Source: Candidatus Adlerbacteria bacterium
GTDB lineage: Bacteria > Patescibacteriota > Minisyncoccia > Phycocordibacterales > SBAW01
NCBI GenBank assembly: GCA_903884345.1
Contig: CAISEE010000005.1
Span: 1-35,852 of the forward strand
Direction of reading: 5' to 3'
Length of the DNA: 35,852 nucleotides
Below the pieces are notes generated by a model. It saw only the letters and a list, made by a program, of their open reading frames with translations, did not search any database and was not told the origin of the DNA. The position numbers were made by a program, and so were the translations under genes. Positions within the stretch are counted from its first letter, which is position 1, and every line of letters starts with the position of its first letter. Below are positions 1-35,852 of this stretch, piece by piece.

Positions 1-1
1 C

Positions 2-148
2 ATCTACCGTATCCAGGTGTCCTCGACCGACCAGGCGGGCAACGTCTTGATGCTCCCGGTGCGCACCATCGTGACGCCGCAGCAGTCGGAGTCCATCATC
101 GACGTCATCTTCAAGAACTTCTCGAGTACGTTCCAGTTCCTAAAGTAG
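2..148 (+). CDS. C-terminal end of a protein with an Ig/fibronectin-like fold (partial)
   Basis: An open frame enters the window from the left and stops with TAG at 146-148, leaving 48 residues. The stretch YRIQVSSTDQAGN resembles the last beta strands of fibronectin type III or bacterial Ig-like domains, where a 'D.aGN' turn is common. The tail that follows is short, has no membrane segment and ends in FQFLK. The rest of the gene is outside the window, so domain composition, length and localisation cannot be judged. A surface or secreted protein is a guess from the fold-like motif only. Confidence 0.55.
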   Translation: MYRIQVSSTDQAGNVLMLPVRTIVTPQQSESIIDVIFKNFSSTFQFLK

Positions 149-159
149 CGAATATCCTG

Positions 160-175
160 TAGAATACCGCATATG
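160..175 (+). promoter_or_regulatory. -10 box (TAGAAT) directly before the receiver gene
   Basis: TAGAAT at 160-165 ends 7 bases before the ATG at 173. There is no Shine-Dalgarno sequence between them. This spacing would put the transcription start at or next to the A of the ATG, giving a leaderless mRNA. The same arrangement recurs at many genes in the window. Confidence 0.5.
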
Positions 176-613
176 CCAACGAACCAAACGACGATTCACA
201 CCAAACGGATTCTCATGGTCGACGATGACGACATGATGCGGATTCTGTTCCGCGAGACGTTTTGGATTCATAGCCGGAAGGATCTCATGATTGAGGTGCA
301 GACCGTACGCACTATACAAGAGGCTCGCGAGTACGTGACCGAACACCATGAACACCTCGACGTGCTCTTCTTGGGGCTGTGGCTCCCCGTCGAGCAATCC
401 GATGGCTCTGCCGTACGCGAAACGCTGCCCAGCCTTGAGTTCATCAAGGAACTGCGAAAGAAAGAGGATTTCAAAGATCTGACCATCGTGGTGTACTCGC
501 GCTTCTCCGAGGAGGAGTTCAAGAAATCCGCGTGCGAGGCCGGCGCCGATCACTACCTCGTCAAAGGAGAGATAACGCCGCACGAAATGGTGCAATTCGT
601 CGAACGACTATGA
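173..613 (+). CDS. Receiver-domain protein lacking the phosphoacceptor aspartate
   Basis: A stand-alone CheY-like receiver of 146 residues with no output domain. The acidic pocket is present as DDDD at residues 17-20, the switch Ser/Thr position is S109 in VVYS, and the conserved lysine is K131 in LVKG. The position that is normally the phosphorylated Asp, at the end of beta-3, is Gly68 (LDVLFLGLWLP, codon GGG). By family knowledge this should prevent ordinary Asp phosphorylation, so it is probably a pseudo-receiver that acts by protein contact, or is degenerate. Its stop overlaps the ATG of the ABC ATPase gene (ATGA at 610-613), so the two are co-transcribed and probably translationally coupled. 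A role in regulating that exporter is inference. Confidence 0.8.
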   Translation: MPTNQTTIHTKRILMVDDDDMMRILFRETFWIHSRKDLMIEVQTVRTIQEAREYVTEHHEHLDVLFLGLWLPVEQSDGSAVRETLPSLEFIKELRKKEDFKDLTIVVYSRFSEEEFKKSACEAGADHYLVKGEITPHEMVQFVERL

Positions 614-1932
614 GTACAATCATCACCCTCAACCACGTCAACCAGTGGTACAACAAAGGCAAGCAAAGCGAGGTGCACGCCCTCAAGGACGTGTCTCTGG
701 AAGTCGAGCAGGGCGACTATGTCGCCTTCTTCGGGCCGTCCGGCTGCGGTAAGACGACCATGCTGTATGCAATATCCGGCATCGACCGCGTCACCGATGG
801 CGACATCCTCATTAACGACCAAAACATCGCGCACCTTTCAAACCAAGAGCTCGCCATCTTTCGACAAACCGGCATCGGCATCGTCTTTCAACAATTTAAC
901 CTCGTACCCTCGCTCACGGTGCTCGGCAACGTCGCGCTCCCTATGGCGTTCGTCGGCATCAGCAAAGCCAAGGCCGAGGAAGAAGCGTGGAAGCTCGTCA
1001 AACGCCTCCAGCTCGAGCAATACGCCGAACACTACCCGCAAGAACTCTCGGGCGGCCAGCAGCAGCGCGTCGGTATCGCGCGTGCGCTCGCGAACAACCC
1101 GCCGATCATCATCGCCGACGAACCATTGGGTAACCTCGACTCGGTCAACGCAAAGATCGCACTCGACATCCTTCGCGAACTCAACGAGAAAGACGGCCGC
1201 ACCATCATTATGGTCACCCACGAGGCGTGGAGTCTTCAAGACGTGCGTACGATTTACCACATGAAAGACGGCGTCATTCTTTCGGTCGAGCACCGCGAGC
1301 CGCTGCCTATGAACGAGCGCACCGGCAAAGGTCTCGAAGATTCGGCGCCGAAAAAAGCCGCCGAAGAAGGAAAGAAGGAAGCAAGTCCCGAGAACCTCAG
1401 CAAGATGGCGCGCATCCTGTCCAATTACTTCATGCGCGGCCATACGGTCGAGGAGACGGCGCGTTTCGAAACACTCGTCACGGACCGCTTGTCGAAGAAG
1501 ATCGACACGAAAGCTTTTCAGGAAACGCTCGATAAGTCGTTCAAAGACGGCGGCGTGGGGCTCTGGAAGCGCAAGGCCGAACGCGTCGCCTCCTACATCG
1601 AGAAAATCGTCGAAAAACAAAAGGATCTCGACGCGACGATCGAGCTCATCAACCAAAACCCCGAACTTACGGTCGAGGACGAGGTCAAGCAACTGCGCAA
1701 ATGGATCACCGAAGAATACGTTGGTACCGTGTCTCCCTATCAAAACGAACTGCTCGACGAGATCATCAACGACCGCATCCATAGCTTCATGACGCAGGAC
1801 CAATTCTTGACGGTGTTGCAACGCCCGGTCAAACAGTTCGGCGCCGGGTTCCCTGGACACAGCGCCCAAATCATGGCTGAGCGACTCGAACTTATCCTCA
1901 ACGGTTCACAACCATACGTACCGAAACAATAG
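610..1932 (+). CDS. ABC exporter ATP-binding protein (MacB/LolD type) with a C-terminal extension
   Basis: A 440-residue protein. Residues 1 to about 230 form a complete ABC ATPase of the MacB/LolD/FtsE class: Walker A GPSGCGKT (42-49), Q-loop Q94, signature LSGGQ (147-151), Walker B IIIADE (166-171) and switch His204. It should power the permease encoded next. The ATG at 610 was chosen over an upstream in-frame ATG because it gives the usual MacB-family N-terminus and the ATGA overlap with the receiver gene. Residues from about 235 to 440 are not part of a normal LolD/MacB ATPase, which ends near 230. This part is hydrophilic and apparently helical, with repeated charged runs (EETARFE, KAERVASYIEK), and may be a regulatory or partner-binding domain. 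I do not recognise it as a named family. Confidence 0.88.
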   Translation: MSTIITLNHVNQWYNKGKQSEVHALKDVSLEVEQGDYVAFFGPSGCGKTTMLYAISGIDRVTDGDILINDQNIAHLSNQELAIFRQTGIGIVFQQFNLVPSLTVLGNVALPMAFVGISKAKAEEEAWKLVKRLQLEQYAEHYPQELSGGQQQRVGIARALANNPPIIIADEPLGNLDSVNAKIALDILRELNEKDGRTIIMVTHEAWSLQDVRTIYHMKDGVILSVEHREPLPMNERTGKGLEDSAPKKAAEEGKKEASPENLSKMARILSNYFMRGHTVEETARFETLVTDRLSKKIDTKAFQETLDKSFKDGGVGLWKRKAERVASYIEKIVEKQKDLDATIELINQNPELTVEDEVKQLRKWITEEYVGTVSPYQNELLDEIINDRIHSFMTQDQFLTVLQRPVKQFGAGFPGHSAQIMAERLELILNGSQPYVPKQ

Positions 1933-1941
1933 CACTACTGC

Positions 1942-1959
1942 TATACTAGTAGAGTCATG
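1942..1959 (+). promoter_or_regulatory. TGN-extended -10 box (TGCTATACT) before the permease gene
   Basis: TATACT at 1942-1947 is preceded by TGC, an extended -10 signature, and ends 9 bases before the ATG at 1957. It lies just after the stop codon of the ATPase gene, so the permease may also be transcribed on its own as a nearly leaderless message. No Shine-Dalgarno sequence is seen. Confidence 0.5.
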
Positions 1960-3168
1960 GGACACAAACTGCTCCTGAGCGAAATGATTCGTTTGGCGTT
2001 GCGTAATTTCCGCGTGAAGCCGATACGAGCCATTTTGACGGTGCTCGGCATGTCGGTCGGCTTCGGTGTGGTCCTTTTTCTCGTGTCGCTGGGCTACGGC
2101 CTCCAGTACATCCTCATCGGTAACCTCGTGACGACACAGGACTCGTTGGTCACCATGCAGGCGTCCTACCCGAGTGAGGCGAACCTCACTTTTACAAAAA
2201 ATACGCTTGATGACATCGCGACATATTCCGGCGTGGCCGAGGTGTCGCCCGTCGCACAATTTTCAGGCGAGGCGACGCTTGTGGGCGACAACCGCCCGGC
2301 ACTCATCGCGATGCGTGTCGTCGATCCGGCCTACTTTCGCCTCACCGGCACGGACGTGACCTTAGGAAAACTGTTTTCGTCGTCCACGCCAGGGCTCGTG
2401 GTGACGAGCCAAACGCTCGCGCTCATGGGGCTCTCGAGCACCAGCGCGTCTCTCGATAAGCAAATTAACCTCGTGGTCTCGTACGAAGACGACGTCCACG
2501 GCACGACGACGCTTGCTAAAAGTACCACCGCCATTCCGATTATCGGCATCATCTCGGACGACACCCAGGCACCACTTATGAACGTGCCGATACAAAGCCT
2601 CGTGACGCCGCCGCCGTTTTACCAAAGCGTACTGGTCAAAGCCAAGAGCGTCGATTTAGTCGACATCGTTCGAAACGAGCTCATCAACAAAGGTTTCGTC
2701 GTGTCGGCCCGCATCGACCTCGTCAACCAGGCGCGGCAAATTACGAACATCATCACGATGGTGCTCGGCGTCTTCGGTATCACCGCACTCGTCGTGTCGG
2801 CAATCGGCATGTTCAACACCATGATCGTCTCGTTCATGGAGCGCACCTACGAGGTCGGCGTGCTGAAGTCTTTGGGCGCGACCGACGGCGACGTGCGCAA
2901 CCTCTTCTTGCTCGAGTCGGCATTCATGGGGTTTCTCGGCGGCGGCGGCGGCGTGCTGATGGGGTACCTTGCCGGGCAAGGCATTAACCTTGGCCTTGGC
3001 ATCCTTGCCTCGCGCATGGGCGGCAAAGCCTTTTCCCTCTTTATTACACCGCTGTGGTTCATCGCACTGACGCTCGGGATATCGATCGCGATCGGCGTCA
3101 TGTCGGGCGCATGGCCGGCCTACCAAGCCTCGAAGCTTTCCCCGAAGCAGGCGTTCCTTAACAAATAG
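1957..3168 (+). CDS. ABC transporter permease of the MacB/FtsX family
   Basis: A 403-residue integral membrane protein with the MacB layout. It has a cytoplasmic start, TM1 at about residues 24-46, a large extracytoplasmic MacB-like periplasmic core domain (about 50-265), and a C-terminal FtsX domain with three membrane segments (about 265-295, 320-350 and 365-390). 'ERTYEVGVLKSLGAT' after TM2 is the typical coupling-helix region of FtsX permeases, and the C-terminal 'AWPAYQASKLSPKQAF' is also characteristic. With the ATPase upstream it forms a mechanotransmission-type or export system. The substrate (lipoprotein, peptide or toxic compound) cannot be read from sequence. The gene ends 5 bases from the convergent SET gene. 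Confidence 0.88.
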   Translation: MGHKLLLSEMIRLALRNFRVKPIRAILTVLGMSVGFGVVLFLVSLGYGLQYILIGNLVTTQDSLVTMQASYPSEANLTFTKNTLDDIATYSGVAEVSPVAQFSGEATLVGDNRPALIAMRVVDPAYFRLTGTDVTLGKLFSSSTPGLVVTSQTLALMGLSSTSASLDKQINLVVSYEDDVHGTTTLAKSTTAIPIIGIISDDTQAPLMNVPIQSLVTPPPFYQSVLVKAKSVDLVDIVRNELINKGFVVSARIDLVNQARQITNIITMVLGVFGITALVVSAIGMFNTMIVSFMERTYEVGVLKSLGATDGDVRNLFLLESAFMGFLGGGGGVLMGYLAGQGINLGLGILASRMGGKAFSLFITPLWFIALTLGISIAIGVMSGAWPAYQASKLSPKQAFLNK

Positions 3169-3179
3169 GTCGACTATTT
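3163..3179. other. Inverted repeat formed by two convergent stop codons
   Basis: AAATAG at 3163-3168 and CTATTT at 3174-3179 are perfect inverted arms around GTCGA. Each arm carries the stop codon of one of two convergent genes. The stem is short and AT-rich, so a termination role is only possible. Confidence 0.35.
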
Positions 3180-3596
3180 CGCGACCGTCGCGCTGCACTT
3201 CACGCACCGGCAGCCGTGCGGCTTGATGTAGAAATCGACGTAGTCCTTGCCGTAATCGTACGCCAGCTCCTCGCCTACTTTGATGTTTCGCTTGGCCATC
3301 ACGAATACGCGCCCCTTACTGATGTCGATCTCGCAGTTGGGTCGGCACGAGTGGTTGATGTAGCGCGCCGTGTTCGTTCGCGCCGTGCCGTCAATCGTCT
3401 TTTTCTTACTTACCTCAAAGAGATACTTGCTGCGCGACGAGAGTTCCTCCTCGGCCGACAATGTGGGACCCACGTATTCGATGATGCAGGCGCCTTTAGG
3501 GATTGCTGAGCCTGCGAACAACCCGAGCCCCGCCGCTGACCTCTTTACATGCAGTAAAAAATCACCCGGTACGAATTTGCCTGTGCGTGTCGTCAT
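3174..3596 (-). CDS. SET-domain protein, probable lysine methyltransferase
   Basis: A 140-residue protein that is almost only a SET domain plus a post-SET cysteine cluster. Visible motifs are the S-adenosylmethionine loop GLGLFA (23-28), the pseudoknot motif RYINHSCRPNC (78-88), LAYDYG (111-116) with the catalytic-type tyrosine, and C129/C131/C134 in GCRCVKC, which with a Cys of the pseudoknot would bind zinc. Family knowledge: SET enzymes transfer methyl groups to protein lysines. They are abundant in eukaryotes and patchy in bacteria. The target is unknown and no histone-like gene is nearby. The start at 3596 is supported by a -10 box 8 bases upstream. The gene is convergent with the ABC permease. 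Confidence 0.88.
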   Translation of the reverse strand: MTTRTGKFVPGDFLLHVKRSAAGLGLFAGSAIPKGACIIEYVGPTLSAEEELSSRSKYLFEVSKKKTIDGTARTNTARYINHSCRPNCEIDISKGRVFVMAKRNIKVGEELAYDYGKDYVDFYIKPHGCRCVKCSATVAK

Positions 3597-3604
3597 ATAC
3601 CTGT

Positions 3605-3610
3605 ACTATA
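3605..3610 (-). promoter_or_regulatory. -10 box (TATAGT) before the SET gene
   Basis: On the minus strand TATAGT (3610 to 3605) ends 8 bases before the ATG at 3596. No Shine-Dalgarno sequence is visible, which is consistent with a leaderless or near-leaderless start. Confidence 0.5.
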
Positions 3611-3694
3611 TACCGTGTAGGTGCTTCATGAAAGTATCAGGATTAGAGGTCCATACTCAATACACACAGAATCGATACGGCCTAAGAATTCCAC

Positions 3695-5809
3695 ATGCTA
3701 CCTCAGCTGACATCACTATCGCATTCGCGTACGGTGGCAAGCCTTCGTGAAAGCGTTCGGTACGCGGCCCGAACGTACGGTGCGCGCCGCAAGCTTGTGG
3801 CCCTCGCCGTGCTCTTCCTCGTCTATTCCGTATCGCTGCAGGTCGGGTTCTCGCTGTACGACACCCTAACGTACCCCGCGCTGGTGTGGCCCGCCACCGG
3901 CATCGCCCTCGCCGTCCTCTATCTGGAGGGTACCGGCTTGTGGCCCGCGATCACGGCCGGCGTGTTTTTAGTAAACGTCCTCCACGGCAACCCATTGCTC
4001 GCGTCGCTCGGCATCGCCGTCGGCAATACGCTGCAGGCGCTGTGCGGCATGTACCTCTTGCGCGTCTCCCGCTTCGAACCGACGCTCCTGGGATTGCGCA
4101 ACACGTACATCCTCATCATCGTCGCGATTCTCACCGCGACCATAGGGCCGACCGTCGGCATCACAATGCTAGTACTCGCGGGCACGCATCAGATGTCCGA
4201 GGTGTCGAGCATATGGGCACTGTGGTGGCTCGGGCAATCGCTCAGTCTCCTCGTCATCACACCGTTTATCATGTCCTGGTTCGTCGGCACCCGCATCCGC
4301 CTGTATACCGAGCAGACCATCGAGTGGATGGCGGCGTTCCTCCTGCTTATCGGGACGGCCTACGCCATCTTTTGGACACCGGTCTTCGTCATCGGGCAAA
4401 CGCCGTTCGTATATCTCATCCTGGTACCCTTGGTGTGGATCACCTTGCGCATCGGCCCGCGCGGCACGACGCTCGCGCTCGTCACCATCACCGCGATATC
4501 GATATGCGGCGTCATCCTCAACGGTAACGCAAACATAGGCAGCGCCGATCGGCTCATCCAAATCGAATTCTTCGACTGTGTCATTGCCATCATCTTTCTG
4601 TTCTTCGTATCGAGCGAGGAAGGGCGCAAACAGGCAAACGAGTCCCTTCGCGACTACATCGTGCAGCTTGAGAACGCGCTCCACAAAATCAGTAACGAGG
4701 ATCGTGCAAAGAATGAGTTCATCGCCGTCTTGGCGCACGAACTGCGAAACCCGCTGGCGACCGTCTTAAGCTCGCTCGAACAAATTAGTGTGCGAAAGGT
4801 CCGGGGAGCCGAACTCGACGAGCTGGTCGGCACCATGAACGACCGCGTCCATACGATGGCGCGACTCTTGGACGACTTGCTCGACACCTCGCGTATCTCG
4901 CAGAAGAAGTTCAAGCTGCAAAAAGAGACGGTCGACCTCATCGACGTATTGCGCAAATCGATCGAGACGGCGAGCCAATTGATTCGTAACCGAAATCACG
5001 AACTCGTCCTCTTGCTGCCCAATGGACCCTTGTGGCTCCAAGCCGACCCGATGCGCCTCGAACAGGTCGTGGTGAACCTGCTCAATAACGCCGCCAAATA
5101 CACCGAAATCGGCGGCACCATCACGCTCACCTGTCGATCGACCGATCGGTCGATCATCGTCTCGGTCAAAGACACCGGCATCGGCATCGCGAAGGAAATG
5201 CTTCCCCGCATCTTCGAACCGTTCGTGCAAGTCGAGAAAGGCAAACGATCCGAAGGCCTCGGCCTCGGCCTCTCACTCTCGAAACGTCTGATCGAGATGC
5301 ATCAGGGAACAATCATGGCGCGCAGCGCGGGACTGAACACGGGCAGCGAATTCATCGTCGAGTTGCCCCTGCCCGCGGCCGTCCAACTGCCGATTCCGGT
5401 TACGAGTCGACTGCGGCAGTATACGACCACGACGCACGACATCCGATCGGTATTGGTCGTCGACGACAACACGCTCGCCGCCGAGGGGTTGGGCAAACTG
5501 CTGGCACACAAAGGGTACGTGGTAAAACTCGCGTTCGATGCCGCGAGTGCGCTCGCCACCGCGCGCGCCTTCAAACCCGACGCCGTCCTCCTCGACATCG
5601 GGCTCCCCGACATGAGCGGCTACGAGGTGGCCAAGCGGCTCCGCCAAAGCGGCGAGCATCAAAGCTTCATGGTGGCACTCACCGGATACGGCCAAGAGGA
5701 GGACCGTATGGAAGCCAATCGCGCCGGGTTCGATCATCACCTGACGAAGCCCGTGTCGCTTGCCGACGTCGAAAACGTCCTTGTTCGCGCAATGAAAAAA
5801 ACAGGGTGA
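3695..5809 (+). CDS. Hybrid sensor histidine kinase with MASE1 membrane sensor and C-terminal receiver
   Basis: 704 residues. Residues from about 35 to 305 hold eight or more membrane helices of MASE1 type (for example LVWPATGIALAV), an integral membrane sensor with unknown ligand. A short helix leads to the HisKA domain with phospho-acceptor H348 in VLAHELRNP. The ATPase domain follows with N-box NLLNNAAKY, G1 DTGIGI, F-box IFEPF and G2 GLGLGLSLSK. A complete receiver lies at about 582-704, with acidic pocket D590/D591, phospho-acceptor D634 in LLDIGLP, Thr in ALTG and Lys in TKP. All catalytic residues are present. No DNA-binding response regulator is adjacent. The phosphate may pass to the orphan OmpR-type regulator at 12113 or elsewhere, which is inference. 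TAAGAA at 3683-3688 lies 6 bases before the ATG and may be its -10 box. Confidence 0.92.
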   Translation: MLPQLTSLSHSRTVASLRESVRYAARTYGARRKLVALAVLFLVYSVSLQVGFSLYDTLTYPALVWPATGIALAVLYLEGTGLWPAITAGVFLVNVLHGNPLLASLGIAVGNTLQALCGMYLLRVSRFEPTLLGLRNTYILIIVAILTATIGPTVGITMLVLAGTHQMSEVSSIWALWWLGQSLSLLVITPFIMSWFVGTRIRLYTEQTIEWMAAFLLLIGTAYAIFWTPVFVIGQTPFVYLILVPLVWITLRIGPRGTTLALVTITAISICGVILNGNANIGSADRLIQIEFFDCVIAIIFLFFVSSEEGRKQANESLRDYIVQLENALHKISNEDRAKNEFIAVLAHELRNPLATVLSSLEQISVRKVRGAELDELVGTMNDRVHTMARLLDDLLDTSRISQKKFKLQKETVDLIDVLRKSIETASQLIRNRNHELVLLLPNGPLWLQADPMRLEQVVVNLLNNAAKYTEIGGTITLTCRSTDRSIIVSVKDTGIGIAKEMLPRIFEPFVQVEKGKRSEGLGLGLSLSKRLIEMHQGTIMARSAGLNTGSEFIVELPLPAAVQLPIPVTSRLRQYTTTTHDIRSVLVVDDNTLAAEGLGKLLAHKGYVVKLAFDAASALATARAFKPDAVLLDIGLPDMSGYEVAKRLRQSGEHQSFMVALTGYGQEEDRMEANRAGFDHHLTKPVSLADVENVLVRAMKKTG

Positions 5810-5876
5810 AAGGTTCACTCGCCTACCACCCCACTCCTGTAGCATGTACTCATACCCATACCTACCATTCCCGATT

Positions 5877-6659
5877 ATGCAAAGACTATCACTGAGCACC
5901 ACGAAGAAACTTAATAACGGCATCGAAATACCAATCCTCGGGCTGGGCGTCTGGCAGATGGCGCGCGGTCAAGAGACCGAAGAGGCCGTCCGACGCGCGC
6001 TCGAAGTCGGGTACCGACACATCGACACGGCCAAACTGTATCGCAACGAAGAGAGTGTCGGTAAGGCCGTGCTCGAGAGTCCACTGCCGCGCGAGGACGT
6101 CTTCATTACCACTAAACTATGGTCGACCGATGCGTTCGATGTCGAGGGCGCGTTCGCGACGAGTCTCCAAAAACTCGGGCTCGGGTACGTCGACCTCTAC
6201 CTCATTCATTGGCCGGTGCCGCTCTTTGGTAATCGTGTGTGGAAGCAGCTCGAGCGTCTTTACGATCAGAAGTTGGTGCGCGCAATCGGGGTGAGCAACT
6301 ACAACGTGAGCCAACTGAAGGAGCTCTTGGCCTTTGCCAACGTCCCGCCCGCCGTCAACCAGGTCGAGTTTAATGCCTTTAACCACTACCGCGAGATGCT
6401 CGACTACTGCACCGCGCACCAGATTGCGCTCGAGGCCTACAGTCCGCTCACCCGCGGCACGCAGCTGGACGACGAGAGACTCGTCAAAATCGGGATGCAC
6501 TACGGCAAGAACCCCGCACACGTCCTCTTGCGGTGGGTCATCGAGAAAGGCGCCATCGCGATACCCAAATCGAGCAACGCGCAGCGCATCGGCGAGAATG
6601 CGGACATATTCGACTTCGAACTGACGAAAGAGGACACGTTCACGCTCGACAACCTCTAA
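5877..6659 (+). CDS. Aldo/keto reductase
   Basis: A 260-residue TIM-barrel oxidoreductase of the AKR superfamily that uses NAD(P)H to reduce carbonyl groups. The AKR catalytic tetrad is complete: D50, Y55, K80 and H111 (in IDTAKLY, TTKLW and LIHWP). 'GVSNYN' and the late 'IPKSSNAQRIGEN' segment for cofactor phosphate binding are also present. An in-frame ATG at 5844 would add 11 residues (MYSYPYLPFPI) that do not look like the AKR start. I prefer 5877, which begins with the usual pre-barrel hairpin and has TACCAT (5863-5868) 8 bases upstream. The sequence resembles the 2,5-diketo-gluconate/methylglyoxal reductase group, but the substrate is not determined. It is convergent with the peptidase gene, with a 13-base gap. 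Confidence 0.9.
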   Translation: MQRLSLSTTKKLNNGIEIPILGLGVWQMARGQETEEAVRRALEVGYRHIDTAKLYRNEESVGKAVLESPLPREDVFITTKLWSTDAFDVEGAFATSLQKLGLGYVDLYLIHWPVPLFGNRVWKQLERLYDQKLVRAIGVSNYNVSQLKELLAFANVPPAVNQVEFNAFNHYREMLDYCTAHQIALEAYSPLTRGTQLDDERLVKIGMHYGKNPAHVLLRWVIEKGAIAIPKSSNAQRIGENADIFDFELTKEDTFTLDNL

Positions 6660-6672
6660 GGCGCGTCGGCCC

Positions 6673-7518
6673 TCAGTACCCGTACAGGCTGAAGATAGCG
6701 TATTGATACCAGTTCTTAGCGATCCGCACGGGTGCGAACGTACGTGCGATGACGAACCCGTCGCCCGAGTCGGCCAAGACCGACGGCATGGCAAGACTCC
6801 GACCATCGAGCGTAATCATCGCCAACGCTCGCGCCCCCGCATCCTTGGGTGTCACCGTGGCACCGTCGCGCACGGCAGACGCGGCGGTAAAACGTATGGC
6901 GCCGAACATATCCAGCGGCAGAAAGACGTTCCCCGCCGGCATCTCTTGGATCCACTCGGCCGAGGCTTTGGTCGAGTCGTACGCGACCGTCGTGTCATAC
7001 GTCTTGCCCGTCGTGTTGTTGCGCATCGAGATGTTCCACCACCCCGGTCGTGCCTCTTGCAATGAGACACTCACCGAATCACCCGCCGTGATGGGGAGCG
7101 GCACGGGTACCGAGTCGCCGGGGAGCCGCTCGATCCACGACTCGTACGCGACCGCACCCGACTGATCGACGATCGCCTGCGTCCCCGCTTGTATCAAATT
7201 TTTATTCTGCACGCCGCCGATCCCGACCCAGGTCGCGTCGGCTGCGATCGGCTCATCGGTGCGCACTTTCGGCACCACCCAACTGCCCGAGACCGACGAG
7301 AACGATCCGCCCTGCGCGACGTAGCCCGACCAATTGAGTGACTGGTCCGCGTTCGTCGCCGCATTGACCATCGACACATCCGGCACTGTGGGTGTCGACG
7401 CTGCCTTGTCGGCAACGACGTCGCGAGACAGCAACGGGACGAGGCATTGGACGAGATACAACGCTGCCGCAAACACTCCGACAAAACAAAGCACCTCCGT
7501 CCTGAATGCGGCCTTCAT
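6673..7518 (-). CDS. Membrane-anchored or secreted G1-family (eqolisin-like) peptidase
   Basis: 281 residues from the ATG at 7518. An earlier ATG at 7542 would add MGPWSTRD. Residues 9-30 are a hydrophobic signal or anchor segment preceded by K2 and R6. The rest matches the eqolisin beta-sandwich: NWSGYV (62-67), SVSGSWVVP (75-83), WVGIGG (97-102), then the catalytic Gln and Glu of the G1 family at Q110 (LIQAGTQ) and E188 (SAEWIQE). Family knowledge: G1 peptidases use a Gln/Glu dyad and are acid endopeptidases, best known from fungi, with scattered bacterial and archaeal members. Both dyad residues are kept, so activity is plausible. The location should be extracytoplasmic. The target is unknown. 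Confidence 0.82.
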   Translation of the reverse strand: MKAAFRTEVLCFVGVFAAALYLVQCLVPLLSRDVVADKAASTPTVPDVSMVNAATNADQSLNWSGYVAQGGSFSSVSGSWVVPKVRTDEPIAADATWVGIGGVQNKNLIQAGTQAIVDQSGAVAYESWIERLPGDSVPVPLPITAGDSVSVSLQEARPGWWNISMRNNTTGKTYDTTVAYDSTKASAEWIQEMPAGNVFLPLDMFGAIRFTAASAVRDGATVTPKDAGARALAMITLDGRSLAMPSVLADSGDGFVIARTFAPVRIAKNWYQYAIFSLYGY

Positions 7519-7578
7519 GTCTCTAGTAGACCAGGGTCCCACTTACATTTAAGTGAAGCTCTGCCCCGTATCTCGTGG

Positions 7579-7594
7579 TAGACTACACGTCATG
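7579..7594 (+). promoter_or_regulatory. TGN-extended -10 box (TGGTAGACT) before uppP
   Basis: TAGACT at 7579-7584, preceded by TGG, ends 7 bases before the ATG at 7592. No Shine-Dalgarno sequence lies between. This supports 7592 as the start and a leaderless transcript. Confidence 0.5.
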
Positions 7595-8437
7595 TTAACC
7601 ACGATGCAGGCGGCCATACTGGGCGTATTACAAGGCGTCTCCGAACTGTTCCCCATCTCGAGCCTGGGCCACAGCATCATCCTGCCCACACTGTTGGGCT
7701 GGCACATCGACCAGGCGAGCGAGTACTTCCTCCCCTTTCTCGTCCTCACCCACTTGGCGACCGCGCTCGTCTTGCTCGGCTTCTATTGGCGCGAGTGGCA
7801 GCGCATCATCGTCGGCGTTCTGCGATCACTGACCACACGCACGATTGGCGACGACGCTTCGGCACGACTCGGTTGGATGCTAATCCTAGGCACCATCCCC
7901 GCGGGACTCTTGGGTCTCGTGTTTCAAAAAAAGTTAGAGCACCTTTTCTCCAACCCCAAACTCGTCGCCGCGTTTCTCTTCCTCAACGGCTTGCTACTTT
8001 TGGCGGGTGAATTCATGCGCCGACGCGCGGCACGGCAATCGGTTGCGGCCCGATCGATAGATGCAGACGCGAAACTCTCGTGGACGCAATCGGTCGCAAT
8101 CGGCACCATGCAAGCGCTGGCACTCCTGCCCGGCTTCTCGCGCACGGGCGCAACAATAACCGGCGGCCTGGCAGCCGGACTGTCGAACGAAGAGGCCGCG
8201 CGATTCTCGTTCTTGCTGGCAACCCCAATCATCCTCGCCGCAGCCGTGCTGAAACTCCCGCACCTCCTTTCTGCACCCGCAGCGATTCTGCTCCCCGCAA
8301 TCGTGGGCGCACTGTTCGCCGCACTCGGCGCCTACCTGTCGGTTCGGTTCCTCACACGCTACTTCAAAACCAACACGCTGCTCCCCTTCGCGATCTACTG
8401 CGCCATCGCCGGGGCACTCTGCTACCTCGCACTGTAA
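7592..8437 (+). CDS. uppP: Undecaprenyl-diphosphatase UppP (BacA)
   Basis: 281 residues, the usual family length, nearly all hydrophobic with about eight membrane helices. It removes a phosphate from undecaprenyl diphosphate to recycle the lipid carrier for peptidoglycan and other cell-wall polymers. The two signature motifs are present: E18 in SELFPISSLGH (family consensus 'E.LP.SSSGH', here with Leu at one Ser position) and PGFSRTGATI with R184. The ATG at 7592 is preferred over the ATG at 7553, which would precede the -10 box. A second ATG at 7604 is possible. The gene shares a terminator region with the convergent small membrane gene. Confidence 0.93.
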   Translation: MLTTMQAAILGVLQGVSELFPISSLGHSIILPTLLGWHIDQASEYFLPFLVLTHLATALVLLGFYWREWQRIIVGVLRSLTTRTIGDDASARLGWMLILGTIPAGLLGLVFQKKLEHLFSNPKLVAAFLFLNGLLLLAGEFMRRRAARQSVAARSIDADAKLSWTQSVAIGTMQALALLPGFSRTGATITGGLAAGLSNEEAARFSFLLATPIILAAAVLKLPHLLSAPAAILLPAIVGALFAALGAYLSVRFLTRYFKTNTLLPFAIYCAIAGALCYLAL

Positions 8438-8478
8438 AAAAGAGAGTCCCGTACGCGCAACAGTGCGACGTACGGGAC
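8438..8478 (-). terminator. Rho-independent terminator for the leftward gene at 8491-8778
   Basis: Arms GTCCCGTAC (8446-8454) and GTACGGGAC (8470-8478) form a 9-bp stem, extended by an inner CGC/GCG pairing around a small loop. Read leftwards, the stem is followed by CTCTC and a run of six T (A run at 8438-8443 on the plus strand). Confidence 0.7.
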
Positions 8479-8490
8479 CCACAGACCGCC

Positions 8491-8778
8491 CTATGACGGG
8501 AGCATCCACTCGCGAAGCGCCGCAAAGAGCGACGGATGATCCGCAACCCAGTTGCGAAACATCTCCGCACAGATGAGCGCGAGCAACGCTACCAGCAACG
8601 GCAGCGTCACGTGGCAGATGAACGAAACGAAAGACGGCGCGGGCTCCTTTGCTGCGAGCCAAAAGAGTACCGCCACGACAACGATACAAAGAAGGCCGAG
8701 CCAATTGGACCGCAGCATCTTCATCTTCGCAGCGAAAATCCCGAGGATTAGCAAGCCAAAAGCGATACCGACGTTCAT
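8491..8778 (-). CDS. Small membrane protein of unknown family
   Basis: 95 residues with about three hydrophobic helices (near residues 3-15, 25-42 and 48-75), ending in ADHPSLFAALREWMLPS. I recognise no domain. The start at 8778 is favoured by GGAG 6 bases upstream and by a good promoter 58 bases upstream that would not serve the longer frame beginning at 8967. The gene has its own terminator, so it is an independent transcription unit divergent from the GT2 gene. Function is unknown. A role in the envelope is inferred only from the membrane helices. Confidence 0.6.
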   Translation of the reverse strand: MNVGIAFGLLILGIFAAKMKMLRSNWLGLLCIVVVAVLFWLAAKEPAPSFVSFICHVTLPLLVALLALICAEMFRNWVADHPSLFAALREWMLPS

Positions 8779-8836
8779 GTCAGTCTCCAATACATAGGAA
8801 CTGCCCGAAACAGAGCAGGAGAACGCTACCCACTGC

Positions 8837-8865
8837 AGGATAGCTGTATTTATCGTGAAGGTCAA
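8837..8865 (-). promoter_or_regulatory. Promoter TTGACC-17-TATCCT for the small membrane gene
   Basis: On the minus strand TTGACC (8865 to 8860) and TATCCT (8842 to 8837) are 17 bases apart. This gives a leader of about 50 bases before the GGAG Shine-Dalgarno sequence (8785-8788) and the ATG at 8778. Confidence 0.6.
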
Positions 8866-8877
8866 ACGCTTACGTGC

Positions 8878-8893
8878 TACCATATAGATTATG
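8878..8893 (+). promoter_or_regulatory. TGN-extended -10 box (TGCTACCAT) before the GT2 gene
   Basis: TACCAT at 8878-8883 follows TGC and ends 7 bases before the ATG at 8891. TATAGA at 8883-8888 overlaps it and is the alternative, but its spacing of 2 is too short. No Shine-Dalgarno sequence is seen. Confidence 0.45.
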
Positions 8894-9628
8894 CAAATTT
8901 CTCCATCACCTACGGATATTTCATGCGTCATATGCGCGTTTAATGAAGAGCAGCGCATCTCTGACATCGTATCGGTCGCTCGTCAGAATCCGCTCATCAG
9001 CGAGATTATCGTAGTCAACGATGGTTCGACCGACCAAACGCAGACGCTCGTCGAAGGCCTCGCGTCGAAACCAGGTACTCCCGTCCGACTATTCAATCAT
9101 CCGCACAACAAGGGCAAGAGTGCCGCGTACTCACTCGGAGTCACAAACGCGTCGAACGACCTGCTTTTGTTTCTTGACGCCGACTTGGTCGGTCTCGATG
9201 TCGCAGCGATAACAAAACTCATCGAACCTGTTCTAGAGAAACGAACCGACGTTACGATCAGCCTTAAAAAAAATAGTCTGCGGCTCTACAAGATTATTAA
9301 CCTCGATTACGTCTCCGGCGAGCGAGTATTCTCAAAATCACTCATTGTCGATCACCTGGACGCTATCGCCCATCTTCCTGGGTATGCAGTCGAAACATAC
9401 ATCAACGAACTCATCATCTCAAAACAGCAGCGTCTCGAGACGGTACGTTGGTCCTATGTGTCTCACTTGCGTAAGACAGACAAGAATGGATTCTTCCTTG
9501 GAATCTACAAAGAAGTACGAATGCTTATCGGCATAACCACTATGTTTTCGCCCTACGTAACACTTAGGCAGATTTGCATTTTGACGCGTCTGACAAATGC
9601 AAAAAAAATGGAAACTAATCGCCAGTAG
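8891..9628 (+). CDS. Family 2 glycosyltransferase
   Basis: 245 residues with a GT-A fold. The N-terminal ISCVICAFNEEQRI and VVNDGSTDQT are the nucleotide-binding strands of GT2 enzymes, and FLDADLVG carries the metal-binding D-x-D motif at about residue 95. There are no clear membrane helices in the C-terminal part, unlike dolichol-phosphate mannosyl synthases with anchors. It probably transfers a sugar from an NDP-sugar to a lipid or polysaccharide. Donor and acceptor cannot be told. The last 14 bases overlap the 3' end of the convergent DedA gene, so the two transcripts are antisense at their ends. Confidence 0.88.
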   Translation: MQISPSPTDISCVICAFNEEQRISDIVSVARQNPLISEIIVVNDGSTDQTQTLVEGLASKPGTPVRLFNHPHNKGKSAAYSLGVTNASNDLLLFLDADLVGLDVAAITKLIEPVLEKRTDVTISLKKNSLRLYKIINLDYVSGERVFSKSLIVDHLDAIAHLPGYAVETYINELIISKQQRLETVRWSYVSHLRKTDKNGFFLGIYKEVRMLIGITTMFSPYVTLRQICILTRLTNAKKMETNRQ

Positions 9629-10199
9629 AAGTTCGGCGCTTCAGTGTTGTGTATGCGACATATATCACAACCGCGACAACAAACGAGGTCGCCGCTGCGT
9701 AGTTTAGATACTGGTTGATATTGGATAGGCTCTTACCGAGATAGTATCCGACCGCCTCAAAGAGAAGTATCTTCGGTATCGACCCTACGATGTTAAAAAA
9801 CACGAACCTCGCAAAAGACATTTTAGCTAGTCCAGCACTGAAGAGTACCGCTGAACCAAGAGCTTGTGTTTTTGCAAAAAGTAACAGCTTGCCGCTGTGC
9901 GCGTCATAGGTCTTTTCCACGACGCTAATTTTCTCCTCCGTCAGCCCGATGTATGCTCCCCATTTTTTAAGGATACCGCGGCGCCCCCATCGCCCCAGCA
10001 CGTAATAAAAGGAATCACCGGTAATGTCGCCCAATAAAAGTACGAAAAATATCAACACTGGGTTGAAATATCCCAGTGAAGCTAAAAACCCAGACACAAT
10101 CGCTATTCCCGGCCCTTCGAATACAGATACCGGGAAAATTACGAAATAACCATACGTCCCTACCAACTCGAGCACTTGCGAAACAATAGGGTCATTCAT
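9615..10199 (-). CDS. DedA/VTT-domain membrane protein
   Basis: 194 residues with the DedA ('SNARE-associated', VTT) layout: a re-entrant N-terminal region with FEGPGIAIVSGFLASLGY, a 'GDITGDSFYYVLGRWG' segment (the family 'G...GD...Y..GR..G' motif), a middle helix pair, and a C-terminal membrane helix. Family knowledge: DedA proteins are membrane transporters or scramblases linked to undecaprenyl-phosphate or phospholipid recycling and to membrane potential. The start lies inside the end of the upstream GT4 gene (8-base overlap), so the two form an operon. That fits a shared role in envelope glycolipids or lipid-carrier traffic. Confidence 0.85.
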   Translation of the reverse strand: MNDPIVSQVLELVGTYGYFVIFPVSVFEGPGIAIVSGFLASLGYFNPVLIFFVLLLGDITGDSFYYVLGRWGRRGILKKWGAYIGLTEEKISVVEKTYDAHSGKLLLFAKTQALGSAVLFSAGLAKMSFARFVFFNIVGSIPKILLFEAVGYYLGKSLSNINQYLNYAAATSFVVAVVIYVAYTTLKRRTSTGD

Positions 10200-11229
10200 G
10201 CACCTTCATTCTATCCCGGTTGTGTGATATTGGCGACAATAGATTCGTGAAGACCTGCGCCGAGCGCTCCCACGAATACCGCAACGCGGTGGCGCGACAA
10301 TCCTCGGGACGGAGCGCCAGGCAGCGCATCGCGGCATCGGCCAAGTCTTCATCGAGGTAGCCGTCAACGCCATCCGTGAGAATGTCATTCGGTCCCATGA
10401 CGTCGTGCGCGGCGACGGGGACGCCACAGGCCAGCGCCTCGACGATGACTAACCCGAAGGTCTCGGTGCGTGAGGGAAAGACCATCACGTCGGCGGCCGA
10501 AAGCAGTTCGACGAGTTCCTGCCCCTTTTTGTAGCCGACGAAGTGCGCCGTCTTCCCATACGTTTGTTCAAGATACGCGCGCTGCGGCCCGTCGCCGATA
10601 ACAAGCTTCGACCCTGGCAGCGAGAGTGACAAAAATTCCTCGACACTCTTTTCGGGCGAGAGCCGACCCATGTATACGAACACCGGCTTTTGGAGTTCAC
10701 TCGACGGACGCTCGACACGTGTAAAGAGATTCGTATCAACACCCAGCGGCCACACCGAAACATGCGCGAAGCCATGTGCCTGGAGCGTTTCGCGCAGATG
10801 CTCGGTCACGACCATCGTGGCCGAGGCCGGCTTGTGGAACCAGCGCAAAAAAGCATACGCAGCACCGGTGAGCGCCGTGCCGATACGCGCTTCCAAATGC
10901 AATTGAAAATGCGTGTGGTAGGAGGTCGTAAACGGGATGCCACGCGCGATGCAGACCGAACGCGCCGCGAGCCCCAGCGGCCCTTCGGTCGCGATGTGCA
11001 CGTACTCGGGCGCCTCCTTGGCAATCATGCGGCCAACCGTGCGTTTCGGAAAGAGCGACCACGCAATCTCGCGATAGAACGGCATGGGCACACTGCGAAA
11101 TTGCGACGGCTCGACAAGCGTGACAGTAAACCCCCGCGCCTCAAGAAGCGGCATCAGCGTGGCAAAAACCCGCACGACGCCGTTAACCTGCGGGTACCAC
11201 GCATCGGTCACCAGGAGTATCTTTTTCAT
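10192..11229 (-). CDS. Family 4 glycosyltransferase (mannosyltransferase-like)
   Basis: 345 residues with the GT-B fold of GT4 enzymes. The N-terminal domain begins VTDAWYPQVNGVVRV, and 'TEGPLGLAARSVCIARGIPF..SYHTHF' is typical of the PimB/MgtA/SqdX type that glycosylates lipids. The C-terminal donor domain has VYMGRLSPEKSVE, then 'PSRTETFGLVIVEALACGVPV' with the conserved E-x7-E donor-binding pair. It probably uses GDP-mannose or a related nucleotide sugar and acts at the membrane face. The mannose locus about 2 kb away makes mannose a reasonable but unproven donor. It is the first gene of a leftward pair with the DedA gene. Confidence 0.87.
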   Translation of the reverse strand: MKKILLVTDAWYPQVNGVVRVFATLMPLLEARGFTVTLVEPSQFRSVPMPFYREIAWSLFPKRTVGRMIAKEAPEYVHIATEGPLGLAARSVCIARGIPFTTSYHTHFQLHLEARIGTALTGAAYAFLRWFHKPASATMVVTEHLRETLQAHGFAHVSVWPLGVDTNLFTRVERPSSELQKPVFVYMGRLSPEKSVEEFLSLSLPGSKLVIGDGPQRAYLEQTYGKTAHFVGYKKGQELVELLSAADVMVFPSRTETFGLVIVEALACGVPVAAHDVMGPNDILTDGVDGYLDEDLADAAMRCLALRPEDCRATALRYSWERSAQVFTNLLSPISHNRDRMKVHE

Positions 11230-11240
11230 ACGGTACGCTC

Positions 11241-11246
11241 AGTATA
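11241..11246 (-). promoter_or_regulatory. -10 box (TATACT) before the GT4-dedA operon
   Basis: On the minus strand TATACT (11246 to 11241) ends 11 bases before the ATG at 11229. The leader would be only about 4 bases, again without a Shine-Dalgarno sequence. Confidence 0.5.
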
Positions 11247-11292
11247 GACGATTGCCCCGCGGAATCCACATGTCGCTTCGATGAATTAGATG

Positions 11293-11301
11293 TACTATAG
11301 A
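11293..11301 (+). promoter_or_regulatory. -10 box (TACTAT / TATAGA) before the PAP2_C gene
   Basis: TACTAT at 11293-11298 ends 6 bases before the ATG at 11305. The overlapping TATAGA (11296-11301) is the alternative, with spacing 3. This box lies inside the longer frame starting at 11290, which argues for the later ATG. Confidence 0.4.
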
Positions 11302-11304
11302 GGT

Positions 11305-11973
11305 ATGCTACGGAGTTTGTCCGCCTTCTTCAAACCGATCAGCGGGACGAGGGAACATCGCGTCGAGGTGCTCCTCTCGAGTCTCGCGTTCTTCGCCAGC
11401 CTCATCGCCAACTATTACGGGAGCGTCTACGCGGCCCTGCGCGTGAGCAACCCCGTGACCGACATCGTCCTCTCGAACACCCGCCCTTATGACGTTGACA
11501 TAGCATTCGTCTATGGCGCACTCCTCCTCATCATCTTCAGCGCAGTACTCCTTATCACCCACCCCAAGAAGATCCCCTTCGCGCTCTATACGCTCTCGAT
11601 CTTTTGGTTTACGCGCGCGATCTTCATCTCGCTCACGCACCTGGCACCCTTCCCGACCCACACGCCGATTAACTTCACCAGCGACTTCGGCATCTTCCTG
11701 AGCAAAATGTTCTTCGGCGACTCGCTGTTCTTCTCGGGCCACACCGGGACACCCTTCCTGATGGCGCTCCTGTTTTGGGAGACGAAGTCACTGCGCTACA
11801 TCTTCCTCGGTTGGTCGGTCTTCTTCGGCGTGGTCGTACTCTTGGGTCACATTCACTACACCATCGATGTTCTTTCGGCATTCTTCATTACCTACGGCGT
11901 ATATGATATAGCGAAGTGGCTGTTCCCGACCGAATACGAGCTCTTCAAGTCGGCCAAAACGCTCGACGAGTAG
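11305..11973 (+). CDS. PAP2_C (sphingomyelin-synthase-like) membrane phosphatase/transferase
   Basis: 222 residues from the ATG at 11305. An ATG at 11290 lies within the likely promoter. About six membrane helices are present. The late segment holds the PAP2_C catalytic pattern: LFFSGHTGTP and, two helices on, GHIHYTIDVLSAFF, giving the His/His/Asp triad of lipid phosphate phosphatases and sphingomyelin synthases. An upstream loop, FTSDFG...FGDSLFFSGH, resembles the D3 motif of those enzymes. It may move phospho-head-groups between lipids or dephosphorylate a lipid carrier. The neighbouring glycosyltransferase, DedA and UppP genes support an envelope-lipid role. The exact substrate is unknown. 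Confidence 0.78.
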   Translation: MLRSLSAFFKPISGTREHRVEVLLSSLAFFASLIANYYGSVYAALRVSNPVTDIVLSNTRPYDVDIAFVYGALLLIIFSAVLLITHPKKIPFALYTLSIFWFTRAIFISLTHLAPFPTHTPINFTSDFGIFLSKMFFGDSLFFSGHTGTPFLMALLFWETKSLRYIFLGWSVFFGVVVLLGHIHYTIDVLSAFFITYGVYDIAKWLFPTEYELFKSAKTLDE

Positions 11974-12036
11974 CCGTTCTTTCGTAATCTGAAATCGAAT
12001 CTGAAGTTTCTTCCTTAAATCTTCATGTAACTTTTT

Positions 12037-12042
12037 TATACT
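12037..12042 (+). promoter_or_regulatory. Possible upstream -10 box (TATACT) for the OmpR-type regulator
   Basis: TATACT at 12037-12042 lies in an AT-rich stretch (about 11990-12045) that stands out from the surrounding GC-rich DNA. It would give a leader of about 64 bases. A second candidate, TACATA at 12101-12106, ends 6 bases before the ATG at 12113 and would give a leaderless message. Either or both may be used. Confidence 0.4.
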
Positions 12043-12112
12043 TGAAGGCGTCAGAATACATGGGCGTGGTCGAAGCATTAGTCAGCGCAGATTAGTAACG
12101 TACATACGTCAT

Positions 12113-12805
12113 ATGCACCTACTCATAGTCGAAGACGAGGAAAAGTTGGCCAAGGCCCTGAAGAAGGGTCTTGAGAGCAAGGGATTCGCGGTCGACTGGC
12201 TCTCGGATAGCGAAAAAGCACGCAACCGCATTTTGCTGTATCGCAACGAGTACGATCTCATCCTGCTTGACCTCATGCTGCCGGGGATCGACGGCGCCGC
12301 GATCACCGACAGCGTCCGCAAAGAGGGCGTCTCGACCCCCATCATCATTTTGACGGGCCGAAACGAGACCGAACACAAGGTCGACCTCCTCAACAAGGGC
12401 GCCGACGACTACATCGTCAAGCCGTTCTCCTTCGAGGAGCTGCTGGCCCGGATCAGCTCGGTCCTGCGCCGACCCTCGACCACCACTCCCGTCACCTTGC
12501 GCGTGGGCGACATCGAGATGGAGACCGCGACCCGCGTCGTGCGCAAGAACAACAAAGAGATACCCTTGACCCTCAAGGAGTTTTCGCTGCTCGAGTGCTT
12601 CATGCGCGAGCCGGGCGTGGTACTTACCCGAGAGAAGCTCTTTGACCACGTCTGGGACTTCAACTCGCTCTCGTGGAGCAACGTGCTCGATGTCCACATG
12701 AAGAATCTCCGCAAGAAGCTGGGGAGCGACGAGGACGGCGAACCGCCCCTGTTTGAAACGGTGCGCGGCGTCGGTTACCGACTTATGGGCGAGGTCCGCA
12801 CCTAA
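12113..12805 (+). CDS. OmpR/PhoB-family response regulator
   Basis: 230 residues. The receiver has acidic residues E7/D8 (VEDEE), phospho-acceptor D53 (LLDLMLP), T81 (ILTG) and K103 (VKPF), all as expected for a working receiver. From about residue 128 a winged-helix DNA-binding domain follows, with the typical LTLKEFSLLECFMREPG, the recognition helix region SNVLDVHMKNLRKKL and the terminal wing VRGVGYRL. It should bind DNA as a dimer after phosphorylation. No histidine kinase lies next to it, so it is an orphan here. The hybrid kinase at 3695 is the only kinase in the window, and a link between them is speculation. Confidence 0.93.
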   Translation: MHLLIVEDEEKLAKALKKGLESKGFAVDWLSDSEKARNRILLYRNEYDLILLDLMLPGIDGAAITDSVRKEGVSTPIIILTGRNETEHKVDLLNKGADDYIVKPFSFEELLARISSVLRRPSTTTPVTLRVGDIEMETATRVVRKNNKEIPLTLKEFSLLECFMREPGVVLTREKLFDHVWDFNSLSWSNVLDVHMKNLRKKLGSDEDGEPPLFETVRGVGYRLMGEVRT

Positions 12806-12866
12806 CCCGATCGACACACCCTATACGCACTAACCCATCCTAGCCAGGTACATGCTCATACTGCTA

Positions 12867-12907
12867 GCCGAGGAGGTCGCCCCCACAGAGGACGCGGCCT
12901 CCTCGGC
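12867..12907 (+). other. GC-rich hairpin between the regulator and the mannose locus
   Basis: GCCGAGGAGG (12867-12876) and CCTCCTCGGC (12898-12907) are perfect 10-bp inverted arms with a 21-base loop. No T run follows on either strand, so it may be a factor-dependent terminator, an operator or an RNA structure upstream of the mannose operon. The rest of 12806-13005 holds no gene that I can support. Confidence 0.45.
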
Positions 12908-12991
12908 GCGTCTGGGTGTCCGCTCGACCCCTGCCGCGATGTTTTCCACTGCACGGTGTTGTTTTGTGGCATACGATTCGCAAATTCATCG

Positions 12992-13008
12992 TATACTTAT
13001 GGCACATG
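12992..13008 (+). promoter_or_regulatory. -10 box (TATACT) of the mannose operon
   Basis: TATACT at 12992-12997 ends 8 bases before the ATG at 13006. No good -35 box stands 16-18 bases upstream and there is no Shine-Dalgarno sequence. It is the most likely promoter for the four genes from 13006 to 17388. Confidence 0.55.
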
Positions 13009-13359
13009 GAAGGTCTCGCCTATCATACTATCGACAAGCGCCCGTGGGGTAACTTCGAGCAGTTTACCCACAACGAGCAAACGACGGTGAAGATCATCAC
13101 CGTGGATGCCCTCGCAAAACTGAGCCTGCAGACGCACGACCGCCGCGGGGAGTTTTGGCGCATCATCTCGGGCTCGGGCATCGCCACGGTCGGCCAGGAG
13201 CAGCATAACGCCAAGACGGGCGACTCGTTCTTCATCCCCACGCACGCACAGCACCGCATGGAGGCGGGCCCCGAGGGCGTCGTCTTCATGGAGATAGCCT
13301 TCGGCGAGTTCGACGAGAACGACATTATCCGTATCGAGGATGCGTATGGTCGATCTTAG
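13006..13359 (+). CDS. Cupin phosphomannose isomerase (type II PMI domain)
   Basis: 117 residues, a stand-alone version of the C-terminal cupin of type II phosphomannose isomerase/GDP-mannose pyrophosphorylase. The family pattern is clear: RPWGNFEQF at the start, then VKIITVDALAKLSLQTHDRRGEFW, with the metal-binding His and Glu, IPTHAQHR with another metal His, and the closing ENDIIRIEDAYGR. It should interconvert mannose-6-P and fructose-6-P in the cytoplasm. The start at 13006 is chosen because the -10 box lies 8 bases upstream. A longer frame from 12916 would run through that promoter. It heads an operon with two GH130 genes and a phosphomannomutase-like gene, and its end overlaps the next gene. 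Confidence 0.88.
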   Translation: MEGLAYHTIDKRPWGNFEQFTHNEQTTVKIITVDALAKLSLQTHDRRGEFWRIISGSGIATVGQEQHNAKTGDSFFIPTHAQHRMEAGPEGVVFMEIAFGEFDENDIIRIEDAYGRS

Positions 13360-14506
13360 TTTCGCGAACGTGCCCGGATGGTTATTCGTCGTACTCGGCT
13401 TCTTCCTCGCCGCGTTGGTGTTTTTGCTGTGGCGCTACCTGCGCATCGTACCGGAGGGGAAAGAGGGGTCGCGTCTGTCGCTGAAGCGCCTGCCGCACAA
13501 CCCGATCCTCGGCCCCATCGCCAAGCATTGGTGGGAGTCGGAGGCCGTGTTCAATCCCGCCGCCTTCTGCGAGGATGGCATCGTGCACCTCTTCTACCGA
13601 GCCATGGGGCACGACGGCATCTCGCGCATCGGCTACGCCTCGAGTAAAGATGGTATCCACTTCGACGAGCGTCTTCCCTACCCGGTCTATGACCAAGGGC
13701 CGGGTTTTCAAGTCAACAAAGTAAACGGCAAGACCGAGCGCAAATACCAGCAACTTTCGTACAACACGCAAGAGTACGCCTCGGGCGGCGGCTGGGGCGG
13801 CTGCGAAGATCCGCGCGCGGTCAAAATCGACAACAAGATGTACATGTCCTTTACCATCTTCGAAGGCTGGGAGTCGATTCGACTCGCCGTGACGTCACTC
13901 CTCATGGACGACCTCAAGATGCTCAACTGGAAGTGGGCACCGCACATCAAAATGTCGCCTCTCAAAGAGACCCACAAGAACTGGGTGCTCTTTCCCGAGA
14001 AGATCGACGGCAAGTTCGCCATTCTTCACGCCCTTACACCCAACCTCGCGATTGAGTACGTCGATACGCTCGAAGAGCTCCATACCAATCCGCTCAAGAG
14101 CAACAACAAGCGCGGCGGCCGTAAGGGCGAGTGGGATGCATTCGTGCGCGGTGCAGCATCGCCCCCGGTCAAGACCGAGTACGGCTGGCTCCTCTTCTAC
14201 CACGGAATGGATCCGGCAACCCCCGCGGTCGGCTATAAGGTGGGTGTCATGTTGCTCGACCTTGCCGACCCCACGAAGGTGCTCTACCGCTCGTCCTACC
14301 CCGTGCTAGAGCCGACCGAGTGGTACGAAAACGACTGGAAGCCAGGCGTCGTGTACGCAAGCGGCGCAACCATCGTGGGCGATGACCTCTTTATCTACTA
14401 CGGCGGCGGCGACAAGTACATTGCGGCGGCCAAAGCCAACCTGAAGGACTTCATCCGTAAATTGCAGCGCAACGAGCACGCCGTCCTCGAGCCTATTCGC
14501 GCATGA
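13346..14506 (+). CDS. Membrane-anchored GH130 family glycoside phosphorylase/hydrolase
   Basis: 386 residues from the ATG at 13346, with GAGG 6 bases upstream. An ATG at 13340 would add two residues. Residues 11-31 are a strong membrane helix, followed by a basic WRYLR. The remainder is a five-bladed propeller of GH130 type: NPILGP (52-57), AVFNPAAF, FYRAMG, SRIGYASSKDG, GCEDPR with the family's catalytic-region Asp (152-157), LFPEKI, and a late FYHGMDPATP. Family knowledge: GH130 enzymes are mostly phosphorylases of beta-mannosides that release alpha-mannose-1-phosphate. Some hydrolyse and some run in the synthetic direction. With a short N-terminal tail the enzyme is probably tethered. Which face it occupies is not certain. 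The gene overlaps the isomerase gene by 14 bases. Confidence 0.85.
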   Translation: MVDLSFANVPGWLFVVLGFFLAALVFLLWRYLRIVPEGKEGSRLSLKRLPHNPILGPIAKHWWESEAVFNPAAFCEDGIVHLFYRAMGHDGISRIGYASSKDGIHFDERLPYPVYDQGPGFQVNKVNGKTERKYQQLSYNTQEYASGGGWGGCEDPRAVKIDNKMYMSFTIFEGWESIRLAVTSLLMDDLKMLNWKWAPHIKMSPLKETHKNWVLFPEKIDGKFAILHALTPNLAIEYVDTLEELHTNPLKSNNKRGGRKGEWDAFVRGAASPPVKTEYGWLLFYHGMDPATPAVGYKVGVMLLDLADPTKVLYRSSYPVLEPTEWYENDWKPGVVYASGATIVGDDLFIYYGGGDKYIAAAKANLKDFIRKLQRNEHAVLEPIRA

Positions 14507-14527
14507 TTAACCAATAACGCAACCCGT

Positions 14528-16444
14528 ATGTACATCATCCGACGCGCACCCAATAACCCGCTCCTCTCGCCCATTGCCGATCGCCAATGGGAGGCACGCG
14601 CGAGTTTCAATGGCTGCCCCGTCAAGCGCGGCAACGTCACACACCTCCTCTACCGCGCGCTCGGGCGACCCGACCCGCTCATGTCGCCGGGCGGCCTCTC
14701 GACCATCGGCAAGGCGATTTCAATCAACGGCGAGCGCTTCCACGATCGCAAGCAGTTTATCGTGCCTGAGGAGCCGTGGGAGAAATACGGCTGTGAGGAT
14801 CCACGTGTCACCTACTTCGAGGGCCAGTACATCATCTTTTATACGGCACTCGGCGGCATGCCCTTTGGGCCCAACAACATCAAGGTTGCGGCGGCATTCT
14901 CGACCGACCTCGAACACGTCACCGAGAAACACCTCATCACGCCGTTTAACGCCAAGGCGATGACCATCTTCCCCGAACGCATCAACGGCAAAATCACCGT
15001 GATGTTCAGCGCACACACCGATGAGCCACCCGCCCACATGGTGATTGCCCAGTGCAAGAAACTCGAGGATCTCTGGGACATCACTTTTTGGGAGAAATGG
15101 CACGCCGACTTCGACAGCCACATCCTCAACCCGCTGCGCTCCGACCACGATCACGTCGAGGTGGGCGCACCGCCGATCAAGACCAAAGACGGCTGGCTCG
15201 TCGTCTACTCGTATATCGAGAACTACTTCAGCGACAGCAAGGTCTTCGGCATCGAAGCGCTCCTTTTGGACCTCAATGACCCGATGAAGATCATCGGGCG
15301 CACGCGCGGCCCCATCATGACACCCGAAGAGAACTACGAGCACTTCGGCATCGTGCCCGAGATTGTCTTCCCCTCCGGCGCCCTGCTCGAGAAGAACCGC
15401 CTCGACATCTACTACGGCGCGGCCGACACGGTGTGTGCCAAGGCGTCGCTCAACGTGCAAGATCTTTTGAACGCGATGATTCCCGAGCGCCACAGCGGCC
15501 TCGTCGTGCGCGCCAAAGAGAACCCCATTCTCAAACCATTGCAAGAGCACGCCTGGGAGAAACGCGCCGTCTTTAACGCGGGCGTCGTCGACCTCGACGG
15601 CACGATCCACATCCTCTACCGCGCCATGGGCGACGACAATACCTCGGTCATCGGCTACGCGGGCACGAAGAACGGCGTCAAAATCACCGAGCGTTCGCCC
15701 GAGCCTGCCTACGTGCCGCGCGAGGATTTCGAGATAAAAAAAGGCGACGCCAACGGTAACTCCGGCTGCGAGGATCCGCGTCTTACGGTCATCGGCGACA
15801 CCGTGTACATGGCCTACACCGCCTACGACGGCGTCCATGCGCCGCGCGCCGCACTGACCTCGATCTCGAAGACCGACTTCTTGGCGAAGAAATGGAGCAA
15901 ATGGAGCAAGGCGCAGCTCGTGACGCCTGACGACTATGACGACAAGGACGCGTGCCTCGTCGAAGAGAAAATCGGCGGCCAGTACATGTTCCTCCACCGC
16001 ATCAGCCCGCAGTTGTGCGCCGACCTCATCAACACGCTCGACTTCAAGAAGAACCGCGTCAATCGTTGCATCGAAATCATGGGCCCGCGCCCGGGTAGTT
16101 GGGATAGCAAAAAGATCGGCATCGCGGGACCTCCAATCAAGACCGAAAAGGGTTGGCTCCTCATCTACCATGGCGTCTCCAAGCACAAGACGTACCGACT
16201 CGGCGCGGCGCTGCTCGACCTCGACAACCCGTCGATCGTGCTCTCGCGCGCCGTCGACCCGATTCTTGAGCCGGTCGACGACTTCGAGAAAAACGGCATC
16301 ATCCCCAACGCCATCTTCTCGTGCGGCATCGTCAATCGTGCCGGGACGCTCTACATCTACTACGGTGGCGCCGACACGGTCATGTGCGTGGCAAAGATGT
16401 CGCTCGCCAAATTGCTCAAAATCCTCACGCCTGATAACCTGTAA
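14528..16444 (+). CDS. Tandem GH130 protein with two fused propeller domains
   Basis: 638 residues, about twice a normal GH130 enzyme. Half one (about 1-318) has NPLLSPIADRQWEARASFNG, LLYRALG, GCEDPR (88-93), IFPERINGK and a closing YYGAADT. Half two (about 325-638) repeats the whole pattern with NPILKP, AVFNAG, ILYRAMGDD, GCEDPR (413-418), the equivalent 'VEEKIGG', 'IYHGVSKHK' and YYGGADT. The GCEDPR motif is kept in both halves, so neither half is obviously dead. In half two the phosphate-pocket segment reads 'DACLVEEKI' rather than 'LFPE'. No signal or membrane helix is seen, so the protein is cytoplasmic. It lies 21 bases after the anchored GH130 and 5 bases before the phosphomutase-like gene. 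Confidence 0.85.
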   Translation: MYIIRRAPNNPLLSPIADRQWEARASFNGCPVKRGNVTHLLYRALGRPDPLMSPGGLSTIGKAISINGERFHDRKQFIVPEEPWEKYGCEDPRVTYFEGQYIIFYTALGGMPFGPNNIKVAAAFSTDLEHVTEKHLITPFNAKAMTIFPERINGKITVMFSAHTDEPPAHMVIAQCKKLEDLWDITFWEKWHADFDSHILNPLRSDHDHVEVGAPPIKTKDGWLVVYSYIENYFSDSKVFGIEALLLDLNDPMKIIGRTRGPIMTPEENYEHFGIVPEIVFPSGALLEKNRLDIYYGAADTVCAKASLNVQDLLNAMIPERHSGLVVRAKENPILKPLQEHAWEKRAVFNAGVVDLDGTIHILYRAMGDDNTSVIGYAGTKNGVKITERSPEPAYVPREDFEIKKGDANGNSGCEDPRLTVIGDTVYMAYTAYDGVHAPRAALTSISKTDFLAKKWSKWSKAQLVTPDDYDDKDACLVEEKIGGQYMFLHRISPQLCADLINTLDFKKNRVNRCIEIMGPRPGSWDSKKIGIAGPPIKTEKGWLLIYHGVSKHKTYRLGAALLDLDNPSIVLSRAVDPILEPVDDFEKNGIIPNAIFSCGIVNRAGTLYIYYGGADTVMCVAKMSLAKLLKILTPDNL

Positions 16445-16449
16445 CTATC

Positions 16450-17388
16450 ATGGTACCCAAACTGCTTGCCTTCGATTTAGACGACACGCTCGCCGAAAGC
16501 AAGCAGCCCCTTACCGATGAGATGGCGCACGCCTTTTCGAGTGTGCTCGATCACATCCCACTGGCCGTCATGACGGGCGGTGCCTTCCCGCAGCTCAAAA
16601 AGCAGTTCCTCTCGAATTTGCCGGGGCAATCGAAGCTCGACCATCTCTACCTCTTCCCGACCAGCGCCGCGCAGTGCTACACCTACAAAGACGGAGACTG
16701 GCGACTCCAGTACGACCACTCACTCACGGCCGATGAAAAGGCCGCCATCCTCGCTGCGTTCGACGAATCGCTCAAAGAAGTCGGCCTCGCAGAGTTGCCG
16801 CATGAAGTGTGGGGCGACCGTATCGAGGACCGCGTGGGACAGATCACCTTCTCGGGATTAGGGCAATTCGCGCCGGTTCCCGCCAAACGCGCCTGGGACC
16901 CCGACAAGAAGAAGCGCGACGCACTGCGCGAGGCGCTTTCAAAACGACTTCCGAAAGACTTCTCGATCAAGACCGGCGGGTCGACTTCGGTCGACATCAC
17001 GCGCGAGGGTATCAGCAAAGCCTACGGCATCACGCAGCTTTCGGAGCTGACCGGGATTCCCGTTCGTGACATGCTCTACGTCGGCGACGCGCTCCAAGAC
17101 GGTGGCAACGACGCGGTGGTCAAAGAGACCGGCGTCCCCACCTTCGCGGTAAAAAATCCCGATGACACCGTGGTCTTGCTGAAAAAAACCTGGGCCGAAT
17201 TTCACATCGATGACCATGTGAGCAAGAAGTTTCTCCCCCTCGTCGTCACGGCGCTCGCGGTCGCAATACTGGGCGCTGGCACGATCGGCATCATCATTTC
17301 TGCCGAGCCCTCGCCCGAGACCATCGTCAAAGAGACCTCGCAGCAGCACGCCGCACCCGCGCCGATACTGAAAAAAGGGTACCGCTAA
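16450..17388 (+). CDS. Phosphomannomutase-like HAD protein with a C-terminal membrane helix
   Basis: 312 residues. HAD motif I is FDLDDTL (D9, D11), motif II is MTGG (T42), and the late motifs are TGGSTSVDITREGISK and YVGDALQDGGND. The cap region, PTSAAQCYTYKDGDW through GQITFSGLGQF, follows the eukaryotic-type phosphomannomutase (HAD-IIB) pattern, so it may convert mannose-1-P to mannose-6-P. A phosphatase acting on another sugar phosphate is the alternative. Odd feature: residues about 261-285 form a membrane helix (FLPLVVTALAVAILG...) followed by a 27-residue tail, which normal phosphomannomutases lack. It is the last gene of the mannose operon. Confidence 0.8.
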   Translation: MVPKLLAFDLDDTLAESKQPLTDEMAHAFSSVLDHIPLAVMTGGAFPQLKKQFLSNLPGQSKLDHLYLFPTSAAQCYTYKDGDWRLQYDHSLTADEKAAILAAFDESLKEVGLAELPHEVWGDRIEDRVGQITFSGLGQFAPVPAKRAWDPDKKKRDALREALSKRLPKDFSIKTGGSTSVDITREGISKAYGITQLSELTGIPVRDMLYVGDALQDGGNDAVVKETGVPTFAVKNPDDTVVLLKKTWAEFHIDDHVSKKFLPLVVTALAVAILGAGTIGIIISAEPSPETIVKETSQQHAAPAPILKKGYR

Positions 17389-17417
17389 ACATCTGCGTCG
17401 CTGCGTAGGTAGCAATA

Positions 17418-17448
17418 TGGCCGAGCGAAAATCTGTTTCGCTCGGCCA
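17418..17448. terminator. Strong hairpin between convergent genes
   Basis: TGGCCGAGCGAAA (17418-17430) and TTTCGCTCGGCCA (17436-17448) form a perfect 13-bp stem with a 5-base loop. It lies between the phosphomannomutase-like gene and the leftward small membrane gene. There is no clean T run on either side, so it may serve both directions as a weak or factor-assisted terminator. Confidence 0.6.
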
Positions 17449-17463
17449 CTGACGAACCGCGTA

Positions 17464-17655
17464 TCATCGTTTGCGGAGAGGTTCCGTAAAGGCGATACCG
17501 ATGAACACGATGAGCCAAAAGATGATGTACAGTGCCATGAACGGCGCGGCGCACGGCCCCAGCATTTTCTCGAATCTCGACGGCGGCGGCTCGGTGCCCA
17601 ACATCGCTCGAAGCAATCCGCCTGCACCAGCCGCGACACCAGCAGAACTCACCAT
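17464..17655 (-). CDS. Small single-pass membrane protein, unknown
   Basis: 63 residues beginning MVSSAGVAAGAGGLL, with one clear membrane helix (FMALYIIFWLIVFIGIAF, about 40-57) and a basic end, EPLRKR. The start at 17655 is supported by a good Shine-Dalgarno sequence AGGAGGG (17670 to 17664) 8 bases upstream and by a promoter. A longer frame to 17739 would start at the -35 box. No family is recognised. It stands alone between two terminator-like or intergenic regions. Confidence 0.6.
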   Translation of the reverse strand: MVSSAGVAAGAGGLLRAMLGTEPPPSRFEKMLGPCAAPFMALYIIFWLIVFIGIAFTEPLRKR

Positions 17656-17710
17656 TCCCGCATCCCTCCTTCGTGAAGTGAGACTATTCCCACCACAACA
17701 TACCCACACC

Positions 17711-17739
17711 AAAGTACAGTGAAAATGAAGACGCGTCAA
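17711..17739 (-). promoter_or_regulatory. Promoter TTGACG-17-TACTTT for the small membrane gene
   Basis: On the minus strand TTGACG (17739 to 17734) and TACTTT (17716 to 17711) are 17 bases apart. The leader of about 50 bases carries the AGGAGGG Shine-Dalgarno sequence at 17664-17670. Confidence 0.6.
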
Positions 17740-17755
17740 ACGTTGCCGTTCAATA

Positions 17756-18568
17756 TCATTTAAGACTCTTCTCGACCGTGTACTCGCCTACTTTCGTGCG
17801 CAAAATGTGGAGCGCGAGTGCGGGGGTGCCGAGGAAGTTGCCCAGGCCGTGGGCTATGGAGCGAGCGTACGTGCCGCTGGAACAGGAAATTTTAATGGTC
17901 GCGCAGCGAAACTCGCGGTCACCGTTAATGCTAAGGTAGCGGCGCCAGGTGCGCACGATCTCGTCTTGGCGAAAGTCGCCGTTGACCTTCTCGATGGTCG
18001 TCTCGATGTAGGAGAGCAAATCCGACTCGGTGATTTTGTAGACGCCCTCGAGCGTGATGTCATAGACGGTGACGGTCTTGCTCGGCAAGACGATGGTGCC
18101 CAGCATGTTCGAGCGAGCCCATTCGAAGAGCGACTTACCTTCGACGGTTTTGGACGAGAATGGCGGGTACTCTTGCGAGACGGTACCGCGAAACTCGTTG
18201 AGCCCTTTCTCGATCATGCGCTTGGTGATTGCCTCGTCCTCGCCGGTCTCCATGACGCGGCCCAAGAGGTCGTAGGTATCGGTGGCAAAGCCAAAGAGAA
18301 CGTCGAGCGTGTACTCTTTGCTCATGTCGAGGTAGGCCTCGCGCATCTTGTTGGCCGAACCCACCAAGGTAATAAGGACGCCCTCGGCCATAGGGTCGAG
18401 CCGTCCGGCGTACGAGAGAACCTCGCGGGCGTACTCCTGCTGTTGCTCGCGCAGGCGGTCGAGGCGCTCACGCGGTGTCTCGCCCAGCTGCTTGTACAAA
18501 TTGAGCACCTTTCCTCCGGTGGTTCGCGGCTTGTGTGGGGTCTCGTTTTTGATATCGTCCATAGGCAT
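17756..18568 (-). CDS. truB: tRNA pseudouridine-55 synthase TruB-like
   Basis: 270 residues from the ATG at 18568. An ATG at 18562 is equally possible, and the frame open to 18628 would cross the divergent promoter region. The catalytic motif YAGRLDPMAEGVL carries the nucleophilic aspartate D58. SQEYPPFSSKTVEGKSLF and 'CSSGTYARSIAHGLG' are TruB landmarks. It should isomerise uridine 55 in the T-loop of tRNAs. Unlike E. coli TruB, the N-terminus lacks the 'DKP.G.TS' stretch and instead starts with KVLNLYKQLGETPRERL. No long C-terminal PUA domain is obvious. The gene is divergent from hisS, so two translation-related genes share a control region. Confidence 0.88.
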   Translation of the reverse strand: MPMDDIKNETPHKPRTTGGKVLNLYKQLGETPRERLDRLREQQQEYAREVLSYAGRLDPMAEGVLITLVGSANKMREAYLDMSKEYTLDVLFGFATDTYDLLGRVMETGEDEAITKRMIEKGLNEFRGTVSQEYPPFSSKTVEGKSLFEWARSNMLGTIVLPSKTVTVYDITLEGVYKITESDLLSYIETTIEKVNGDFRQDEIVRTWRRYLSINGDREFRCATIKISCSSGTYARSIAHGLGNFLGTPALALHILRTKVGEYTVEKSLK

Positions 18569-18598
18569 CGGGTTAGTGAACTCTGACAGTATTTCTGT

Positions 18599-18623
18599 TA
18601 GAATACCCTGTAATAGCACTATG
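18599..18623 (+). promoter_or_regulatory. hisS promoter region
   Basis: TAGAAT at 18599-18604 would start transcription about 10 bases before the ATG at 18621. TAATAG at 18611-18616 is a second possible -10 box with only 4 bases to the ATG. No Shine-Dalgarno sequence is present. On the other strand TACTGT (18591 to 18586) is a candidate -10 for truB. Confidence 0.4.
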
Positions 18624-19868
18624 AGCAAAAAAGAAAAACTATCGGTTGAGCCATATAAAGGAGTTCGCGATTTCTTCCCAGAGGATCAGGCATTATTGAC
18701 GTACCTGTTCGAGACGTACCGCCGTGTGGCCAACCGCTACGGCTACGTCGAGTACCACGCGTCGATCCTCGAGCCCTCCGAGCTCTACAAGAGCAAGGGC
18801 GCCGAGAACGAGGAGATGGTCAACGAGCAGACGTATTCCTTCACCGACCGCGGCGGCCGTGAGGTGACGCTGCGCCCCGAGATGACCCCGACCGTCGCGC
18901 GCCTCGTGGCCGCACGCCGTCGCGACCTTGGCTTCCCGCTGCGCCTCTTCTCGATCCCTAACGTCTTTCGCTACGAGCGCCCTCAGCGCGGCCGCTTGCG
19001 CGAGCACTGGCAGCTCAATGTCGATTTGTTCGGTTCGCCGTCGCTTTCGGCTGATGCCGAGATTATCTCGGTCGCGCACGCGCTCATGAAGGCCTTCGGC
19101 GCCGAAGAGAAAGACTTCCAAATCCGCATCGGCAGCCGCACCTTCCTCAACTCACTTACCGGCAAACTCGCACTTGATGCCGAAAACGGCAAGAAGCTGA
19201 TTAACCTGCTCGACCGCCGCGGCAAGATGTCGGGCGCCGAATTTGCCGCGGGGCTCAAAGACCTTGGCGTGCCCGAGGACACCTTCGTCAATATCCATGC
19301 CCCGGGGGACGCGCGCGAGGTCATCAATCTGCTCAACAACCTCGGCATCACCAACGCGGTCTTTGACCCGTCGATCGTGCGAGGCTTCGACTACTACACC
19401 GGACTCGTCTTCGAGGTCTTCGACACGCACCCCGACAACAATCGCGCACTCTTCGGCGGCGGCCGCTACGAGAACCTTACGACGCTCTTTGACGACGAGG
19501 CGGTCTCGGGTGTCGGATTCGGGATGGGCGACGTCACCATGAAGGACTTCCTCGAGGTGCGCGGCCTGCTCCCCACCTACGAGTCGCCCATCACCGTCTA
19601 CCTCGCCGTTGCCTCCGAAGAGGTCTCACCGCAGGCCTTGGCCATCGCCGAGGAATTGCGTGGCGAAGGCGTCAACGCGGCGGTGGACTTCGGCGATAAA
19701 AAGCTCGCCGACCAGATCAAGGCTGCGGCAAAGCACTCGATCCCCTACCTCATCGTCGTCGGCGAGGACGAAATCGCCGCAGGACAGTTTACTGTGCGCG
19801 ACCTTAAAACCGGTACGGAAGAACTGCTCGACCGCGAGGCATTACCGTCATTCTTCACTTCCAAATAA
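18621..19868 (+). CDS. hisS: Histidyl-tRNA synthetase
   Basis: 415 residues, normal for bacterial HisRS. It charges tRNA-His with histidine in the cytoplasm. Class II features are motif 1 around VEYHASILEPSELY, motif 2 with TLRPEMTPTVARLV and FRYERPQRGRLREHWQ, the histidine-specific RGFDYYTGLVFEVF, and motif 3 GGRYENL...GVGFGMGD. The C-terminal anticodon-binding domain (about 325-415) has YLAVASEE and the closing 'DKKLADQIKAAAK'. The upstream open frame to 18348 is not used, since the family N-terminus YKGVRDFFPED begins just after the ATG at 18621. It is probably co-transcribed with the following exonuclease gene, 7 bases downstream. Confidence 0.96.
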   Translation: MSKKEKLSVEPYKGVRDFFPEDQALLTYLFETYRRVANRYGYVEYHASILEPSELYKSKGAENEEMVNEQTYSFTDRGGREVTLRPEMTPTVARLVAARRRDLGFPLRLFSIPNVFRYERPQRGRLREHWQLNVDLFGSPSLSADAEIISVAHALMKAFGAEEKDFQIRIGSRTFLNSLTGKLALDAENGKKLINLLDRRGKMSGAEFAAGLKDLGVPEDTFVNIHAPGDAREVINLLNNLGITNAVFDPSIVRGFDYYTGLVFEVFDTHPDNNRALFGGGRYENLTTLFDDEAVSGVGFGMGDVTMKDFLEVRGLLPTYESPITVYLAVASEEVSPQALAIAEELRGEGVNAAVDFGDKKLADQIKAAAKHSIPYLIVVGEDEIAAGQFTVRDLKTGTEELLDREALPSFFTSK

Positions 19869-19875
19869 TCCCATC

Positions 19876-20448
19876 ATGCGACGCATCATCTTCGACATCG
19901 AGACTCGCGGCGAGACCGTGGGCAGCCCCAACTTTCTCAACCAAGAGATGACCATCTGCTGCATCCACGACTCCAAGACCAACAAGTACTCGAGCTACAC
20001 CATGGATCAGTTGCCCGCGCTCTGGGCCATCCTCGAGCGCGCCGACTTGCTCGTGGGCTACAACTCCGACCACTTCGACATCCCGATTCTCAACAAGTAC
20101 TACCCCGGTGACCTCACGAAAATAAAGAGTATCGACTTGCTCAAAGAAGTTCGCGAAGTGCTGGGCCGCAGACTGAAGATGGACAACCTCGCCGAGGCGA
20201 CCTTGGGTCGCGGCAAAACCAGCAACGGCATGCAGGCCGTCACCTGGTGGAACGAGGGTAAGTACGACCTCGTACGCGAGTACTGCATCGCCGACGTCGA
20301 AATCACCAAAGACCTCTACGAGTACGCCAAGAAAAATAAATCGCTCAAATACAAAGATTTCGACGGCGTTCGCGAAGTGAAGTTAAACCCGTCCAAGTGG
20401 GAAAAAATCGAGGACGCCCCGCTCATGACCCACACCCTGCCGTTTTAA
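19876..20448 (+). CDS. RNase H-like DEDDy exonuclease (YprB type)
   Basis: 190 residues from the ATG at 19876. An RNase H-fold 3'-5' exonuclease pattern is visible: FDIET (D7, E9), GYNSDHFDIPIL (D68) and EYCIADVEIT (Y136, D140). Together these make the DEDDy metal-binding set. The middle resembles the YprB/'predicted exonuclease' branch, which acts on nucleic acids of unknown identity. The C-terminal 40 residues are charged and contain no further domain. It follows hisS by 7 bases and probably shares its transcript. A role in RNA or DNA processing is inference from the fold. Confidence 0.8.
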   Translation: MRRIIFDIETRGETVGSPNFLNQEMTICCIHDSKTNKYSSYTMDQLPALWAILERADLLVGYNSDHFDIPILNKYYPGDLTKIKSIDLLKEVREVLGRRLKMDNLAEATLGRGKTSNGMQAVTWWNEGKYDLVREYCIADVEITKDLYEYAKKNKSLKYKDFDGVREVKLNPSKWEKIEDAPLMTHTLPF

Positions 20449-20483
20449 TTTTCGGGCTCTCGTGGCTATTTCGACACGCAAAC

Positions 20484-20505
20484 AGAAAACCCACCGAAGC
20501 GGGTT
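20484..20505 (-). terminator. Terminator for the leftward gene at 20524-21075
   Basis: AACCC (20488-20492) and GGGTT (20501-20505) flank an 8-base loop. Read leftwards the stem is followed by TTCTGTTTG, a partial T run. The stem is short. It could also weaken read-through from the hisS operon. Confidence 0.5.
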
Positions 20506-20523
20506 CCCCGCAGTCGATGGGCG

Positions 20524-21075
20524 TTATTCGTTAGCACGTGAGGGTGAGCAAAGAGAAGCAGGGCTAACAACCAGGCCGCCTTCAACCGGCTCGACATACA
20601 CACAAAGAAGCCATGGAGGCCCAGAAGAAAAACCGAGAGTATGCAGGCATGCCCGCCCGCGCCCGGCGCAGAATGCCCCGTAGAGCTCTTTCAGAAACGC
20701 CGTTACCGCATCGCGGTCTCCACTTGCCCTGATGACAAACCCATAGCGTGCCCAGGCGCACTCGAGGTCTGGTTCGTTCCACACACCTCTTGCAAAGCGA
20801 CTCCTTTCCGACAGGCAATGGTCACGAAGCCCTCGTTCGTCTAGTTCGGGTGGATTCGGCTCAATCGCGTCGGGAATAAAGTGACCCGGCCAATAGACTA
20901 AATACGTTGATTCCGGAAACTCGTAGAGGCGGAGCCCCCGAGAGTCTACACGGCCTCCTTCAAACTCAATGCCAGATTCGTGATCCGACGTGCCGCTAAA
21001 CCCAAGCGAGATTCCCAAAATGGGACTCTGCTCGCTTCTTCGAAGCAGTCTCATGAAGTGATCACTGCGCCGCAT
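20524..21075 (-). CDS. Unknown soluble protein
   Basis: 183 residues, no membrane helix and no signal peptide. It begins MRRSDHFMRLLRR. The middle carries acidic and aromatic stretches (YLVYWPGHFIPDAIEPNPPELDE), and the end is rich in Ser and Pro. I recognise no domain. The gene is well supported as a transcription unit: a promoter (TTGACG to TATATA), an AAAGGGAG Shine-Dalgarno sequence (21087 to 21080) 4 bases before the ATG, and a hairpin after the stop. It stands alone between the exonuclease and DsbA-like genes. The six cysteines do not form an obvious metal motif. Confidence 0.65.
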   Translation of the reverse strand: MRRSDHFMRLLRRSEQSPILGISLGFSGTSDHESGIEFEGGRVDSRGLRLYEFPESTYLVYWPGHFIPDAIEPNPPELDERGLRDHCLSERSRFARGVWNEPDLECAWARYGFVIRASGDRDAVTAFLKELYGAFCAGRGRACLHTLGFSSGPPWLLCVYVEPVEGGLVVSPASLCSPSRANE

Positions 21076-21117
21076 GTTGCTCCCTTTCTACTTCAGATGG
21101 TAAAGGACATTCATTGC

Positions 21118-21147
21118 TATATAAGCACACATTGCAACGTCCGTCAA
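21118..21147 (-). promoter_or_regulatory. Promoter TTGACG-18-TATATA
   Basis: On the minus strand TTGACG (21147 to 21142) and TATATA (21123 to 21118) are 18 bases apart. TTATAT, one base upstream, gives 17. The leader of about 35 bases carries AAAGGGAG before the ATG at 21075. Confidence 0.65.
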
Positions 21148-21170
21148 TTAAAACACGCGCTTTTTCTCTT

Positions 21171-21200
21171 TTGCTCGCTTCATGCAAACTGCGGTACAAT
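21171..21200 (+). promoter_or_regulatory. Promoter TTGCTC-18-TACAAT for the DsbA-like gene
   Basis: TTGCTC at 21171-21176 and TACAAT at 21195-21200 are 18 bases apart. The leader is about 25 bases, AT-rich, and lacks a clear Shine-Dalgarno sequence before the ATG at 21232. Confidence 0.55.
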
Positions 21201-21231
21201 GGCGGGACAGTTATTGTAATTAACATTTAGT

Positions 21232-21957
21232 ATGAAAAGCCAATACGTACTCCCCATTACTATCGTGGTCGCGGGTTTGCTCGTCGCGGGGGCGGTGTTC
21301 TTCGTGGGCAAGACCAATCATCCGTCGACCGACAGCACGGCGCCGGCTCGCCTCACGGTGCGCCCCTATGACCCGGCAGTCGATCACATTTTGGGCAACC
21401 CCAACGCGCCGGTCAAAGTGATCGAGTACGCAGACCTCGAGTGCCCGTTTTGTAAGACCTTCGAGACGACGATGCACCAGGTGATGGATTACTACGGCGC
21501 CTCGGGTAAGGTCGCCTGGATCTATCGCCCGTTCCCGCTCGCGCAGATTCACTCCAAGGCGCCAGAAGAGGCAGCCGCCGCGGAATGTGCCGCACAACAA
21601 GGGGGCGACGCCGCGTACTACAAGTACATCGACCTCGTCTACCAGACGACGCCGGGCGAGAACAACCTCGACCTCGCACAACTCCCCGTCATGGCGCAGA
21701 AGGTCGGCCTCGACGTGCCGAAATTCAACCAGTGTCTCGCCGCCGGTACGGCAACGAAGAAGGTGCAGGACAGCTACAACGAGGCGATCGGCCTCGGCGC
21801 ACAGGGCACGCCGTTTACATTGATCTCGGTCGGGGCCGACGCGGTTTCGCTCCAGGGTGCGCAGCCGTACGATTCGATGCGCGCCGCTATCGACGCCGTG
21901 CTTTCGCAGATGCCGGGCGCTTCGGCGACTTCCTCGACGACAACGTCGGGACAGTAA
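21232..21957 (+). CDS. Membrane-anchored DsbA/BdbD-like thiol-disulfide oxidoreductase
   Basis: 241 residues. A basic start and one membrane helix (about 7-25) place the rest outside the cytoplasm. The thioredoxin fold follows, with VIEYADLECPFC giving the redox pair C71-C74 (CPFC), a helical insertion, and the cis-proline loop GTPF (P194). It should form or shuffle disulfides in exported proteins. The tail is a Ser/Thr-rich low-complexity end (SATSSTTTSGQ). Only two further cysteines are visible (C119 and C168). The last 71 bases overlap the 3' end of the convergent helicase gene. No DsbB/VKOR partner is in the window. Confidence 0.88.
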   Translation: MKSQYVLPITIVVAGLLVAGAVFFVGKTNHPSTDSTAPARLTVRPYDPAVDHILGNPNAPVKVIEYADLECPFCKTFETTMHQVMDYYGASGKVAWIYRPFPLAQIHSKAPEEAAAAECAAQQGGDAAYYKYIDLVYQTTPGENNLDLAQLPVMAQKVGLDVPKFNQCLAAGTATKKVQDSYNEAIGLGAQGTPFTLISVGADAVSLQGAQPYDSMRAAIDAVLSQMPGASATSSTTTSGQ

Positions 21958-24919
21958 ATTCGCGCAGCGCGCAGTAGCGACACTTCTTGTCGTCGCAGCG
22001 CCTCTCGACGAAGGCAAGCGTCCAAATTTCCTTAGCCACACGATTGATGAGCGCACGAAGTTCGTGCGCTTCTTCGTTGGTGGGCTCGAAGGCCTCGCGC
22101 CAAATCTTTCCCTTCTCGTCGGGCTCGATGAACTCGATCGCGGCCGCGCGCACGTGCCACTTCCCGCCCTCGAACAAATCGAGGAGCAGTTTATAAAACA
22201 CCAACTGTCGTTTGTAGTCGCCCCACTCCTCGACCTTCTCTTTGCCTGCGATCGCAGCGCGCGTCTTTCGCTTGCCCGTCTTGTAGTCGGTTACCGCCAC
22301 ACCGTCGTCCAAGAATTCCATCTTGTCGAGATCGCCGCGCAGACGCAAACGCGGGAGTCGGTCGATGTCGGTCGGCAAAAATACGGTGAGCTTGTACTCG
22401 TTGACGATGGAGCGGCCCCAAACCTTGCTCCACTGCGCGTAGTAGGCCCGCAGCGACTTCTCGCCCTTCTTCTGCGACTCCGCATACTCGGCGACGCTCA
22501 TCGACGCCTCAAGGAGCGCTCGGCGAAAGCGCTCGACCAGGCCGTCGGCGCCCGGATCCTCGCCCTCCTTCCAGCGCTCAAAGAAGTCGTGGAGCGCGCG
22601 GTGCATGGCGGTGCCGTACTCGAGCCCCTTCTCGTGCGCCTCGGGTAAGCGCACCAGGTTTCGATAAAAATAGCGCCACGGGCAGCTGAGGTAGTTGTTG
22701 AGCGCCGTGACCGAGAGCCCTTGCTCGGCAAAGAGTTCCTGCACGAGCGTTCGATCGAGCGCATGCCGCACGGGCGTGCGACCGGGGTTAAACGCGGGCA
22801 CCATCTCGCCTTTCTCCTCGGTTGTGGTGAGGTCCGGCCCCAGCTCCTCGACGAACTGCGACGGGAGCGCCGGCGTGCCCGACTCACTCTCGCGTGCGAG
22901 CGTGATGGTGAGTGCCACTTTGGCGCGCGTGAGTGCCACATAAAAGAGTCGGCGCTCGTCGCTTTGCTCATCCTCGTCGACCGCAGGCGTGGGGCGCGCG
23001 ATGACGGGTGAAAAGAAGTCGCGTACGGTGCGATTGCCCCAGTGGCCGTCGTTGGCGAAAATCACATACACGTGCTCGAACTCCAGCCCCTTGGCGCGGT
23101 GCGCCGTCATGAGTCGCACGCCACCCCGCTCGCTCTGTGAGCGCGGGAGCGACAGCGACAGGCGGTACTCCTCCAAGAGCTCGAGATGCGCCAAAAAATC
23201 GGCGAGCGAGGCATCGCGATTCGATGTTTTGAGCGAGCGCGCCTCGCGAAACAGCGCGTTAATGGCGGCCAGTTTTTCCTCGGGGTGCTGGCTTTGCAAG
23301 AGTGACGCGATGAGTCCCGACTCCTCGGCGATCGAGTCGAGCGCCTCGAGCAGACCGTCGTTTTCGGCGACGCGCTTCCAGCGCTCGAGTTTTTTGGCGA
23401 AGTTGACGAAAGCAATCGGCCGCTCGATTTTGTATGCCAGTAATTTTTTCTTATCGACCAGCGCCAGGTACAAATCGCCGCGCGCCTTCGAGAGAAATCG
23501 TGCCACACTCAAGGGCGGCAGTCCGATGAAGTCGACGTGGAGCGCGGGCGCCAGTGCGATGTCGCTGCCGTACTCGGCCACGGCCGTAAGCAGCGCCACG
23601 AACTTGCGCACCACCGTGTCGCCCAGCACGTTTTGATCCGACTCGATGACGTAGGGCACGCGCTTGCGGGCGAGCGCTGCGGCGATGGGCTGCGAGTCGC
23701 GGTTAGTGCGAAACAATACGGCGATGTCGCGCGGGGCCACCCCTTCTTTGATGAGTCGCGTCGCCTCCTCGGCCACAAATGCGCACTCGTCGTCGGGCTT
23801 GGGGAGCGAGACCACCTGAATCTTCCCGCCCGTCCCGTTGCCGCGTGCCAACAGTGGGATGCGCGGGATCTCGGCATGCGCGGGGGCGTGCGTCATAAGC
23901 TCGTGCGCACCATCCAAAATCCGTTGCGTAGAGCGATAATTCTCACGCAGCGCAATGACGGTCGCATTGGGGTAGCGGCGTTTGAAAAACAAAAAGTTGT
24001 CCAGCGACGCCCCTTGAAAGCGAAAGATTGCTTGCTTCTCATCTCCCACCACGAAGAGGTTCGGCTCACCATGAAAGCTCGCCAGGAGTTCGAGCAATCG
24101 GTTTTGGCTTTCGTTGGCGTCTTGATGCTCATCGGCCAAGACGTACTGACATTCCTCTTGCAGTGTCAGCAGCAAATCGGCGTCGCGCTCGAAAGCGCGG
24201 ATGACCTCGAGCAACATATCCTCGTAGTCGTAGAGGTGCAGCGTCGCCAACTCCTCTTCGTAGCGTCGATAGAGCTGCAGGAGTTCGCCGTCGCGGTCTA
24301 ATTTTTTCTGCTGCTGCGCGTACTTGCCCTTCATCGCGCCCTTGTGCGCACCCTTCTCGTGGTAGAGATCGTCGATCGATTGAAAATTTCGCAGGCGAAG
24401 ATCGAGCAGCTCTTTGAATTTCTCGGGTGAGATGTTCTCGCGCTTGAGCTCGCCGATTTTTTGCGAGAGCGACGGTACGTAGAAGTACGGGTCGCCGAAC
24501 GGTTTGAGAAATTCCAAATCGGCCTCGGCGACCAAGCGCTGGATGAGCGACATGCGCTCGACGTCGGTCATGGCACGCGAGCCCACGATGCGCGGGAAGG
24601 AATCCGGGAAGCGCCCGATGACCTCGTTGGCGAATCCGTGAAAGGTATGGATGCGCACGCGGTACCCCGGTGCGCCCACGATGTCGACGAGACGGCGGCG
24701 CATGGTAAAGGTCGCCGACTCGGTAAAGGTCAGCGCCAAAATCGCATCCGGCGGCGTGTCGGTCTTGCCCAAAATATTGGCCACGCGCAGGGTCAGAATT
24801 TGGGTCTTGCCCGTCCCCGGCCCCGCTATGACCATGACCGGCCCTTCGATGGTGTCGACCGCCTTCTTTTGCTCGGGATTGAGCTTTCGGTACAACTGCG
24901 AGAATTTTTGCGCGCTCAT
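21887..24919 (-). CDS. UvrD/AddA-type helicase fused to an Fe-S PD-(D/E)XK nuclease
   Basis: 1010 residues. The superfamily 1A helicase core has Walker A AGPGTGKT (32-39), motif Ia LTFTESAT, motif II ADEHQD, motif III GDEKQAIFRFQGA, motif IV ENYRSTQ, motif V around MTAHRAKGLEFEHVYV and motif VI YVALTRAK. From about residue 735 a RecB/AddB-like nuclease follows, with GTAMHRALHDFF, LRGDLDKME and VTDYKTGK as active-site motifs. C746, C975, C980 and C983 match the split cysteine pattern of AddB/Cas4 Fe-S nucleases. It should unwind and trim DNA ends in repair. Motif II has His where Tyr or Phe is usual. The end, after C983, is a basic tail encoded over the DsbA-like gene. Confidence 0.9.
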   Translation of the reverse strand: MSAQKFSQLYRKLNPEQKKAVDTIEGPVMVIAGPGTGKTQILTLRVANILGKTDTPPDAILALTFTESATFTMRRRLVDIVGAPGYRVRIHTFHGFANEVIGRFPDSFPRIVGSRAMTDVERMSLIQRLVAEADLEFLKPFGDPYFYVPSLSQKIGELKRENISPEKFKELLDLRLRNFQSIDDLYHEKGAHKGAMKGKYAQQQKKLDRDGELLQLYRRYEEELATLHLYDYEDMLLEVIRAFERDADLLLTLQEECQYVLADEHQDANESQNRLLELLASFHGEPNLFVVGDEKQAIFRFQGASLDNFLFFKRRYPNATVIALRENYRSTQRILDGAHELMTHAPAHAEIPRIPLLARGNGTGGKIQVVSLPKPDDECAFVAEEATRLIKEGVAPRDIAVLFRTNRDSQPIAAALARKRVPYVIESDQNVLGDTVVRKFVALLTAVAEYGSDIALAPALHVDFIGLPPLSVARFLSKARGDLYLALVDKKKLLAYKIERPIAFVNFAKKLERWKRVAENDGLLEALDSIAEESGLIASLLQSQHPEEKLAAINALFREARSLKTSNRDASLADFLAHLELLEEYRLSLSLPRSQSERGGVRLMTAHRAKGLEFEHVYVIFANDGHWGNRTVRDFFSPVIARPTPAVDEDEQSDERRLFYVALTRAKVALTITLARESESGTPALPSQFVEELGPDLTTTEEKGEMVPAFNPGRTPVRHALDRTLVQELFAEQGLSVTALNNYLSCPWRYFYRNLVRLPEAHEKGLEYGTAMHRALHDFFERWKEGEDPGADGLVERFRRALLEASMSVAEYAESQKKGEKSLRAYYAQWSKVWGRSIVNEYKLTVFLPTDIDRLPRLRLRGDLDKMEFLDDGVAVTDYKTGKRKTRAAIAGKEKVEEWGDYKRQLVFYKLLLDLFEGGKWHVRAAAIEFIEPDEKGKIWREAFEPTNEEAHELRALINRVAKEIWTLAFVERRCDDKKCRYCALREFTVPTLSSRKSPKRPASAKARRR

Positions 24920-24925
24920 TGAAAC

Positions 24926-24931
24926 AGTATA
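24926..24931 (-). promoter_or_regulatory. TGN-extended -10 box (TGGTATACT) before the helicase gene
   Basis: On the minus strand TATACT (24931 to 24926), preceded by TGG, ends 6 bases before the ATG at 24919. No Shine-Dalgarno sequence is seen, so the message is probably leaderless. Confidence 0.55.
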
Positions 24932-25026
24932 CCAGTGTGTAAAAGTCCCCTTGTCAGAAAGCGGGACCAGGCGTAGGCTGGCTCAGGTTAATAGACTTCA
25001 CACCTTCCACAGTCGGGAATCGCCCA

Positions 25027-25635
25027 ATGCCGAAGCCTAATTCAGTTCTTATCGTCTTCAAAGCGCCCCCACCGCGTGTACCAAAGATTTTACACGAAGA
25101 GGTCGGGCGCATGTTCCCGCGCAAGAATATTCCGCTGATTACCGGGACCAGGTACCTGACCCTACCGCAGGATCAGGACCCGCTCAGTGCCTTGATTCAT
25201 GCGTGGCATATGCCGCAAGGGCTCGGCCGGACGTTCATGCATGACGTGCCGAAGGCGCTTGCGCAATGTGAACTCGTACTCGTTGAAGCGTTAGGCTTGT
25301 CGGTGTTCGCAGAAATCGCGCACAACCTTCCCGCCGACGCACCCGACCGGGAGGAGACACTTTCCCGATTGTTGGTTGTGCACCAGGCATTGGTGCAAGC
25401 CTACATGCAAGAGGCCAAGATAGCGGCGAAGATTGTCTATCTGGTCTTCGGGACGCGAGCAAAGTCTGAAGCGTACTATAACCAGTATCTGGGAGTGCTC
25501 GGACAAAAAATGCACCGCGTTCCGTCCCATGAATCCGATCTCGATATCGCACGATTCGCGGCTGCAGTCATCGGTGATATCGCGCACGAACACGGCATTC
25601 ACAACAACACCTCTCGGCTGCACGTAGCAGCGTAG
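25027..25635 (+). CDS. Unknown soluble protein, possible lineage-specific gene
   Basis: 202 residues, no signal and no membrane segment. It starts MPKPNSVLIVFKAPPPRVPKIL and continues with mixed alpha/beta sequence, ending in a His-rich stretch (DIAHEHGIHNNTSRLH). I recognise no domain. Several Glu/His positions in the last third (EVGRM, AHEHGIH) are not in a known metal motif. A strong terminator follows directly, separating it from the hydrogenase-like operon, so it is probably monocistronic. No Shine-Dalgarno sequence and no convincing promoter are seen. TAGACT at 24992-24997 lies about 30 bases upstream. Confidence 0.6.
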   Translation: MPKPNSVLIVFKAPPPRVPKILHEEVGRMFPRKNIPLITGTRYLTLPQDQDPLSALIHAWHMPQGLGRTFMHDVPKALAQCELVLVEALGLSVFAEIAHNLPADAPDREETLSRLLVVHQALVQAYMQEAKIAAKIVYLVFGTRAKSEAYYNQYLGVLGQKMHRVPSHESDLDIARFAAAVIGDIAHEHGIHNNTSRLHVAA

Positions 25636-25645
25636 ATGCACCCCG

Positions 25646-25686
25646 CCGCCGGACCTGAACTTTGGTCCGGCGGTTCTTCTTTTTCT
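25646..25686 (+). terminator. Rho-independent terminator
   Basis: CCGCCGGACC (25646-25655) and GGTCCGGCGG (25664-25673) form a perfect 10-bp stem with an 8-base loop, followed by a T-rich run (TTCTTCTTTTTCTC). It ends the unknown gene at 25027-25635 and insulates the following operon. Confidence 0.85.
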
Positions 25687-25712
25687 CTCCACAATCCCCA
25701 ATCGGTCATATT

Positions 25713-25741
25713 TTGCTTCGCGAATCGACCCGTGGTATCCT
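25713..25741 (+). promoter_or_regulatory. Promoter TTGCTT-17-TATCCT of the hydrogenase-like operon
   Basis: TTGCTT at 25713-25718 and TATCCT at 25736-25741 are 17 bases apart, just after the terminator. The leader is about 30 bases and has no clear Shine-Dalgarno sequence before the ATG at 25779. Confidence 0.55.
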
Positions 25742-25778
25742 TCAACATTGTGCTACTTCAGCACGAATACATTCATAC

Positions 25779-26321
25779 ATGTTGCACCTATTTTCCAAGA
25801 TTTTCCGTGTAAACGCGTCTGTTTCCCGAACGACACCGACACACCACGATTCCGCATACATCGCAATGGGTACCCAAGTGCGCCAAAAGGTCGGCGCCTT
25901 TTTCGGGGGGTCACTCGCCATTCGCGTCGTGACGGCAGGCTCCACCAACGCCTGCGAGCAAGAGCTGATCGCGCTGGGGAACGCCTACTACGACGTCGAG
26001 CGCTTCGGCGTCCACTTCGTGGCCTCACCCCGCCATGCCGACATGATCATCGTGACGGGCCCGGTCTCGCGCAACATGGTGGCGGGCCTCACCGCGACCT
26101 ACAATGCGGCACCCAACCCCAAGGTGGTCGTGGCTCTGGGTGATGACGCCATCGACGGCGGCATATACCGCGGATCCTACGCGGTTATGGATGGCGTCCA
26201 CACCATAGTCCCGGTCCACTACTCGATCCCCGGCAACCCGCCGTCGCCGACGACCATCCTCGCCTCGCTTTTGGACATCCTCAAAGACATCGAAACAAAC
26301 GGCATCCCCACACTCGCATGA
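25779..26321 (+). CDS. hyfI: HyfI/NuoB-like small subunit with degenerate [4Fe-4S] site
   Basis: 180 residues from the ATG at 25779. The frame open to 25662 crosses the promoter. It aligns by eye with HycG/HyfI/NuoB over most of its length: DVERFGVHFVASPRHADMIIVTGPVSRNM (74-100) and the end VPVHYSIPGNPPSP are very close to family sequence. The four cysteines that normally hold the proximal [4Fe-4S] cluster read T56, C59, D123 and N153 (STNACE, GDDA, PGNPP where the family has CNGC, C and PGCPP). Only one remains, so the cluster should be lost. No other cysteine is close by. It overlaps the next gene by ATGA. As the first gene of the operon it is likely still a structural subunit of the peripheral arm. 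Confidence 0.85.
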   Translation: MLHLFSKIFRVNASVSRTTPTHHDSAYIAMGTQVRQKVGAFFGGSLAIRVVTAGSTNACEQELIALGNAYYDVERFGVHFVASPRHADMIIVTGPVSRNMVAGLTATYNAAPNPKVVVALGDDAIDGGIYRGSYAVMDGVHTIVPVHYSIPGNPPSPTTILASLLDILKDIETNGIPTLA

Positions 26322-28357
26322 TTACCCTACTACTTTCATCAACCGGCTTCTTCGGCTTTCTCTCGCTGTTCCTGGTGGGCGCCCTCGGCTCGCTCCTGTG
26401 CATGCGCCGCGACGCGCTGGCCAACTACGTAGGCAACAGCTTCGCAGCATTGGGCTCCTTGGGCGCACTCGTCTTCTCGTTCGTGGCGCTCACCTCGGGT
26501 CGCGCACCGACCTTCACGCTTCCCGCCGCACTCCCGTGGCTCAATTTTTCGATACATATCGACCCGCTCTCGGCGTTCTTCATGATGGTCATCTCGCTCA
26601 TCAGCGTCTTCTGCTCGATCTACGCCTTGGGCTACGTGCGCCACTTCTACGGCACCTACAACATCGGCAGCCTCGGCTTCTTCTTTAATGTCTTCATCGC
26701 GAGCACGCTCTTGGTCGCATCGGCACACAACGCACTGCTCTTCCTCATCGTGTGGGAGCTGATGGCACTCTCGTCGTTCTTCCTCGTCATCTACGAACAC
26801 AAGCAGAAGGAGAACGTCGAGGCGGGCTACCTCTACTTCATCATGACGCACACCGGGACGGCGTTCATCCTGATGTCGTTCCTGCTCCTCTTTCGCGCGA
26901 CGGGCTCGTTCGACTTTGACACCATCCGCGCCAGCGGTGCCATGATCTCGCCGCTTATGGCGAGCCTCATCTTCGTCTCGGCGCTGATCGGCTTCGGCAT
27001 CAAGACCGGCATCATCCCGCTTCACATTTGGCTCCCGAGCGCCCACCCGGCGGCACCGTCGCATGTCTCGGCCGTAATGTCGGGCGTCATGATTAAGACC
27101 GGCATCTACATGTTGGTGCGCATCGGTTTTGACCTCCTGCCGCACACACAGCTGTGGTGGGGATTCCTCGTCATTACCCTCGGCGCGGTCTCGTCGATCT
27201 TCGGTGTCCTCTACGCCCTGGCCGAGCACGACATCAAGCGCCTGCTCGCCTACCACTCGATCGAGAACATCGGCATCATCTTCCTCGGGCTGGGCAGTGC
27301 ACTCGTCTTCGCGGCGCTCAATCAGCCGACGCTGGCGCTGTTGGGCCTCGTCGCGGCACTCTTTCACACGCTCAACCACGCCATCTTCAAGGCGCTCCTC
27401 TTCTTGGCCGGTGGCGCCGCAGTCGGTCAAGTCCACACGCGCAACATCGAGCGCTACGGCGGACTCATCCGCTTCATGCCGGTCACGGCGCTGTGCTTCC
27501 TTATCGGCGCCATGGCCATTTCGGGACTGCCGCCCTTCAACGGATTCTTCAGCGAGTGGCTGACCTTCCAGGCGCTTTTCGTCGGCGCCGCGCTGTCGCT
27601 CCCGACCAAGATGCTCTTCGTCGTCGCGATCGCGGCTCTCGCCTACACCGGCGGGCTCGCGGCTGCCTGCTTCGTCAAAGCCTTCGGTGCGATCTTCTTG
27701 GCGCGCCCCCGCAGCGAAGCGGTCTCGCACGCGGTCGAAGCCACCTTCCCCATGCAATTTGCGATGGCGATGCTCGCCAGCCTCACCGTGATCGTCGGCT
27801 TCTGCGCGGGCAAAATCTCGCTCATGTTGGCGGGTGTCGCCACGAGCATGCAGGCGCTTTCGGGCGCCGCGCTGCCGGGCCACTTTATCCTTGCCGAGGT
27901 CAGCGTTCGCGAAGGGTTCGCGACCCTCTCGATGCCGGCAGTCCTCGCGGTCTTGCTCATGGCGCTCGGCGCAATCGGCCTCCTGACCGCCATCCTCTCG
28001 CGCAAGCAGTGCGTCACGACGGGCCCCACCTGGGATTGCGGCACGGCGCTCACCCCGCGCATGGAGATCACCGCGACCGGCTTCTCGCATTCGATCATCG
28101 TGGTCTTGCGGAGCGTCCTGCGCCCGACCCGTCAATCGGCGGTCGAGTACCACGATGCCGCACTGCGCTATTTCCCCAAGTCGCGCAGCGTGCACTTCGC
28201 GACACCCGACGTCTTCCTGGCACTCTACCGCCCGATCTCGCGCGGCATGACGCGCCTGTCGGCCGACGTGCGTCGCATCCAAAACGGCAACGTCAACGCC
28301 TACATCCTCTACATCGCCCTGACCCTCCTCATCTTGTTGTTTATCCTCGCTTGGTAA
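26318..28357 (+). CDS. hyfB: HyfB/HycC/NuoL-like antiporter-type membrane subunit
   Basis: 679 residues, about sixteen membrane helices. It is the large antiporter-like subunit of group 4 hydrogenases and complex I relatives. Key ion-path residues are kept: E147 (VWELMAL), K229 (FGIKTG), H236 (LHIWLP), K260 (VMIKTG), H350/H354 (FHTLNHAIFK) and K358. Later 'SGLPPFNGFFSEW' and the HycC-type C-terminal loop WDCGTALTPRMEI are present, followed by a long lateral stretch and a final helix (about 655-677). It should move H+ or Na+ across the membrane if coupled. It starts in the last codon of the small-subunit gene and lies 7 bases before hyfC. Four cysteines are scattered and no metal motif is seen. 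Confidence 0.92.
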   Translation: MITLLLSSTGFFGFLSLFLVGALGSLLCMRRDALANYVGNSFAALGSLGALVFSFVALTSGRAPTFTLPAALPWLNFSIHIDPLSAFFMMVISLISVFCSIYALGYVRHFYGTYNIGSLGFFFNVFIASTLLVASAHNALLFLIVWELMALSSFFLVIYEHKQKENVEAGYLYFIMTHTGTAFILMSFLLLFRATGSFDFDTIRASGAMISPLMASLIFVSALIGFGIKTGIIPLHIWLPSAHPAAPSHVSAVMSGVMIKTGIYMLVRIGFDLLPHTQLWWGFLVITLGAVSSIFGVLYALAEHDIKRLLAYHSIENIGIIFLGLGSALVFAALNQPTLALLGLVAALFHTLNHAIFKALLFLAGGAAVGQVHTRNIERYGGLIRFMPVTALCFLIGAMAISGLPPFNGFFSEWLTFQALFVGAALSLPTKMLFVVAIAALAYTGGLAAACFVKAFGAIFLARPRSEAVSHAVEATFPMQFAMAMLASLTVIVGFCAGKISLMLAGVATSMQALSGAALPGHFILAEVSVREGFATLSMPAVLAVLLMALGAIGLLTAILSRKQCVTTGPTWDCGTALTPRMEITATGFSHSIIVVLRSVLRPTRQSAVEYHDAALRYFPKSRSVHFATPDVFLALYRPISRGMTRLSADVRRIQNGNVNAYILYIALTLLILLFILAW

Positions 28358-28364
28358 AATCGTT

Positions 28365-29294
28365 ATGCACATCACGCTACTTTGGATCCTACAAATCGTC
28401 TTCATCCCGGCTCTTTCGCCGTTTGCGATCGGCCTCACGCGGCTCATCAAGGCGAAGTTTCAAAATCGCAAAGGCGCCTCACCGCTGCAACCCTACCGCG
28501 ACCTCTGGAAGCTCTTTCATAAAGACGAGGTCGTGAGCGAGGACGCGTCGTGGATATTCGCCTTCGCGCCCTACGTCGTCTTCGGCGTCACCCTGGCAAT
28601 CGGCGCCATGATACCGCTCGTCTCGACAGTGCTCGTAACCGGCCTCGCCGGCGACTTCCTCGTCATCGTCTATCTCGTCGCGCTCGGGACCTTTTGGCTC
28701 GCGCTGGCAGGCATGGACACCGGGAGCGCCTTCGGCGGCTTCGGCTCCTCGCGCGAGATGATGGTCGCCGCCTTCACCGAAGGCGGGCTCGTCCTCTCGC
28801 TCCTCACCCTCGTCCTCCTCGCCGGCACCACGAACCTCACTGGTGTCGCAGCCGCCGTCGCGGGGCTCCCTTTCGCCGACGTCGCCTCGGTGACACTGGC
28901 GGGCGTCGCCTTCGTCATCGCGATGCTCGCCGAGACCTCGCGTTACCCCTTCGACAACCCCGCGACGCACCTCGAGCTCACGATGATCCACGAGGCGATG
29001 ATCCTCGAGTACTCGGGCAAGCGCCTGGCGCTCATGGAGTGGGCGGCTGCCAACAAGTACCTCATTTTCATCTCGCTCGGCACAACGCTCTTCTTCCCCT
29101 GGGGCATGGCACACACGCTTGGTACTGGGGCGATCGCACTGAGCGTCGCGATACTGCTTCTCAAAGACGCGCTGCTGTGCGCCGCGATCGCCACGCTCGA
29201 ATCGTCCATCGCCAAACTGCGCATCTTCCGCCTGCCTGACCTCCTCTTTACCGCCTGCATCCTCGGATTAATCGCTATCGGACTCATCGCCTAG
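28365..29294 (+). CDS. hyfC: HyfC/HycD/NuoH-like membrane subunit
   Basis: 309 residues, eight or so membrane helices. NuoH-family landmarks are NRKGASPLQPYRDLWKLF (34-51) and the acidic segment ETSRYPFDNPATHLELTMIHE (190-210), with E190, D197, E204, E210 and E215, the charged path next to the peripheral arm. The usual 'GSSREMM' loop is present (FGSSREMMVAAFTEGG), though the family 'AEP' reads 'TEG'. In complex I and group 4 hydrogenases this subunit joins the redox arm to the antiporter arm. Its charged residues are intact although the redox arm here is not. No Shine-Dalgarno sequence precedes the ATG. Confidence 0.92.
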   Translation: MHITLLWILQIVFIPALSPFAIGLTRLIKAKFQNRKGASPLQPYRDLWKLFHKDEVVSEDASWIFAFAPYVVFGVTLAIGAMIPLVSTVLVTGLAGDFLVIVYLVALGTFWLALAGMDTGSAFGGFGSSREMMVAAFTEGGLVLSLLTLVLLAGTTNLTGVAAAVAGLPFADVASVTLAGVAFVIAMLAETSRYPFDNPATHLELTMIHEAMILEYSGKRLALMEWAAANKYLIFISLGTTLFFPWGMAHTLGTGAIALSVAILLLKDALLCAAIATLESSIAKLRIFRLPDLLFTACILGLIAIGLIA

Positions 29295-29296
29295 GT

Positions 29297-29962
29297 ATGC
29301 AACACCTCATCCTCCAACTCACCCTCATCCTCGAGTTCGCGATTTTCGCGTCGGTGGTCTTCATGCACCTCGTCAAGAAGAATGCGACCACGATCCATTT
29401 ATACACGCTCCAGTCGGCGGCGACCGCGGCACTGCTCCTCATCGCCGCACTGCGCCACCTCTCACCCATGCTCCTTCTGGCGGTCACGGCGACGGTCATC
29501 GTCAAAGTCTGCCTCACGCCGTACTTCTTGGCCCGCCTCATCGATACCCATCAGCTGAAATTCTCGACCAGCACCTACCTCAACAGCCCGCTGACGCTCC
29601 TCATCCTCGCAGGGTTCGTCGCCTTCGCGCACAGCCCGTTCTTCGCGCCGCTCGTCGCGCTGTCGCAGGGCAATCCGACACTCGTCCTCATCTCGATCGC
29701 GACACTCCTCGGCTCGCTCTTCCTCCTCATCAATCGTAAAGGCGCAATCTCGCAGATTTTGGGCATCATCTCGATTGAGAACAGCATCGTCACCTTCGCA
29801 CTCTTCTCGGGGCTCGAGCAGAGCCCGGCGCTCGAGCTCGGCATCGCCTTCGACATGCTGATCTGGGTGTTGGTCGCCGCACTCTTCACCTCGATGCTCT
29901 ACCGCCAGTTCGGCACCATCGACGTCACCACTATGAGAAAGCTCACCGATTCACCACAATGA
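29297..29962 (+). CDS. hyfE: HyfE-like membrane subunit (NuoK-related)
   Basis: 221 residues with about seven membrane helices. It matches HyfE, the subunit whose C-terminal half corresponds to NuoK/MrpC. The NuoK-like acidic pair is seen as E161 (GIISIENSIVTFALF) and E180 (LELGIAFD). The N-terminal half is an additional hydrophobic domain ending in LTPYFLARLI. It lies 2 bases after hyfC and overlaps hyfF by ATGA, so translation is probably coupled. In known complexes it sits in the membrane arm between HyfC and the antiporter subunits. Confidence 0.88.
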   Translation: MQHLILQLTLILEFAIFASVVFMHLVKKNATTIHLYTLQSAATAALLLIAALRHLSPMLLLAVTATVIVKVCLTPYFLARLIDTHQLKFSTSTYLNSPLTLLILAGFVAFAHSPFFAPLVALSQGNPTLVLISIATLLGSLFLLINRKGAISQILGIISIENSIVTFALFSGLEQSPALELGIAFDMLIWVLVAALFTSMLYRQFGTIDVTTMRKLTDSPQ

Positions 29963-31401
29963 ACATGCTCGCACTCCTATTCGCAACACCGCTCGCCGCG
30001 GCCATCCTTTCGATTATCGCGCGCAAGCAGCGCATGATCACGCTCGTTGCCGTGGTCGCAACGGCGCTCGAGGTCGTGCTCGCGCTCCTCATCTCGGCCA
30101 AGACCGCGTCGGGCAGCGTCGTCGCCCTCACCGGCAGCTTCGCCGCCCCGGCGCTTAGTTGCATCGTCCTGGTGACGATCGCCGTGACCGGATTCTTTTG
30201 CGCGCTCTACTCGTCGGGCTACTTCGCGGTCGAGGTCGCCAAAGGGATCGTCGGCTTCCGCCGCGTGCGTCAGTACTTCGCGCTCGTGCACCTCTTCCTT
30301 TTGGCGATGTTCGTGGCGACCCTCACTACCGCGCCCATGATCATGTGGATCGCAATCGAGCTCACGACGCTCGTCACCGCCTTTCTCGTGAGCTTCTACA
30401 ACAAGCCGTCGGCGATCGAGGCCGCATGGAAATACCTCATCATCAACTCGGTGGGGTTGCTCCTGGGATTCCTCGGGACGCTCCTTTTCTTTACCTGCCT
30501 TTCGGATGCCGGCACCGCACTCGTCACCTGGGACACGCTGCGCGCCGCCGCCTCGCACCTAAACCCCTCGATCGCCAAAATCAGTTTCGTTCTCGTCCTC
30601 ATCGGCTATGGCACCAAGGTCGGTTTCGTCCCGATGCATACCTGGAAGCCCGACGTCTACAGCAAAGTCCCGACCCCCGTCGCGATGCTCTTTTCGGGCC
30701 CGCTCGTCAACGTCGCCCTCTTGGCACTCCTGCAGTTTAAAATCATCACCGACGCGGCGATCGGCTCGGCGTTTACCGGCCGCATGCTCATCGTCTTCGG
30801 GTTGGCCTCGGTGCTCCTGGCCGCCTGCGTCATCTTCACACAGTGGAACTTCAAGCGCCTCTTCGCCTACTCGGGCATCGAGCACGCCGGCATCATGGCA
30901 CTGGGCTTCGGCTTCGGCGGCATCGGCACCTTCGCGGCGATCCTCCACATGCTCTACCACACGCTCGCCAAGTCGGTCCTCTTTACCGCCACGGGCAACG
31001 TCTTTTTGAAGTACAGCTCGACTAAAATCGAGCGCGTGCGCGGCATGCTCACCACGCTCCCCGCGACCACGATCGTCTTCATCGCCGGATTCTTGGCGAC
31101 CGTCGGCCTGCCACCCTTCGGCATTTTCTTCACCGAGTTCTACATCGTGGCTGCCGGCATCGGGGCGCACCCCATCGCCACCGCGGGCCTCATCCTCTCG
31201 CTCGCGGTCGTCTTCATCGGCTTCCTTAAACAGGCGATGCGCATGACCTTCGGCGCACCACCCAAGGGCGTGAGCGCGGGCGAAGGCAGCTACGCCACAT
31301 TGCTCCCGCCGATGGTGCTCTTGGGGATTCTCTTCATCGCGAGCGTGTACCTCCCGTTTGGTGTCAAAGCATTTATCGAGACCGCAGCCGCATCACTCTA
31401 A
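29959..31401 (+). CDS. hyfF: HyfF-like antiporter-type membrane subunit
   Basis: 480 residues, about fourteen membrane helices of the NuoN/NuoM/MrpD superfamily. Ion-path residues are E134 (IAIELTTLV), K220 (YGTKVG), H227 (VPMHTW) and the later H/K of LYHTLAKSVLF. The loop after the histidine reads HTWKPDVYSKVPTPVAML, with Lys230 where Leu or Val is usual. 'FGIFFTEFYI' is the second antiporter landmark. Family knowledge: such subunits carry protons or sodium. It is a second antiporter-like channel in the same operon as hyfB, and hyfD (a third in E. coli Hyf) is absent. It starts inside the stop of hyfE, and a 6-base gap follows to hyfG. Confidence 0.9.
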   Translation: MNMLALLFATPLAAAILSIIARKQRMITLVAVVATALEVVLALLISAKTASGSVVALTGSFAAPALSCIVLVTIAVTGFFCALYSSGYFAVEVAKGIVGFRRVRQYFALVHLFLLAMFVATLTTAPMIMWIAIELTTLVTAFLVSFYNKPSAIEAAWKYLIINSVGLLLGFLGTLLFFTCLSDAGTALVTWDTLRAAASHLNPSIAKISFVLVLIGYGTKVGFVPMHTWKPDVYSKVPTPVAMLFSGPLVNVALLALLQFKIITDAAIGSAFTGRMLIVFGLASVLLAACVIFTQWNFKRLFAYSGIEHAGIMALGFGFGGIGTFAAILHMLYHTLAKSVLFTATGNVFLKYSSTKIERVRGMLTTLPATTIVFIAGFLATVGLPPFGIFFTEFYIVAAGIGAHPIATAGLILSLAVVFIGFLKQAMRMTFGAPPKGVSAGEGSYATLLPPMVLLGILFIASVYLPFGVKAFIETAAASL

Positions 31402-31407
31402 ATTTGT

Positions 31408-32976
31408 ATGAGCATCAACGATATCATCACGACCTATCTCCCCGCGAACACCGAGTCGCACCTGCGCGGTAACGTCATCATCGTGCCCGTGACGACCGAG
31501 ACGCTCCTTGCGCGAGCCACAGCACTCTACCGCGAGCACAAACTGCCCCTGAAACTCATCACCGTGCAAGACGACCGCGCGGCCTCGGGCACGTTCGCCA
31601 TCCTCTACGTCTTCGGCATCCCGGGCGAGACGAACTTTCTTGCACTGCAACTCTCGACCACCGACGCCTTCCCGTCGCTCACACCAACAATCCACGAGGC
31701 GAGCCTCTACGAGCGCAAAATTCGCTCGCTCATGGGCCTCACCCCGACCGGCCACCCCAACCCGCAGTCGATCATCGTCCACGAAAACTGGCCCGCAGAC
31801 GTCTTCCCCCTGCGCAAAGATTTCGCGTGGAATACGCGCCCCGAGACAGGCGGCACCACGTTTGAGTTTATGAAAGTCGGCGGCGAGGAGGGCATCTACG
31901 AACTCCCGGTGGGCCCCGTCCACGCCGGCATCATCGAGCCGGGACACTTTCGCTTTAACCTCGCGGGCGAAGAAATCCTCTTGCTCGAGCCGCGCCTGGG
32001 TTACTCGCACAAAGGCGTCGAGAAACTCTTCGAACATTTGCCGCTTGATAAAAAAGTGGCACTTTCGGAGCGCATCGCGGGAGACACGTCTTTCACCTAC
32101 TCGCTCGCCTTCTGCCAGGCACTCGAATCACTCGCCGCAATCAGCGTCCCTGCGCGCGCACTGTACCTGCGCACCATCTACTCGGAGCTCGAGCGCCTCG
32201 CCAACCACTTCAGCGACATCGGTGCCATCATGACCGACACCGGCTTTAACTTCGGCGCCGCACAAGGTGCCCGCCTGCGCGAGCGCATCATGCGCCTGTG
32301 TGACGCGCTGACCGACAGCCGATTCCTTCGCGGCGTCAACCACCTTGGTGGTGTGACCCGCGACCTCAACGCAGAGACCTCGGCACACCTCAAAGCCGAG
32401 ATCGAGGCGCTCCAAATTGATTTCAACGAAGTCATGGCAATCACCGAAGACAGCAGCACGCTCAAAAACCGCCTCGAAGACACCGGCGTCCTCGATGCCC
32501 AAATCGCCCGCGACCACGGCGTGACCGGCGTCGCCGCCCGCGCCTGCGGCATCGCGAGCGACTCCCGCGTCGAGCACCCCTATGCCGCCTACGGCGACCT
32601 CACCGTCGCCGTCGCAAGCGCCCCAACCTGCGACGTCATGGCACGCCTCCTGGTGCGCGTCCAAGAGACCCGCACGTCGATGGACCTCATCCTCGAAGCG
32701 CTCGCAAAACTCCCGAGCGGCCCTGTCAGTACAAAAGTCACCACTCCGATTTTTGCAAAAAGCAGCACCGCTGTCTCAATCACCGAGGGCTGGCGCGGCG
32801 ACATCGTTTGCTTCGTCGCAACCGACGCGCACGGCACCATCACCCGCGTCGACATGCGCGACCCTTCCTTCCTCAACTGGCCACTGGTCGGTGAAGCCGG
32901 CAAAGGCAACATGGTCCCCGACTTCCCCCTCATCAACAAAAGCTTCTCCCTCTCCTACACCGGCGGGGATATGTAA
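31408..32976 (+). CDS. hyfG: HyfG-like large subunit (NuoC-NuoD fusion) without Ni-Fe cysteines
   Basis: 522 residues. Residues about 1-145 correspond to the NuoC (30 kDa) part, and about 165-522 to the NuoD/[NiFe] large-subunit part with GYSHKGVEKL (199-208) and NFGAAQGARLRERIM. In group 4 hydrogenases the active site uses two CxxC motifs. The first, in ERVCGIC, reads ERIAGDT here (A224, T227). The second, in DPCxSC near the end, aligns with SLSYTGGD (S516, G519). All four Ni-Fe ligands are gone. The protein ends right after this motif, with no cleavable C-terminal extension, and no maturation protease or hyp genes are in the window. It should not make or use hydrogen. It may bind a quinone-like or other ligand, or act structurally. 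Confidence 0.9.
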   Translation: MSINDIITTYLPANTESHLRGNVIIVPVTTETLLARATALYREHKLPLKLITVQDDRAASGTFAILYVFGIPGETNFLALQLSTTDAFPSLTPTIHEASLYERKIRSLMGLTPTGHPNPQSIIVHENWPADVFPLRKDFAWNTRPETGGTTFEFMKVGGEEGIYELPVGPVHAGIIEPGHFRFNLAGEEILLLEPRLGYSHKGVEKLFEHLPLDKKVALSERIAGDTSFTYSLAFCQALESLAAISVPARALYLRTIYSELERLANHFSDIGAIMTDTGFNFGAAQGARLRERIMRLCDALTDSRFLRGVNHLGGVTRDLNAETSAHLKAEIEALQIDFNEVMAITEDSSTLKNRLEDTGVLDAQIARDHGVTGVAARACGIASDSRVEHPYAAYGDLTVAVASAPTCDVMARLLVRVQETRTSMDLILEALAKLPSGPVSTKVTTPIFAKSSTAVSITEGWRGDIVCFVATDAHGTITRVDMRDPSFLNWPLVGEAGKGNMVPDFPLINKSFSLSYTGGDM

Positions 32977-33495
32977 TTATTCGACTCGCGCGCGAGTCGC
33001 ACGGCGTTTGTGGAAGCAGTGAAAATGGACGCCCGTTGTCAGCGTGAGTGTCGTTCCAAGCAATATGGCGAGGCCAAAATACAGCACGACAACGGCGACT
33101 GCTTCAGCGAGCCAATAGTTGCCGACGAAGGTCCAGCGCCACACGGAGTAGTAGTGATTGACCAGCTCGTAGATTACCGCGAGCGCCACCACCCAACCAT
33201 ACAGTCTTGCGAGTCGCTCGGCGCGCAGGAGTGAGACAGTCGCGATCATGAGCCCGTAGGAGAGCGCGCCGTTTACGACAAGAAAGACCGGCTGAAACCC
33301 GAGCCGGTAGTCGAACACGCCGAAATATTTCCCCACCAACAGGTCAAACGAGATGCCGAAGAGCACACCGAGTGCCATACTTTGCAGCAACAACCGTTTC
33401 GTCACCGACTTCAGCCCGCGCTTTTTATACGCGACGATCAGTAAGAAAAGAAACTGCGCGGCGATGACGATGCAAAAATTCGACCAGTCCCCCAT
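32977..33495 (-). CDS. Multi-pass membrane protein, unknown
   Basis: 172 residues from the ATG at 33495, with five or six hydrophobic helices. It contains GISFDLLVGKYFGVFDYRLGF and a charged LRAERLARLYG turn, and ends in a basic HKRRATRARVE tail. I do not recognise a named family. The frame open to 33561 is not used, because a -10 box lies 6 bases before the ATG at 33495 and a terminator of the gene behind it lies upstream. The stop codon abuts that of hyfG without a gap, so the two genes converge head-on. No link to the hydrogenase-like operon can be shown. Confidence 0.7.
   Translation of the reverse strand: MGDWSNFCIVIAAQFLFLLIVAYKKRGLKSVTKRLLLQSMALGVLFGISFDLLVGKYFGVFDYRLGFQPVFLVVNGALSYGLMIATVSLLRAERLARLYGWVVALAVIYELVNHYYSVWRWTFVGNYWLAEAVAVVVLYFGLAILLGTTLTLTTGVHFHCFHKRRATRARVE
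32982..32999. other. 18-bp perfect palindrome at a convergent gene end
   Basis: CGACTCGCGCGCGAGTCG at 32982-32999 is self-complementary. It lies in the last codons of the leftward membrane gene, 6 bases after the hyfG stop. It could fold as a hairpin and help end the hydrogenase-like operon, but no T run follows. Confidence 0.4.
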
Positions 33496-33501
33496 AGCGA
33501 A

Positions 33502-33507
33502 AGTATA
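33502..33507 (-). promoter_or_regulatory. TGN-extended -10 box (TGCTATACT)
   Basis: On the minus strand TATACT (33507 to 33502), preceded by TGC, ends 6 bases before the ATG at 33495. It follows the terminator T run of the upstream gene by only a few bases, so the two units are packed end to start. Confidence 0.55.
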
Positions 33508-33514
33508 GCACCAC

Positions 33515-33548
33515 AAAAAATGCGGCCCCGAATCCAGGATTCGGGGCC
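33515..33548 (-). terminator. Rho-independent terminator of the gene at 33555-33995
   Basis: GGCCCCGAAT (33524-33533) and ATTCGGGGCC (33539-33548) form a perfect 10-bp stem with a 5-base loop. Read leftwards it is followed by GCA and six T (A run at 33515-33520 on the plus strand). Confidence 0.85.
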
Positions 33549-33554
33549 ATTGCA

Positions 33555-33995
33555 TTACCATCTACGTTTGAAACCGTGCACTGCGGACATGGCAACGGGT
33601 CGCGCGACGTTCGGCTTTTGTGTCCGAGCGCCCTCTATGCAGTCCCGGAGCACGCGACCTGCAACGATTGCGACCATCACCGTCGTGCCGGTCCCGATCG
33701 CCCACCACAACCTCGCGCCTTCCGAGATGTCGACCTTGCTGAGGAGCCTGTTGTGCCACTCGGCAGCGGCGAACGGCGCCCACAACAGTAGGGCGAAGCC
33801 GAAAAGCATCATAGCTTTGAGCACAAGCCCGAGCCCTTGCTCATAAAGGCGTCGTTGCCCACCGCTCGCGTACGCAATCCCAAAAAGAAGGAGTTCGATG
33901 AGAGTGTACCCAACCACCATGACCGGGCCATAGTGGTCTTGCACGAGCCACTCGACGAGGCCGCTCATCTGCCCATCTTGTAGAAACGCTGACAT
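33555..33995 (-). CDS. Small membrane protein with three predicted helices, unknown
   Basis: 146 residues with hydrophobic segments near 22-42, 57-78 and 97-115, ending in a basic tail (VHGFKRRW). I recognise no domain. The start at 33995 has AGGGAG (34009 to 34004) 8 bases upstream, and a clear terminator follows the stop, so this is a complete unit. A similar-looking small membrane gene lies behind it at 34107-34424, suggesting a set of related-size envelope proteins. No function is assigned. Confidence 0.65.
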   Translation of the reverse strand: MSAFLQDGQMSGLVEWLVQDHYGPVMVVGYTLIELLLFGIAYASGGQRRLYEQGLGLVLKAMMLFGFALLLWAPFAAAEWHNRLLSKVDISEGARLWWAIGTGTTVMVAIVAGRVLRDCIEGARTQKPNVARPVAMSAVHGFKRRW

Positions 33996-34048
33996 TATCG
34001 CTACTCCCTGCAGTTGTGGCGCGTCGCGCCATGTTTCATCTGGCTGCT

Positions 34049-34077
34049 ATCATGCCACCAAATGCGCCAATTGTCCA
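34049..34077 (-). promoter_or_regulatory. Possible promoter TGGACA-17-CATGAT
   Basis: On the minus strand TGGACA (34077 to 34072) and CATGAT (34054 to 34049) are 17 bases apart, about 50 bases before the ATG at 33995. Both boxes deviate from consensus. The rest of 33996-34106 shows nothing else. Confidence 0.35.
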
Positions 34078-34106
34078 CTGCAGCCTCGACACAGTCAGCG
34101 CGGCAA

Positions 34107-34424
34107 CTACCGACGCGCGTCTGCCGGTGAAACGCTCGCGAACACCCGTCGCGCAACGTCGCCCAGCAGCCACGAGCCAATATACACAAGACTCGTCTGC
34201 ACGGACGCGTCTCGCGCAGCCACGTTGACCGCGTCAATCGGGCCGAACACAATCATTGACGCCGAGCAAACAACGAGAGGAAAGAGCGCCGCACAGGCGG
34301 CAAGAATATGCAGCACGTCAGTCGTCGATCGACGCGCACGTGCCGGTTTGTAAAAGAACGACCCGGGCAATTCAAGGAGCCCAAGCATCGCATAGACCGT
34401 GTGCCACCCAAGAACCATCTGCAT
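34107..34424 (-). CDS. Small membrane protein, unknown
   Basis: 105 residues starting MQMVLGWHTVYAMLGLLELPGSFFY, with about three hydrophobic segments (3-20, 36-58, 74-90) and a short basic end. AGGGGG (34436 to 34431) stands 6 bases before the ATG at 34424 and supports this start over the open frame reaching 34556. I see no known family. It lies behind the gene at 33555-33995 in the same direction, separated by 111 bases. Confidence 0.55.
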   Translation of the reverse strand: MQMVLGWHTVYAMLGLLELPGSFFYKPARARRSTTDVLHILAACAALFPLVVCSASMIVFGPIDAVNVAARDASVQTSLVYIGSWLLGDVARRVFASVSPADARR

Positions 34425-34480
34425 GTAAGACCCCCTATTTATTCTGCCCCGTCGCGTCGAGACCCCCTCAACGCAAGAAC

Positions 34481-34498
34481 GCCACCGTTCATGGTGGC
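34481..34498 (-). terminator. Possible terminator hairpin of the 34585-35701 gene pair
   Basis: GCCACC (34481-34486) and GGTGGC (34493-34498) form a 6-bp stem with a 6-base loop, about 85 bases after the stop of the leftward gene. Only a weak T content (GTTCTTG) follows. Confidence 0.35.
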
Positions 34499-34584
34499 AT
34501 TCAAGCGTGTCGTTTATGTGAATATGCTGAAATGTTTCTTTACCGACGCGCAGCAATGAAACTACTTATTGCATTGGCGCTATC

Positions 34585-34983
34585 CTACGAGACACTTTTC
34601 TTACTGTGAACACGGTGCTTGTGTTCCGAATCAATTAGCTTTTCTGGAATAGCATCACCACCCACAACGTCTTGACTTTCTTCTTTGTCATGCCGCTGAA
34701 ATATTGCCGCATAGCAATCACGCAGAGCAGAACCGAACGGCTCGCGTGAACCCAGCGTCTGTAATACTGAGTCAATATCATCTACGAGGTCGTTGGCTCG
34801 GTTAGGTTCATACACGAAACTTTGGTCGTTCCCTCTCCTTGCTACTTTACGGCGCATCGCAAAAAGTGCGTTCTTGACCGCTTGTTCTTTAGCGTGCTGT
34901 TTGTACCACTGAAAAATCAGTAAGAGCGACAGAACAACTCCAAAGGTAGGCGACCCAAGCAAATCTATAACATCCTTTAGCAT
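34585..34983 (-). CDS. Small protein with an N-terminal membrane helix, second gene of a pair
   Basis: 132 residues. A hydrophobic stretch at about 8-24 (LLGSPTFGVVLSLLLIF) is followed by a basic, charged region (KQHAKEQAVKNALFAMRRKVARR) and a soluble, polar remainder with helix-like spacing ('DLVDDIDSVLQTL'). I recognise no family. Its ATG lies 1 base after the stop of the gene upstream, so translation is probably coupled and the two proteins probably act together. The DNA here is lower in GC than the rest of the window by eye, which may point to recent acquisition. Confidence 0.65.
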   Translation of the reverse strand: MLKDVIDLLGSPTFGVVLSLLLIFQWYKQHAKEQAVKNALFAMRRKVARRGNDQSFVYEPNRANDLVDDIDSVLQTLGSREPFGSALRDCYAAIFQRHDKEESQDVVGGDAIPEKLIDSEHKHRVHSKKSVS

Positions 34984-34984
34984 C

Positions 34985-35701
34985 CTACTTTTCGTTATTG
35001 GACTCCAGTACCTCCATCGCTTCGATCAGCAACTTCTTAAGCGCCGCTGTCAGCGGCAATTTCGAGGTAACTTTTAAAGACCAGTTCTTGCCTGTGTCTG
35101 TAAACACGTAATCCTTGACCTCAACGTCAACAACCGCTACGTCTAGCACGGGCGCCACCTGTTTGTCATCAACTAAAGTAACGCCTGCCTGCTTTACCTC
35201 AGACAAATCGACATCCCCGATTAATACACCATTGACGAGAAGTCCGGCGAACTCCATTGTAATTTTAAAGTCCTCCGCAACCGTCTTCGACACCTTTGCA
35301 CTAACTCCTTTGCGGATGAGAAGGTTCGCCAATTGCGTCGGCAGCGCTTGCCCCGCAAACTGCTGTACCAGATCCTTATACAGCTTGGGCATTTTCGCAG
35401 ATTCGGCGATAGCGACTGTTCTGTCCGTATCAGATAACGGGTGGTTAATCCGTTCTGCTAGCTCGCTTTGAGAGTACGTGTTCCCGTATCTGTTCAGTAG
35501 CCCAAAATGTACCAAGGTTGCAATTTTTGTTGCAGCGGCACCAGAAACACCTTTATGGCCGAGCGCGATACAAGCCTCCTCTCTACCGTAAGGCCCTTTG
35601 CCTAAAGCATTGCGAAGCACACTGGCATTTTCGACCGCCTGAAGTAATGCGTTTCCCGGATATGCCACACTTCGTTCCTTCTTTTTCAACTCTGTGTCCA
35701 T
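34985..35701 (-). CDS. Unknown protein with a winged-helix-like N-terminal half
   Basis: 238 residues from the ATG at 35701. An earlier ATG at 35764 would add 21 residues. The first 100 residues (YPGNALLQAVENASVLRNAL, then 'SGAAATKIATLVHFGLLNRYGNTYSQSELAERI') read like a helix-turn-helix/winged-helix domain used in proteins such as DUF5343. That is a resemblance by eye, not a match I can confirm. The second half is alpha/beta with 'LLVNGVLIGDVDLSEV' and a C-terminal helix. It is the first gene of a two-gene unit. Base composition is lower in GC than most of the window. Function is unknown; DNA or RNA contact is inference. Confidence 0.6.
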   Translation of the reverse strand: MDTELKKKERSVAYPGNALLQAVENASVLRNALGKGPYGREEACIALGHKGVSGAAATKIATLVHFGLLNRYGNTYSQSELAERINHPLSDTDRTVAIAESAKMPKLYKDLVQQFAGQALPTQLANLLIRKGVSAKVSKTVAEDFKITMEFAGLLVNGVLIGDVDLSEVKQAGVTLVDDKQVAPVLDVAVVDVEVKDYVFTDTGKNWSLKVTSKLPLTAALKKLLIEAMEVLESNNEK

Positions 35702-35852
35702 AAATGTAGTCTCTGGCTTAATGGGAAAATGTGAGGCTGTTTTGCCACACCATGGCCCAACCACAACGCAACAGCTACAATCAAGGTATGACTACAAAAA
35801 AAGTGTCCCAGGTGTGCGTCTGTGCGCACCAAAAAGAATGGCAATTTTAGAG

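What the first reader, a model, noticed from the sequence alone, without database searches (positions are those of the whole stretch)
25779..32976. Six-gene Hyf/complex I-like operon that appears to lack all redox centres
The gene order hyfI-B-C-E-F-G encodes the membrane arm and the two core peripheral subunits of a group 4 hydrogenase-like complex. Seen in sequence: three of four [4Fe-4S] ligands are replaced in the small subunit, all four Ni-Fe cysteines are replaced in the large subunit, and no ferredoxin-like (HyfA/HyfH) subunit or maturation gene is present. Known: Ehr complexes lack the Ni-Fe cysteines, but the proximal cluster is usually described as kept. Inference: this complex couples something other than H2 or ferredoxin redox chemistry to ion movement, or is an ion channel/antiporter built from hydrogenase parts. 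The overall framework is well conserved, which argues against a pseudogene.
Basis: partly seen in the sequence, partly recalled or inferred. Interest (0 to 1): 0.9.

Follow-up and report, generated by a model that had tools for sequence, protein, structure and literature searches.

The report
Redox-free complex I-like ion machine
A tiny-genomed Patescibacteria bacterium carries a cousin of the respiratory complex I / hydrogenase machine that has lost its whole electron-carrying chemistry but kept every key residue of its ion channels, and in many relatives its genes sit beside or inside the ATP synthase operon, so it probably moves ions without any redox reaction.

Summary
The operon is intact (hyfI-B-C-E-F-G, 25779-32976). 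HyfI lacks three of four [4Fe-4S] ligands, HyfG lacks all four Ni-Fe cysteines, and the genome has no HypD and no Fer4_7 ferredoxin. It is not a one-off. Among 82 related HyfI proteins (E. coli references set aside), 56 have none or one of the four cysteines, mostly in Patescibacteria. A second Ehr lineage in the same phylum lost the same ligands independently. Purifying selection is strong (dN/dS 0.04-0.16). The HyfI fold is intact (1.5 Å to complex I NuoB/PSST). Buried ion-path charges are kept in 41-45 of 45 cysteine-less complexes. New here: in 25 of 39 cysteine-less loci, but 0 of 14 four-cysteine Ehr loci, the operon lies beside the F-type ATP synthase genes, once between atpG and atpD. 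The c-rings look H+-type. Best reading: a redox-free ion translocator, perhaps an antiporter, in the H+ circuit of the F-ATPase. The transported ion and the driving reaction are not shown. Jaffe et al. 2020 already reported that CPR Ehr large subunits lack the metal-binding cysteines; I found no report of the small-subunit cluster loss or the ATP synthase linkage.

The parts
25779..26321 (+). hyfI: NuoB/small-subunit homologue without a complete [4Fe-4S] ligand set
   Evidence: Pfam PF01058 1e-22; AlphaFold2 pLDDT 92, 1.5 A over 134 residues to complex I PSST (7zm7_K), 1.7 A over 137 to MbhJ (6cfw_J)
25944..25955 (+). former CxxC ligands of HyfI: T56 ... C59
   Evidence: aligned with E. coli HyfI C,C; C59 is not conserved in relatives
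26145..26147 (+). former third cluster ligand of HyfI: D123
   Evidence: D in 14 of 14 clade A members
26235..26237 (+). former fourth cluster ligand of HyfI: N153
   Evidence: D or N in clade A
26318..28357 (+). hyfB: antiporter-like membrane subunit; buried E147, K229, K260, E413 kept
   Evidence: NF005086 4e-206; residues aligned with NuoM E144, K234, K265, E407
28365..29294 (+). hyfC: NuoH-like subunit; E139, D197, E204, E215 kept
   Evidence: PF00146 1e-43
29297..29962 (+). hyfE: NuoK-like subunit; E161 invariant, N162 nearly so
   Evidence: NF008556 2e-13
29959..31401 (+). hyfF: second antiporter-like subunit; E134, K220, E393 kept
   Evidence: NF005044 2e-116
31408..32976 (+). hyfG: large-subunit homologue (NuoC-NuoD fusion type) without Ni-Fe ligands and without a C-terminal tail
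   Evidence: PF00346 2e-42 and PF00329; AlphaFold2 pLDDT 91; Z 47 over 510 residues to HycE 7z0s_E
32077..32088 (+). former first CxxC of HyfG: A224 GD T227
32953..32964 (+). former second CxxC of HyfG: S516 YT G519
   Evidence: E. coli HyfG C517/C520 align here

Best explanation
The operon encodes a redox-free descendant of Ehr/group 4 hydrogenases: a complete membrane ion-translocating arm (HyfB, C, E, F) with a conserved but cofactor-free peripheral module (HyfI, HyfG). It most likely moves protons through its antiporter-like subunits without electron transfer, working in the same H+ circuit as the F-type ATP synthase. My best guess at the work done is secondary, Mrp-like exchange of H+ for another cation, driven by the gradient that the ATP synthase maintains in a fermenting cell. 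Shown: gene content, ligand loss, predicted fold intact, intact ion-path residues, purifying selection, ATP synthase linkage in relatives, H+-type c-ring sequences. Inferred: that it moves ions at all, the absence of redox chemistry in vivo, antiport as the mechanism, and acidic replacements serving as protonatable sites where the cluster used to be.
For: All Ni-Fe ligands and the cluster ligand set are gone in the window and its clade. Replacements are fixed rather than drifting: in clade B the second ligand is E in 42/42, the third G in 41/42, the fourth D in 37/42; in clade A the third is D in 14/14. Buried ion-path residues are kept in 44-45 of 45 cysteine-less complexes in HyfB and HyfC; HyfF E134 and K220 in 45/45 and E393 in 41/45 (otherwise K). 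dN/dS is 0.04-0.16 for the five genes tested. Predicted folds are intact. ATP synthase genes lie within 3.3 kb of the operon in 25 of 39 cysteine-less loci against 0 of 14 four-cysteine Ehr loci. Arrangements differ: after atpC in most, between atpG and atpD in L011, flanked by atpC and atpDGA in L009. The linked ATPases group with the ordinary ATPases of their lineages, and the c-subunits lack the Na+ signature. Own genome: no HypD, no Fer4_7, and no Proton_antipo_M gene beyond this operon's two.
Against: In the window's own genome the complex (contig 5) and the ATP synthase (contig 34) lie on different contigs, so adjacency is not shown there; in a same-genus relative they share a contig about 5 kb apart. 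Kaiserbacteria and Acidobacteria copies are unlinked. The linkage counts are not phylogenetically independent. Nothing shows transport or names the ion, and why an antiporter would keep HyfI and HyfG is unexplained. Only one ferredoxin family was searched. The operon is patchy: 4 of 41 genomes of the family and about 12 of 380 of the phylum.
Confidence: 0.5

Rival explanations
1. A gradient-driven enzyme like DAB2: proton flow through the membrane arm drives a non-redox reaction in the former active-site cavity of HyfG/HyfI.
For: DAB2 is a complex whose membrane subunit resembles complex I proton-conducting subunits and couples PMF to CO2 hydration (PMC13144422). The peripheral module is kept with new fixed residues (E, G, D) at the old cluster site, which a plain antiporter would not need.
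Against: No catalytic signature beyond the hydrogenase/complex I domains was found in HyfG or HyfI; no substrate candidate; no metabolic neighbour gene is conserved.
Confidence: 0.17
2. It is still a redox pump: an unknown cofactor or soluble partner delivers electrons or hydride to an organic acceptor in the HyfG cavity.
For: Ancestors and most relatives are thought to be redox enzymes; one Ehr lineage in the phylum (L178) keeps a ferredoxin-like motif fused to a HyfI without the proximal ligands.
Against: No Fe-S ligand set and no flavin- or nucleotide-binding subunit in the operon; no Fer4_7 ferredoxin in the genome; no recurrent oxidoreductase neighbour.
Confidence: 0.13
3. A regulator or leak valve for the ATP synthase: it dissipates or limits the H+ gradient or is an assembly partner of the F-ATPase.
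For: Gene order with atpA-G-D-C in many lineages.
Against: Two antiporter-type subunits with a full set of path residues are more than a valve needs; copies occur without linkage.
Confidence: 0.1
4. A decaying hydrogenase relic.
For: Loss of cofactor ligands; patchy distribution.
Against: dN/dS 0.04-0.16, replacements fixed across lineages, conserved six-gene operon.
Confidence: 0.02

Closest known systems
[quoted passage not shown]
   Same: Homologous subunits; large subunit without Ni-Fe ligands; antiporter-like membrane arm. Jaffe et al. 2020 (PMC7304191) report that CPR Ehr large subunits are monophyletic and lack the metal-binding cysteines.
   Different: The proximal [4Fe-4S] ligand set of HyfI is also lost; the operon lies beside or inside the ATP synthase cluster in many relatives; neither point was found in the papers read.
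E. coli hydrogenase 4 / formate hydrogenlyase (Hyf, Hyc)
   Same: Same subunits HyfI, B, C, E, F, G; HyfG model Z 47 to HycE.
   Different: No HyfA, D, H, J; no Ni-Fe site, no cluster, no C-terminal tail on HyfG, no HypD in the genome.
Respiratory complex I
   Same: NuoB-, NuoCD-, NuoH-, NuoK- and NuoL/M/N-like parts with the same buried charges.
   Different: No cluster, no NADH module in the operon.
Mrp cation/proton antiporter
   Same: Redox-free use of antiporter-like subunits related to the complex I membrane domain (PMC9568556).
   Different: Keeps HyfC, HyfI and HyfG homologues, which Mrp lacks (own knowledge); only two Proton_antipo_M genes and no Mrp operon in this genome.
DAB2 vectorial CO2 hydration complex
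   Same: A complex I-like membrane subunit coupled to a non-redox cytoplasmic subunit (PMC13144422).
   Different: The cytoplasmic part here is HyfI/HyfG, not a carbonic-anhydrase-like fold.

Membership tests
Group 4 [NiFe] hydrogenase | Two CxxC motifs binding Ni-Fe in the large subunit | tested here: not met
   A224, T227, S516, G519 in place of cysteines
Group 4 [NiFe] hydrogenase | Maturation genes (HypD) in the genome | tested here: not met
   No HypD in the own genome; present in 4 of 22 genomes with cysteine-less complexes, where it may serve other hydrogenases (not tested)
Ehr | Group 4-related large subunit without Ni-Fe ligands | tested here: met
   Trees place the window with Ehr-type large subunits, apart from E. 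coli HyfG; ligands absent
   T56, C59, D123, N153; all four ligands are kept in the related non-CPR Ehr sequences
Respiratory complex I | NuoB cluster ligands | tested here: not met
   E. coli NuoB has C at three of the four aligned columns, the window at one
Respiratory complex I | NADH-oxidising module in the operon | tested here: not met
   The operon holds six genes, none NuoE/F/G-like; elsewhere in the genome not searched
Mrp antiporter | Antiporter-like subunits with conserved buried Lys/Glu | tested here: met
   HyfB and HyfF
Mrp antiporter | Mrp gene set (separate MrpB-G partners) instead of hydrogenase-type peripheral subunits | tested here: not met
   The operon holds HyfC, HyfI and HyfG homologues and no further small membrane gene
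Mrp antiporter | Cation/H+ antiport activity | not testable with these tools
   needs a transport assay
DAB complex | DabA carbonic-anhydrase-like subunit | tested here: not met
   No such gene in the operon; peripheral genes are Oxidored_q6 and Complex1_49kDa/30kDa

The most novel reading that the evidence does not exclude
A widespread class of complex I-family machines that do ion-coupled work with no electron transfer at all, as dedicated partners of the F-type ATP synthase in fermenting Patescibacteria, with a new acidic site built where the iron-sulfur cluster used to be.
Probability: 0.42. Interest if true: 0.9.

Novelty: new variant of a known kind. Interest (0 to 1): 0.74.

Why it matters
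How electron transfer in the peripheral arm drives ion movement in the membrane arm of complex I is a long-standing question. A natural complex that keeps the coupling module and the channel residues but appears to have no redox centre would separate the two halves of that problem: it would show what the peripheral module does without electrons. It would also give Patescibacteria, usually described as lacking electron transport chains, an overlooked way of using the ATP synthase's ion gradient. Genome annotations that call these genes hydrogenase or NADH dehydrogenase would be wrong for H2 and redox budgets.

Tried and rejected
A dedicated second ATP synthase for the complex: two genomes (L008, L036) carry two c-subunits, but in the AtpD tree the linked ATPase groups with the ordinary lineage ATPases and the extra one is divergent, so I dropped it. 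Na+-type c-ring: not found. DPSFLN as the second Ni-Fe motif: my first mapping, corrected by alignment with E. coli HyfG. Upstream gene 25027-25635 as a seventh subunit: no Pfam hit and no homologue in the other loci. One origin of the cysteine loss in clades A and B: not settled (branch support 23; the wider AU test did not finish). Literature searches for an earlier report of the ATP synthase linkage or small-subunit cluster loss found none in the open library; subscription papers (for example Marreiros et al. 2013, named from memory) could not be read.

Full report
What is there. The six genes are exactly as described: hyfI 25779-26321, hyfB 26318-28357, hyfC 28365-29294, hyfE 29297-29962, hyfF 29959-31401, hyfG 31408-32976, overlapping by 4 bases or a few bases apart. 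The window is contig 5 of an 887 kb genome judged 100% complete; its relatives make it a patescibacterium.

Cofactor sites. Against E. coli HyfI the four cluster ligands read T56, C59, D123, N153. The remaining cysteine is not conserved. HyfG reads A224 and T227 at the first Ni-Fe motif and S516 and G519 at the second. The eye-catching DPSFLN at 485-490 is not the second motif. HyfG ends at the former second motif, without the tail carried by E. coli HyfG. The genome has no HypD and no Fer4_7 ferredoxin, a family present in all 14 control genomes, and its only Proton_antipo_M genes are HyfB and HyfF.

Not an accident. A scan of genome contigs gave 209 relatives, the best 80 fetched. Over those, same-family genomes and an independent phylum sample, 48 HyfI sequences have none of the four cysteines, 8 have one and 25 have all four; these counts include the window and, among the four-cysteine ones, E. 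coli HyfI. Same-genus and same-family copies are also cysteine-poor. Two clades are well supported, A (with the window) and B (TNAEE...GDGA...PGDPP); whether they are sisters is unresolved. In a sample of 380 Patescibacteria genomes, 12 carry cysteine-poor HyfI (the window and a few genomes already fetched among them), while large subunits with the hydrogenase motif ERICGxC also occur in the phylum. One more Ehr lineage, L178, lies inside the four-cysteine Ehr clade and has lost the proximal ligands too (GGDNSAE, CGNPP), although it keeps a fused ferredoxin-like motif. So loss of the proximal cluster happened at least twice, on this tree.

Functional constraint. dN/dS is 0.04-0.16 for I, B, C, F and G in nine pairs of relatives, saturated pairs set aside; all pairs are from clade B, none involves the window itself. 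Replacements at the old cluster site are fixed within clades. The HyfI model (pLDDT 92) matches complex I PSST at 1.5 Å over 134 residues and MbhJ at 1.7 Å over 137; the HyfG model (pLDDT 91) matches HycE with Z 47 over 510 residues. Buried ion-path residues (NuoM E144, K234, K265, E407 in HyfB; E144, K234, E407 in HyfF; NuoH E157, D213, E220, E228 in HyfC) are kept in 41-45 of 45 cysteine-less complexes, most of them in all 45. HyfE E161 is invariant.

ATP synthase linkage. Neighbour clustering, confirmed by Pfam for one locus, showed atpA, atpG, atpD and atpC next to the operon. Counted over loci with at least 3 kb upstream: 25 of 39 cysteine-less against 0 of 14 four-cysteine loci. These counts are not phylogenetically independent, so the Fisher value of 2e-5 overstates the case. 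But the arrangements differ (after atpC; between atpG and atpD in L011; flanked in L009; same contig, about 5 kb apart, in G026), and both clades show it, which argues for maintained proximity. The linked ATPases are ordinary lineage ATPases and the c-subunits look H+-type (judged by eye from sequence). In the window's own genome the ATP synthase is on contig 34, so linkage is not shown there.

What it probably does. With channel residues intact and electron transfer seemingly impossible, the most economical reading is a redox-free ion translocator in the ATP synthase's H+ circuit, perhaps an antiporter. A gradient-driven enzyme like DAB2 (PMC13144422) is the main rival and would better explain the fixed replacement residues. 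Neither is tested. Confidence in the first is 0.5.

Prior knowledge. Jaffe et al. 2020 (PMC7304191) placed CPR sequences in a monophyletic group within Ehr and noted that they lack the metal-binding cysteines and likely cannot interact with H2. PMC6349859 describes Ehr by absence of the Ni-Fe ligands. The cluster loss in HyfI and the ATP synthase linkage were not found in any paper read; subscription papers were not available.

Noticed in passing
L016, L017, L022, L025, L029, L033, L046: In Moranbacteria-type loci HyfC and HyfE are fused into one ORF of about 535-568 aa.
   Followed up: partly
L178 (G244:C4:110000-129999): A second, distinct Ehr operon type in the phylum: HyfI keeps an N-terminal CxxCxxCxxxCP motif but has lost the proximal cluster ligands.
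   Followed up: yes
L068: A contig binned as Methanosarcina carries a HyfI without the four cysteines (D,T,D,N) and an Ehr-type HyfG on a long branch; misbinning not excluded.
   Followed up: partly
L044, L048, L059: Contigs labelled Acidobacteria carry clade B complexes; transfer or misbinning not resolved.
   Followed up: no
L188 and L189: Genomes of L008 and L036 hold a second, divergent F-type ATP synthase besides the one linked to the complex.
   Followed up: partly
G038 (L092, L093): One same-family genome shows two HyfG copies on different contigs, both without Ni-Fe ligands.
   Followed up: no
window 13340-16441: Two adjacent GH130-family (mannooligosaccharide phosphorylase) genes followed by an HAD/phosphomannomutase-like gene.
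   Followed up: no
window 3695-5806: Hybrid histidine kinase with a MASE1 membrane sensor and a receiver domain.
   Followed up: no
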